Source of the DNA: a virus
Strand: one strand, 5' to 3'
Virus record (IMG/VR): IMGVR_UViG_3300017714_003136
Coordinates: 1 to 46,065 of that record
Length of the DNA: 46,065 bases
Shown one piece after another: positions 1 through 46,065 of the stretch. A program made the translations under genes and the position numbers. The notes beneath the pieces are model-generated. The model did not search any database. It was not told where the DNA came from and worked only from the letters and a program-made list of their open reading frames with translations. Position 1 is the stretch's first letter. Every line of letters begins with the position of its first letter.

Positions 1-1
1 A

Positions 2-1060
2 TCCAAAAGTGATATGAATCTTTATCAAGTTGGTAGCAAAATTGATAACTCATTAGGTTTTAGTAATTTTACATTCTCTAGAACAGAATACGATAGAGAA
101 TATGTTAATGGTACTGAAATTGACACATATGATTCCAATTCAAATACTTTTATTTTTACTAACACAATACAAAATGAAGAAATTGATTTTACACCAGGAA
201 TTGAATATGAACAGTTTGACGGTACGTTTAATAACACAGGATCATACACATCATCTGTAGACAAAGAAGGAAACAATGCATCTGTTTTTTTAAACAGTAA
301 TGTCAATGTTGGAGAAGACTTTTTATACTCAATAGGTATAAGACATGACAATCCAAGTTTGTTTGGCGACTACACAACTTATAGATTGGGTGGAGTATAT
401 ACCGTAACAAATAACTTTAAATTAAAAAGTAATTACACAACAGCAGTAAAAACACCTACGTTATACGAACTGTACGGGGCAGACAGCTATGGTTACAGTG
501 GTAATGCTAACTTACAACCAGAAGAAGCACAAACAATTGATATAGGGTTTGAATATAAGTTTAACAATCATTCGTTGGACTTTGTATATTTTGATACAGA
601 CTTAGATAATATGATCACATATGGTAATAGTACATATTCTAATGCATCAGGAAAATCCAATAGACATGGTGCTGAAATAAAAACAACATCAACGATAAAT
701 GAAAATGTATTTCTTAGAAATGGATTGACTTGGACGATTGCACAAGACAGCAATAACAAACAAGTTACAAGAAGACCTAGGTGGCAATCATTTTCAGCAG
801 TTGATTGGATACTAGGTAAATCAAACAATTCACTTGAATATGTGTATATGGGAGAACATCTAGACATCGATTCATCAACTTATGCTACAATTACTAAACC
901 AGCAGTAGGTGTAGCCAACTTTCATACCAAATATGAAGTAGCAAAAGATACCAATATTGTGTTGTCTTTAAACAATATAACAGACAAAACGTATGAAAGA
1001 CCAGACGGATATAACCAAGATGGACGTAATTTTATGTTAACCTTTAAAAAGAACTTTTAA
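2..1060 (+). CDS. TonB-dependent outer-membrane receptor, C-terminal part (5' end outside window)
   Basis: The reading frame is open from base 2, so the gene starts before the window. About 352 residues are visible, all of them alternating beta-strand barrel sequence. Family hallmarks include VKTPTLYELYG, NLQPEEAQTIDIG, SLNNITDKTYERP and a terminal aromatic residue (KKNF), the outer-membrane insertion signal of barrel proteins. Such receptors import siderophores, haem or cobalamin in Gram-negative bacteria using TonB energy. The plug domain and any signal peptide are outside the window, so the ligand cannot be told; the barrel resembles BtuB and catecholate-receptor types. It is odd beside phage replication genes, but its base composition matches theirs. 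It could be a captured host gene that changes the infected cell's surface or iron supply. Family call is firm; function in the phage is inference. Confidence 0.85.
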   Translation, partial: SKSDMNLYQVGSKIDNSLGFSNFTFSRTEYDREYVNGTEIDTYDSNSNTFIFTNTIQNEEIDFTPGIEYEQFDGTFNNTGSYTSSVDKEGNNASVFLNSNVNVGEDFLYSIGIRHDNPSLFGDYTTYRLGGVYTVTNNFKLKSNYTTAVKTPTLYELYGADSYGYSGNANLQPEEAQTIDIGFEYKFNNHSLDFVYFDTDLDNMITYGNSTYSNASGKSNRHGAEIKTTSTINENVFLRNGLTWTIAQDSNNKQVTRRPRWQSFSAVDWILGKSNNSLEYVYMGEHLDIDSSTYATITKPAVGVANFHTKYEVAKDTNIVLSLNNITDKTYERPDGYNQDGRNFMLTFKKNF

Positions 1061-1069
1061 TTTTTTAGG

Positions 1070-1098
1070 TTGACATTTCCGTCATAAATAGATATACT
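1070..1098 (+). promoter_or_regulatory. Sigma70-type promoter for gene 32
   Basis: TTGACA (1070-1075), a 17-base spacer and TATACT (1093-1098) nearly match the vegetative consensus. Transcription should start near 1105, about 100 bases before the gp32 start codon. It lies just after the receptor gene, so it marks a new transcription unit read by host-type RNA polymerase. Confidence 0.75.
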
Positions 1099-1131
1099 AG
1101 TGTTTAATGTTAGTAATGATATTGAACACTA
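1098..1131. repeat. Inverted repeat at the gene 32 promoter
   Basis: TAGTGTT (1098-1104) and AACACTA (1125-1131) are perfect 7-base inverted repeats 20 bases apart. They span the end of the -10 box and the predicted start site. The placement suits an operator; in read-through RNA it could also form a hairpin. Confidence 0.4.
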
Positions 1132-1140
1132 TTATATACA

Positions 1141-1190
1141 AACATAGGCAAACATAGGCTAACAAAGGCTAACAAAGGCTAATATAGGCA
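1141..1190 (+). repeat. Five tandem 10-base repeats in the gene 32 leader
   Basis: Five head-to-tail decamers close to AACAWAGGCT occupy 1141-1190 and end directly before the ribosome binding site AAGGAG (1191-1196). They have little ability to fold. In T4, gp32 represses its own translation by binding cooperatively to unstructured repeated leader sequence, so this is a good candidate for the gp32 autoregulatory operator. The repeats are seen directly; the role is inferred. Confidence 0.6.
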
Positions 1191-1203
1191 AAGGAGAAAT
1201 AAT

Positions 1204-2268
1204 ATGGCGACTTTAGCAGAAATAAGAGCGAAGCTATCAGAACAAGAAACAAAACAAAAAGGTGGTAGCACAGTAGGGGATAATGCAATTTATCCATTCT
1301 GGAATATTCCAGAAGGCACAACATCAACACTAAGATTTTTACCAGACGGCAATAAAGATAATACATTCTTTTGGCAAGAAAGAGCTATGATCAAATTACC
1401 ATTTCCTGGTATTAAAGGTTCACAAGATACAAAACCTACTCTAGTACAAATTCCTTGTATGGAGATGTTTAATGAACCATGCCCAATTTTATCTGAAGTA
1501 AGGACTTGGTTTAAAGATCCTGCACTAGAAGATATGGGAAGAAAATATTGGAAAAAAAGAAGTTACATTTTCCAAGGTTATGTAGTTAATTCTACATTAG
1601 ACGAACAAGAGACACCGGAAAATCCAATTAGACGTTTTGTGATTAATCCGTCAATCTTTAACATTATCAGATCAGCATTAATGAATCCTGATATGGAAGA
1701 TCTACCAACTGATTTAGAATCAGGTAGAGATTTTAAATTGACTAAAACACAAAAAGGTGGCTATGCAGATTATTCAACATCTACTTGGTCGTTCAAAGCA
1801 AGATCATTAAGTGAATCAGAAAGAGGTGCTATAGACCAGTATGGTTTGTTTAATCTTTCAGACTTTATGCCAAAGAAACCTTCAGCAGAAGAACTTGGTG
1901 TAATGCAAGAAATGTTTAAAGCATCTGTAGATGGTGAACTGTATGATCCAGATAGATTTGGTCAATACTATAAGCCAGCAGGTTTTAATTCTAGAGGTGG
2001 AAACACATCTAGCTCTGCTAGTACAACAACTACAGTTAACAAAACTGTTGAAACTCCTGTTGCTACTACACCTGCCCAACCTGTACAAACAGAAGCAGTA
2101 CAACCAGCAGTACAACCAGCAGTAGCTACTCCAGTAGCACCTGCACCTGCACAGGTAACTGTTAATGAAACAGTAACAGCAACGGCAACTGACACAGCTA
2201 AACCGGCCGCTGGAGTATCAGCAGACGACATCTTAGCAATGATCAGAAGTAGACAAGCTAACAAATAA
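1204..2268 (+). CDS. 32: gp32-like single-stranded DNA binding protein
   Basis: A 354-residue protein resembling T4 gp32, which coats single-stranded DNA at forks and recombination sites and contacts the primase, helicase and UvsX/Y proteins. The N-terminal part carries the basic self-association segment (MATLAEIRAKLSEQE). The core at about residues 25-230 is rich in aromatic and basic residues, as in the OB-fold of the family. Residues 260-335 form a low-complexity Thr/Pro/Ala/Val linker, followed by a short tail with DDILAMIRSRQ. The T4 C-terminus is strongly acidic; this tail is only weakly so. A strong Shine-Dalgarno, AAGGAG, sits 7 bases before the ATG. Its own promoter and a repeat-rich leader suggest autoregulation. 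uvsX follows. Confidence 0.85.
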   Translation: MATLAEIRAKLSEQETKQKGGSTVGDNAIYPFWNIPEGTTSTLRFLPDGNKDNTFFWQERAMIKLPFPGIKGSQDTKPTLVQIPCMEMFNEPCPILSEVRTWFKDPALEDMGRKYWKKRSYIFQGYVVNSTLDEQETPENPIRRFVINPSIFNIIRSALMNPDMEDLPTDLESGRDFKLTKTQKGGYADYSTSTWSFKARSLSESERGAIDQYGLFNLSDFMPKKPSAEELGVMQEMFKASVDGELYDPDRFGQYYKPAGFNSRGGNTSSSASTTTTVNKTVETPVATTPAQPVQTEAVQPAVQPAVATPVAPAPAQVTVNETVTATATDTAKPAAGVSADDILAMIRSRQANK

Positions 2269-2286
2269 AAGTTAAAATGTATTCAA

Positions 2287-2314
2287 GTGGAGAAGTATTA
2301 ATTTATTTCTCCAC
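2287..2314 (+). other. Hairpin between gene 32 and uvsX
   Basis: GTGGAGAA (2287-2294) and TTCTCCAC (2307-2314) form a perfect 8-bp stem with a 12-base AT loop. No T-run follows, so it is probably not an intrinsic terminator. An mRNA-stabilising or processing hairpin that lets gp32 be made in excess over UvsX is one possibility. Confidence 0.45.
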
Positions 2315-2335
2315 AAGAATCAGCAAGGAGATATT

Positions 2336-3445
2336 ATGGTAAGACCATTTGATGTAAGTAAATTTAGAACAAGTTTAACAAAAAGTATACAAGGAATCTC
2401 TACAGGTTTTGATTCTGATCCTACAGATTGGGTATCAACAGGAAACCACACACTCAATTATTTGATTAGTGGAGATTTTAATAAAGGAATACCTCTAGGT
2501 AGGGTAACAATGTTAGCAGGTGAATCAGGTTCAGGTAAGAGTTTGATTGCATCAGGTAACCTTATTGCTAATGCACAGAAACAAGGAGTTTTTTGTATAG
2601 TGATGGATTCGGAAAATGCATTAGACGAAGCATGGTTAAATGCATTAGAAGTAGACACATCACCAGAAAAACTTTTAAGAATTAGTGTTGCAATGGTAGA
2701 TGATGTTGCTAAAATTATTAGTGACTTCATTATAAATTATAAAAAAGATTACGAAGACAAACCAGCAGAAGAAAGACCAAAAATTTTATTTGTGGTTGAC
2801 AGTTTAGGTATGTTACTAACACCAACAGATAGAGATCAATTTCAAAAAGGTGAAATGAAAGGTGATTTAGGAAGAAAAGCCAAATCATTGACAGCACTAA
2901 TCAGAAACACAGTAAACTTAATTGGTGCTTTAAATATTGGATTAGTTTGTACCAACCACACGTATGCATCACAAGATATGTTTGATCCAGATGATAAAAT
3001 ATCAGGCGGACAAGGCTTTGTTTATGCATCAAGTGTAGTAGTTGCTATGCGTAAATTAAAACTTAAAGAAGATGAAGATGGTAATAAAATAACTGACGTC
3101 ATGGGAATACGAGCCGCTTGTAAAGTAATGAAAACTAGATTCAATAAACCTTTCGAAGGAGTACAAGTAAAAATTCCTTATGGGGCAGGAATGGATCCAT
3201 ATAGTGGTATGGTAGAACTTTTTGAGAAAAAAGGATTGCTAGTAAAACAAGGAAATAGACTAAAATATATTGATAGAATGGGTAAAGAACATATTCATTT
3301 TAGAAAACAATGGACAGGTGAAAATTTAGATTTAGTAATGGCTGAATTTAAAGAACCAACACCATCAAGTAAAACAAAGGATGTAGAGAATGATGACACA
3401 GACGGAAATCGAGCTTCTAATAGAGACATGGCAGAAACTGAGTAA
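2336..3445 (+). CDS. uvsX: UvsX, RecA-like recombinase
   Basis: A 369-residue RecA/UvsX strand-exchange ATPase that forms filaments on single-stranded DNA and drives recombination-dependent replication and repair. Walker A GESGSGKS is at residues 62-69, a Walker B-type strand reads ILFVVDSLGML, and the DNA-binding loop region contains LVCTNHTYAS and ISGGQGFVYASS. Length is close to T4 UvsX (about 390). The start follows AAGGAG at 2325-2330. The last 56 bases overlap the next gene, and UvsY follows, giving a tight recombination block with gp32 upstream. Confidence 0.92.
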   Translation: MVRPFDVSKFRTSLTKSIQGISTGFDSDPTDWVSTGNHTLNYLISGDFNKGIPLGRVTMLAGESGSGKSLIASGNLIANAQKQGVFCIVMDSENALDEAWLNALEVDTSPEKLLRISVAMVDDVAKIISDFIINYKKDYEDKPAEERPKILFVVDSLGMLLTPTDRDQFQKGEMKGDLGRKAKSLTALIRNTVNLIGALNIGLVCTNHTYASQDMFDPDDKISGGQGFVYASSVVVAMRKLKLKEDEDGNKITDVMGIRAACKVMKTRFNKPFEGVQVKIPYGAGMDPYSGMVELFEKKGLLVKQGNRLKYIDRMGKEHIHFRKQWTGENLDLVMAEFKEPTPSSKTKDVENDDTDGNRASNRDMAETE

Positions 3446-3653
3446 CTACGTTCCTGCAAAAGACAGGTTAGATGCCGCTAAAGCCTTTGTGCTATTATTA
3501 GACGAGTATGGGTTAGATGATCAAGCTCAGCAAGAGTTTAAAGATGTTGATGATTATCTAGCTGATGCTATTGATGGTTACTATCTTGATACAGATGATG
3601 ATGAAGACTATTCAGAAGATTATGGAAGTGATGCAGAAAGTGATGATTATTAA
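3390..3653 (+). CDS. Small acidic protein overlapping uvsX
   Basis: An 87-residue protein not recognised. The first half is helical (TEIELLIETWQKLSNYV, RLDAAKAFVLLLDEYG); the last 30 residues are almost entirely Asp, Glu, Tyr and Ser, giving a highly acidic tail. It begins with two adjacent ATG codons and overlaps the end of uvsX by 56 bases in another frame; its stop overlaps the uvsY start (TAATG). The acidic tail could mimic DNA or contact basic recombination proteins, but this is speculative. Placement between uvsX and uvsY suggests a role in recombination. Confidence 0.65.
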   Translation: MMTQTEIELLIETWQKLSNYVPAKDRLDAAKAFVLLLDEYGLDDQAQQEFKDVDDYLADAIDGYYLDTDDDEDYSEDYGSDAESDDY

Positions 3654-4123
3654 TGGCAAAATGGTATAATATAGTTTCACAAAACTTGAGTAAACTTCCT
3701 GACTGTATAGACCATTTTGAAGATCAGTTGGAAGAAGCTAGAGTAGAAACTGGCATGAAAGGAAATATTGAAAAGAATGCTAGTAATGTTCCAGGAATAG
3801 TAGAACATAGGTTTAACCAATTGCAAGAAATTGAAGCCATCTTAGAATTTCTAAATATTAAATTAAGGCAAGTAAAAAGCAAATACTATAGAACATATTT
3901 AGAAAACTATCAACGAGCATTAACATCAAATGATGTAAAAAACTATATTGAAGGAGAACAGGAAGTAGTAGACACTTCGAATCTAGTAAATGAGTTTGCA
4001 TTATTGAGGAATAAGTTTTTAGGATTGTTAAAAGCTATTGATTCAAAGCAGTTTCAAATTAATAACATTGTAAAATTAAGGGTAGCAGGGTTAGATGATG
4101 CGGAATTATTTGCAAAAAAATAA
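3653..4123 (+). CDS. uvsY: UvsY-like recombination mediator
   Basis: A 156-residue, mainly helical protein matching the T4 UvsY pattern: a basic helix with RLRQVKSKYYRTY-like sequence, a segment KNYIEGEQEVVDTSNLVNEF in the position of UvsY's VLSADKDVLKVDT region, and a C-terminal LLKAIDSKQFQINNIVKLR resembling UvsY's ALDAIKSRGFAIKHIQDMR. UvsY loads UvsX onto gp32-coated single-stranded DNA. Its place after uvsX and the small acidic gene supports the call. It is slightly longer than T4 UvsY (137 residues). The match is by motif memory, not alignment. Confidence 0.65.
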   Translation: MAKWYNIVSQNLSKLPDCIDHFEDQLEEARVETGMKGNIEKNASNVPGIVEHRFNQLQEIEAILEFLNIKLRQVKSKYYRTYLENYQRALTSNDVKNYIEGEQEVVDTSNLVNEFALLRNKFLGLLKAIDSKQFQINNIVKLRVAGLDDAELFAKK

Positions 4124-4137
4124 TTTTGTGTTATAAT
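4110..4137 (+). promoter_or_regulatory. Promoter ending 6 nt before the glucosaminidase ATG
   Basis: TTGCAA (4110-4115), 16-base spacer, TATAAT (4132-4137). The start codon is at 4143, so the predicted transcript begins at or next to the AUG and has no leader or Shine-Dalgarno sequence. Confidence 0.6.
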
Positions 4138-4142
4138 AATAT

Positions 4143-4784
4143 ATGAGAACAATACTTTTTATAGCAATACTGTTGGTAATACCAATATTATTTTGGACAA
4201 CTGATTTAATAGAAGATACGCCCAAAAAACAAACTAAAAAAGTTCAAAAAATTATTAAAACAGAACACTCTGTAATTGAAGTAGTACAGTATAAGGACGA
4301 CAAGCATAAGTTTATTCATGCAATAAAAAAATGCTTAAATGAAATAGAAAAAGATATGCCGAAAGATCAACTAATACCAACTGCATTAATAATAGCTCAA
4401 GCGGCACATGAGTCAGGTTGGGGAACATCTAGATTTGCCAAAGAAGCATATAATATTTTTGGCATTCGTACTTGGGATAAAAACGAGGAGCAAATAAAAG
4501 CTAGAGGCAATCCAGACGCAAAATGGGGAATAAAAGTTTTTAGTGATTGGTGTGACTGTACAGCATATTATTATGATTTGTTAAATCGTCATCCAGCATA
4601 TGAAGGTTTTAGAACGGCTAGAGGAATGATGTTAAAGTTTGAAGAAAAAGCAGATGCTATAACACTAGCAAAATTTTTAACTGAATTTAGTGAACTAGGA
4701 CAAACATATACACGAAGAATTGAAACTACAATACATCAATTAAATGAGACATATCTAGATGAGCACGGCAATATTAAAGATTAA
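4143..4784 (+). CDS. Membrane-anchored glucosaminidase (Bax/FlgJ-like lysin)
   Basis: A 213-residue protein with one N-terminal hydrophobic segment (about residues 3-22, a signal anchor) followed by a basic linker and a GH73/Bax-type N-acetylglucosaminidase domain. The signature AQAAHESGWGTSRFAKEAYN with catalytic Glu of HESGWG is at about residues 80-100, followed by NIFGIRTW and a C-terminal TYTRRI segment. These enzymes cut peptidoglycan glycan strands. In a phage this suits an endolysin reaching the periplasm through its anchor, or a virion-associated lysin. It overlaps the uvsW start by 26 bases. Predicted to be expressed from a leaderless mRNA. Confidence 0.8.
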   Translation: MRTILFIAILLVIPILFWTTDLIEDTPKKQTKKVQKIIKTEHSVIEVVQYKDDKHKFIHAIKKCLNEIEKDMPKDQLIPTALIIAQAAHESGWGTSRFAKEAYNIFGIRTWDKNEEQIKARGNPDAKWGIKVFSDWCDCTAYYYDLLNRHPAYEGFRTARGMMLKFEEKADAITLAKFLTEFSELGQTYTRRIETTIHQLNETYLDEHGNIKD

Positions 4785-6210
4785 AGACGAAGTAAACGTT
4801 AAATTTGAAGGTCTAGATGTATCTACTAGACGTAAAATTTCTGATAAGTTAAAGTTTTTCGTACCGTATGCATATCATTTACCTGCATACAAGCTAGGTA
4901 GATGGGATGGTAACATACGTTTTTGTGATATAGGAGCAAGAACCTATTTGAATTTGTTAGACAGGGTGTTGCCTACTATTGAAGAAAATGGATACGAAAT
5001 TAAAATTGAGGATTATAGAAAAAATATAGATATTTCTTTTGATAAAATTGACAAACAATATTTTGCTGACAAAGTATGGCCAGCGAATCATCCAGTAGCA
5101 GGAGAACCAATTGTGTTAAGAGATTATCAAGTACAAGTAATTAATGATTATATCAGTAATCCACAGAGTTTACAAGAAGTAGCCACAGGTGCTGGTAAAA
5201 CAATTATAACAGCCGCACTATCTAAGATGTGTGAAAAGTTTGGAAGAACTATTGTAATTGTTCCTAATAAAAGTTTGGTAACACAAACAGAAGCAGACTA
5301 TAAAACAGTTGGTTTAGACGTTGGTGTGTATTTTGGAGAACGTAAAGAACTAGGACACACACATACTATTTGTACTTGGCAAAGTTTGAATAACTTACAC
5401 AAGAAATCAAAAAAATCAGAAGCTGATTTTCCTATTGATGAATTTTTAGATAATGTATCGTGCGTTATGATAGATGAAGTACACATGGCACGTGCAGACG
5501 TGCTTAAAACGTTATTAACGGGGCCTTTTGCGGGTATACCTATTAGATGGGGACTAACAGGAACGATACCAAAAGAAGAATTTGAACAAGTAAGTTTAGA
5601 AGCATCAATTGGCAAAGTGTCAAACAAACTGTCAGCAAGAGAATTACAAGAAAGAGGTGTACTAGCACAATGTCATGTTAATGTTATACAAACACAAGAC
5701 ATGAGATCATTTAGAAGCTATCCAGAAGAAGTAGCATATCTAGTAAGTGATCCAACCAGATTACAATTTTTAAGCAATCTAATTGAAGAAATGCGTCCGG
5801 GCGGAAATACTCTAATACTAGTTGATAGAATTAAGTCGGGTGAAGTACTAGCAGACCTAATTCCAGACGCAGTTTTTATACAAGGTAAAACAAAACTAGA
5901 AGATAGAGAAGAAGAATATAGCGAAGTAGCAACAGAAAAACACAAAGTATTAATTGCAACATACGGTGTCGCGGCTGTGGGTATCAATATACCAAGAATA
6001 TTTAACTTGGTGCTTGTAGAACCCGGAAAGAGCTTTGTAAGGGTAATACAAAGTATCGGAAGGGGCATAAGAAAAGCAGAAGATAAAGACCATGTACAAA
6101 TTTGGGACATAACTTCTAAATGCAAGTATTCAAAAAGACACTTAACAACAAGAAAAAGGTTTTACAAAGAAGCCAATTACCCGTATACTGTAAGTAAGGT
6201 AAACATATGA
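4759..6210 (+). CDS. uvsW: UvsW-like SF2 DNA/RNA helicase
   Basis: A 483-residue superfamily 2 helicase. The N-terminal substrate-recognition domain contains GRWDGNIRF, like GNWDGRIR in T4 UvsW. Motif I ATGAGKT is at 142-148, motif II DEVH at 239-242 (a DExH variant), motif III GLTGT follows, and the C-terminal RecA lobe has QGKTK and motif VI QSIGRGIRKAE. In T4, UvsW unwinds R-loops and branched DNA and switches replication from origin- to recombination-dependent mode. Length is close to T4 UvsW (about 500). It overlaps neighbouring genes at both ends. Confidence 0.9.
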   Translation: MSTAILKIKDEVNVKFEGLDVSTRRKISDKLKFFVPYAYHLPAYKLGRWDGNIRFCDIGARTYLNLLDRVLPTIEENGYEIKIEDYRKNIDISFDKIDKQYFADKVWPANHPVAGEPIVLRDYQVQVINDYISNPQSLQEVATGAGKTIITAALSKMCEKFGRTIVIVPNKSLVTQTEADYKTVGLDVGVYFGERKELGHTHTICTWQSLNNLHKKSKKSEADFPIDEFLDNVSCVMIDEVHMARADVLKTLLTGPFAGIPIRWGLTGTIPKEEFEQVSLEASIGKVSNKLSARELQERGVLAQCHVNVIQTQDMRSFRSYPEEVAYLVSDPTRLQFLSNLIEEMRPGGNTLILVDRIKSGEVLADLIPDAVFIQGKTKLEDREEEYSEVATEKHKVLIATYGVAAVGINIPRIFNLVLVEPGKSFVRVIQSIGRGIRKAEDKDHVQIWDITSKCKYSKRHLTTRKRFYKEANYPYTVSKVNI

Positions 6211-6707
6211 AAATTTTAACACCAGACAACCATAGTTATAATCTAAACAAAGTTCCTGAACTCGTTGATGATCTTCAGTACTGTGTATTAGATACTACAA
6301 ATCCAAAAAATATTGATTTCTTTTTTATTCCATTAATTTTTTTAGAGTCATTTAATGCACCTAGCATGGTACTAGAAATAAAAGGTGTTAATATTCAAAT
6401 GCCAATTGATTGGAGCATAATGGTGATTGAAAGAGAGTTAGGACAATGTGAGATGGTTCCATTAACAAGTTTAAATGATAGAGGCTTTGAAGCATTAACA
6501 ATGAACCCATTAACAACAGGACTAATAAATTCAGCAGAAATAAAAGTAGTAAATGTATTTCAAGAGGTTAAATGGTATTTTCCAAAACTTAAATTTGGAC
6601 ATATTATTGCTGTTCCACTAGGTGAAGGAGAAAATCCAGACTGTTTGTATTTTGCAAAAGATATTAATCAATTACCAGATACAATGGATGTAGGATCTTT
6701 CTTTTAA
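6207..6707 (+). CDS. Conserved-looking protein of unknown function
   Basis: A 166-residue protein not recognised. It is globular with mixed strands and helices, including IDFFFIPLIFLESF, VLEIKGVNIQMPIDWSIMVI and FGHIIAVPLGEGENPDCLYF, and no signal peptide. Its ATG overlaps the uvsW stop (ATGA) and its stop overlaps the next start (TAATG), so it is translated with the replication block between uvsW and the clamp-loader-like gene. A replication accessory role is the contextual guess. Confidence 0.6.
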   Translation: MKILTPDNHSYNLNKVPELVDDLQYCVLDTTNPKNIDFFFIPLIFLESFNAPSMVLEIKGVNIQMPIDWSIMVIERELGQCEMVPLTSLNDRGFEALTMNPLTTGLINSAEIKVVNVFQEVKWYFPKLKFGHIIAVPLGEGENPDCLYFAKDINQLPDTMDVGSFF

Positions 6708-7183
6708 TGGCAAAAAAACAATTAAACCTAAATCAAATGCTATACAATATCGATATTGGTAATATGGATTGGTATGACAGTTTAGATGAAGAAGAAAAAA
6801 AGTCATTTTCACCATATGTAGCTATGCGTTTTGTATCAAGTATCAAAGGAAACAAATATTTACAAGAATCATATATTGAAAATATCAATGAATTCTGTAA
6901 TAGAGACTTTTCTACGTTACAGAAACATCATGATACTAGTAGGTTATTTTGGAAGTTATTATGCTTATGTGGATCAGGAAAGAAAATGTTTCATCCATGG
7001 ATCAAAGCACCTAAAGGAAACAAACGTAAAAAAGGAAAAGTAGAAGAATTTCTATCAGAAGTTTATCCAAATGCAAAAAACGATGAACTACAGTTATTGA
7101 AATCCACATTAACAAAAAAAGAAATTTCACAATTAGCCAAAGATGCTGGCTATTCAGATAAAGACATTAAGTTGATAAAATGA
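6707..7183 (+). CDS. gp62-like clamp-loader small subunit (tentative)
   Basis: A 158-residue protein with the layout of the short gp62 proteins of marine T4-like phages: an N-terminal segment FSPYVAMRFVSS (compare YNPFLINRFxS), a central basic segment PKGNKRKKGKVEEFL (compare KRKRYGKW) and C-terminal LLKSTLTKKEISQLAKDAGYS, resembling their helical end that tracks polymerase availability. gp62 with gp44 loads the sliding clamp gp45. The T4 neighbours gp44, gp45 and RegA are not in this window, so the call rests on pattern similarity alone. Confidence 0.45.
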   Translation: MAKKQLNLNQMLYNIDIGNMDWYDSLDEEEKKSFSPYVAMRFVSSIKGNKYLQESYIENINEFCNRDFSTLQKHHDTSRLFWKLLCLCGSGKKMFHPWIKAPKGNKRKKGKVEEFLSEVYPNAKNDELQLLKSTLTKKEISQLAKDAGYSDKDIKLIK

Positions 7184-7326
7184 TCGATAAAAAACAATTA
7201 GACAGAATTGAGAAGAAGTTAGACAAGTTGGAAAAGAAACTTGATAGCCATATTGAAGAAATATGGACGGTTTATAAACCCATAAAAGAACTATTAAAAA
7301 AGCTAGAAAGATTTAAGTTATGGTAG
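7180..7326 (+). CDS. Small coiled-coil protein
   Basis: A 48-residue frame starting at the ATGA overlap with the upstream stop and ending inside the next gene's start region. The sequence is a heptad-rich charged helix (LDRIEKKLDKLEKKLDSHIEE, shown in part) followed by a second helix KPIKELLKKLERFKLW. The perfect translational coupling and coherent amphipathic character support a real gene. Function unknown; it may be a subunit or adaptor for its replication and repair neighbours. Confidence 0.55.
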   Translation: MIDKKQLDRIEKKLDKLEKKLDSHIEEIWTVYKPIKELLKKLERFKLW

Positions 7327-7703
7327 AACATTTAATGGTACAACAACAAGTCAAAAGCAAATGGCAACACATGGTTGGTGTCATATGCCTTAATCAAACT
7401 TATAGAAAACAAGTTAAACAGGTGTTGCCAGAGTTATTCAAAAGATATCCAAATGCTGTAAAATTTATACGTGGCAGAGTAAAAACACAACAAAGAATAT
7501 TGAAGCCACTTGGTATGTGGAAAGTTAGGGCTAAGAGATTAAGAGGTATGAGTGTAGACTTCTTGAGTTGGAATGGAAAAGAAGCATCTGACTTATACGG
7601 AATAGGCAAGTATGGCAGTGATAGTTATAAAATATTTTACAAGAATGAAATACCAAAAGATGTGCAAGACAAAGAATTAAAAAAGTATATAGAAAAATTA
7701 TGA
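7320..7703 (+). CDS. MBD4-like HhH-GPD DNA glycosylase
   Basis: A 127-residue protein closely resembling the glycosylase domain of MBD4. It has WQHMVGVICLNQT (compare WNILLATIFLNRT), ILKPLGMWKVRAKRL (compare LLKPLGLYDLRAKTI) and the hairpin-helix-hairpin plus active site LYGIGKYGSDSYKIF at about 92-106, with the catalytic Asp at residue 101. Such enzymes remove thymine or uracil from mismatched or deaminated DNA. It is short, having only the core. It lies in the replication and recombination run, with 4-base overlaps on each side, so a DNA repair or host-DNA processing role is likely. Confidence 0.75.
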   Translation: MVEHLMVQQQVKSKWQHMVGVICLNQTYRKQVKQVLPELFKRYPNAVKFIRGRVKTQQRILKPLGMWKVRAKRLRGMSVDFLSWNGKEASDLYGIGKYGSDSYKIFYKNEIPKDVQDKELKKYIEKL

Positions 7704-7870
7704 AAAGTTTACTAAAAATATGGCAGTATGCATTAGGATCATTCTCAGATGATAAAACTAAAGATTATGACAGACAAGTTTTAATCATTAGAACATTTTG
7801 GGTAATATTGCATATTGTCACTTGTTTAATGATTATACTTGGCAATGGCCATTTAATGGGGTGGTGGTAA
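7700..7870 (+). CDS. Small single-pass membrane protein
   Basis: A 56-residue protein starting at an ATGA overlap and ending at a TAATG overlap with the zinc-finger gene. It has an amphipathic N-terminal helix, a charged middle (SDDKTKDYDRQ) and one transmembrane segment at about residues 30-50 (RTFWVILHIVTCLMIILG). No family recognised. The two coupling overlaps make it a likely real gene. Confidence 0.55.
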   Translation: MKSLLKIWQYALGSFSDDKTKDYDRQVLIIRTFWVILHIVTCLMIILGNGHLMGWW

Positions 7871-8547
7871 TGACGTTTACTTGTAAATTCTGCAACAAAA
7901 CATTTAGTTCAGAGCATACATTGATTGCTCATATGTGTGAACCAAAAAGACGTTGGACAAATAGAAATGATAAAAACGTTCAATTGGCTTTTAGGTGTTA
8001 TCAGCACTTTTGGAGAATAACTTCTTCAACTATGAAAACTGAAAGAAATTATGAAGACTTTATGACTAGCAAATATTATACTGCATTTGTAAAGTTTGCA
8101 AATTATCTTTCTGATGTGTATGTGTCTTCAATTGAAAACTATGTTGAATGGTTATTAAAAAACAGAGTTAGAGTTGACAGATGGTCAACTGACACAGTAT
8201 ACGAAGAATATATCAAAGAGTATGCTGTAAGAGAGTCGGCTGATAGAGCAGTTGAAAGAACGATACTCACAATGAAGTCATGGGGTGAACAAAACCATAT
8301 GCCATGGAATACATTTTTTACAAAATGTTCCAAACCAAGAACTATACATTTAATTAGATCTGGTAAAATATCACCATGGGTATTGTATAATTCAAATTCT
8401 GGGTTACAATTTTTAGAATCATTGACACCACAAGAAATGATTATGATAGAAGATTATGTTTCACCAGGACAGTGGGCTAGTAGATTTAACCAAAGCAAGG
8501 AGGATGTATCTTTTGTAGTAGAAATTACAAAAGCATCATTTATATAA
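7870..8547 (+). CDS. Zinc-finger phage protein of unknown function
   Basis: A 225-residue protein beginning with a C2H2/C2HC-type finger (FTCKFCNKTF then HTLIAHMC), followed by an all-helical body rich in Trp and Tyr (YEDFMTSKYYTAFVKFANYL, VEWLLKNRVRVDRW, GKISPWVLYNSNSG). I recall similar proteins in marine T4-like phages without assigned function. An upstream in-frame ATG at 7798 exists, but the start at 7870 is preferred because it begins right at the finger and couples with the preceding stop. Nucleic-acid binding is likely. Confidence 0.65.
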   Translation: MTFTCKFCNKTFSSEHTLIAHMCEPKRRWTNRNDKNVQLAFRCYQHFWRITSSTMKTERNYEDFMTSKYYTAFVKFANYLSDVYVSSIENYVEWLLKNRVRVDRWSTDTVYEEYIKEYAVRESADRAVERTILTMKSWGEQNHMPWNTFFTKCSKPRTIHLIRSGKISPWVLYNSNSGLQFLESLTPQEMIMIEDYVSPGQWASRFNQSKEDVSFVVEITKASFI

Positions 8548-8855
8548 TGACAAAATTGAGCAAACAAGAAATATCAGATTTGAACTCTATAGCTACTGCA
8601 ATGACTTTGTCAGAAACTGAAAGAAAACACTTGATTGAAGAGTGGGGAAAATTACAGGTATTGGTCAAGGTATCTGATAAAGAAATATTTGATAAAAACA
8701 AAACACTTATTCAAAATGCATTAAGTGAAATGGAAAGTTTGGGAAAAAGAGTTAAAATGATTGAAATATACATGGGCTCTTTGAAAAACAGAATTGAAGA
8801 ACAAGTGAATAGTAATAAAAAACAACTGAAAGATATTAGTAAAATCAAGATATGA
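8547..8855 (+). CDS. Helical coiled-coil protein, unknown
   Basis: A 102-residue, all-helical, charged protein (LSKQEISDLNSIATAMTLSE, EMESLGKRVKMIEIYMG). No family recognised. It is coupled to the zinc-finger gene upstream (TAATG) and overlaps the DnaE-like gene downstream by 4 bases, suggesting co-translation with replication proteins. Confidence 0.6.
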   Translation: MTKLSKQEISDLNSIATAMTLSETERKHLIEEWGKLQVLVKVSDKEIFDKNKTLIQNALSEMESLGKRVKMIEIYMGSLKNRIEEQVNSNKKQLKDISKIKI

Positions 8856-9430
8856 AAATAGCTAAAACTGATATAGACATTGATACAGCAGATAGAGAAC
8901 AGGTATTAAAACACTTGAAACATATCCCAGCTGGGATCAAAGATAAGGATAGAATGAAGAAACACAATACAGGTGTTTACTTTACTGATATTCCAGTTAA
9001 TCCGTTGGCTAAAGTTTCTAATATTGAATACAAAGAAGCAGAAGAAAGAGGATATTTTAAATTAGATATTTTAAATGTCTCTCTTTACAAAGATGTTAAA
9101 GATGAACAACATCTAGACAAACTGGTATCACAGGAGCCATTATGGGAATTACTAGAACAAGAAGATTTCAGCAAACTATTATTTCACGTAGGAGATCACA
9201 GTTCCATTTTAAAAACAATGAAGCCAAAAACAATAGAACAATTGGCAATGGTATTGGCAGTGATAAGACCAGCAAAAAGATATCTGTTAAAACAAAATTG
9301 GCAAGAGATTGAATCTAATGTTTGGAACAAACCAACAGACGGCAGTTACTACTTTAAGAAAGCTCATGCAGTGGCTTATGCTCATGCAATAGTAGTACAA
9401 ATGAATTTAATCTGTGAAGATGCTGTATAA
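8852..9430 (+). CDS. DnaE-like (DNA polymerase III alpha) fragment protein
   Basis: A 192-residue protein resembling pieces of the DnaE finger region. EYKEAEERGYFKLDILNVSL recalls the DnaE stretch ending LVKFDFLGL; KTIEQLAMVLAVIRPA recalls its FxDLIAMxALxRPGP motif; and FKKAHAVAYAHAIVVQMN recalls FNKSHAxAYAxxAYQTA. The polymerase active-site Asp residues of the palm are not seen and the whole is only a sixth of DnaE, so it is probably not a polymerase. It may be a repurposed template- or clamp-binding module. Assignment is from motif resemblance. Confidence 0.5.
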   Translation: MKIAKTDIDIDTADREQVLKHLKHIPAGIKDKDRMKKHNTGVYFTDIPVNPLAKVSNIEYKEAEERGYFKLDILNVSLYKDVKDEQHLDKLVSQEPLWELLEQEDFSKLLFHVGDHSSILKTMKPKTIEQLAMVLAVIRPAKRYLLKQNWQEIESNVWNKPTDGSYYFKKAHAVAYAHAIVVQMNLICEDAV

Positions 9431-9456
9431 AATTTACTATATGGATAATTACAAGT

Positions 9457-9555
9457 ATGCGTAAACACTTTAAACGAAATTGCTTCAACTATGTATCGGC
9501 TGTATATACATCTAGTATATTGTTATTGTTGGCTAATTTGTTTGTAGGTCTTTAA
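9457..9555 (+). CDS. Possible 32-residue membrane peptide
   Basis: A short frame beginning MRKHFKRNCFNYV and continuing into a hydrophobic stretch (SSILLLLANLFVGL) ends just inside the 3' end of the minus-strand gene. The basic head and single hydrophobic helix look like the small membrane proteins common in phages. There is no strong Shine-Dalgarno sequence, so this is tentative. Confidence 0.35.
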   Translation: MRKHFKRNCFNYVSAVYTSSILLLLANLFVGL

Positions 9556-9932
9556 TTAGTAGTTTTTTTTACTAGTGAAATATTTCTTCTAATTATTCTT
9601 TTTTTCATCACATTGTTTAAGCTAGTGGCTACACCAAATATAATTTCAACGTCTTTGGTAGTGAATGTTTTTATTTGATCTTTGAAACTGTCAAACTCTT
9701 TGTTGAGGAAAATATTGATGGGAATAGTCCTATTTGATTCCCACCACCACATTTCTCCCAGTTCTAGGAACTTTTCTTTCAGTGATTGAGTGGGTATTCT
9801 GTCGTAAATGTACATTGTTGTAACGTATTGGTCTTGATTTTGTATGATTCCTACATACTCATTCAAACCGTGCCGTATACAGCTTAAGAACGGGAATTTT
9901 TCTTTTAAATCTGCGTAATCCATTTTTTCCAT
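9552..9932 (-). CDS. Lone minus-strand protein of unknown function
   Basis: A 126-residue protein, the only convincing minus-strand gene in the window. It is globular and mixed (YADLKEKFPFLSCIRHGLNE, VTTMYIYDRIP, WWWESNRTIPINIFL), with a basic C-terminus (KKRIIRRNISLVKK). Start is ATG at 9932 or, three codons in, at 9923. It is divergent from the structural gene at 9943 with only 10 bases between. Amino-acid composition is that of a real protein and no + strand gene competes. Function unknown. Confidence 0.65.
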   Translation of the reverse strand: MEKMDYADLKEKFPFLSCIRHGLNEYVGIIQNQDQYVTTMYIYDRIPTQSLKEKFLELGEMWWWESNRTIPINIFLNKEFDSFKDQIKTFTTKDVEIIFGVATSLNNVMKKRIIRRNISLVKKTTN

Positions 9933-9942
9933 AAATATCTAT

Positions 9943-10734
9943 ATGTCTAGTACTTATACATTATATATCTTCGCTGAACAACACCAGCTAAATGTGTCAT
10001 CTCAAGTAAATAGTAATATGACTATGTACGATAAAAACATTTTACTATATCACGGCTTAGATAACAAGCTAAATTTTGCCTTTTTAGATCAAGACCGTAA
10101 CAAGTATGATTTAACAGGTGATACAGTTTATTTCAGAGTTCAAGATATTGAATCAAAGGAAACTATATTTGCTAAAACAATGGATATTGATAGTGCCATA
10201 AACGGTACTGCTTCTGTTAGTTTTACAGCAACTGAATTGTATGAAGTAGCTGATGGTTTTTACAACTTCACAGCATACGTTGAAGATGCAACAAAAACTC
10301 AGTCAGTAATATACACAGATAGAGCCGGCCAAATCACAGGCACACTAGAAATCATTGATGGTGCAATACCAAAAGCTAGACCAACACAAAACACAACGGC
10401 ATTTACGTTACGTAATACATTCTATTACAGCGATAATTTGTCAGGAGCATCAGAGCGTAATTTGACTGCTAGGAATCATACTATTTCTTTATACTCAACT
10501 AACTTTACCGGAAATGTAAGAATTGAAGGTAATTTAGATGACACACCTAGCAATTCAGATTCACATTGGTTTCCAATTGATGTAGTTGGTATGGGTATCA
10601 ATGACATAACTATGACAGCTCATACAGGCCCAACTCCATTTTTCTTTCAATCATCTTGTAGACATATAAGAGTAAGATATAAAGCAGGTTCGGGTAATTC
10701 AGGTACTTTTGACAAAATGTTACTAAGGAATTAA
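9943..10734 (+). CDS. Phage structural protein, BppU-like N-terminal domain
   Basis: A 263-residue beta-rich protein. Residues 30-140 (LLYHGLDNKLNFAFLDQDRN, DTVYFRVQDIESKETIF, TELYEVADGFYNFTAYVED) have the pattern of the BppU/baseplate-upper or fibre N-terminal immunoglobulin-like domain in marine T4-like phages. The second half (FTGNVRIEGNLDDTPSNSDS, CRHIRVRYKAGSGNSGTFDKM) looks like a carbohydrate-binding jelly roll. Likely part of the tail or neck. A CATAAATA sequence, resembling T4 late promoters (TATAAATA), lies at 9930-9937, too close to the start to be sure. Confidence 0.6.
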   Translation: MSSTYTLYIFAEQHQLNVSSQVNSNMTMYDKNILLYHGLDNKLNFAFLDQDRNKYDLTGDTVYFRVQDIESKETIFAKTMDIDSAINGTASVSFTATELYEVADGFYNFTAYVEDATKTQSVIYTDRAGQITGTLEIIDGAIPKARPTQNTTAFTLRNTFYYSDNLSGASERNLTARNHTISLYSTNFTGNVRIEGNLDDTPSNSDSHWFPIDVVGMGINDITMTAHTGPTPFFFQSSCRHIRVRYKAGSGNSGTFDKMLLRN

Positions 10735-10735
10735 A

Positions 10736-11734
10736 GTGTCAGATCATTTTCCATTGGTCCATAAAAATTTGAACGTGGCCGACAAACAAGTTTACATTGT
10801 TAATGAATATAACAGAGACAAAGACAAACAAGAAATAGTTCGTACGATAATTTTACCATTTATTGATGAAGCTGATTTTGAGATAAAATCATTAAATGCT
10901 TGTTATACGGAATGGGCAAAAATTGTGTTATCTGGATTAAATTTTCATGCTAAAACTTTTTGTTATGCAAAAGACTTTTCCAAGTGCGGCAAAGGTCATG
11001 CTGTGGAAAAAAGATTGTACCAACAATTAAAACACTACATAAGATTTCAGAAGTTAAGAATGTATCCAACAACCACACTTAACAACGAAGAATTTTTTAA
11101 GTTTTCCACAAACGTTGCCGCTTCAGATGTAATTTGGGATGAAACTTGTAATTCATATGAGGGAGATTTAACAACATTAACTTATACAATTAATGCCACT
11201 CGTAGAATAAAAGATGTTCATAAGATTTATTTAAACTTTCAAAATCATGATCCGGCACCATTAGAAGCCATGTTAAAATATTGGTCTTTTCAAATGATAA
11301 GTGAACCGACTGACGATTGCATGGTAGTTACGGATCAATATATAACACCGGAGTTAGCAAAGTTTCTTTCAGCTAAACAACCAGTTGCTATAATTGGTTT
11401 TAATGATAGTGACTATGATCATTTTAGTTCCGGAGAAGATGCTTATGTTATAATGAAAGAAAAAAATGTTCACTATATTCCTGCAAGTATTACTAAATTA
11501 GGATCTACTTTGATAGCCGAAGGATTGGCTAATCACAAAAGAAATGTTGGTGATACATATGAGTTATTAAAAATGTATCCGGAAAAAGTAGAAAACTTAT
11601 GGAAATTTGCAGACAACTATAGAGTTAATTTTAATGATATATGTTTATCAATAGCAGATGCAATACTTCATGGAACCAAAAATCCATACAAACTTAACCT
11701 AAAAGGTTATAGTGGAATGATCCTTAAAGTTTAA
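10736..11734 (+). CDS. Unknown protein downstream of structural gene
   Basis: A 332-residue protein starting at GTG, one base after the preceding stop. No family recognised. It has an N-terminal half with strand and helix mix (FIDEADFEIKSLNACYTEWA, HAVEKRLYQQLKHYIRFQKL) and a C-terminal half with a Rossmann-like pattern (PVAIIGFNDSDYDHF, NVHYIPASITKLGSTLIAEGL). Coupling to the structural gene hints at a virion or assembly role; the second half could be a nucleotide-binding fold, but no motif is decisive. Confidence 0.55.
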   Translation: MSDHFPLVHKNLNVADKQVYIVNEYNRDKDKQEIVRTIILPFIDEADFEIKSLNACYTEWAKIVLSGLNFHAKTFCYAKDFSKCGKGHAVEKRLYQQLKHYIRFQKLRMYPTTTLNNEEFFKFSTNVAASDVIWDETCNSYEGDLTTLTYTINATRRIKDVHKIYLNFQNHDPAPLEAMLKYWSFQMISEPTDDCMVVTDQYITPELAKFLSAKQPVAIIGFNDSDYDHFSSGEDAYVIMKEKNVHYIPASITKLGSTLIAEGLANHKRNVGDTYELLKMYPEKVENLWKFADNYRVNFNDICLSIADAILHGTKNPYKLNLKGYSGMILKV

Positions 11735-11763
11735 TTGACCTTTTAGTATTTTTGTCATATAAT
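11735..11763 (+). promoter_or_regulatory. Promoter ending 8 nt before the primase ATG
   Basis: TTGACC (11735-11740), a 17-base spacer and TATAAT (11758-11763). The primase ATG is at 11771, so the predicted start site is at or one base before the AUG. No Shine-Dalgarno sequence could lie in the transcript. Confidence 0.7.
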
Positions 11764-11770
11764 ACTAATA

Positions 11771-12745
11771 ATGGATTTACAAACTGTAATAATTTCGCAT
11801 ATAGGCGCTCGAGCAAAAAAGACTCCTTCTGGATGGATGTCTTTAGATTGTCCAATGTGTACTGACAAAAGAAAACGTGGTGGATTTAAATATTCAGAAA
11901 TCATAAGTTATCATTGTTTTAATTGTGGATACAAAGCATCTTATACACCTGGTAGACTGTTAAGTAAAAGGATACGTGAGCTATTACTAGGTATTGGTGT
12001 ACCAGATCAAAAGATTAAAGAGTTACAGTTACAAGCAATGAAAGAAAAAGATGATGACTTTCAAGTACAGAAAGCTGATAAGTGGACATTAGATTTTAAA
12101 GAACAAAAATTACCAAAAGATGCTATTCCTTTTGAACACGTTCTTAACCAAAAGAATCCACCAGCTGAAGCATTGTTTGTTTACAAATATATCATGGATA
12201 GAAAACTAGATCTTTTTAAAGGACTATATTGGTCACCGGATCCATATATGAAAATTAACGAAAGATTTATCTTACCATTTTACTTTAATAACAAAGTTGT
12301 AGGATATACAAGCAGACTAATTAAAGAATATGAAAATGTACCAAAATATTATTCTTCGGTACAGCCAGGTTATATGTATAACATGGATAACTTATTTAAA
12401 GAAAGAAAATATACAGTGATAGTTGAAGGTGTGTTAGATGCATTATCAATTAATGCTGTATCATCACTAGGAAATAAATTAACTCAACCACAAATTGACT
12501 TAATTAATGGTATTGGTAATACTGTAATTGTTTGCCCTGATAGAGATAAAGCAGGAACAAACCTTATTGATGTTGCACTAGAAAATAACTGGATGGTTAG
12601 TTTTCCTGATTGGGAAGACAACATTAAAGATACTGCTGATGCAGTAAAAGAGTACGGACAAGTATATACATTAAAATCAATTATTCAATCAGCTGAAAAT
12701 AATACAGCAAAAATTGAAGTATTAAAACGACTAGGAAAGAAATAA
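11771..12745 (+). CDS. 61: gp61-like DNA primase
   Basis: A 324-residue DnaG-family primase that makes RNA primers for lagging-strand synthesis with gp41 helicase. The N-terminal zinc finger has Cys at about 27, 30, 49 and 52 (CPMC and CFNC). The TOPRIM domain contains VIVEGVLDALS with the acidic Glu and a later CPDRDKAGT with the DxD. Length is close to T4 gp61 (342). clpP and thyX separate it from the helicase at 14016. Its promoter predicts a leaderless mRNA. Confidence 0.88.
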   Translation: MDLQTVIISHIGARAKKTPSGWMSLDCPMCTDKRKRGGFKYSEIISYHCFNCGYKASYTPGRLLSKRIRELLLGIGVPDQKIKELQLQAMKEKDDDFQVQKADKWTLDFKEQKLPKDAIPFEHVLNQKNPPAEALFVYKYIMDRKLDLFKGLYWSPDPYMKINERFILPFYFNNKVVGYTSRLIKEYENVPKYYSSVQPGYMYNMDNLFKERKYTVIVEGVLDALSINAVSSLGNKLTQPQIDLINGIGNTVIVCPDRDKAGTNLIDVALENNWMVSFPDWEDNIKDTADAVKEYGQVYTLKSIIQSAENNTAKIEVLKRLGKK

Positions 12746-12747
12746 AA

Positions 12748-13356
12748 ATGAATATCAAAGAACCAAAAGAAACATCAAAAAAACAAAGTAAACAACCACA
12801 GCAACCGCCTTTACAACCAGGGATGTTAATGTATGAATCTGGTATAATGTATTTTAGTGATGGATTTGATAGTAATACTACAAAACCAGTAATCAATACT
12901 ATTATTGAAAAAAACTTACTACCAAACTCACAAAGACCAAAAGAATTAACATTAGTAATTAATTCACCTGGTGGACAAGTACATTCGGCATTTGCATTGA
13001 TTGACACAATGAAAGGATCAGCCATACCTGTAAAAACAGTAGGACTTGGTATGATTGCAAGTTGTGGATTATTAACGTTTATGAGTGGTGCAAAAGGCAA
13101 ACGTGTAATAACACCTAACACATCAATATTATCACATCAATACAGTTGGGGTAGTGTAGGTAAAGAACATGAATTATTTGCTAGAGTACGTGAATTTGAA
13201 TTGAGTACAGCAAGAATGATTGACCACTATAAGAAATGCACAGGATTAAGTGAAAAGAAAGTTAGAGATATTTTACTACCACCTGAAGATAGATGGTTAA
13301 GTGCCAAAGAAGCAGTTAAATTTGGTATTGCAGATAAAATCGTATCAACATATTAG
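12748..13356 (+). CDS. clpP: ClpP-type serine protease
   Basis: A 202-residue ClpP homologue with the complete catalytic triad: Ser105 in GMIASCG, His130 in SILSHQYSWG and Asp181 in EDRWLSAKEA. It also has the oxyanion segment NSPGGQV and the usual FGIADKI end. The first 25 residues are a Gln/Pro/Lys-rich extension. ClpP forms a barrel and needs a ClpX or ClpA unfoldase; a full clpX lies at 38464 in this window. In phages, ClpP-like proteases can act in head maturation, but the distance from capsid genes and the presence of ClpX favour a protein-turnover role. It lies two bases after the primase gene. Confidence 0.88.
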   Translation: MNIKEPKETSKKQSKQPQQPPLQPGMLMYESGIMYFSDGFDSNTTKPVINTIIEKNLLPNSQRPKELTLVINSPGGQVHSAFALIDTMKGSAIPVKTVGLGMIASCGLLTFMSGAKGKRVITPNTSILSHQYSWGSVGKEHELFARVREFELSTARMIDHYKKCTGLSEKKVRDILLPPEDRWLSAKEAVKFGIADKIVSTY

Positions 13357-13365
13357 GAGAATAAA

Positions 13366-14013
13366 TTGAACGTAGAACTAATTGATAAAATGGGATCAGA
13401 TCTTACGGTAGTAAATGCCGCAAGGGTTAGTTATGGTAAGAACAAAACTGAATTTGACTTATCAGATGAGAAATTAATAAAGTTTCTTGCAACACACAAT
13501 CATTGGTCACCATTTGCTCATTGTAGTTTACAATTTAGGATTAAAGCACCGGTATTTGTTGCTAGACAATTAGTTAAACATCAAGTTGGATTGAGCTGGA
13601 ATGAAATCAGCAGAAGGTATGTTGACTTTCCACCTGAATTATACAAACCAGATGCATGGAGAGGAAGACCAGTTGATAGTAAACAAGGTAGTGACGGTAC
13701 AGTCGATTTAGGAGAAACTGTTGATTACAATTTAGAAACAACAATGGAAAGTTGTTTAATACTATACAACACAATGATTGATAAAGGAGTAGCACCTGAA
13801 ATGGCAAGAATGGTACTACCACAATCAATGATGACTGAATGGTATTGGAGTGGAACTTTATATGCATTTGCTAGAGTATGCCAATTAAGATGTGCTAAAG
13901 ATACCCAATTAGAAACACAACAAGTGGCTAATATGATCAATGATTATTGCAAAACAAGTTTTCCAATTAGCTGGAAGTACTTGCAAAATGAAAAAAATGA
14001 AAGTATAATATAA
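13366..14013 (+). CDS. thyX: Flavin-dependent thymidylate synthase ThyX
   Basis: A 215-residue enzyme that makes dTMP from dUMP using FAD, NADPH and methylene-tetrahydrofolate. The ThyX signature is present at about residues 67-85 as RQLVKHQVGLSWNEISRRY, with a Lys/Gln variant of the usual RHR core. The start is TTG at 13366 preceded by AGGAG at 13355-13359. Common in marine phages; it works with the NrdAB encoded at 23 kb to supply dNTPs. Confidence 0.92.
   Translation: MNVELIDKMGSDLTVVNAARVSYGKNKTEFDLSDEKLIKFLATHNHWSPFAHCSLQFRIKAPVFVARQLVKHQVGLSWNEISRRYVDFPPELYKPDAWRGRPVDSKQGSDGTVDLGETVDYNLETTMESCLILYNTMIDKGVAPEMARMVLPQSMMTEWYWSGTLYAFARVCQLRCAKDTQLETQQVANMINDYCKTSFPISWKYLQNEKNESII
13981..14009 (+). 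promoter_or_regulatory. Promoter ending 7 nt before the gp41 ATG
   Basis: TTGCAA (13981-13986), a 17-base spacer and TATAAT (14004-14009), located inside the 3' end of thyX. The start codon at 14016 coincides with the expected transcription start, so a leaderless mRNA is predicted. Confidence 0.7.
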
Positions 14014-14015
14014 CA

Positions 14016-15419
14016 ATGCCATCAGTATATACAAATGATTTACAAAAACTATTCTTAGAATTTCTAGTTACAGATTCAGAACTGTATGCTAGGGTAAGAA
14101 ATATCATTGACGGAAGATATTTCAATAAACAATACTTTGATGTAGTAGCAATGATTATTGAGTATTGTGAAAAATACAAAAAATTACCAACGTTGGAGCA
14201 GGTTAAAGCAAAGACTGATCTCGAATTATCATTAGTGCCAAATATTGATGACACACAAAAGCAATGGTTCTTAGATGAGTTTGAAGTATTTTGCAGACAC
14301 AAGGCATTGGAAAAAGCAATCATTGATTCAACAGACTTATTAGAAAAAGGTGAATACGGACCTGTCGAAGAAATGATCAAAGAGGCAGTACGTATTGGTT
14401 TGACAAAAGATTTAGGTACTGATTATTTTGATGATCCAAAGAAAAGATTATTAGCACTCAAAGACAACAATGGTACAATGAGTACAGGCTGGGCAGGTTT
14501 AGATAGAAAACTATATGGTGGTTTCAACAAAGGTGAACTTAATATATTTGCAGGAACATCAGGTTCTGGTAAGAGTTTATTTTTACAAAATCTAGCATTA
14601 AATTGGGTGCAAAAAGGATTTAATGTTTTATATTTTACATTTGAATTAAGTGAAGAATTATCATCTATGAGAATAGATGCAATGACAACTGGTATACCAA
14701 CAAACGAAATATTTAAAAAGATTGATGATGTAGATTTGGCAGTTAAACTACAATCAAAAACTGCTGGGAAGTTTCAAGTCAAATACATGGGATCAGGCGG
14801 AACTACGAATGATTTAAGAACGTATGTAAAAGAATATACAATTAATAAAGGTGTAGCACCTGATGTTATACTGGTAGATTATTTAGACTTGATGATGCCT
14901 AACAATAAAAAGATATCTCCATCTGAGATGTTTATCAAAGACAAATATATATCTGAAGAACTAAGAAATTTTGCTGTAGAACAACATTGTGTATTAGTAA
15001 CAGCATCGCAGTTAAACAGAGGTGCAGTAGAAGAAGTAGAATATGACATGAGTCATATTGCAGGTGGTATTAGTAAAATCAATACAGCAGATAACGTGAT
15101 AGGTATCTTTACAAGTAGAGCTATGCGTGAACGTGGCAGATATCAAATACAGTTGATTAAAACAAGGTCATCGGGTGGCGTTGGTGCAAAGGTTGATTTA
15201 GCATTTGACATTGACAAATTAAGAATTACAGACTTAAATGAAGATGATGATAACATACTACCGACATCATCAGACGTATTAACAGCATCGATACGTAAAA
15301 GAACATCAACAGTTTCTGAAAAATCAGAAGGTAGTGTGGTAGCAGAAAAGACCGAAAATGCTAAAAGTTTGCGAGATTTATTAAAAAGTCAGCGTCAAAA
15401 CTTTGAAGAATTAGAATAA
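14016..15419 (+). CDS. 41: gp41-like replicative DnaB-family helicase
   Basis: A 467-residue hexameric helicase that unwinds the fork and partners with gp61 primase. Walker A GTSGSGKS is at residues 180-187, Walker B VILVDYLDLMMP follows, and a DnaB-type SQLNRG segment and arginine-finger region are downstream. The N-terminal helical domain (about 1-130) matches the family; the C-terminal 45 residues are a charged, low-complexity tail. Length is close to T4 gp41 (475). Its own promoter lies within thyX. Confidence 0.9.
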   Translation: MPSVYTNDLQKLFLEFLVTDSELYARVRNIIDGRYFNKQYFDVVAMIIEYCEKYKKLPTLEQVKAKTDLELSLVPNIDDTQKQWFLDEFEVFCRHKALEKAIIDSTDLLEKGEYGPVEEMIKEAVRIGLTKDLGTDYFDDPKKRLLALKDNNGTMSTGWAGLDRKLYGGFNKGELNIFAGTSGSGKSLFLQNLALNWVQKGFNVLYFTFELSEELSSMRIDAMTTGIPTNEIFKKIDDVDLAVKLQSKTAGKFQVKYMGSGGTTNDLRTYVKEYTINKGVAPDVILVDYLDLMMPNNKKISPSEMFIKDKYISEELRNFAVEQHCVLVTASQLNRGAVEEVEYDMSHIAGGISKINTADNVIGIFTSRAMRERGRYQIQLIKTRSSGGVGAKVDLAFDIDKLRITDLNEDDDNILPTSSDVLTASIRKRTSTVSEKSEGSVVAEKTENAKSLRDLLKSQRQNFEELE

Positions 15420-15477
15420 TCGTATAAATGTATGTAAATGGGCATAAAATCTTTAATAAATATTTGAAGAGGATACT

Positions 15478-15735
15478 ATGAAAAAACATACACGTTCAAT
15501 ATTACAAGAAATTAGCAGAGTTGTTCCACAGACAGATGTGAACAATGTTATGGAATCACGAGCAAATCACGTGATAGCGTCAGCTATTAATCTTACTAAA
15601 ATGATATATGAAACATATGATGAATCAGTAGCAGACGATTTAATTAAAAGATTTGTTAATAGTATTAAGACACAAGACCCGAAAAAATTTGAACGAGGTA
15701 TTAAGAAGTTAAACGAATCAGATGAAAGTAAATGA
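15478..15735 (+). CDS. Small helical protein, unknown
   Basis: An 85-residue, all-helical protein (RSILQEISRVV, NHVIASAINLTKMIYETY, ADDLIKRFVNSI) preceded by a GAGG Shine-Dalgarno at 15467-15472. It overlaps the DUF6267-type gene by 14 bases. No family recognised. Confidence 0.6.
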   Translation: MKKHTRSILQEISRVVPQTDVNNVMESRANHVIASAINLTKMIYETYDESVADDLIKRFVNSIKTQDPKKFERGIKKLNESDESK

Positions 15736-17632
15736 TCTCACTAATATTAATGAAAACACGAATCTTCATCTTACACACCTTGAAGATTTAGCCTTATTCC
15801 AAGGTAAAGCAGGAGCCTTAAAAGCAGTTGAGTTTTTAAGAAATCTTTCACAAGTAGCAAAGTCATCAAGTCCTAAAAAATTTAATCTTACTATTAAATG
15901 GGACGGGTCACCGGCAATATTTTGTGGAACAGATCCCAGCGATGGCAAGTTTTTTGTAGGTACTAAAGGTGTGTTTAATAAAGATCCTAAACTTAATAAA
16001 TCAAGAGAAGACATTGAAAACAATCATCAGGATACTACTAGGAATGGTGAAGAAGTAAGCAAAGCAGGTTTACGTAATAAATTGCTAATAGCATTTACAC
16101 ACTTGTCTAAATTAGGTATTAAAAATGTATTACAAGGAGACTTAATGTTTACACAAGGCGATTTAAAGCCAGTAAATTATAAAGGACAACCTTACATATC
16201 ATTTAAACCAAATACAATAACGTATGCAGTTCCACAGCATAATGAACTAGCAGAAAAAATGCAAAGAGCAAAAATTGGAATAGTGTTTCATACATCGTAT
16301 AGTGGCAGTGAGTTGGAATCAATGACAGCAAGTTTTGATGTTGACATAGCTGGGTTGAACAAAACAGATGATGTATGGTATGATGATGCTTATATCAAGG
16401 ACTACACTGGTATTGTAAATTTAACAGCAGGTGAATATCAAGCTGTTACAAATGCTATCAACGATGCAGAAAAATATATTAATTCCGCAGGAAATATATT
16501 TGATTGGTTAGAAGCAAAAGAAGTAGGAAAAGATTTTAAACAATTAGTTCATGCTAATCATAATAATATGATTAGAGCAGGAGAGATTACACAAAACCCA
16601 AAACAGTTTTTTAATAACTTTGCAGTAGACTACGAACAAAGAGTTGAAAAGGCTATTGCTAAATTGAAAACAGGTAGAGAAGGAACAGCAGGCCAACGTA
16701 GATTAGCTGACCTGGAACAATGGAAACTGTATTGGCAAAGTAATAAATCACAAATTGAATCATGGTATAGTGCTTGGTTAAAACTTACAGCAATTAAAAA
16801 TACTTTGTATCAGAAGCTAAAAAATATCAAACAGATAGATGCTTTTGATCAAGAAGGAGACGAGTATGTAGTTAGAGATCAAGAAGGCTTTGTAGCAGTT
16901 GATAGAATTGGTAGTGCAATCAAAGTGGTTGATAGATTAGATTTTAGTAGAAAGAATTTTGCAAAAGAAGAATATGAGTTAAGTTTAGTTAATGACTTAA
17001 CTGAAAGTAGAGCATTTAGATCAAGACAAGACATTGGACAGTTTTCAGCACCACAAGTGAGTGAATTGGTTTATAGTTATTGTATAGCATTATTGATATT
17101 AAGTGAAGAATACAAATATAAAAACATATCTCAAGTTTATGCTAGAAGAACTTTGAGCTACAATAACTTTGATTATTTTAGAACTAATGGCACTGATTTA
17201 TATTTGTTAGTACATAGTTTAATTGGTAGTGGTAGTATTATACAATTCGATAAAGAAAAATCAAGCAGAACATTTGTTGATAGATTACAATCAAATGATA
17301 TTTTGATTAAAGAGTTTTTATATTATATTGCCGGCGGAATGATTAAACCAGATTTATCAGTAAGAATTTTGTTAAAATTAGAAAGACAACTTAAAATAAC
17401 TTCAAGCGAACTTAAAAAGTTAAGACGTTGGGCAGTTGATTTTCCTTATATGAAAACCAAAGATAAAAATAATGCAGTACATTCTACAATGCATTTTATT
17501 CAAGCATACGCACCAAGAAGCGAATTACATCAAGCATTAAGAGATATGGGGAGAGAAAGAGCTTTAAAAGATAAAGTTAGACCACAGCAAAAAATTAGAA
17601 AAAGTGTGGCTAAAGGTGCTCTAGTCAAATAA
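15722..17632 (+). CDS. DUF6267-type protein with ligase-like nucleotidyltransferase motifs
   Basis: A 636-residue protein resembling a large conserved protein of marine T4-like phages (DUF6267 by memory). The N-terminal half has motifs like those of covalent nucleotidyltransferases (DNA/RNA ligases): TIKWDGSPAIFCG (KxDG motif I with candidate nucleophile Lys), KFFVGTKGVFNKD, NVLQGDLMFTQGD, and YISFKPNTITYAV. Residues 230-380 are helical; the rest is a separate mixed domain ending in a basic tail. It may act on nucleic acid ends, for example in packaging or repair, but activity is unproven. It overlaps the genes at both ends. Confidence 0.6.
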   Translation: MKVNDLTNINENTNLHLTHLEDLALFQGKAGALKAVEFLRNLSQVAKSSSPKKFNLTIKWDGSPAIFCGTDPSDGKFFVGTKGVFNKDPKLNKSREDIENNHQDTTRNGEEVSKAGLRNKLLIAFTHLSKLGIKNVLQGDLMFTQGDLKPVNYKGQPYISFKPNTITYAVPQHNELAEKMQRAKIGIVFHTSYSGSELESMTASFDVDIAGLNKTDDVWYDDAYIKDYTGIVNLTAGEYQAVTNAINDAEKYINSAGNIFDWLEAKEVGKDFKQLVHANHNNMIRAGEITQNPKQFFNNFAVDYEQRVEKAIAKLKTGREGTAGQRRLADLEQWKLYWQSNKSQIESWYSAWLKLTAIKNTLYQKLKNIKQIDAFDQEGDEYVVRDQEGFVAVDRIGSAIKVVDRLDFSRKNFAKEEYELSLVNDLTESRAFRSRQDIGQFSAPQVSELVYSYCIALLILSEEYKYKNISQVYARRTLSYNNFDYFRTNGTDLYLLVHSLIGSGSIIQFDKEKSSRTFVDRLQSNDILIKEFLYYIAGGMIKPDLSVRILLKLERQLKITSSELKKLRRWAVDFPYMKTKDKNNAVHSTMHFIQAYAPRSELHQALRDMGRERALKDKVRPQQKIRKSVAKGALVK

Positions 17633-17997
17633 TGTATACTTTGAATCCTACTAAAAATTCATATGTTAAGATAGCAGACACAATTGAAATATATTGTATT
17701 ACCACTGATATTGAATTAGAGTATAACAATGAAGAAACAGAAAGTGATCAAGAAAAAGACTTTGATCATATACGTCAGCTAATATCAATATATGAAAAAA
17801 TACTGTTTTTTACTAAACCAGAAAAAACATCTAATGGATATACATTTAAATTTGGAGTAGAACAAAAAGACCTATTTGCTCTTAATAACGATCCTGTAGG
17901 TGTGCTTAAAGAACGTTTAAATGAGGTAGTTTTGTTTGATAACACTATTATAACAAAAGGGTTAAATACAAATACTAAGATTACAAAGGAGCAGTAG
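17632..17997 (+). CDS. Unknown protein after DUF6267-type gene
   Basis: A 121-residue protein not recognised. It begins with beta-like sequence (YVKIADTIEIYCITTDIELEY), has an acidic centre (NNEETESDQEKDFDHI) and ends with IITKGLNTNTKITKEQ. Its start overlaps the previous stop (TAATG). It may be a partner or chaperone of the large upstream protein. Confidence 0.55.
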   Translation: MYTLNPTKNSYVKIADTIEIYCITTDIELEYNNEETESDQEKDFDHIRQLISIYEKILFFTKPEKTSNGYTFKFGVEQKDLFALNNDPVGVLKERLNEVVLFDNTIITKGLNTNTKITKEQ

Positions 17998-17998
17998 A

Positions 17999-18286
17999 AT
18001 GGAGCAAAAACCAGAGGCAAAATTAAAAATGGCAACACCAACAAACGATATTGAATCAGATAGCTTACAAGTACACGTGGCTTTATCACGTGAGCGTCAT
18101 GAAGAAATTAGTAATAGATTTGATCGTGTAGATGCACGAATGGAAAAAATGGAAGCCCAAATGGAAAAAGGATTTGATAAAGTACAAAAAATAATCCTTT
18201 GGACAGCAGGAACCATGTTCTTTACAATGCTAACAATGTATGTGTCAACAATGTTTGGCCCAGCAATTATACAGACATTAGGATAA
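17999..18286 (+). CDS. Coiled-coil membrane protein (holin/spanin-like topology)
   Basis: A 95-residue protein with an N-terminal charged coiled coil (RERHEEISNRFDRVDARMEK) and one C-terminal transmembrane helix (ILWTAGTMFFTMLTMYVSTMF). A strong Shine-Dalgarno AAGGAG at 17986-17991 sets the start. The topology resembles single-span holin-like or phage membrane-tethered proteins, but no family match is certain. Confidence 0.6.
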   Translation: MEQKPEAKLKMATPTNDIESDSLQVHVALSRERHEEISNRFDRVDARMEKMEAQMEKGFDKVQKIILWTAGTMFFTMLTMYVSTMFGPAIIQTLG

Positions 18287-18289
18287 TAT

Positions 18290-18604
18290 ATGTTAATTAA
18301 TGAAATATTTGAAGGAACTCCGCAAATTTTTGGCAAGTATAAAAACACAGTCAAAAAGAGATTTCGTTGTGCGGCTGGCCCACGTAAAGGAAGAATAGTA
18401 GCTAATCCTGAAACGTGTACAGCACCTATTAACATTAAAAAACGTCAAACAATGAAAACAACAAGAGCGGGTAAATCAACTATTCAGGGTAAAAGAGCAT
18501 CATTTACAAAAAAATATAATCCTATATCAAAGATTGTTAAAGGCTTAAACAAACAAGTTAAGTCAAGAAGAAGAACTGCACCTATAAAGTTAGGAAAAAG
18601 ATAA
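18290..18604 (+). CDS. Small basic protein, paralogue 1
   Basis: A 104-residue, very basic protein. It shares with the next gene the opening MLINEIF, a KKRFRC..GPRKGRIVANP..C.AP core with two conserved Cys, and KKR..MK motifs. Similar proteins occur in marine T4-like phages. The charge suggests DNA or RNA binding, or DNA condensation in the head. The pair looks like a tandem duplication. Confidence 0.65.
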   Translation: MLINEIFEGTPQIFGKYKNTVKKRFRCAAGPRKGRIVANPETCTAPINIKKRQTMKTTRAGKSTIQGKRASFTKKYNPISKIVKGLNKQVKSRRRTAPIKLGKR

Positions 18605-18891
18605 TGCTTATTAGTGATATTTTTCCAGTACAAGAAGCCAAAATTGTTTATGGCAAAAAAGGTAGAGAAGTAGTACGAAAATATCGTTGTACTTTTGGTA
18701 GAAAAAAGGGCAGAATAGTGTCCAATCCATCAGTATGTTCAGCACCACTAGATATTAAAAAACGTTTTCAAATGAAAAAATTAAGAAGTAGAATGGGTGC
18801 AAGACTAACAAGAAAAATTAAATTTACAAAAAGATTCAATCCAGCGTCTAGAAGAGTAGCCGCTATGAATAAATCATTAAGAAGAAGATAA
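18604..18891 (+). CDS. Small basic protein, paralogue 2
   Basis: A 95-residue basic protein related to its upstream neighbour: MLISDIF opening, YRCTFGRKKGRIVSNPSVC core, SAPLDIKKR, then an Arg/Lys-rich tail ending KSLRRR. Its ATG overlaps the previous stop (TAATG). The two conserved Cys could bind metal or form a disulfide. Function unknown; nucleic-acid binding is likely. Confidence 0.65.
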   Translation: MLISDIFPVQEAKIVYGKKGREVVRKYRCTFGRKKGRIVSNPSVCSAPLDIKKRFQMKKLRSRMGARLTRKIKFTKRFNPASRRVAAMNKSLRRR

Positions 18892-18898
18892 AAAAGAC

Positions 18899-18927
18899 TT
18901 GCTCTTTTTGTTAAAATGTAATAATAT
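18899..18927 (+). promoter_or_regulatory. Weak promoter candidate before 18951 gene
   Basis: TTGCTC (18899-18904), 17-base spacer and TAATAT (18922-18927). It lies in the 59-base gap after the basic paralogues. The matches are partial and the region is AT-rich, so confidence is low. Confidence 0.3.
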
Positions 18928-18950
18928 AAAGCTATACTTAAAACTTTACG

Positions 18951-19628
18951 ATGGCAAATATGACACGAGAAGATGATAGAAAACAACTTGCAAAAAAAAG
19001 CAAGGATAGAAGTTATCAAGACTTTCCTACAATTACGGACTGTATTGAACATTTTAGACTAATCAGAATATTACACAAATACACTAAAATACCTTCTGAT
19101 TATTTAGACCATATTGAAAATCAATTACAGAGATTTAAAAAAACTAAAGGTAAAGCCAAAGAACAAATGGCTGAGATCAGAACTATTATTAGAAATGTCC
19201 ATGATAAAGAATTTCAAACAGCAAGACACACACGTAAAACCAAAGAAGGTGTACAAATAGGCAAGTTTTTCATCAAAATACAGCATGGTCCAAAAAAGAC
19301 ATTTGATGTACTTGATTACGTATCACGTGACGAGTATGTTACTGGTTTAAGATTATATGAAACAGCATATATGATCACACATAGACTATCAACAGGTATG
19401 AATATGGATCACGCACAAATACAAGATATACTCGCTGAGCATACAAAATATGTAGATTTAATAGCTGAAATATATAAGAAAAAACAAGAAATGAGACAAC
19501 TATCAGATGATGAAACAGCTCATAATGAGGCTAAAATAGTATTTGAAGAGGTTAAAACCCGTTGTACTGATCTAAGAAATAGTATCAATGACAGATACAA
19601 AGATGAAATTAATCAATTAAAAGACTAA
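18951..19628 (+). CDS. Helical phage protein of unknown function
   Basis: A 225-residue, mostly helical charged protein (PTITDCIEHFRLIRILHKY, AKEQMAEIRTIIRNVHDKEF, YVTGLRLYETAYMITHRLST, KTRCTDLRNSINDRYKDE). No family recognised and no catalytic motif seen. It follows the basic paralogues and precedes an acidic protein, a block that in marine T4-like phages often holds head or accessory genes. Confidence 0.6.
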   Translation: MANMTREDDRKQLAKKSKDRSYQDFPTITDCIEHFRLIRILHKYTKIPSDYLDHIENQLQRFKKTKGKAKEQMAEIRTIIRNVHDKEFQTARHTRKTKEGVQIGKFFIKIQHGPKKTFDVLDYVSRDEYVTGLRLYETAYMITHRLSTGMNMDHAQIQDILAEHTKYVDLIAEIYKKKQEMRQLSDDETAHNEAKIVFEEVKTRCTDLRNSINDRYKDEINQLKD

Positions 19629-19639
19629 ATAAAAGTGTT

Positions 19640-20575
19640 ATGAAATTAAATGATCTACAATCCAAGTATGAAAGTCGTATTGAACGTGTTAGCCGTTGGT
19701 TAGATGAAACTTATGGCTTCAAAGTGTACGACAATGTATCACTAGCAGAACTTTATAAAGCCAAAGTAGATTTAGATGCTCAACGTGAGTCACTAAAAAG
19801 ATCTTTGCCTTTTAATACATATCATGAAAATCCACAATATGCAAAAAATTTATTGCTTTCAGAAGCAGTAGTTTTAATGATTAGTCATATTGACGATAAA
19901 GATATTCCATCTGCTAATAGCAACGATGCAGGACAAGACAGCCCAGTAGGTAGTACAGAAACTACTGAAGCGGCAAAACCAGACTTTTTAGATTTAGACA
20001 AAGATGGTAACAAAACTGAGCCAATGAAAAAAGCAGTTAGTGATAAAGAAAAAACTAACGAAGAATTAACAGCGGCACAAAAAAAATTACCAGCCGGATT
20101 ACAAAAAGCGATTGCTAAAAAACAAGGTGACAAAGAAGAAGTTACTGAAGATACAGCAGAGCTAGAACAAGCACAAACAGTTTTAGCATCTCAACAAATG
20201 CCAGAAGAAGTACAAAGCATGATTGAGAAAGTTAGCAAAATGCAAAATGAAGACTTGGCGGCGATTGTTGATCAAATGGCAAATGAATTTGGTATGGACC
20301 AAGCAGTTGCTTTTAGAGATTCAGTTTCAGCATCATTAGATAACTTATTACAAGTTGCTAAAGAAACAAAAGATGCTGTAAACAACGAAGTATTAAAACT
20401 TCAAGGCGAAGCACCAGCTTCATCAAACATGAGTGACGAAACACCTGACCTAGAAGATGAATTAGGTGGTGACTTAGAAGATGAAATTAAATCAGACAGT
20501 GATGCTTCAACTGATGGTGATGATTCAGCTTCAGGACCAGCTGACGAGCCATTAGGTAGAGCCAGAAAAGAGTAA
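19640..20575 (+). CDS. Acidic low-complexity protein with EF-hand-like loop
   Basis: A 311-residue protein with a helical N-terminus (about 1-85), then long stretches rich in Glu, Asp, Ala, Ser and Gln. A loop FLDLDKDGNKTEPMKKAV at about 116-133 resembles EF-hand or dockerin calcium loops and recurs, from memory, in marine T4-like phage proteins. The last 50 residues are strongly acidic. It may be a scaffold-like or core protein; there is no enzymatic motif. Confidence 0.6.
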   Translation: MKLNDLQSKYESRIERVSRWLDETYGFKVYDNVSLAELYKAKVDLDAQRESLKRSLPFNTYHENPQYAKNLLLSEAVVLMISHIDDKDIPSANSNDAGQDSPVGSTETTEAAKPDFLDLDKDGNKTEPMKKAVSDKEKTNEELTAAQKKLPAGLQKAIAKKQGDKEEVTEDTAELEQAQTVLASQQMPEEVQSMIEKVSKMQNEDLAAIVDQMANEFGMDQAVAFRDSVSASLDNLLQVAKETKDAVNNEVLKLQGEAPASSNMSDETPDLEDELGGDLEDEIKSDSDASTDGDDSASGPADEPLGRARKE

Positions 20576-20578
20576 ACC

Positions 20579-20926
20579 ATGAAATTGTCGGAAGTACTTA
20601 ATCAGCAAGAGATCGCTGAAAGTTACCTTACACAAATCAAATCAGAAGTAATGAATTTGCTAATAACTTTGGTAGCTAATGGACAATCAGAAATTGAAAC
20701 TGATAAATTGGTAAAACAGTTAAATGGTAAGCAAGAAGGATTTAATGTTACAGCCAATTCTATAAGAGATTTACTAAAAGACTTAAAAATTGTTAAAAGT
20801 GTTAATGGACAAAAGGTTGTCCTAAATACAAGTAATAGTTTGACACAACACTCTAAAGATGCTACAATGGATAATGAAAAGAAAGTTAATAAACTTGCAA
20901 AGAAAACCATTGATAGAGATCTTTAA
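20579..20926 (+). CDS. Small winged-helix-like protein, unknown
   Basis: A 115-residue protein with the pattern helix-helix-strand (VMNLLITLVANGQSEIETD, NVTANSIRDLLKDLKIVKSV, GQKVVLN) that would suit a winged-helix fold, followed by a polar tail. It starts three bases after the preceding gene. No family recognised, so DNA binding is only a suggestion. Confidence 0.55.
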   Translation: MKLSEVLNQQEIAESYLTQIKSEVMNLLITLVANGQSEIETDKLVKQLNGKQEGFNVTANSIRDLLKDLKIVKSVNGQKVVLNTSNSLTQHSKDATMDNEKKVNKLAKKTIDRDL

Positions 20927-20928
20927 TT

Positions 20929-21606
20929 TTGACATTACTAATAGATAAATTCAACTATTCACATTTAAAACGTAAAACCATAGAAGGCAAGCGTCATTAC
21001 CTAGACGGTAATGGACAAGCAGTTCCGTCGGTAACCACAATATTATCTCATGGCAAAGACATGACAGCAATTAACAACTGGAAAAAAAGAGTTGGTAATG
21101 CTGAAGCACAACGTATAGTAACCGAGTCAGCAAACTTAGGTACAATAACTCACAAACATTTAGAATGTTATATTGAAGGAACTGAAAGACCAGCTGGTAA
21201 TAATTTAATTTACAAACAAGCAAAAGAATTAAGTGATGTAATTATTGAACAAGGCATGAAAGAGGTAGAGCAAGTTTGGGCTATTGAACAAGGATTATGT
21301 TTTCCTGGACTTTATGCCGGAACGGCTGATATGGTTTGTCAGTACAAAGGCAAGGGTGCTATAGGAGATTTTAAAACATCTAGACAGATTAAAAAGCGAG
21401 AATGGATTGAAGATTATTTTGTTCAATGTGCCGCTTATGCCCTAGCACACAATGAAGTTTATGGAACAGATATAAACACGGGTTTAATCTTTATTGTATC
21501 ACACTCTGGAAAATACCAGGAGTTTGTTGTAGAACAAAGCGAATTTAAGCACTATACAGATATTTGGTTAAACAAAGTAGAACAATACTATAACGCAACT
21601 AAATAG
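20929..21606 (+). CDS. PD-(D/E)XK exonuclease, MGME1-like
   Basis: A 225-residue nuclease like those of marine T4-like phages related to mitochondrial genome maintenance exonuclease. The N-terminus has RHYLDGNGQAVPSVTTILSH; the nuclease core has LYAGTADMVCQYKGKGAIGDFKTS, giving the PD-(D/E)XK pattern (Asp ... Asp-Phe-Lys), followed by VQCAAYALAHNE, the conserved Gln-containing helix. The start is a TTG at 20929, two bases after the previous stop. Likely processes DNA ends in recombination or degrades host DNA. Confidence 0.8.
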   Translation: MTLLIDKFNYSHLKRKTIEGKRHYLDGNGQAVPSVTTILSHGKDMTAINNWKKRVGNAEAQRIVTESANLGTITHKHLECYIEGTERPAGNNLIYKQAKELSDVIIEQGMKEVEQVWAIEQGLCFPGLYAGTADMVCQYKGKGAIGDFKTSRQIKKREWIEDYFVQCAAYALAHNEVYGTDINTGLIFIVSHSGKYQEFVVEQSEFKHYTDIWLNKVEQYYNATK

Positions 21607-21629
21607 TAATATATTTAGGAATAGAGATT

Positions 21630-22856
21630 ATGGCAACAACTTATGTTAGATTAAAAAATCGTAGAGGTAATAGAACAGATCTACCAGAACCTTTAGCAGA
21701 AGGTGAGATAGGTTTAGCTCTAGACACACGAGAACTATATATTGGTACTGGAAATCAAGATGAACGTAATAGAATGGTTCAGGTTGATTCTTTTTTAAAC
21801 GCACAAACACAGACACAATCATTGATTGATACTAGATTAGTGATGTTCAAACTTGCAAATACTGATTCATTTAAAGGAGATGGTACAACTGCAAGTTCAA
21901 CAACACTAAACGGTAGTTTAATGTCTAAGCCAGCAAGTAAGACAACACCTATTAATGCTGATGACATTGTAGTTACAAAATTTGATATCAATAATAGACC
22001 TACCACAGTTGAAAGTTCTCAATACAGTATATCAGTTGGATCAGGAATTTTAATTACATTTATATCAGGTGCTGTACCAGAAAATAATTCCACAATAGTA
22101 GTTTCAAAATGGAAAGTTTCAGAAATTGTTACAGCCATTGAAACAGCACTTCCAAATTTGGATACAGTACAAACGTCAGCGACAAATATGTTGTATATTG
22201 ATTTAACAACAGGAACAGGTTTTGTTGATACAGCAAATTCAGGATATACACAGACACAGGTTAAAACGGCTTTAGATGCATTAGGATTAATTGATACTTC
22301 AAATATTAATGCAAGTCTAAATATTTTAGGTAATATTAGTCAGCTTGGTTTTGCTTCAAGACAAATTTCAATTGATGGAACATTATTATCAACAATGGAC
22401 TCACCAGGTCAGGCAAAAATATTATCAACTTTTTTAAACAAAGCACTTGGAACGCCGTCTGTATCAGTTGCAAGTAATATTAAAATTTATACACAAGATT
22501 CAAGACCAGAATTTGACGCTAATCAGTACATTGGTGACAATGCATTATTAAAAACTACTTTAGTTAAAAATACATCAGCAAATGTTTTTACATTTAAAGT
22601 GGCTGATGTTAATACTATATCGTTAGATTACTCATTAAAGTTTGGATCAGCTTATGCAGTTGGTAGATTACAAATTATTTCCGATGGATCTAATGTGCAT
22701 TATGTTGATGACAGGACTGAAACAGCAGATACGTCAAAAATTACATTTACTACACCAGCAGTAAGCGGTGGAAACATGGCTTTACAGTACGGAAACAGCG
22801 ATACAACCACTGACTGTAATATGTCCTATCTATTAAAACGTTGGTTAACATCTTAG
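21630..22856 (+). CDS. Tail fibre-type structural protein
   Basis: A 408-residue protein that opens with the phage fibre N-terminal motif (RLKNRRGNRTDLPEPLAEGEIGLALDTRELYIGTG), like the RRGTxxxxxxxxLxxGExGxxxDTxxxxxGDG repeats of fibre and tropism proteins. The rest is Thr/Ser/Asn/Ala-rich and beta-strand-like, with a C-terminal domain of unknown type. Probably contributes to host recognition or the tail. A weak AGGAATAGAG serves as ribosome binding site. Confidence 0.7.
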   Translation: MATTYVRLKNRRGNRTDLPEPLAEGEIGLALDTRELYIGTGNQDERNRMVQVDSFLNAQTQTQSLIDTRLVMFKLANTDSFKGDGTTASSTTLNGSLMSKPASKTTPINADDIVVTKFDINNRPTTVESSQYSISVGSGILITFISGAVPENNSTIVVSKWKVSEIVTAIETALPNLDTVQTSATNMLYIDLTTGTGFVDTANSGYTQTQVKTALDALGLIDTSNINASLNILGNISQLGFASRQISIDGTLLSTMDSPGQAKILSTFLNKALGTPSVSVASNIKIYTQDSRPEFDANQYIGDNALLKTTLVKNTSANVFTFKVADVNTISLDYSLKFGSAYAVGRLQIISDGSNVHYVDDRTETADTSKITFTTPAVSGGNMALQYGNSDTTTDCNMSYLLKRWLTS

Positions 22857-22922
22857 CACTTCTAAAATAAATACAACTTTACATAGTTGTCCACATTACG
22901 ACAGAAAAATACTTTTTTAATG

Positions 22923-22951
22923 TTGACAATTTGCGATTTATCTCTTACTAT
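22923..22951 (+). promoter_or_regulatory. Promoter for nrdA
   Basis: TTGACA (22923-22928), 17-base spacer and TACTAT (22946-22951). The start site is expected at about 22958. A small inverted repeat ACAACT/AGTTGT (22873-22890) lies upstream in the same 100-base gap; no T-run follows it. Confidence 0.7.
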
Positions 22952-23008
22952 TAATGAATGTTAAGAGAACAACTAAAACAAAAAACAAAATATGACTTCG
23001 GAGTAGAG

Positions 23009-25378
23009 ATGACAACAGAACAAGAATTATTGATCGTAAAAAGAGACGGTCACACAGAACCATTAGACCTAAACAAAATACATAAAATGACAGAAGCGGC
23101 CTGTGATGGATTATCTGGCACGTCAGCATCAGAAGTTGAAATGAATTCGGGTTTACAGTTCACAAACAAAATGACAACGGTAGAAATTCAAAACATATTA
23201 ATTAGGTCAGCAAATGATTTGATATCGCTAGACACACCAAACTATCAATATGTTGCGGCAAGACTATTATTATATTCTCTACGTAAACACGTATTTGGAA
23301 AACATACCGCGGCAGAGGCTCATATGCCTTTGAGATTTTTTGTTGGAACCAATGTTGAACGTGGAGTATATGATCAATCTATCTTATCAAAATATTCAGA
23401 CGATGAATGGAAGAGATTAGATTCATATATCAAGCATGATAGAGATTTAAATTTTACGTATGCAGGTTTAAGACAAGTTGTGGACAAGTATCTTGTACAA
23501 GATAGAAGCTCTACCTCCATCTACGAAACACCACAATATATGTACATGATGATCGCGGCAACATTGTTTGCAGATTATCCAACACAACAAAGATTACAAA
23601 TTGTTAAAAAATATTACAATGCTATCTCTATGTTTAAAATAAACATACCTACTCCTGTAATGGCTGGAGTAAGAACACCAGTAAGACAATTTGCTTCTTG
23701 TGTTCTAGTTGATAGTGATGATACATTAGATTCAATTTTTGCATCAGACATGGCAATAGGAAAATACACGGCACAACGAGCTGGTATTGGAATTAACGCA
23801 GGACGTATTAGAGGACTTAATTCTAAAATACGTGGAGGTGAAATTGCACACACTGGTGTTGTACCATTCCTTAAAAAGTTTGAAGCAACTGTTAGAAGTT
23901 GTACACAAAATGGAGTACGTGGTGGTTGTGCTACAGTACACTTTCCAATTTGGCATCAAGAGATTGAAGATATTATTGTACTAAAAAATAACAAAGGTAC
24001 AGAAGACAACAGAGTAAGAAAATTAGATTATTCAATTCAGCTTTCTAAATTATTTTATGAAAGATTTATTAAAAATGAAATAATCAGTTTATTCTCACCA
24101 CATGATGTTCCTGGTTTATTTGATGCATTTGGTACACCAAAATTTGATAAGATGTACAAAGATTTTGAAAAAGATTCATCAGTACCGAGAAAAGAAATAC
24201 CAGCCTCTGAGTTGTTTAACAACTTGTTGAAAGAAAGAGCTGAGACAGGCAGAATCTACATTATGAATATTGATCATGTAAACACACATAGTTCATTCTT
24301 AGATAAAGTTTCTATGTCAAATTTATGTCAAGAAATTACATTACCAACTGCACCAATTCAACATATTGATGGTGATGGAGAGATTGCATTGTGTATTCTT
24401 TCTGCTATCAACGTTGGTACATTAAAAGACTTAGATGAATTAGAAGAATTATGTGACTTGGCTGTTAGAGCTTTGGATGAAATTATTGATTATCAAAAGT
24501 ATCCAATCAAAGCGGCAGAAATCAGTACAAAAGCAAGACGTTCGTTAGGTGTAGGATATATTGGACTAGCACACTATCTAGCTAAAAAGCAAGTTGGTTA
24601 TAATGATAAAGAAGCATTAAAATATGTTCATGAATTATCTGAAGCATTTCAGTTTAACTTAATTCAAGCGTCAATGAATCTTGCTAAAGAAAAAGGTAAA
24701 TGTGAATATTTTGATAGAACAAAATATTCATTAGGTGAGTTACCAATAGATCATTACAAAGAAGACCTAGACGAAGTATGCTCTACAAAATTAAAAATGA
24801 AGTGGGAAAAACTGAGAAAAGAAATTGCTGAACACGGAATGAGAAACTCAACATTGTCAGCACAGATGCCATCAGAAAGTTCTTCTGTTGTTAGTAACGC
24901 AACCAATGGAATTGAGCCACCACGTGGATTTTTATCAGTTAAAAAGAGTAAAAAAGGACCATTGAAACAAATTGTTCCTGATTATGGAAAGTTAAAGAAC
25001 TTTTACACATTACTTTGGGATATGCCAAGCAATGATGGATATATTAAAATTGTGTCAGTTATGCAGAAGTTCTTTGATCAAGCCATATCTGGCAACTGGT
25101 CTTACAATCCAACACATTTTGATAACAATGAAGTACCAATGAGTGTAATTTTTAAAGACTTATTGACAACCTATAAGTTGGGTTGGAAAACGTCATATTA
25201 CCAAAATACATACGATTTTAAAACAGATGCTTCTGTAGAAGTTGAAGTACAGCCAATACAAAATGCGGCACAGGACTTAGATCCAGAAAATCCAGTAGTA
25301 GAAACCCAACCTAAAAAAGTAACAAGTAGCGAAGATCTTACAGCAGAAGATTCTTCTTGCGAAGCTTGTGAAATTTAA
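23009..25378 (+). CDS. nrdA: Ribonucleotide reductase class Ia, alpha subunit
   Basis: A 789-residue NrdA from this start. It reduces ribonucleoside diphosphates to dNDPs. The N-terminal ATP-cone (LIVKRDGHTEPLDLNKIHKM) is followed by the barrel with SCVLVDSDDTLDSIF, the active-site SNLCQEI (Asn, Cys, Glu), STLSAQMPSESSS, and the C-terminal redox pair SCEACEI. The ATG at 23009 is preferred because GGAG at 23000-23003 precedes it and the ATP-cone starts there. An in-frame ATG at 22958, exactly where the promoter would start RNA, would add 17 residues as a leaderless form. nrdB follows. Confidence 0.93.
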   Translation: MTTEQELLIVKRDGHTEPLDLNKIHKMTEAACDGLSGTSASEVEMNSGLQFTNKMTTVEIQNILIRSANDLISLDTPNYQYVAARLLLYSLRKHVFGKHTAAEAHMPLRFFVGTNVERGVYDQSILSKYSDDEWKRLDSYIKHDRDLNFTYAGLRQVVDKYLVQDRSSTSIYETPQYMYMMIAATLFADYPTQQRLQIVKKYYNAISMFKINIPTPVMAGVRTPVRQFASCVLVDSDDTLDSIFASDMAIGKYTAQRAGIGINAGRIRGLNSKIRGGEIAHTGVVPFLKKFEATVRSCTQNGVRGGCATVHFPIWHQEIEDIIVLKNNKGTEDNRVRKLDYSIQLSKLFYERFIKNEIISLFSPHDVPGLFDAFGTPKFDKMYKDFEKDSSVPRKEIPASELFNNLLKERAETGRIYIMNIDHVNTHSSFLDKVSMSNLCQEITLPTAPIQHIDGDGEIALCILSAINVGTLKDLDELEELCDLAVRALDEIIDYQKYPIKAAEISTKARRSLGVGYIGLAHYLAKKQVGYNDKEALKYVHELSEAFQFNLIQASMNLAKEKGKCEYFDRTKYSLGELPIDHYKEDLDEVCSTKLKMKWEKLRKEIAEHGMRNSTLSAQMPSESSSVVSNATNGIEPPRGFLSVKKSKKGPLKQIVPDYGKLKNFYTLLWDMPSNDGYIKIVSVMQKFFDQAISGNWSYNPTHFDNNEVPMSVIFKDLLTTYKLGWKTSYYQNTYDFKTDASVEVEVQPIQNAAQDLDPENPVVETQPKKVTSSEDLTAEDSSCEACEI

Positions 25379-25385
25379 GTATAAT
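25357..25385 (+). promoter_or_regulatory. Promoter for nrdB
   Basis: TTGCGA (25357-25362), 17-base spacer and TATAAT (25380-25385), overlapping the end of nrdA. The nrdB ATG at 25399 leaves a leader of only about 7 bases and no clear Shine-Dalgarno sequence. Confidence 0.6.
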
Positions 25386-25398
25386 AATAAGTAGTAAC

Positions 25399-26496
25399 AT
25401 GAAAACAGTATTCAACAGAGACGATATCGATTTCACTAAAGAGCCAATGTTCTTTGGTGCGGACCAAAATGTGCAAAGGTATGATGTATTCAAATACCCA
25501 CAGTTTGATAAATTAAATCAAACAATGCTGGGTTACTTCTGGAGACCAGAAGAAGTTAGTTTGCAAAAAGACAGAGGTGACTATGCCAACTTCCGTCCGG
25601 AACAAAAACATATATTCACAGCAAACTTAAAATATCAAACACTATTAGATAGTGTACAAGGTAGAGGACCAAGTTTGGCTTTTTTACCTTATGTTTCAAA
25701 TCCTGAATTAGAAGGTTGTATTATTACTTGGGATTTCTTTGAAACAATCCATTCAAGATCTTATACACACATTATGAAAAATGTGTATCCAGATCCAAGT
25801 GAAGTGTTTGATACTATTCTTGATGATAAAGAAATTTTAAAAAGAGCAGTATCAGTTACAAAACACTACGACTTGTTTAGTACGATGGCTACAGATTTAA
25901 TATACAAGAAAAAAGGTACAATGTATGATGTTAAAAAACAATTATATATGGCAGTACAAAATGTTAATCTTTTAGAAGGTTTACGATTTTATGTTTCGTT
26001 TGCTTGTACATTCGCATTTGGTGAACTTAAACTTATGGAAGGTTCAGCAAAAATAATTTCATTGATTGCTAGAGACGAGTCTCAGCATCTAGCACTTACA
26101 ACACACATCATTAAAAATTGGCAACAAGGTGATGACAAAGACTTTGTTAAGATTGCAAAAGAATGCAAAGATGATGTTATCCAGATGTATAAAGATTGTG
26201 TTGACGAAGAAAAAGCATGGGCGAAGCATTTAATGAAAGATGGAACACTAATTGGTCTTAACGAAAAACTACTTCACAGATATGTTGAATTTATTGCTAA
26301 CAAAAGATTGAAAGCAATAGGATTTGATCCAATATTTGAGCAACCAGTAACTCAAAACCCATTACCATGGACACAGCATTGGTTGTCAAGTTCAGGGTTA
26401 CAAGTAGCACCTCAAGAAACTGAAGTTGAAAGTTATATCATTGGTGGAGTAAAACAAGACGTAAACGATAAAACATTTGAAGGATTTAAACTATGA
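25399..26496 (+). CDS. nrdB: Ribonucleotide reductase class Ia, beta subunit
   Basis: A 365-residue NrdB that carries the di-iron tyrosyl radical for NrdA. Metal ligands and radical residue are in place: Asp84, Glu115, His118, Tyr122 (within FETIHSRSYTHI), Glu193, Glu227 and His230. The Asp84-Tyr122 numbering matches E. coli NrdB by direct count. The C-terminal segment that docks into NrdA ends DKTFEGFKL. It needs iron, in line with the iron-related genes elsewhere in this window. Confidence 0.94.
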   Translation: MKTVFNRDDIDFTKEPMFFGADQNVQRYDVFKYPQFDKLNQTMLGYFWRPEEVSLQKDRGDYANFRPEQKHIFTANLKYQTLLDSVQGRGPSLAFLPYVSNPELEGCIITWDFFETIHSRSYTHIMKNVYPDPSEVFDTILDDKEILKRAVSVTKHYDLFSTMATDLIYKKKGTMYDVKKQLYMAVQNVNLLEGLRFYVSFACTFAFGELKLMEGSAKIISLIARDESQHLALTTHIIKNWQQGDDKDFVKIAKECKDDVIQMYKDCVDEEKAWAKHLMKDGTLIGLNEKLLHRYVEFIANKRLKAIGFDPIFEQPVTQNPLPWTQHWLSSSGLQVAPQETEVESYIIGGVKQDVNDKTFEGFKL

Positions 26497-26813
26497 TCGT
26501 AAACAAATATAAAAAAGATGATATCATAACATTAAAACTTGTATCGAGTGAAGAAGTTATTACTAAAGTGGTTGAAGCTAGTGAAGATTCATTTACAGTT
26601 TCAAAACCATTGATGCTAATTCATACACCAAAAGGTGTTGCTATGAGTCAGTTCTTAATGATGCAGGACATTGATGATACAATAGTATTACCGATGAGCC
26701 AAATAGTTGCAGTTACAAAAGCAAATTCAGTAGCATCATCACAGTACTCTCAAACAATTTCAAGTATTAAAGTACCAACACCTGAAGAGAAATCATCCAT
26801 TATTCAAAGTTAG
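26493..26813 (+). CDS. Small beta-rich phage protein (Sm-like pattern)
   Basis: A 106-residue protein with a strand pattern KKDDIITLKLVSSEEVITKV, DSFTVSKPLMLI, VAMSQFLMM and DTIVLPMSQIVAVTKA. The spacing recalls Sm/Lsm-like barrels and similar small proteins in marine phages. It overlaps nrdB by 4 bases. Possibly RNA-binding; unproven. Confidence 0.55.
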   Translation: MIVNKYKKDDIITLKLVSSEEVITKVVEASEDSFTVSKPLMLIHTPKGVAMSQFLMMQDIDDTIVLPMSQIVAVTKANSVASSQYSQTISSIKVPTPEEKSSIIQS

Positions 26814-26836
26814 AAATTACTATTAAATAACAGTAC

Positions 26837-28066
26837 ATGGATACTGTTGACAATAAATTTTTTTGCTTTTACCCTTTCCGTTCAGTGGATGTTACGGCCG
26901 ATTCAACCATAACTCCTTGCTGTACGTTTGATATAGATGCAGATAGTGGATGTGGTCCTAGGCCAAAAGTTGATGCCAACAATTCATTGAGTGACATTTT
27001 TAATGATAGTCACTACATGAAAACATTTAGAAAAAAAATGTTAAACAACGAAGAAGTTGCAGGCTGTTGGAGATGTTATAAAAAAGATCAACATGGTGTA
27101 AGATCGTTACGTACCAAATCAGCGAATCAATTAACACAAACAACTGAAATAAATTTAGAGTTTCTAGAGATTGAATCAGGAAGATTTTGTAATCTTAAAT
27201 GTAGATCTTGTAGTCCATGGGTATCAAGTGGATTTCATAATGAAATCAAATCTTCATCGGATATGCAAGAGCACTGGGGACTTGAACCAGATGACACACT
27301 ACTTGATCCTAGGAATCAATTAAACAAAGCAATACAACACATCAGCAAAGAACAATCAGCGGAAATAAAAAAACTTAAGGTAACTGGCGGTGAGCCAATG
27401 TTAAGTGAATATTTTTTAAATTATGTACAGAATTTAAGTGAATGGGGATTTTCAAAAAACATTCATCTTGAAGTTTTCACTAATTCTAGCTTCTTACCAA
27501 AACAAAAATTTTTAGATGCTTTGAAAACATTTAAAACAGTTGAGTTAGTTATGAGCATTGATGCTATAGGTGAGAAGTGTTCTTTTTTAAGATCAGGAAC
27601 TGACTGGCAAACAATGGAGAAGGTCGTAAAATACTGGCACAGTTTTAGTCAGCAAAACAAAAATGTAGATTTAGCAGTAAGTACTACACTTTCCATATTC
27701 AATGTTTTATATCTCAAAGAATTAGTTGATTGGTTACAGCAAAATATCAAAGTTAATTTTCCAAGTATATCATACGTGAAAAGTCCAAAGTTTATGAGTA
27801 TATCTAGTTTGAGTACGGTGGTTAGGAAAGATATAGCAAAAGCATTAAAAGATGCTTGGAATGTAGATACAATAAAAAATACAAGAGTGAAACAAATGAT
27901 TACTGAAATTATACTTTTTGTAGAAAACAATCCATACCAGCATACAGAAAAAGCCAAGTTCATGGAAAAAAATAAAATGTTTGATACAGTTAGAAATGAA
28001 AACTGGAAACTTATATTTCCGGAATTACATACTTTATTCTGTAAGCATTTAATTCCACATAAATAA
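26837..28066 (+). CDS. Radical SAM protein (twitch/SPASM type)
   Basis: A 409-residue radical SAM enzyme. The cluster-binding CxxxCxxC is at FCNLKCRSC (about residues 115-123), with the glycine-rich KVTGGEPMLS following. The N-terminus has FCFYPFRSVDV and a CC pair, and a second Cys group (GCWRCYKKD at about 76-84) could hold part of an accessory cluster. Similar proteins occur in marine T4-like phages. The substrate is unknown; it lies just before tail spike genes, so peptide or virion-protein modification is possible. It depends on a [4Fe-4S] cluster and so is a plausible client of the viral SUF genes. Confidence 0.82.
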   Translation: MDTVDNKFFCFYPFRSVDVTADSTITPCCTFDIDADSGCGPRPKVDANNSLSDIFNDSHYMKTFRKKMLNNEEVAGCWRCYKKDQHGVRSLRTKSANQLTQTTEINLEFLEIESGRFCNLKCRSCSPWVSSGFHNEIKSSSDMQEHWGLEPDDTLLDPRNQLNKAIQHISKEQSAEIKKLKVTGGEPMLSEYFLNYVQNLSEWGFSKNIHLEVFTNSSFLPKQKFLDALKTFKTVELVMSIDAIGEKCSFLRSGTDWQTMEKVVKYWHSFSQQNKNVDLAVSTTLSIFNVLYLKELVDWLQQNIKVNFPSISYVKSPKFMSISSLSTVVRKDIAKALKDAWNVDTIKNTRVKQMITEIILFVENNPYQHTEKAKFMEKNKMFDTVRNENWKLIFPELHTLFCKHLIPHK

Positions 28067-28070
28067 CATT

Positions 28071-28358
28071 ATGAAAGCAGTATGTAGATTAACTGACACG
28101 TGTACAGGACATGGTTGTTGGCCATCAAGAGCTAACAATAGTGCTAGTCCTAGTGTTCACGTAGACAATTTACCAGTACACAGACAAAGTGATACTTGGG
28201 AAACCCATTGTTGTGCAGGTGTATGTCATGACAGTTTTTTATCGTCAGGTTCTGGTAGTGTGTATGTTGAAAATAGACAAATAGGTAGAGTTACTGATCC
28301 AATTGCTTGTGGATCAACGGTCCAAACAGGATCAGAAACAGTTTTTGCAGGAGACTAA
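28071..28358 (+). CDS. PAAR-domain spike tip protein
   Basis: A 95-residue Cys- and His-rich PAAR protein: ACRLTD-like start, SVHVDNLPVHRQSDTW, CCAGVCHDS, SGSGSVYVENRQIGRVTDPIACGS. PAAR proteins fold into a cone that binds zinc and sharpens the membrane-piercing spike of contractile tails. This places baseplate or hub genes here. Confidence 0.88.
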   Translation: MKAVCRLTDTCTGHGCWPSRANNSASPSVHVDNLPVHRQSDTWETHCCAGVCHDSFLSSGSGSVYVENRQIGRVTDPIACGSTVQTGSETVFAGD

Positions 28359-28361
28359 TAA

Positions 28362-29297
28362 ATGGCAACAGGTAAAACAATAACAGGTGCATATCTAGAT
28401 AGTTTAAATTTTCCAAATACTATTATACCATCATCTAGCTCAATCAGTGATGTACAAAAATCTTTATTAAACAGTGGTGCATTAAATATTATTAGGCACA
28501 CAGACCCATGGGGAAGAAGTTGCTCAGCTTATGCTGGATTCAAAAACCCACATGAAGATCAATTAAAAGACATAGCAGGAAAAGTTTCAGAACAACAGGC
28601 ACAACTTCCTCATAATTGGGACAATGCAGATTGGAATCTAAGAGCAGAAGTGCCAGGATCAGTATTGGGTGACGGACAAACATCTAGAAAATTAACTGAC
28701 ACAGAAATAAAAGATATTAACTATGTCAATGGTGCTTTAAAAGATATCACTTATTTGAGTAATAGACAAAGTGGTATGTGTATTGATGAATTGGCCGCCG
28801 GAGCGTCACCATGGTCAACTTTAGGAAACACAGGATTATATGGTAGTGATGTTGGAATACCAACTTCGCCAAGTTCACCAGGAGGTATTGTTGTTCCTGG
28901 TCTAGCAAATTATTTGAGTATAGCTAGATCTGTAAACTCTTTATCAACAGCATTAGCCAATGTGCCAAATGTATCTTCAGGCCCTTGTGCATTCATTGAA
29001 GACATAATGGGAGCATTGATGAAAGCAGGATCAATACTCGCTGAAATATGGGACAAGATCAAAGGAATAGTTGGTGTACTTGCAATGGCATTAGCAATAG
29101 TTGGTTTGGCAAAACTGTTAATTGACATAATCAAAAATGACTTGAAGTATCTTGGACAATTTTTAGAACTTTTAAAAATGGCCGCCCTAGCAGGATTACT
29201 TGAAGGTTTGATGTCTGATCCATGCATGGCTTACTTAATTAATTCAGCTATTGCTACAACACAGACTATTTCCAATCTTAAATCCATTCCTATCTAA
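28362..29297 (+). CDS. Baseplate-type structural protein next to PAAR
   Basis: A 311-residue protein directly after the PAAR gene. The first 200 residues are polar with Gly/Ser/Pro-rich turns (IRHTDPWGRSCSAYAGF, PTSPSSPGGIVVPGLANY); the C-terminal 100 residues are hydrophobic helices (ILAEIWDKIKGIVGVLAMAL, GLAKLLIDIIKNDL). Similar pairs of a PAAR protein and a hydrophobic partner occur in marine T4-like phages. The hydrophobic end might be packed in the tail tube, a possible membrane-acting or tape-like role. Confidence 0.6.
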   Translation: MATGKTITGAYLDSLNFPNTIIPSSSSISDVQKSLLNSGALNIIRHTDPWGRSCSAYAGFKNPHEDQLKDIAGKVSEQQAQLPHNWDNADWNLRAEVPGSVLGDGQTSRKLTDTEIKDINYVNGALKDITYLSNRQSGMCIDELAAGASPWSTLGNTGLYGSDVGIPTSPSSPGGIVVPGLANYLSIARSVNSLSTALANVPNVSSGPCAFIEDIMGALMKAGSILAEIWDKIKGIVGVLAMALAIVGLAKLLIDIIKNDLKYLGQFLELLKMAALAGLLEGLMSDPCMAYLINSAIATTQTISNLKSIPI

Positions 29298-29304
29298 ATT
29301 TTTC

Positions 29305-29332
29305 TTGTATTTTTCTAAATTCCGTGTATAAT
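29305..29332 (+). promoter_or_regulatory. tmRNA promoter
   Basis: TTGTAT (29305-29310), 16-base spacer and TATAAT (29327-29332). RNA would start near 29339, just ahead of the acceptor piece of the tmRNA. Confidence 0.65.
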
Positions 29333-29338
29333 ATATTC

Positions 29339-29595
29339 ACAATGTTGAAGTTGTTGAAATAGATTATATGGACGTCGGGGCAGTACCGACCACCTCCACC
29401 ATTAAGTTAAACAGTTTTATGGGGGTGAAATAGGATCGACAGTAATTAAAAGAGCAATGGAGTTGTCCGGATGTAAGCTCGGTTAATGCGAACACATTTA
29501 CAAATGCAGATGAAAATCTAGCACTTGCGGCCTAATTAGTTAGGCTAACGGGGTTGGCAACTGACCTGGCAACAGAATAGTTGCACTTATATTGG
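29339..29595 (+). ncRNA. ssrA: Circularly permuted two-piece tmRNA
   Basis: The gene order is the permuted one known from alphaproteobacteria: the 3' acceptor piece comes first and ends CACCTCCACCA at 29401, with a T-arm GTCGG/CCGAC around loop GGCAGTA. A 19-base linker (29402-29420) follows, then the coding piece beginning GGGGGTG at 29421. GGGGGTG pairs with CACCTCC over seven base pairs (one G-U). The tag frame 29488-29535 encodes ANTFTNADENLALAA and stop; the ADEN...LALAA end matches known degradation tags. The stop is followed by a GCCTAAT/TTAGGC hairpin like helix 5. The 3' hairpin GCAAC/GTTGC (29569-29584) marks the approximate end. Exact ends are estimates. It rescues stalled ribosomes and tags their products for ClpXP. 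Confidence 0.9.
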
Positions 29596-29603
29596 AGATA
29601 CAA

Positions 29604-29882
29604 ATGAACAAAATTAAAAAATTTATAAAAGATAGTTACACATTTTCACCATTGGCATTTTGGTGTGAAATGGTTGAAGCTGTATTTTTAATTTCGGCCA
29701 GTGCCATACTGACGTTTACAGTTTTAGATCCTGCAACTAGAATTTTTATACCATTATATTTTATTGGTTCTATCTTGGGTGTAGTTAGTGCAGTAATACG
29801 TAAAGCGGCCTTTGTAATTGTATTATGTAGTTGGTTTACAATAATGAATGCAATAGCATTGATACAGTTGTTTATATTATAG
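29604..29882 (+). CDS. Three-helix membrane protein, unknown
   Basis: A 92-residue protein with a basic amphipathic start (MNKIKKFIKDSYTF) and about three transmembrane segments (AVFLISASAILTFTVL, IFIPLYFIGSILGVVSAV, AFVIVLCSWFTIMNAIALI). Start at 29604 is set by GGAG at 29594-29597; a longer in-frame TTG start would run into the tmRNA. No family recognised. Confidence 0.65.
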   Translation: MNKIKKFIKDSYTFSPLAFWCEMVEAVFLISASAILTFTVLDPATRIFIPLYFIGSILGVVSAVIRKAAFVIVLCSWFTIMNAIALIQLFIL

Positions 29883-29894
29883 TTAAATACAGCT

Positions 29895-30266
29895 ATGGCA
29901 TTAGTACACAAACATTTAATAATTAGAGCGGAAACAAAAAATACTCCTACTAGTCCTCAATGGGCTCATAAATGGTTAACCCAATTGGTAGAAAAAATTG
30001 GCATGGTTATATGTCAAGGACCTATAACTGCTTATGTAAATGATGAAGGCAACAGAGGATTAACAGGATTAGTAGTCATTGAAACATCACACATAGCATT
30101 ACATTGTTGGGATGAATCAAATCCAGGATTATTTCAGTTAGATGTATACACTTGCGGACCATTAGATGAACAAATTATATTTGATGAGCTTAAACAGTTT
30201 GATCCTGTAAAAGTTGAATATAAATATTTAGATAGAGAAAAAGGTTTAACTGAAATACAATTATGA
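29895..30266 (+). CDS. speD: SpeD-family S-adenosylmethionine decarboxylase-like protein
   Basis: A 123-residue protein of the short prokaryotic SpeD type, whose members self-cleave to form a pyruvoyl group and decarboxylate S-adenosylmethionine for polyamine synthesis. Conserved features are VVIETSHIALHCWDE and LDVYTCGPLD, giving the Ser-His of the processing site and the catalytic Cys of TCG. The usual processing motif is LAESH with Glu before the Ser; here Thr precedes it (IETSH), which may alter processing or substrate. SpeD homologues are known in marine phages. It is coupled to the next gene by a 4-base overlap. Confidence 0.78.
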   Translation: MALVHKHLIIRAETKNTPTSPQWAHKWLTQLVEKIGMVICQGPITAYVNDEGNRGLTGLVVIETSHIALHCWDESNPGLFQLDVYTCGPLDEQIIFDELKQFDPVKVEYKYLDREKGLTEIQL

Positions 30267-30445
30267 AAATAGTAGATATAGTAGAAACAAGCAGATTCAT
30301 GGATAAGATACTCAGACCCAAAAGGCTGACTTGTAAAAAACCAGTTAGACGAATGCCTAGAAGACCTAAAAAATTAATTATAAAAAGACCAACAAGAGTA
30401 ATGCCACTATCAAAAACAAACTTTACACAACAAGCTGGAAAATGA
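30263..30445 (+). CDS. Small Arg/Lys/Pro-rich protein
   Basis: A 60-residue, strongly basic protein with repeated KRP/RRP units (LTCKKPVRRMPRRPKK, IKRPTRVMP). It overlaps speD and sufE by 4 bases each (ATGA), so it is translationally coupled and likely real. Disordered; nucleic-acid or ribosome binding is possible. No family recognised. Confidence 0.5.
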   Translation: MKIVDIVETSRFMDKILRPKRLTCKKPVRRMPRRPKKLIIKRPTRVMPLSKTNFTQQAGK

Positions 30446-30867
30446 CAATTAAAGAAAAAATTAAGCATTGGGGTTCTAAATTAGAATTACTTGAAGGTAT
30501 GGAACGACTAGAATATCTAGTTGAACTTGCAGATTATAAAACATCATTACCACGTGAGCAACGAAGTGATGACAAGTTAGTGTTTGGGTGCATATCTCGT
30601 ATATGGGTAAATCCTATAGTTGAAAACGATAAAGTTAATGTTGAGTATGACTCAGACTCAATGATTACAAAAGGTATCACCAGAATAGTATGTGATTGTT
30701 TTACAGGTGGAGATGTTGCAGAAGCAATATCAATACACAGAGATGAATTTAATGATTTACGTATCAAAGAACTTTTAACAGCTCAACGAAGAAATGGATT
30801 AGGTAATCTAATTGAAACTATACAAAAAAAAGTAATTGAATTAAATAAAACAAAACAAACAGTTTAA
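30442..30867 (+). CDS. sufE: SufE-like sulfur acceptor
   Basis: A 141-residue SufE-family protein, which accepts persulfide sulfur from SufS and passes it to the SufBCD scaffold. It matches the family over its length: LEYLVELADYKTSLP, the active-site loop KLVFGCISRIW with Cys50, MITKGITRIV, and NGLGNLIETIQKKV. It is full length compared with E. coli SufE (138). Its partner sufS lies 13 kb downstream; the two-locus arrangement is typical of reshuffled phage genes. Confidence 0.88.
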   Translation: MTIKEKIKHWGSKLELLEGMERLEYLVELADYKTSLPREQRSDDKLVFGCISRIWVNPIVENDKVNVEYDSDSMITKGITRIVCDCFTGGDVAEAISIHRDEFNDLRIKELLTAQRRNGLGNLIETIQKKVIELNKTKQTV

Positions 30868-30882
30868 AAACAAGAGACCTAA

Positions 30883-31410
30883 ATGGAAATATACACTAAC
30901 CCGTACGAAACGTTACATATCAAAAGCGATAATTTTGATTTCAGTAAAGGATTAGTACACTATGACAACGATTTGGAAAAGTTTCAAATAGAAATGATTG
31001 GTTTAATGGAAACAGCATCGGGTATAGGGTTGGCGGCAAATCAAGTTGGAATAACAAAAAGGTTTTTTGCAATAGGAAATGGACGAGATTTTAAAACATT
31101 TGCAAATCCTATCGTAGTATGGAATCCAGAAGTAGTTGAAAGCAGTGAAGAACAAGTTATTGACATTGAAGGTTGTTTAAGTTTTCCGGATGTTTGGGTT
31201 GAAGTGAAAAGACCAAAAGTAGTCACAGTCAAATGGCAAGATATTACTGGAAAAGAGCAAACAGCAGAATTAGATAATATAGAAAGTAAATGTTTTCAAC
31301 ATGAATGTGATCATCTAGATGGTATAACATTTAATAAAAGAGTTTCAAAACTAAAATGGGACATGGCAAAGAAAAAGTCAGAAAAAATTAAAAAAGAATT
31401 GGGCAGATAA
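30883..31410 (+). CDS. def: Peptide deformylase
   Basis: A 175-residue deformylase that removes formyl from new N-termini. All three motifs are intact: GIGLAANQ (47-54), EGCLS with metal ligand Cys98, and HECDH with His140, Glu141 and His144. Marine phages often carry short deformylases; this one is full length. It is an iron enzyme and part of the translation-linked set in the window. It ends one base before the nucleosidase gene. Confidence 0.93.
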   Translation: MEIYTNPYETLHIKSDNFDFSKGLVHYDNDLEKFQIEMIGLMETASGIGLAANQVGITKRFFAIGNGRDFKTFANPIVVWNPEVVESSEEQVIDIEGCLSFPDVWVEVKRPKVVTVKWQDITGKEQTAELDNIESKCFQHECDHLDGITFNKRVSKLKWDMAKKKSEKIKKELGR

Positions 31411-31974
31411 ATGGAAAAATTAGTAGTACTATGTGCAATACCAGAAGAAGTTGAAGGGCTGTATGGAAAAGTAATTCATTTTACTGGAGTAGGTAAAATT
31501 AATGCCGCGGCAGAAACAGAAAAAATTATAAATGACTCAAAACCTGGATTGATAATCAATTATGGAACAGCAGGTGCAGTAAACAAAAACATTTCAGGAT
31601 TGGTTGAAGTCACAGGTTTTGTTGACAGAGACATGGATGCTACACCTCTTAACTTTAAATTAGGACAAACACCATACGAAACGGATGTAATGATTGGTAA
31701 GCCTGGAATTATTTGTGCTAGTGGTGATACTTTCGCAACGTCAAAGCCAAAAATTGAATGTGATATAGTGGATATGGAAGCCTATGCTATAGCAAAAATT
31801 TGTAAAAAACATAAAGTTGACTTTAAATGTTATAAGTACATTTCAGACTCAGCTGACAGTAAGGCTTCAAAAGACTGGTTGAAGAACATTACAAAAGGTT
31901 GTACAATATTTAATAAAGAAGTGTTGGAGAAAATAAAGATGCCAACGTTAATCGAGTTGACTCCAACATTGTAG
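31411..31974 (+). CDS. Purine nucleosidase/phosphorylase family (MTA/SAH nucleosidase-like)
   Basis: A 187-residue protein of the PNP/UDP phosphorylase superfamily. Features are LVVLCAIPEEVEGL at the start, FTGVGKINAAAET, INYGTAGAV, VDMEAYAIAKIC (the MEA substrate-binding Glu) and ISDSAD with the catalytic Asp. MTA/SAH nucleosidase would recycle by-products of SpeD-family and radical SAM chemistry, fitting its neighbours. It is shorter than E. coli MTAN (232), so exact substrate is uncertain. Confidence 0.75.
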   Translation: MEKLVVLCAIPEEVEGLYGKVIHFTGVGKINAAAETEKIINDSKPGLIINYGTAGAVNKNISGLVEVTGFVDRDMDATPLNFKLGQTPYETDVMIGKPGIICASGDTFATSKPKIECDIVDMEAYAIAKICKKHKVDFKCYKYISDSADSKASKDWLKNITKGCTIFNKEVLEKIKMPTLIELTPTL

Positions 31975-31982
31975 GTAACATA

Positions 31983-32516
31983 ATGTGGGTAAAATATTTT
32001 TTAATTGAAGAAAATTGGTGTAGTGGATTTCCTGACGCATTAGTTGGGGTTGATAACGAAGCTAAAGAAAAAGAATTACTTGCCTTTTTAAAAAAACACG
32101 AAATTGATTACGGATACAAATGTGATCAAACAATTCCATCATTTATAGACAATGGCATTAGTTGGTATTGTCATGAAAAGAGTGCAAAGAAAGTACAGAA
32201 AAAATTTAATATTACTGAAGTACACACAGACAAACAGCAATTAAAAGATAAAATGCTAAAAGAGAAAGATCTAAAGAAAGAAATGAAAACAGAAGAATGG
32301 TTAACAAAAAAACTAGTATCTGATTGTTATAGATTATTTCCAAGATCTTTAAAAAGACAGAAGTTCGTAAAAGAAATCAAAGAAATCAATGCTTCAGATA
32401 TAGCACAAGGAAGAATTACTAAATTAATGGTTAAATTTTTCAATGATGCTTGGCTTACAGCAGATGCATCTGGAATAATTCAAAAAGGCAGTAATCTTCC
32501 AATTGACGAATCCTAA
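31983..32516 (+). CDS. Unknown protein with helical basic middle
   Basis: A 177-residue protein not recognised. The N-terminal 70 residues are a mixed fold with Cys and Trp (YFLIEENWCSGFPDALVGV, DNGISWYCHEKSAKKV); residues 75-105 are a Lys/Glu-rich helix; the rest is helical (KLVSDCYRLFPRSLKRQKF). The promoter of tRNA-Ser lies inside its last codons. Confidence 0.6.
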   Translation: MWVKYFLIEENWCSGFPDALVGVDNEAKEKELLAFLKKHEIDYGYKCDQTIPSFIDNGISWYCHEKSAKKVQKKFNITEVHTDKQQLKDKMLKEKDLKKEMKTEEWLTKKLVSDCYRLFPRSLKRQKFVKEIKEINASDIAQGRITKLMVKFFNDAWLTADASGIIQKGSNLPIDES

Positions 32517-32531
32517 ATGTTAGTGTATACT
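32503..32531 (+). promoter_or_regulatory. Promoter for tRNA-Ser
   Basis: TTGACG (32503-32508), 17-base spacer and TATACT (32526-32531). It is partly inside the upstream gene. RNA would start near 32538, 16 bases before the tRNA. Confidence 0.65.
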
Positions 32532-32553
32532 GTAAGTAACAATTAACAAAGCT

Positions 32554-32643
32554 GGAAGGATGGCAGAGTGGTTGAATGCACCGGTCTTGAAAACCGGCAA
32601 AGGCGCAAGTCTTTCCTGAGTTCGAATCTCAGTCCTTCCGCCA
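32554..32643 (+). tRNA. tRNA-Ser (TGA anticodon)
   Basis: A 90-base class II tRNA with acceptor GGAAGGA/TCCTTCC, discriminator G, encoded CCA, long variable arm, T-loop TTCGAAT and anticodon stem CCGGT/ACCGG around loop CTTGAAA, giving TGA. It reads TCA-type serine codons, which are frequent in these AT-rich genes. Confidence 0.95.
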
Positions 32644-32658
32644 CAATATGGAGAAAAT

Positions 32659-32904
32659 ATGTTTGATAATGATAATGAACAAGTAGATGTAGAAATGCAT
32701 GATGTATACGACCAAATTTGGGAGAAAGTAAATCAGTTAAGTAATACTGGTAATGATACTTTAGTAATTGCTGGATCACTAATGGCACAGGCAATTAGAA
32801 TTTATAAATCAGTGCTAGAACCTGAAGAAGTTGAAAGATTACTAACACACATTGTTGATAATCAGGATACAATAGAACCTTTCAAAACGAGACAGTTACA
32901 TTGA
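32659..32904 (+). CDS. Small acidic helical protein, unknown
   Basis: An 81-residue protein with an acidic start (MFDNDNEQVDVEMHD) and two or three helices (YDQIWEKVNQL, DTLVIAGSLMAQAIRIYKSV, PEEVERLLTHIV). No family recognised; the style is that of small marine phage proteins. Preceded by GGAG at 32649-32652 and overlapping the sufD-like start by 4 bases. Confidence 0.6.
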   Translation: MFDNDNEQVDVEMHDVYDQIWEKVNQLSNTGNDTLVIAGSLMAQAIRIYKSVLEPEEVERLLTHIVDNQDTIEPFKTRQLH

Positions 32905-33548
32905 TTCCACAAGTAAAAGAAAAAACAAAATGGGTTGGCACTTATGAAATTGATTCATATGAGTCTTTAGATGTATCTAAAAGACTAAATCGTAGTTACA
33001 GTTTAAAATCAAATACACAACTAGATTTTCAAGTGCATGATGGAGCATCATTGAATCTATTTTTTGAAGATATTAGAGATTTAGTTTTAGATATCAACAT
33101 AGTATTAGGTGAAAATGCTTCCTGCAATATGTATGGATACAGTAAAAATTCAAATACCAAAACTCATGTGATTACAAACGTGTTCCACAAAGGTTGCAAT
33201 TCTATATGTGAACAGGATTTTAGATTTGTTAACAATAATAATGGAACTAGCTCTTTTAAAGGCTTAATTACAATACCTAAAAATATCTCCGGTTGTGAAA
33301 GTCATATGCTAAACAAGAATTTATTACTTGATGAATCAGCATTAGCACATTCAAAGCCAGAATTAGATATTAGAAACTCGCAAACAGTATGTACTCACGG
33401 TAGTACTACCAGCAGTATTGATAAAGAACACAAATTTTATTTACAAAGCAGAGGCATAGGAAAAAAAGAATGTATTGATATAATATCTAATGCATTTTGT
33501 GAAGCTGTTAAAGTAAAATACTTACAAATGAGAAATAAATACAATTAA
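32901..33548 (+). CDS. sufD: Shortened SufD-like Fe-S scaffold protein
   Basis: A 215-residue protein matching the core and C-terminus of SufB/SufD proteins, which form the SufBC2D scaffold. The beta-helix part is visible (DFQVHDGASLNLFFEDI, VLGENASCNMYGYSKN), then LLLDESALAHSKPELDIRN, the SufD signature VCTHGSTTSSID with the conserved His, and FYLQSRGIGKKE. Bacterial SufD has about 420 residues, so the N-terminal half of the fold is missing. Start is TTG at 32901 by 4-base overlap; no upstream in-frame SufD sequence was seen. fdxA follows. It may pair with the full-length SufB at 40958. Confidence 0.82.
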   Translation: MIPQVKEKTKWVGTYEIDSYESLDVSKRLNRSYSLKSNTQLDFQVHDGASLNLFFEDIRDLVLDINIVLGENASCNMYGYSKNSNTKTHVITNVFHKGCNSICEQDFRFVNNNNGTSSFKGLITIPKNISGCESHMLNKNLLLDESALAHSKPELDIRNSQTVCTHGSTTSSIDKEHKFYLQSRGIGKKECIDIISNAFCEAVKVKYLQMRNKYN

Positions 33549-33570
33549 ATTAATAAAGAAGTAACTTAAA

Positions 33571-33933
33571 ATGACATATTACGTAAATCAGGCTTGTATC
33601 ATGTGTAAACATACTGACTGTGTAGAGGTATGCCCAGTTGACTGTTTCTATGAAGGCGAAAACTTTTTAGCAATTAATCCAGACGAATGTATCGACTGTG
33701 GTGTGTGTGAACCAGAATGTCCCGTTGATGCTATCAAACCAGACTCACACGAAGAACCAGATAAAGAAAAGTATTTAGAAATTAATAAAAAATATTCTTC
33801 AGGAGACGATAGATGGCCAGTAATTACCTCTATGATAGATCAACATCCTGAAGCAGAAAAATATAATCCTGATACTTGGAAAGAAGATAAAACAGAGCTA
33901 CTATCGGAGAAACCAGCTGAAAGAGATGAATAA
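33571..33933 (+). CDS. fdxA: FdxA-type 7Fe ferredoxin
   Basis: A 120-residue ferredoxin resembling Azotobacter FdI and alphaproteobacterial FdxA. The first Cys set is [17 protein letters not shown] and the second [12 protein letters not shown], which bind one [3Fe-4S] and one [4Fe-4S] cluster; [15 protein letters not shown] is a family hallmark. The C-terminal 55-residue extension fits the long FdxA form. It sits next to sufD and may supply electrons to cluster assembly, radical SAM or reductase reactions. It is itself an Fe-S client. Confidence 0.92.
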
Positions 33934-35087
33934 TGTCAGATATTAAAATACCAGCTGTTAAAAAAACATATAAAGAAAAATATTATGAAGACAAAGAAAA
34001 GAAACGTTTAAAAAAGTTATCAAGAAAAGGAACAACAGATTTATCAAAAAGAGTCAGAGAAATAATGGAGCCATCACTTATGTCAGAAAACAACGATAGT
34101 AAACAAAATCCAATACTTAATCAACCACATGAAAAAGCATTGGGTAAACCATTGGATCAAGTAATGGATAAGAACGAATTCAAACTTGACTTAGAAAAAT
34201 TTAAAGGCAGACATTTGTTTATTGCCACACCTGCTTATGGTGGATTAGTTGGCGAAGCATATTTGAAATCTATGACTAAAATTGGTATCATGTTTTCTCG
34301 TTATGGTTTAAACTTTACTCTTTGCACAATAGCAAATGAATCATTGATTACAAGAGGCAGGAACACATTGACTGGTATGTTTATGGCAGATCCAAAATTT
34401 ACTGATATGATATTCATTGATGCTGATATACATTTTCAAGCTGAAGATGTTTTAAAACTTTGGGCGAGAATTGTACAAAATGATAATATCAAGGTAGCAG
34501 TAGGTGCCTATCCTAAAAAAACAATCAACTGGAAAACTATACACGAAGCAGTCAAGACACAAAATATTTCAACAGATGATATGCCAAAATATCAGGCCGC
34601 TTATGTTTTAAATATTAAAGCAGGCAAAGATGGAAAGATACCTTTGCTTGATGGTATGATTCCTGTACATGATGGTGGAACAGGTTTTATGATATTTGAA
34701 AGATCAGTAATTCAAACTATGATGGATGCATGGCCTGAACTACATTACAAAAATGACTTAGGTACAAACCCAGCATGGGATCCTTATATGTTTGCTTTAT
34801 TTGATACAATGATTGAACCTGAATCAAAAAGATACTTGTCTGAAGATTATACATTTTGTAGAAGATGTCAACAACTTGGAATACAAATTTTTATGGATCC
34901 TACGATTAATTTAGATCACCAAGGAACATATTTGTTTGAAGGAAATATTGGTAACCAATTTACGTATGGTGGCCCAGCAAGTGACGAGGACATAGCACAA
35001 ATGCAAAATGAAGCACGAAGCAAAATTGAAAAAACGCCAAACCAATTACGTGAAGCAGGTGTTCCGGAAGATGAAATCCCTGAATAA
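33933..35087 (+). CDS. Glycosyltransferase-like protein with DAD motif
   Basis: A 384-residue protein with a charged N-terminal 95 residues, then a GT-A-like domain: LFIATPAYGGLVGEAYLKSM, LITRGRNTLTGMF, DMIFIDADIHF with the metal-binding DAD, a later HDGGTGFMIFERSV and SEDYTFCRRCQQLG. Similar proteins occur in marine T4-like phages. It could glycosylate DNA, virion or cell surface; the acceptor is unknown. It overlaps fdxA by one base. Confidence 0.75.
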   Translation: MSDIKIPAVKKTYKEKYYEDKEKKRLKKLSRKGTTDLSKRVREIMEPSLMSENNDSKQNPILNQPHEKALGKPLDQVMDKNEFKLDLEKFKGRHLFIATPAYGGLVGEAYLKSMTKIGIMFSRYGLNFTLCTIANESLITRGRNTLTGMFMADPKFTDMIFIDADIHFQAEDVLKLWARIVQNDNIKVAVGAYPKKTINWKTIHEAVKTQNISTDDMPKYQAAYVLNIKAGKDGKIPLLDGMIPVHDGGTGFMIFERSVIQTMMDAWPELHYKNDLGTNPAWDPYMFALFDTMIEPESKRYLSEDYTFCRRCQQLGIQIFMDPTINLDHQGTYLFEGNIGNQFTYGGPASDEDIAQMQNEARSKIEKTPNQLREAGVPEDEIPE

Positions 35088-35280
35088 TCAAAATTATAAT
35101 TTGTTTTGGGAAGTACCTGAAGAGTTAGCATTCAACTATCTTATCAAGATACTTCTTATAATGATAGGATTACCCTATTTGTTTGGATTGGTATTCACAC
35201 CAATTGGTGCTTTATTAAACTTTCTCTTAATAGATTGGGTAATATTTAGATCTTATAAAAATCATGGAAAATTTGATTAG
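35071..35280 (+). CDS. Small membrane protein
   Basis: A 69-residue protein starting inside the end of the glycosyltransferase gene (17-base overlap) after GGAAG. It has two hydrophobic segments (YLIKILLIMIGLPYLFGLVF and IGALLNFLLIDWVIF). The start at 35071 is chosen over an upstream in-frame ATG at 35008 that overlaps the glycosyltransferase more. No family recognised. Confidence 0.55.
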   Translation: MKSLNNQNYNLFWEVPEELAFNYLIKILLIMIGLPYLFGLVFTPIGALLNFLLIDWVIFRSYKNHGKFD

Positions 35281-35304
35281 ACAGATACACAATAAACGTG
35301 CTAA

Positions 35305-35310
35305 TATAAT
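35305..35310 (+). promoter_or_regulatory. Candidate -10 box before the 35325 gene
   Basis: TATAAT at 35305-35310 with ATATA following, 15 bases before the ATG. No good -35 at the standard distance, so it may be coincidental or part of a phage-specific promoter. Confidence 0.35.
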
Positions 35311-35324
35311 ATATAGGATTTTGT

Positions 35325-35729
35325 ATGTTTAGTAAAAATGAAGACAAATTATTACATTTAGTTTTTAAAGAACTTAATAAGTTTGTTGTCAACGACGTTT
35401 GGAAACAATATCCAGATGACATACAAGCATCATTGGATCATTTAGTAGACAACACAAATCAATTACAATTCGAATATAAAGAACTTAGAGCTCTTTATGT
35501 TTGGTATAACAGTGAAAGGCCTGGTAGAGCTGAATCAAGTGACATTGGAACTAGTATGTTTTATTATGAACAAGATACGAAAATGTTATCTAGAGCAGTA
35601 GCACTTAGAAAGTTCTTTCGAGGATTATTTAAAGGAGGAGATTATGAGCCAAGTATCAAGACTTATCAAGCGACACAAAAATCTATCACAAAAGGTGGAA
35701 ACGTTGGAAAGCGAGAGATCACTAGCTAG
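35325..35729 (+). CDS. Unknown phage protein
   Basis: A 134-residue protein with helices and aromatic residues (LLHLVFKELNKFVVNDVWKQY, YKELRALYVWYNSERPGR). Its last 86 bases overlap the next gene in another frame, and the overlapped end is low in character, so the functional part is likely residues 1-105. No family recognised, though it feels typical of marine T4-like phages. Confidence 0.6.
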   Translation: MFSKNEDKLLHLVFKELNKFVVNDVWKQYPDDIQASLDHLVDNTNQLQFEYKELRALYVWYNSERPGRAESSDIGTSMFYYEQDTKMLSRAVALRKFFRGLFKGGDYEPSIKTYQATQKSITKGGNVGKREITS

Positions 35730-35856
35730 AACATTTGAGCATAAAAGTGAATTAATAAAATTAAAAAAAGAAAAACTAGTGGCTAAAGAAGAAATCACTC
35801 AAACATTAAAAACATTAACTGATTACATCAATAACGTGTCATCAGTAACAGGATAA
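35644..35856 (+). CDS. DUF465/YdcH-like short coiled coil
   Basis: A 70-residue helical protein (SRLIKRHKNLSQKVETLESE, HKSELIKLKKEKLVAKEEI) with the pattern of small DUF465/YdcH proteins: an HxxLxxxI-like first helix and LKKEKLxxKDEI second helix. A very strong AAAGGAGGAG Shine-Dalgarno sequence at 35630-35639 sets the start. Function of the family is unclear. Confidence 0.6.
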   Translation: MSQVSRLIKRHKNLSQKVETLESERSLARTFEHKSELIKLKKEKLVAKEEITQTLKTLTDYINNVSSVTG

Positions 35857-35860
35857 TATT

Positions 35861-36310
35861 ATGACAACAAGTGGAGTAGGAACAATAGGCGCTATGTACA
35901 GATATCGTGCAAAAATTATACGGGTAATAGACGGAGATACAATAGATGTTGATTTAGATTTAGGATTTGACGTTTGGTTACGAAAACAACGTGTACGATT
36001 ATATGGAATAGATACGCCAGAGTCTAGAACTAGTGACGCTGAAGAAAAAAAGTATGGAACATTGAGTAAAAATAAACTTAAAGATTTTTGTAAAGAAGAT
36101 TCATGGGTAACTATTGAGACTCACGTTGGAGATGAAAAAGGTAAGTTTGGAAGAATTTTAGCAAACATTTGGTTAGAAGAAACAAATGTTAATCAATGGT
36201 TAATTGATAACAAATATGCAGTCGCATATTTTGGTCAAAGCAAAGATGACATTGAACAAGCACACATGACTAACAGAAAAATACTTCAGGAAAGAAATGA
36301 AGTTGAATAA
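35861..36310 (+). CDS. Thermonuclease (SNase) family nuclease
   Basis: A 149-residue staphylococcal nuclease-like protein: VIDGDTIDVDLDLGF (calcium-binding Asp), VRLYGIDTPESR (catalytic Arg) and GKFGRILANIW (second Arg). No signal peptide is seen, so it may act inside the cell on host or phage DNA or RNA. An alternative start at 35894 (MYRYRAKII) removes 11 residues and begins at the fold. It overlaps the Smr gene by one base. Confidence 0.85.
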   Translation: MTTSGVGTIGAMYRYRAKIIRVIDGDTIDVDLDLGFDVWLRKQRVRLYGIDTPESRTSDAEEKKYGTLSKNKLKDFCKEDSWVTIETHVGDEKGKFGRILANIWLEETNVNQWLIDNKYAVAYFGQSKDDIEQAHMTNRKILQERNEVE

Positions 36311-36546
36311 TGAGAATAGACTTACATGGATTTTCAATACACGATGCATGGAAGTTTTTTCATCAATGGGTGCATGAAGCACAACACGATAATACTATAA
36401 AATCAGTAACAGTTGTAACAGGGCAAGGAAAGATTTATAACGAATTACCAAAATGGTGTGAGAATATGAGTTTTGTTAGAGATATTCAACCACATTTTGG
36501 AAGTGGTGCTTATCATATATCTTTTTATAAAAAACGTAGGCAATAA
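36310..36546 (+). CDS. Stand-alone Smr-domain protein
   Basis: A 78-residue Smr (small MutS-related) domain with the DLHG motif at residues 4-7 and VVTGQGKIYNELPKWC with TGxG. Smr domains are endonucleases acting on branched DNA or on mRNAs in stalled ribosomes. With a tmRNA in the same genome, an mRNA-cutting ribosome-rescue role is possible, but DNA work next to the SNase is equally so. Confidence 0.75.
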   Translation: MRIDLHGFSIHDAWKFFHQWVHEAQHDNTIKSVTVVTGQGKIYNELPKWCENMSFVRDIQPHFGSGAYHISFYKKRRQ

Positions 36547-36567
36547 TATGAGGTTAAATAATACATT

Positions 36568-38259
36568 ATGTTCTTAGCAATTCTAACATTAATATCAGCT
36601 CTGTCAATTAGTGCGGTAGCTATATTTTATTCTATAGCAGGATTGGCGGCTATATTTGCCGGTGCGGCAGTACCTATTATGATTATGGGTTCTGTGTTAG
36701 AAATTGGTAAGTTAGTTACAGCATCATGGCTGTATCAATATTGGAAAGTATCGCCATTCTTTTTAAAATTTTATCTCACAATATCAGTAGTAGTATTGAT
36801 GTTTATAACGTCTATGGGTATTTTTGGATTCTTATCTAAAGCACACGTTGAACAAACAGCACCATCAACTCTTATTGTACAAAAGATAGATCAGATAGAT
36901 GACAGACTAGTACGTGAAAATAGTAAAGTCACAAGACTTACAAATGAAATTGAAAGATTGAACACAGGAACAAATGTTAGAGTAGATACATTAGTAGATA
37001 CAGAAACAGAAAAACTAGATTCAATTTATGCTCGTATTGATAAAGAAATTGCTGATATAACTGTTATTGCTAATCAAAACATAGCAACACAGAAAGAAAG
37101 AATTACACAGGCAAAAGAACGTGCCGATAGAGATATCAAACAAATACAAGAGCGAATGAAAGGTGCTTTTGGAAAAAGTAAATTTGATAAAGAAATAGAT
37201 AAGATAAGAAAAAACGAAGTTGCAGTTGCGGCCTCGGCACAAAAAGAAATTATTGCTATTCAAAACAAGTTAAACGAAGACATAGCTAAAATCAAAGAAA
37301 AGTATCAACCTAGCATTGATGCTATTAGTACTAACATTTCTAATTTGACAGGTCAAGCAGAAGAAACAACATCGGAAATTGAAGCAAAAGAAAAAGATTT
37401 AGAAGGAAAACTTGCAGTTGCGTTTACTAGCATTGATGAATTAAATGAAGAAAAATTTGTACTACAATCACAAATTAAAGCAATTGAAGTAGAAGTTGGG
37501 CCAATCAAATACATAGCAGAGTTTATATACGACCAAGAAGCTAGTACAGATATATTAGAAAAGTCTGTAAGATGGGTTATTATTATAATCATATTTGTAT
37601 TTGATCCATTAGCAGTATTATTATTAATTGCGGCCAACTTTACATTTAAACGTAGATTTGGTAAATCGTTTGAAGAAGTTATTGGTTTAGATGGACCTGA
37701 CAATTCAAATGCTGGTGTTGATGCACCTACATATTGGAAAGATAGATTTGAAGATATGCAATCTCAATTAAATCAGTTTAACACACTAAAAGAAAAAGAA
37801 GAACAAGAAACACCAGATCAAAGTTTTTCAGCTTCATACACTTTTACACCAGAATCAGATTATAATGAAAATCTTACTGTATCATTCAATGATGATCTAA
37901 ATATTGAAACAAAAGAAGAACAGTTAGAGAAGTTTAAGCAACGAGAAAAAGAAGAAAAAGAAGCATTAGAAGAATATTCTCGTAAAGCTAGAGAAGAAGA
38001 TATTAACAACGAAGTGGAAAAACACTTACAAGATGTTAAAGAAGAACTAGAAAAATCTGTACCGGACAACACAGTTGATGGGTTTGATCCAGACGAAGTA
38101 AAGTTTGATATGGAAGAACCAAAAGAAAAACCAAAACCAAAAGGCTGGATGTGGACGCCAGATGATGATCCAGAATCACCTATGCCCACCATTATAGAAG
38201 ACGTTAAAATAAACGATTTGTCCGACGAAGAAGTAAAAAAAAGACCGACGAATAGATAA
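36568..38259 (+). CDS. Large membrane-anchored coiled-coil phage protein
   Basis: A 563-residue protein with three N-terminal transmembrane segments (AILTLISALSISAVAIFY, FAGAAVPIMIMGSVLEIG, FYLTISVVVLMFITSMGIFG), a long coiled coil at about residues 105-310, another membrane segment (WVIIIIIFVFDPLAVLLLI) and a 190-residue acidic, charged tail. Similar proteins recur in marine T4-like phages, function unknown. The frame ends at 38259 after an A8 run at 38235-38242. If one A were absent or skipped, translation would continue 69 codons in the next frame to 38466, so the end may be a frameshift artefact or a programmed event. Confidence 0.75.
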   Translation: MFLAILTLISALSISAVAIFYSIAGLAAIFAGAAVPIMIMGSVLEIGKLVTASWLYQYWKVSPFFLKFYLTISVVVLMFITSMGIFGFLSKAHVEQTAPSTLIVQKIDQIDDRLVRENSKVTRLTNEIERLNTGTNVRVDTLVDTETEKLDSIYARIDKEIADITVIANQNIATQKERITQAKERADRDIKQIQERMKGAFGKSKFDKEIDKIRKNEVAVAASAQKEIIAIQNKLNEDIAKIKEKYQPSIDAISTNISNLTGQAEETTSEIEAKEKDLEGKLAVAFTSIDELNEEKFVLQSQIKAIEVEVGPIKYIAEFIYDQEASTDILEKSVRWVIIIIIFVFDPLAVLLLIAANFTFKRRFGKSFEEVIGLDGPDNSNAGVDAPTYWKDRFEDMQSQLNQFNTLKEKEEQETPDQSFSASYTFTPESDYNENLTVSFNDDLNIETKEEQLEKFKQREKEEKEALEEYSRKAREEDINNEVEKHLQDVKEELEKSVPDNTVDGFDPDEVKFDMEEPKEKPKPKGWMWTPDDDPESPMPTIIEDVKINDLSDEEVKKRPTNR

Positions 38260-38466
38260 TGATTCTTTACAACCAAAAGAGAACATAATATCGATTGACT
38301 TATCCGACGAAATTAATATAAACTTAAGAGAAGTAAACAAAGTAATTGATATGGAAGGAATAAATTTGCTAACACAAAAAACACTATCCACGAACGCAAA
38401 AAATACTAAAACTTCAGTATCAAAAAACAAACAATGGATAAATGATTGGTTAAAGAAAAATAAATG
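38260..38466 (+). other. Open frame continuing the coiled-coil protein (frameshifted end)
   Basis: This 207-base stretch has no good start codon in its open frame, yet translates to protein-like sequence (DSLQPKENIISIDLSDEINI, then [26 protein letters not shown]) and ends at an ATGA overlap with clpX. It is in the +1 frame relative to the upstream gene and joins it across the A8 run at 38235-38242. It is best read as the true C-terminus of the upstream protein. An independent gene from ATG near 38351 is the alternative. Confidence 0.5.
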
Positions 38467-39696
38467 AAAAAAGAAACTATGAAGTGCTCTTTCTGCCAAA
38501 AAGAAAGATCAGAAGCAAAGAAATTAATTTCAGGTCCTGCTGATGCTTATATTTGTGACGAGTGTGTAAAACTTTGTTATGACATCATGGCAGAGAATAC
38601 ACCAAGCATGGAAGACATTGGTGAATTTGTAATTCCTGATCCAAAAAAATTAAAAGCATATTTAGATGAACACGTGATAGGACAAGATGAAGCCAAACGT
38701 GTAGTAAGTGTAGCCGTATATAATCATTATAAAAGATTAGCAAACAACTCAGGATCAAAAAATTTAGAAATTGAAAAATCAAATGTTATGATGCTTGGAC
38801 CATCAGGTGTTGGTAAAACATTAATTGCAAAGAAAATTGCTGATTATATTGATGTACCATTTGCCATAGGTGATGCAACAACAATTACTGAAGCTGGATA
38901 TGTGGGCGATGATGTTGAAAACATAATACTTAGATTATTATCTACAGCAGACTTTGATGTTAAAAAAGCTGAAAGAGGAATTATATACATTGATGAGATT
39001 GATAAAAAATCACGTAAATCAGAAAGCACATCAATAACAAGAGATGTATCTGGTGAAGGTGTACAACAAGCATTATTGAAAATGATTGAAGGTACGGTAG
39101 TTAGAGTACCACCGCAAGGCGGAAGAAAACATCCATCACAAGAAATGATTGAAATAGATACAAGCAATATATTGTTTATATGTGGAGGAGCATTTGTTGA
39201 CTTAGAAAAAACAATTGAAAGAAGACAGAACAGTAATACTGGAATAGGATTTTCTAGAAATGTTGAAAAGTCTAAAGCAATACACCAAGATGCTGAACCA
39301 GAAGATTTAATTAAGTTTGGACTTATACCTGAATTAGTTGGTCGTTTACCAGTACTGGTTGCTTGTCATAAACTTGAAAAGTCAGATCTATCAAAAATAT
39401 TAACGGACACAAAAAATTCATTAATTAAACAAACACAAAGATTGTTTGAAATGGAAGATATAAAATTAGATTTTTCACCAGAAGCTGTAATAGAAATAGT
39501 AGACAGAGCTCATAAGAAAGGCTTAGGTGCCAGAGGATTAAAATCAGTTTTAGAAAAAGCATTGTTAAATACACAATATGAATTGCCAACTTATGCAGAC
39601 CAAGGTGTTAAAGAAATTCATGTTAACAAAGAGACATTTGATGGTGGTAGTCCATTACTGATATACGAAGATAAACAAGATAAACAAGGTACATGA
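38464..39696 (+). CDS. clpX: ClpX unfoldase
   Basis: A 410-residue full-length ClpX: the zinc-binding domain with Cys8, Cys11, Cys31 and Cys34, Walker A GPSGVGKT (112-119), pore loop AGYVGDDVE, Walker [10 protein letters not shown], and a sensor-2 [14 protein letters not shown]. ClpX delivers tagged proteins, including tmRNA-tagged ones ending LAA, to ClpP; both clpP and a tmRNA are in this window. An IGF-like loop for ClpP docking reads NTGIGFSRN. Full bacterial architecture in a phage is unusual. It overlaps infC by 4 bases. Confidence 0.92.
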
Positions 39697-40238
39697 GAAG
39701 ACAAAAATTAACTAATTACGAACAGGCTAAAGAAACAGCACTAACTAATCATAAGATTAAGTCTAAAGAAGTGAGATTATTAGTAGAAAACGATTCTCAA
39801 ATTATTTCAACAGATAGAGCAATACAACAAGCAGAGCAACAAGGTTTGGATTTAGTATGCATAAGTCCAACAGCAACACCGCCTGTTTGTAAAATTATGG
39901 ATGTAGGAAAGTACCTATATGAACAAAAGAAAAAACAAAAAGCACTAGACAAGAAAAATAGAGAATCTATTGTTAGTTTAAAAGAAATCCAATTTAGGCC
40001 AAACACCGGTGATGGCGACTTAAAAGTAAAAGCTAATAAAATAGATGAGTTATTACAAAGTGGAGACAAAGTAAAATTGGTTATGAAAGTCAAAGGTAGA
40101 GAAAATGCCATGAAAGATCACTGTATGGAAAGATTCCAACGATTTCTTACATTTGTTAACAAGTACGAGTTGGACAGTAAACCCAATTGGCAAGGAAATA
40201 AAGTTCTTGCAATTTTAAAAAAATCTGCTATAATATAA
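39693..40238 (+). CDS. infC: Translation initiation factor IF-3
   Basis: A 181-residue IF3 with both domains: N-terminal [21 protein letters not shown], linker region [20 protein letters not shown] (family signature), and C-terminal [22 protein letters not shown]3 binds the 30S subunit, blocks premature 50S joining and controls start selection, including discrimination against leaderless mRNAs. It starts in an ATGA overlap with clpX and is followed at once by rpsU. Its last codons contain the rpsU promoter. Confidence 0.93.
40207..40234 (+). promoter_or_regulatory. Promoter ending 7 nt before the bS21 ATG
   Basis: TTGCAA (40207-40212), 16-base spacer and TATAAT (40229-40234), inside infC. 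The ATG at 40241 coincides with the predicted start site, so a leaderless mRNA is expected. Confidence 0.7.
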
Positions 40239-40240
40239 CT

Positions 40241-40618
40241 ATGAATCAAAACAAACCTAGAAAAAACTACGAGATCAAAAACTTTCAAAACTTCGATAAG
40301 CCAAAGAAAAGAAAGTTTGACACACCTAAACCTGAAGGCTTACAAGTATATGTGCGTGAAGGTGAAGATGTCATGAAGGCTTGGAGAAAACTTAAGAAAA
40401 AAATCTTAAGAGATGGACTAATGCAAGAAATTAAAGATAGACAGTATTACCAAAAACCAAGTGAAAAAAAGAAGATCAAAAAAGATCAACAAACACGTAG
40501 AGCTCAAAAAGAGAGAAAAGAAAAAGCATTTGAGATGGGTTTAACTTATAAAGGAATGAATCCTTTAAAACAGCCTAGACGTAAAAAAGCCAAACCAACC
40601 AATAGAACTCGTTCGTAG
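40241..40618 (+). CDS. rpsU: Ribosomal protein bS21 homologue (extended)
   Basis: A 125-residue basic protein whose central part (about residues 33-95) matches bS21: LQVYVREGEDVMKAWRKLKK, ILRDGLMQEIKDRQYYQKPS and KDQQTRRAQKER. E. coli bS21 has 71 residues; here there is a 30-residue N-terminal and a 30-residue basic C-terminal extension. bS21 sits on the 30S platform near the anti-Shine-Dalgarno and affects mRNA binding. It is the ribosomal protein most often found in phages, including marine ones. It sits next to infC and is itself predicted to be leaderless. Confidence 0.85.
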   Translation: MNQNKPRKNYEIKNFQNFDKPKKRKFDTPKPEGLQVYVREGEDVMKAWRKLKKKILRDGLMQEIKDRQYYQKPSEKKKIKKDQQTRRAQKERKEKAFEMGLTYKGMNPLKQPRRKKAKPTNRTRS

Positions 40619-40649
40619 TTAATATTGGGTAAAAATTCACAATTTTATC

Positions 40650-40677
40650 TTTACAAATAACTAGTAAATGCTATAAT
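40650..40677 (+). promoter_or_regulatory. Promoter for the 64-aa gene and tRNA-Val
   Basis: TTTACA (40650-40655), 16-base spacer and TATAAT (40672-40677). The ATG at 40684 falls on the expected start site. The transcript would carry the short gene and tRNA-Val, perhaps also sufB and sufC. Confidence 0.7.
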
Positions 40678-40683
40678 ATAAGC

Positions 40684-40878
40684 ATGGAGTCACAAATGTT
40701 AGAAAAAGAGTTAAATAGTAGCAACGCAGTTGAATCTCTTGCAAGAATGGATAATAAACAAAGAGAACAATTTTATATTGATCTAGTAACAAAGTTTCCA
40801 AATCTAGCAAGTGATGTGGTTATGGGTATTCAAGTAACCATGCAAGAAAAAAATTTAGAGGAGAACAAGGGTGGTTAG
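40684..40878 (+). CDS. 64-residue leaderless protein ending inside tRNA-Val
   Basis: A small helical protein (QMLEKELNSSNAVESLARMD, REQFYIDLVTKFPNLASDVV). No family recognised. Its ATG lies exactly at the predicted transcription start and its last 10 bases, with the stop codon, lie inside the 5' end of tRNA-Val. Processing of the tRNA by RNase P would cut the message before its stop codon, making a non-stop mRNA that is a natural tmRNA substrate. Confidence 0.6.
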   Translation: MESQMLEKELNSSNAVESLARMDNKQREQFYIDLVTKFPNLASDVVMGIQVTMQEKNLEENKGG

Positions 40879-40944
40879 CTCAGTTGGTAGAGCATCTCGT
40901 TTACACCGAGGGGGTCAAAGGTTCGAGTCCTTTACTACCCACCA
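40869..40944 (+). tRNA. tRNA-Val (TAC anticodon)
   Basis: A 76-base tRNA with acceptor GGGTGGT/ACTACCC, encoded CCA, T-loop TTCGAGT and anticodon stem TCTCG/CGAGG around loop TTTACAC, giving TAC. It reads GTA-type valine codons. It lies between a short leaderless gene and sufB. Confidence 0.95.
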
Positions 40945-40957
40945 TTAAGAAAGTAAT

Positions 40958-42388
40958 ATGTCAGATACTGAAACACTTATTAATAAAAAATACAAAGAAG
41001 GATTTGTCACTGATGTGGAATCTGATACCCTACCACCAGGGTTAAATGAAGATACTGTAAAAAGAATATCAGAGATCAAGAACGAGCCAGAATGGCTGTT
41101 TAAATGGCGTTTAAGGGCTTTTAAGCGGTGGTTAACAATGAAAGAGCCCAATTGGTCCACATTAAACATTAACCCCATTAATTACCAGGATATATCGTAT
41201 TATTCAGCACCTAAACCTTTGTTGGATTCATATGATGATGTTGATCCTAAGATTAAAGAGGACTTTGAAAAGCTAGGAATTCCATTAAATGAAAGACTTA
41301 AATTAGCAGGAGTGGCCGTTGATGCAGTATTTGATTCAGTATCTGTTGCAACAACATTCAAAGAAGACTTGGCAAAACAAGGAATTATATTTTGTTCATT
41401 TAGTGAAGCAGTACAAGAGCATCCAGAATTAGTTAAACAATATCTTGGTACAGTTATACCTCCAAGTGATAATTATTTTGCTTGTTTAAATGCGGCTGTT
41501 TTCACAGATGGATCTTTTGCTTATATTCCAAAAGGTGTTAGATGTCCATTGGAACTATCAACATACTTTAGAATTAATCAAGCAAACACAGGACAGTTTG
41601 AAAGAACATTGATTGTTGCTGAAGATGATTCTTACGTGAGTTATTTAGAAGGTTGTACAGCACCGATGCGTGATGAGAATCAATTACACGCGGCCTGTGT
41701 TGAGATAGTAATAAAAGATAGAGCTGAAGTAAAATATTCAACAATACAAAATTGGTATCCAGGTGATCCAGAAACTGGCAAAGGTGGAGTATATAATTTT
41801 GTAACTAAACGTGGTTTATGCAAAGGAGAGAAAAGTAAATTGTCATGGACACAGTTAGAGACAGGTTCGGCCTTGACATGGAAATATCCAAGTTGTATTT
41901 TAAAAGGAGATGATTCGCAAGGTGAGTTTTATTCCGTAGCAGTTAGCACAGGTAAACAACAAGCAGACACAGGAACTAAAATGTTTCACTTAGGTAAAAA
42001 TACAAAATCAACTATTATATCAAAAGGAATATCTGCAAAACAAGGAGAGCAAACATATAGAGGATTAGTTACTGTTGGTAGAAAAGCCGCTGGAGCAAGA
42101 AACTATACACAATGCGATTCAATGTTAATTGGTGATGAATGTCTAGCTAAAACAATACCTTATATCAAAAGTAATAATTTAGAAGCATCATTGGAACATG
42201 AAGCAACAACATCAAAAATTAGTGAAGACCAGTTATTTTATTTGAGGTCAAGAGGATTAGATGAACAAGATGCTGTTAATATGATTGTAAATGGTTTTGT
42301 AAAAGAAGTAACAAAAAAATTACCTATGGAATTTGCCGTAGAAGCCAATAAGTTACTAGAAGTCACATTAGAAGGAAGTGTTGGATAA
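40958..42388 (+). CDS. sufB: SufB Fe-S cluster scaffold subunit
   Basis: A 476-residue, full-length SufB of the SufBC2D complex, where sulfur and iron are assembled into [4Fe-4S] clusters. Family signatures include [68 protein letters not shown] with the conserved Cys, and [21 protein letters not shown]. The start follows tRNA-Val by 13 bases. It overlaps sufC by one base. Full length and conserved sites suggest a working protein. Confidence 0.95.
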
Positions 42389-43128
42389 TGTTAGAAATTA
42401 ACAACTTAATAACATCAGTAGATGAAAAAACCATATTAAATGGATTAACGTTAAAAGTCAATCCAGGTGAAGTTCATGCAATAATGGGACCAAACGGCTC
42501 AGGAAAAAGTACACTATCAAATACACTAATGGGAAAAGATGGATATGTACCTGATAGTGGATCAGTTACTTTTAAAGGAAAAAATTTACTAGAAATGGAA
42601 GTTGAAGAAAGAGCCAGAGAAGGAATGTTTCTTGCATTACAATATCCAACAGAAATACCAGGAGTAAACACAAATACATTTTTAAGATTTTCAGTTAATG
42701 CTATAAGAAAACATCAAGGCAAAGAGCCTTTGGATTCGTTAGAGTTTGTATCTCAAATGAAAGAACAAGCAAAACAGTTGGCTATCAGTAATGAAATGTT
42801 AACAAGATCTTTAAACACAGGTTTCTCAGGCGGTGAAAAAAAGAAAAATGAAGTATTACAGATGTCATTATTACAACCTGAACTAATTATAATGGATGAA
42901 ACAGATTCGGGTTTAGATGTTGATGCTTTAAGAATTGTATCAGATGGTGTTAACAAATTAAGAAACAAAAACAGATCTTTTATCATAATCACACATTACC
43001 AAAGACTATTAGATTATATCAAACCAGATTTTGTACATATTCTATCAAATGGTAAAATCATTAAAACAGGCGATGCATCATTGGCATTAGAAGTTGAAAA
43101 AACTGGATATAGCTTGTCCAATGATTAA
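42388..43128 (+). CDS. sufC: SufC ATPase
   Basis: A 246-residue ABC-type ATPase of the SUF scaffold. Walker A GPNGSGKS is at 34-41, the signature reads FSGGEKKKNE, Walker B IIMDETDSGLDVDAL and the switch His lies in IIITHYQRLLDYI. It is full length and follows sufB directly, as in bacterial suf operons. The predicted promoter of RNase P RNA lies at its end. Confidence 0.95.
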   Translation: MLEINNLITSVDEKTILNGLTLKVNPGEVHAIMGPNGSGKSTLSNTLMGKDGYVPDSGSVTFKGKNLLEMEVEERAREGMFLALQYPTEIPGVNTNTFLRFSVNAIRKHQGKEPLDSLEFVSQMKEQAKQLAISNEMLTRSLNTGFSGGEKKKNEVLQMSLLQPELIIMDETDSGLDVDALRIVSDGVNKLRNKNRSFIIITHYQRLLDYIKPDFVHILSNGKIIKTGDASLALEVEKTGYSLSND

Positions 43129-43142
43129 ATATATGTTATAAT
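43114..43142 (+). promoter_or_regulatory. Promoter for RNase P RNA and tRNA-Asp
   Basis: TTGTCC (43114-43119), 17-base spacer and TATAAT (43137-43142), partly inside sufC. The expected start at about 43149 matches the 5' end of the P1 helix. Confidence 0.7.
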
Positions 43143-43148
43143 ATGAAT

Positions 43149-43305
43149 TACAATGTAATCGGACTATCGCTGGAAACAGAGGAAAGTCAGGACACAGGTA
43201 GAAATGTGCAAGTCCAAATAGAGTGTCAACAACTACCGGGACACAGGGTAGGACGCAAAGATAAATGATAGTTAGAACAGAATCCTGCTTATTGATTACA
43301 CTTGT
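43149..43305 (+). ncRNA. rnpB: Miniature RNase P RNA
   Basis: All hallmarks of the bacterial catalytic core are seen. P1 is TGTAATC/GATTACA (43154-43160, 43294-43300). P2 is GACTATC/GATAGTT (43162-43168, 43267-43273). A tiny P3 is CTG-GAAA-CAG (43170-43179). The GAGGAAAG segment (43179-43186) precedes P4, which pairs AAG, bulged T43187, CAGGA (43188-43192) with TCCTG (43283-43287) and CTT (43288-43290). ACAGAA (43277-43282) and AGATAAATGA before P2' also match conserved positions. Only about 75 bases replace the specificity domain and P5-P18, so the RNA is about 155 bases against 350-400 in bacteria. tRNA-Asp begins about 7-11 bases later on the same transcript. Ends are estimates. Confidence 0.85.
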
Positions 43306-43311
43306 AGGAGG

Positions 43312-43388
43312 GGGGGTGTAGCTCAGTTGGTTAGAGCGATCGCCTGTCACGCGATAGGTCGAGGGTTCGAGTCCCTTCACTCCCGCCA
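43312..43388 (+). tRNA. tRNA-Asp (GTC anticodon)
   Basis: A 77-base tRNA with acceptor GGGGGTG/CACTCCC, discriminator G, encoded CCA, T-loop TTCGAGT and anticodon stem ATCGC/GCGAT around loop CTGTCAC, giving GTC. It directly follows the RNase P RNA and is likely cut from it by RNase P. Confidence 0.95.
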
Positions 43389-43448
43389 CAACTTTATTAA
43401 AAATACATAATATGAAACTACAACTTTATTAAATATATAATATGAAAC
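43388..43448 (+). repeat. Tandem repeat at the sufS start
   Basis: Two near-identical copies of about 30 bases (43388-43418 and 43420-43448), each opening ACAACTTTATTAAA and ending ATAATATGAAAC, differ by a two-base indel and a substitution. The first starts at the last base of tRNA-Asp. The first copy's ATG (43412) opens a six-codon frame MKLQLY that stops at 43432; the second copy's ATG is the sufS start. Confidence 0.7.
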
Positions 43449-44656
43449 ACATTAGAGATCAATTTCCAATTTTTAAAAAAATGTTGCCTAACGGAAAGCC
43501 GTTGGTTTATTTTGATAGTGCCAATTCAGCACAAAAACCCCAACGTGTGATAGATAGGTTAACTAAATTTTATACAGAAGAATACAGTAGTGTAGGAAGA
43601 AGTATACACCAATTAAGTATCAATGCAACAGAATGTTTAGAACAAAGTCGTATAACTGTAGCAAAATTTTTAAATGCAAGTTCTGAAGAAGAAATAATTT
43701 TTACTAAAAGTGCCACCGAAGCAATAAATTCAATAGCAGAGAGCTTTGGAAGAACACAAAAAAAGCCATATGAAATAATTTGTACTGAACTAGAACATCA
43801 TTCGAATTATCTTCCATGGCATTTGCAACGACTACAAGGTAAAGCAAGTCTTAAATTTATTCCTTTGAAAGATGATTGCAGTTTGGATATAGATAAACTA
43901 GAAGAACTAATTACAAAAAAAACAAAAATCATTGCTATAACTCAATTATCAAATGTAACAGGTGAAATTATTGACGTTAAAAAAGTTTGTGAAATAGCAC
44001 ACAAAAAAGGAATAGCAGTATTTGTTGATGGTACACAGGCGGCACCACATATGAGAGTTGATGTTCAAGATATAGATTGTGACTTTTATTGTATTAGCGG
44101 CCACAAGATGTATGGACCATCAGGTGTAGGAGCTCTATACGCCAAAAAGAAATGGATCGATGAATTGACACCATATATGTCAGGCGGCGGAACAGTTGCA
44201 AAAGTTACAACAGATAAAGTTGAGTATGCTTCAGGTCCAAAAAAATGGGAAGCAGGTACACATCCTATTGCAGAAATTGTAGCCTTAAAAGAAGCAATTG
44301 ACTTTTACTATGACAATGACTTTGATGCTATGTTAAAGTATGAGCATGAGTTAGTTGAATATGCTTATAAGAAAATGATTGATAGGGGAGATATGCAAGT
44401 ACTTTGTAATGGTAAACCAAATGCAGTACTTTCATTTAATCTAGATGGAATACATAATTCAGATTTGGCAATGTTTTTAGATCAATATGGTATTGCAACA
44501 AGACCAGGACATCATTGCACACAGATACTTCATAACAAATTTGGATTATCAGGATCATGTAGAATATCTTTAGGAGTATATAATACACGTGAGGAGTTAG
44601 ATTACTTTTTTGAATGTATTGACAGTATTAAAAAAGCTGTAATAAAAGGAAAATAA
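43442..44656 (+). CDS. sufS: SufS cysteine desulfurase
   Basis: A 404-residue group II cysteine desulfurase, which takes sulfur from cysteine and hands it to SufE. The PLP lysine is Lys222 in CISGHKMYGPSGVG; the active-site Cys359 lies in TRPGHHCTQ. Other family marks are YFDSANSAQKP, TKSATEAIN, ELEHHSNYLPW and FVDGTQAAPHMRVD. It is full length. It is on the same strand after sufB, sufC, RNase P RNA and tRNA-Asp. No Shine-Dalgarno sequence precedes its ATG. Confidence 0.95.
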   Translation: MKHIRDQFPIFKKMLPNGKPLVYFDSANSAQKPQRVIDRLTKFYTEEYSSVGRSIHQLSINATECLEQSRITVAKFLNASSEEEIIFTKSATEAINSIAESFGRTQKKPYEIICTELEHHSNYLPWHLQRLQGKASLKFIPLKDDCSLDIDKLEELITKKTKIIAITQLSNVTGEIIDVKKVCEIAHKKGIAVFVDGTQAAPHMRVDVQDIDCDFYCISGHKMYGPSGVGALYAKKKWIDELTPYMSGGGTVAKVTTDKVEYASGPKKWEAGTHPIAEIVALKEAIDFYYDNDFDAMLKYEHELVEYAYKKMIDRGDMQVLCNGKPNAVLSFNLDGIHNSDLAMFLDQYGIATRPGHHCTQILHNKFGLSGSCRISLGVYNTREELDYFFECIDSIKKAVIKGK

Positions 44657-44657
44657 A

Positions 44658-44894
44658 TTGACTTCTGATAAACTTAAAAATCTATCCTTAAGAGAACTAC
44701 AAAAAGAATCATCAAAAGCACTTATGGTAATGCAAAATGCGGACAACTTGTCATTGTCAGAAATAAACCAAAAAGTAAATCATGATTCAACTATATTCTA
44801 TAGTGCAGTACTAGAAAAATACATCAGCATATATGGAGATTTGCCTAGCAATACCGAATTGGGTAAAAAAATCCAATTAATTTATCCAGATTAG
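44658..44894 (+). CDS. Small helical protein after sufS
   Basis: A 78-residue protein from a TTG one base after the sufS stop. Helical (LSLRELQKESSKALMVMQNA, STIFYSAVLEKYISIYGDL). No family recognised. Its stop lies within the shared chaperone-gene motif. Confidence 0.5.
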   Translation: MTSDKLKNLSLRELQKESSKALMVMQNADNLSLSEINQKVNHDSTIFYSAVLEKYISIYGDLPSNTELGKKIQLIYPD

Positions 44895-44910
44895 GTCGCA
44901 ATTTTTAAAA
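44891..44910 (+). promoter_or_regulatory. Shared motif upstream of hsp20
   Basis: TTAGGTCGCAATTTTTAAAA is almost identical to the sequence before dnaK (45505-45524): 17 of 20 bases match. It is not a sigma32 consensus. It is a candidate control site shared by the two chaperone genes. Confidence 0.5.
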
Positions 44911-44929
44911 GAAGTATTATATTATTACT

Positions 44930-44953
44930 ATACAGCCAGGAGCTGTATAAATA
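44930..44953 (+). promoter_or_regulatory. Hairpin and TATAAATA in the hsp20 upstream region
   Basis: ATACAGC (44930-44936) and GCTGTAT (44942-44948) make a perfect 7-bp stem with loop CAGGA. It runs into TATAAATA (44946-44953), an exact match to the T4 late promoter element. No T-run follows. A late promoter start here would give a leader of about 60 bases. Confidence 0.4.
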
Positions 44954-45019
44954 AAAATGTAGATTGCTTAGATAGGATCTATATTAAAATAAACAACTTG
45001 CTTAAAAGGAGGAGTTATT

Positions 45020-45463
45020 ATGAAAACAAATCTATCTATTTTTAATCAATTAAGACCAGTAACCGTAGGGTTCGACGATATCTTTGACCATTTTGAAAGT
45101 ATGTTCGACGGAAACGTCATGAACATTCCACAGGTCAATTATCCACCATACAATATTGTAAGAACTGGAGAACACACTTATGATATTGAGTTAGCATTAG
45201 CAGGATTCAGCAAAGACGATATTAATGTTGAATACGAAAATAATGTATTAACTGTAAAATCAATTAAAAAAGCAGATGAAAAAGATGAACAGTCTAGTGG
45301 AGTTATCCATAGAGGTATTTCTAAAAGAATGTTTACAAAATCTTTTACAGTTGCTGATGATGTTGAAGTAAAAGGTGCAGAACTTAAAGATGGTTTATTA
45401 AAGGTCTCTTTGGAAAGAATTATTCCAGAGTCTAAAAAACCAAGAACTATTAAAATCAAATAA
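45020..45463 (+). CDS. hsp20: Hsp20 small heat-shock protein
   Basis: A 147-residue alpha-crystallin-type chaperone: PPYNIVRTGEHTYDIELALAG, DDINVEYENNVLTVK, RGISKRMFTKSFTV and the end GLLKVSLERIIPESKKPRTIKI with the I-x-I-like tail. It holds unfolded proteins for DnaK and is common in T4-like marine phages. A strong AAAGGAGGAG precedes the ATG. A terminator follows, then dnaK. Confidence 0.92.
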   Translation: MKTNLSIFNQLRPVTVGFDDIFDHFESMFDGNVMNIPQVNYPPYNIVRTGEHTYDIELALAGFSKDDINVEYENNVLTVKSIKKADEKDEQSSGVIHRGISKRMFTKSFTVADDVEVKGAELKDGLLKVSLERIIPESKKPRTIKIK

Positions 45464-45475
45464 AGACTTGATTAA

Positions 45476-45504
45476 GGATAGGGTGTAAAAGCCCTATCCA
45501 ACTT

Positions 45505-45507
<3 letters not shown>
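45476..45507 (+). terminator. Intrinsic terminator after hsp20
   Basis: GGATAGGG (45476-45483) and CCCTATCC (45492-45499) form an 8-bp GC-containing stem with loop TGTAAAAG, followed by AACTTTT. It separates hsp20 from dnaK. Confidence 0.75.

Positions 45508-46065
<558 letters not shown>

Follow-up and report, generated by a model that had tools for sequence, protein, structure and literature searches.

The window, the whole 46,065-nt stretch of viral DNA analysed here, carries on its plus strand a 158-nt RNA gene that matches the covariance model of bacterial type A RNase P RNA (RF00010), and this gene stands between a sigma70-type promoter motif and a tRNA-Asp (Table 1). RNase P RNA is the ancient RNA enzyme that trims tRNAs, and it is among the few RNAs thought to predate the last common ancestor. 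The protein genes of the window are of T4-type phages and include UvsX/RecA-like, UvsY, UvsW, gp32-like, primase, DnaB-type helicase and ribonucleotide reductase genes. An Infernal search (cmscan, lenient settings) aligned window positions 43151-43307 to all 367 positions of RF00010 with 69.3 bits and E = 6.4e-21, and bacterial type A is the best-scoring family of its clan. The curated (gathering) cut-off of RF00010 is 100 bits, so a default Rfam scan misses the RNA; the low score is plausibly due to the absence of the specificity (S) domain. An archaeal type T identity was rejected, since the best clan family is bacterial type A and the carriers are T4-like bacteriophages.

Table 1. Positions of the RNA gene, its structural elements and neighbouring or accompanying features in the window.
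Feature	Position	Strand	Details
TonB-dependent receptor C-terminal barrel	14-1060		At the phage contig edge
Genes for ClpP-like protease, peptide deformylase, ClpX, IF3, ribosomal protein S21	12748-13356, 30883-31410, 38464-40618
SUF gene regions	30442-30867, 32901-33933, 40958-43128, 43442-44656		SufE, SufD-like fragment, ferredoxin, SufB, SufC, SufS
tRNA-Ser	32554		RNase P RNA absent here
Sigma70-type promoter	43114-43142	+	-35 TTGTCC 43114-43119, 17-nt spacer, -10 TATAAT 43137-43142; 10/12 consensus bases
S-domain-less type A RNase P RNA	43149-43306	+	RF00010 E = 6.4e-21; covariation in relatives
P1 5' strand	43149-43160	+	Pairs with 43294-43306, C43301 bulged; 4/7 scored pairs change on both sides
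P2 5' strand	43163-43168	+	Pairs with 43267-43272; 100% of cells paired, 3 pairs doubly changed
Minimal P3, CUG-GAAA-CAG	43170-43179	+	3 bp, 43170-43172/43177-43179, GAAA loop
P4 5' strand AAG(U)CAGGA	43184-43192	+	Bulged U43187; pairs with 43283-43290; invariant in 7/7
P5 hairpin CACA-(8 nt)-UGUG	43193-43208	+	Stem 43193-43196/43205-43208; RF00010 alignment, covariation
P6 5' strand GGUAG	43197-43201	+	Pseudoknot with CUACC 43233-43237
P15-P16-P17 module	43212-43254	+	P15 43212-43215/43251-43254; P16-17 43223-43227/43240-43244; P15 and P16 covary
L15 GGGUA	43246-43250	+	Invariant in 7/7 S-domain-less RNAs
J15/2 AGAUAAAUGA	43259-43268	+	J18/2 of larger RNAs; conserved catalytic-core segment
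P4 3' strand UCCUGCUU	43283-43290	+	RF00010 alignment; covariation data
Leader GGAGG between P1 and tRNA	43307-43311	+	5 nt; 0-7 nt in relatives
tRNA-Asp(GUC), CCA encoded	43312-43388	+	ARAGORN, Rfam
Imperfect direct repeat ACAACTTTATTAAA...ATAATATGAAAC	43389-43447		By eye; between tRNA-Asp and SufS

Anatomy and conservation of the RNA

The window RNA has the catalytic core of the family, with P4 and its bulged U, the conserved segments flanking P4 and J18/2, together with the hallmarks of type A, which are the P6 pseudoknot, P15-P17 and the GGU of L15. The specificity domain (P7-P14) and P18 are absent, so the RNA is a type A variant and not an ordinary type A RNA. An earlier note had read P1, P2, a tiny P3 and P4 with its bulged U from the bases, and these helices hold and are backed by the relatives described below. 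Its statement that the specificity domain is nearly gone also stands, with about 75 nt between the P4 5' strand and P2'; the 8-nt loop of P5 occupies the place of the entire domain. That note overlooked P6, formed between GGUAG of the P5 loop and CUACC of the P17 loop. J15/2 directly follows P15, and the 3-bp GNRA form of P3 is also seen in three relatives (L001, L008 and L012). The 3' CCA of tRNA pairs with L15. Judged from this anatomy, the window RNA is the catalytic domain of RNase P RNA alone. In common with type A RNAs (rnpB, E. coli M1) it has P1-P6, P15-P17, the P4 bulged U, the L15 GGU, the segments GAGGAAAG, AGAURAAUGA and ACAGAA, and a full-length alignment to the model. It differs in the loss of the S domain and P18, in a P3 of only 3 bp, in its length (158 against about 370 nt), and in being a phage gene with a tRNA directly after it and no RnpA gene found alongside.

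Relatives were sought by degenerate-pattern scans of IMG/VR, and looser later scans gave the identical set. Six further viral contigs carry the S-domain-less form, L001 (328 kb), L008 (243 kb), L012, L002, L003 and L004, and their RNAs match RF00010 with E values from 7.5e-17 to 9.7e-22. The pattern matches L005-L007, L009, L010 and L013 were discarded as false positives; they are one near-identical stretch without the remaining RNase P RNA, probably coding sequence. A blastn comparison of the window RNA with 50,697 phage records returned nothing but 40 bases matching by chance in the capsid gene of a microvirus. The sample thus comprises seven sequences in two sub-clusters. In their alignment 94.9% of cells pair, and 15 of the 42 pairs are changed on both sides. 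The covariation score is 0.336 against a shuffle mean of 0.144, a value that none of 500 shuffles reached, and slid control alignments attain at most 0.083. Covariation is seen in P1, P2, P5, P15 and P16. P6 is misaligned for L002-L004 in this count and was therefore scored sequence by sequence, where it forms a perfect helix of 5-6 bp in all seven RNAs (GGUAG/CUACC, GGCAG/CUGCC, GGUGG/CCACC or GUUGAG/CUCAAC). In a set of 19 virus-contig RNase P RNAs, pair 2 of P4 is A-U, G-C or C-G, and P4 is fully paired in 18. Compensatory changes, for which the earlier note had looked to P1, P2 and P4, are thus present in the first two helices within the seven and in P4 across the 19. The identification as RNase P RNA is upheld by the end-to-end family match and by these covarying relatives.

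A score under the Rfam curated cut-off and the loss of one domain could also point to a functionless copy of a host RNase P RNA gene, either in decay or carried along as a passenger. Such a copy would not be expected to show the covariation, the invariant core, the promoter motif in all seven and the like architecture in divergent phages, and we reject this reading as highly implausible.

Carrier phages and other phage RNase P RNAs

The T4 capsid family gp23 was found in G001, G005, G011, G014, G015 and DLP_6 and in none of 14 cellular control genomes; G001 and G005 both have TerL in addition. G001 (328 kb), which carries L001, shows a 75-bp terminal overlap, and its map is therefore probably closed. 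It contains 15 distinct tRNAs, all CCA-encoding, a permuted tmRNA and one RNase P RNA. The window and G005 (243 kb) are collinear over about 18.6-30.8 kb. The phage origin claimed for the record is confirmed by the T4-type genes in the window and by gp23 and TerL in the related G001 and G005, and on gene content the carriers of the S-domain-less RNA are T4-like jumbo phages. An exact-pattern scan of 84,980 species of bacteria and archaea, which variants such as L008 would escape, gave no match to the S-domain-less form, and 385 genomes from the class of G019 gave none with our own covariance model, under stricter filters and with no positive control there. Within the limits of these cell-genome searches, S-domain-less type A RNA appears here only in phages. 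The window is a fragment from a metagenome, and many of its genes are of bacterial type (SUF, ClpX, IF3, S21), as would also be seen if it were an assembly or binning artefact or stemmed from an uncultured bacterium whose RNase P RNA has the mini form. Against this, the seven contigs are concordant, the window is collinear with a genome that has gp23 and TerL, G001 closes on itself, and the searches of cell genomes found no such form; we consider the chance of this origin negligible and reject an artefact.

The window encodes most of a SUF iron-sulphur pathway, and SufS is also present in the related jumbo phages G001 and G005. Protein searches with SufS and SufE for further phage relatives added few new contigs. 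The nearest bacterial matches of the window SufB are two contigs of the MAG 'Rickettsiales bacterium MED657', L044 and L045 (NZHE01000009.1 and NZHE01000011.1). These have near-identical SufB regions and phage-like neighbours and are probably phage DNA binned with the bacterium; the RNase P RNA of the MAG itself is normal. The genes for the ClpP-like protease, ClpX, deformylase, IF3 and S21, together with the tmRNA and the tRNAs, make up a large set for translation and proteolysis.

RNase P RNAs of graded sizes occur in at least 15 phage-like contigs of IMG/VR. In L011 the S domain is shrunk to one small hairpin, six RNAs (L014, L019, L028, L029, L030 and L032) have a mini S domain with the common segments CUGCUUAAGGUGGGAG ... 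CACCACCG ... AGCAG, and L024 and L031 are near full size. The mini-S-domain class suggests, from sequence comparison, a stepwise loss of the specificity domain. The cultured Stenotrophomonas phage DLP_6 (KU682439.2) has an unannotated RNase P RNA at about 105774-106022 (L040:1302-1550; 54.7 bits, E = 3e-14), which was located through 27 bases matching a phage RNA of the mini-S-domain class, and a tRNA-Arg begins within 4 nt of its end. Comparable short matches also turned up in Enterocloster phage CB457P2, Tunturi_5 and LR745208, but these do not represent RNase P RNA. The earlier view that a phage with its own RNase P RNA would be very unusual needs changing in the light of these contigs and DLP_6. 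Curated cut-offs make annotation overlook such genes, even in a cultured phage, and the DLP_6 RNA makes the idea of a phage RNase P testable in culture. A full-text literature search that covered few subscription journals and preprints returned no report of a phage-encoded RNase P RNA. Huge phages are known to encode tRNAs, tmRNA and translation factors, an apparatus that is phage-borne like the window RNA, in a survey that does not mention RNase P (PMC7162821). Among the closest published cases, besides archaeal type T, Mycobacterium austroafricanum has extra RNase P RNA copies with an altered specificity domain, for which horizontal transfer is suspected (PMC9569102); these lie on a bacterial chromosome, are not shown to be phage-borne and are not S-domain-less, unlike the phage RNA.

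Promoter and tRNA joint

The promoter motif is present in all seven S-domain-less RNAs, with 10-12 of 12 consensus bases and a 17-nt spacer, and random zones attain a comparable score in 0.3-2.8% of cases. The -10 element ends 34-38 nt 5' of GAGGAAAG in each of the seven, so transcription would begin at the 5' end of P1; in the window the start predicted from the motif is at about 43149-43150. At the other end, a tRNA starts 0-7 nt past P1 in 7/7 RNAs by eye measurement (0 in L001, 5 in the window). The reported joining of the RNA to a tRNA is thus kept in all six close relatives, as well as in several more distant phage RNAs, while the spacer of about 11 bases given for the window is corrected to 5 nt with the full P1 helix. 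The downstream tRNA is Asp, Ala, Ser or Gln, and in L002-L004 there are 2-4 tRNAs in line. The RNA precedes tRNA-Asp in the window, tRNA-Ser in L008 (G005) and L012 (G007) and tRNA-Ala in L001 (G001). G005 and G007 have the order tRNA-Val-tRNA-Asp-SufS without an adjoining RNase P RNA, and the window has its tRNA-Ser without one. Because the partner tRNA differs among related phages and the corresponding tRNAs stand elsewhere without the RNA, the cassette of promoter and RNA has changed place while retaining its tRNA contact. A tRNA also lies directly downstream of more distant RNase P RNAs located in tRNA clusters of virus contigs (L011, L014, L021, L024, L031, L018, L020, L035 and DLP_6). 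Six larger phage RNAs (L025, L033, L028, L029, L032 and L019) have none directly downstream, so the linkage is not universal among phage RNase P RNAs.

Proposed function and comparison with known systems

We consider it likely that the RNA is a minimal type A ribozyme made of the catalytic domain only, which a T4-like jumbo phage encodes joined to a tRNA and which borrows host RnpA to mature the phage tRNAs. From its own promoter it would be transcribed together with the tRNA, as the 5' portion of a joint transcript. It retains the active site (P4, J15/2), J5/15, the P6 tertiary pairing and the CCA-binding L15, and would most likely join the host RnpA protein. The complex could then cut the leaders off the CCA-bearing tRNAs of the phage, and off the tmRNA, during infection, with the L15 GGU pairing to the 3' CCA that these tRNAs encode. 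Some phages would thereby bring the catalytic half of tRNA maturation along, presumably to their benefit. The cut that frees the 5' end of the downstream tRNA would also generate the 3' end of the RNase P RNA; it would occur in trans, carried out by a second copy or by the RNase P of the host.

The earlier note had proposed a cis self-maturing unit. The tight joint, conserved in all seven, would suit a one-shot RNA that cleaves solely its attached tRNA. However, cis cleavage is disfavoured because the linkers are only 0-7 nt: the tRNA is attached to the distal end of P1, which can reach 14 bp, and in L001 it begins at the P1 end with little room to reach its own active site. The 14 other tRNAs of G001 would go unserved, and the tRNAs in line in L002-L004 also speak against such a unit. 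We therefore regard the cis arrangement as improbable and unsupported, cleavage in trans being the simpler explanation.

The main rival to the ribozyme reading is that the RNA acts as a decoy, titrating host RnpA without cutting tRNAs, so that tRNA maturation in the host is halted or diverted. A search for RnpA that was positive in 10 of 14 control genomes detected no such gene in any of 19 virus records. The RNA must therefore either rely on RnpA from the host or compete for it, and it retains that part of the catalytic domain which binds protein (P2-P4, J15/2). A protein sponge needs no L15, P15-P17 or P6, yet all are maintained, and the strict position ahead of a tRNA fits processing; a decoy seems unlikely to us, though less so than the cis arrangement. 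An active ribozyme with host RnpA is favoured because the anatomy matches that of an active engineered E. coli RNA. E. coli RNase P RNA without its S domain is active with and without protein, at a rate about 100-fold slower than the full RNA, which weakens the case for an advantage over host RNase P, and in this catalytic-domain RNA disruption of a P6-like pairing is harmful whereas removal of P18 is not (PMC5839562). The constructs Eco CP RPR, delP18 and P3Mini of that study have nearly the same architecture, with P3 minimised and P18 deleted; they are laboratory-made, and nature seems to have an equivalent in the phage RNA.

RNase P RNA of type T, from Pyrobaculum and its relatives, is another natural case of a lost specificity domain (Lai et al. 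2010; described in PMC7191817). Type T is archaeal, about 195-215 nt long and works with archaeal proteins, whereas the phage RNA is of bacterial type A, has P6 and is shorter; we take the two losses to be independent. Bacterial RNase P RNAs have been described as diversifying largely by RNA gain (PMC12974513). A natural bacterial-type RNA consisting of the catalytic domain alone corresponds both to laboratory-built minimal ribozymes and to the older core that has been proposed, and offers a natural system for testing what the specificity domain is for. In larger RNAs this domain reads the T loop of tRNA, and P18 docks on it. A more tentative extension, which we hold possible but doubtful, is that captured RnpA turns host RNase P into a phage form that reads only the acceptor stem and CCA and so favours phage tRNAs, encoded in a movable cassette always placed before a tRNA that supplies the 3' end of the RNA. 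Downstream of the tRNA-Asp, each copy of the imperfect direct repeat contains a -10-like ATAATAT.
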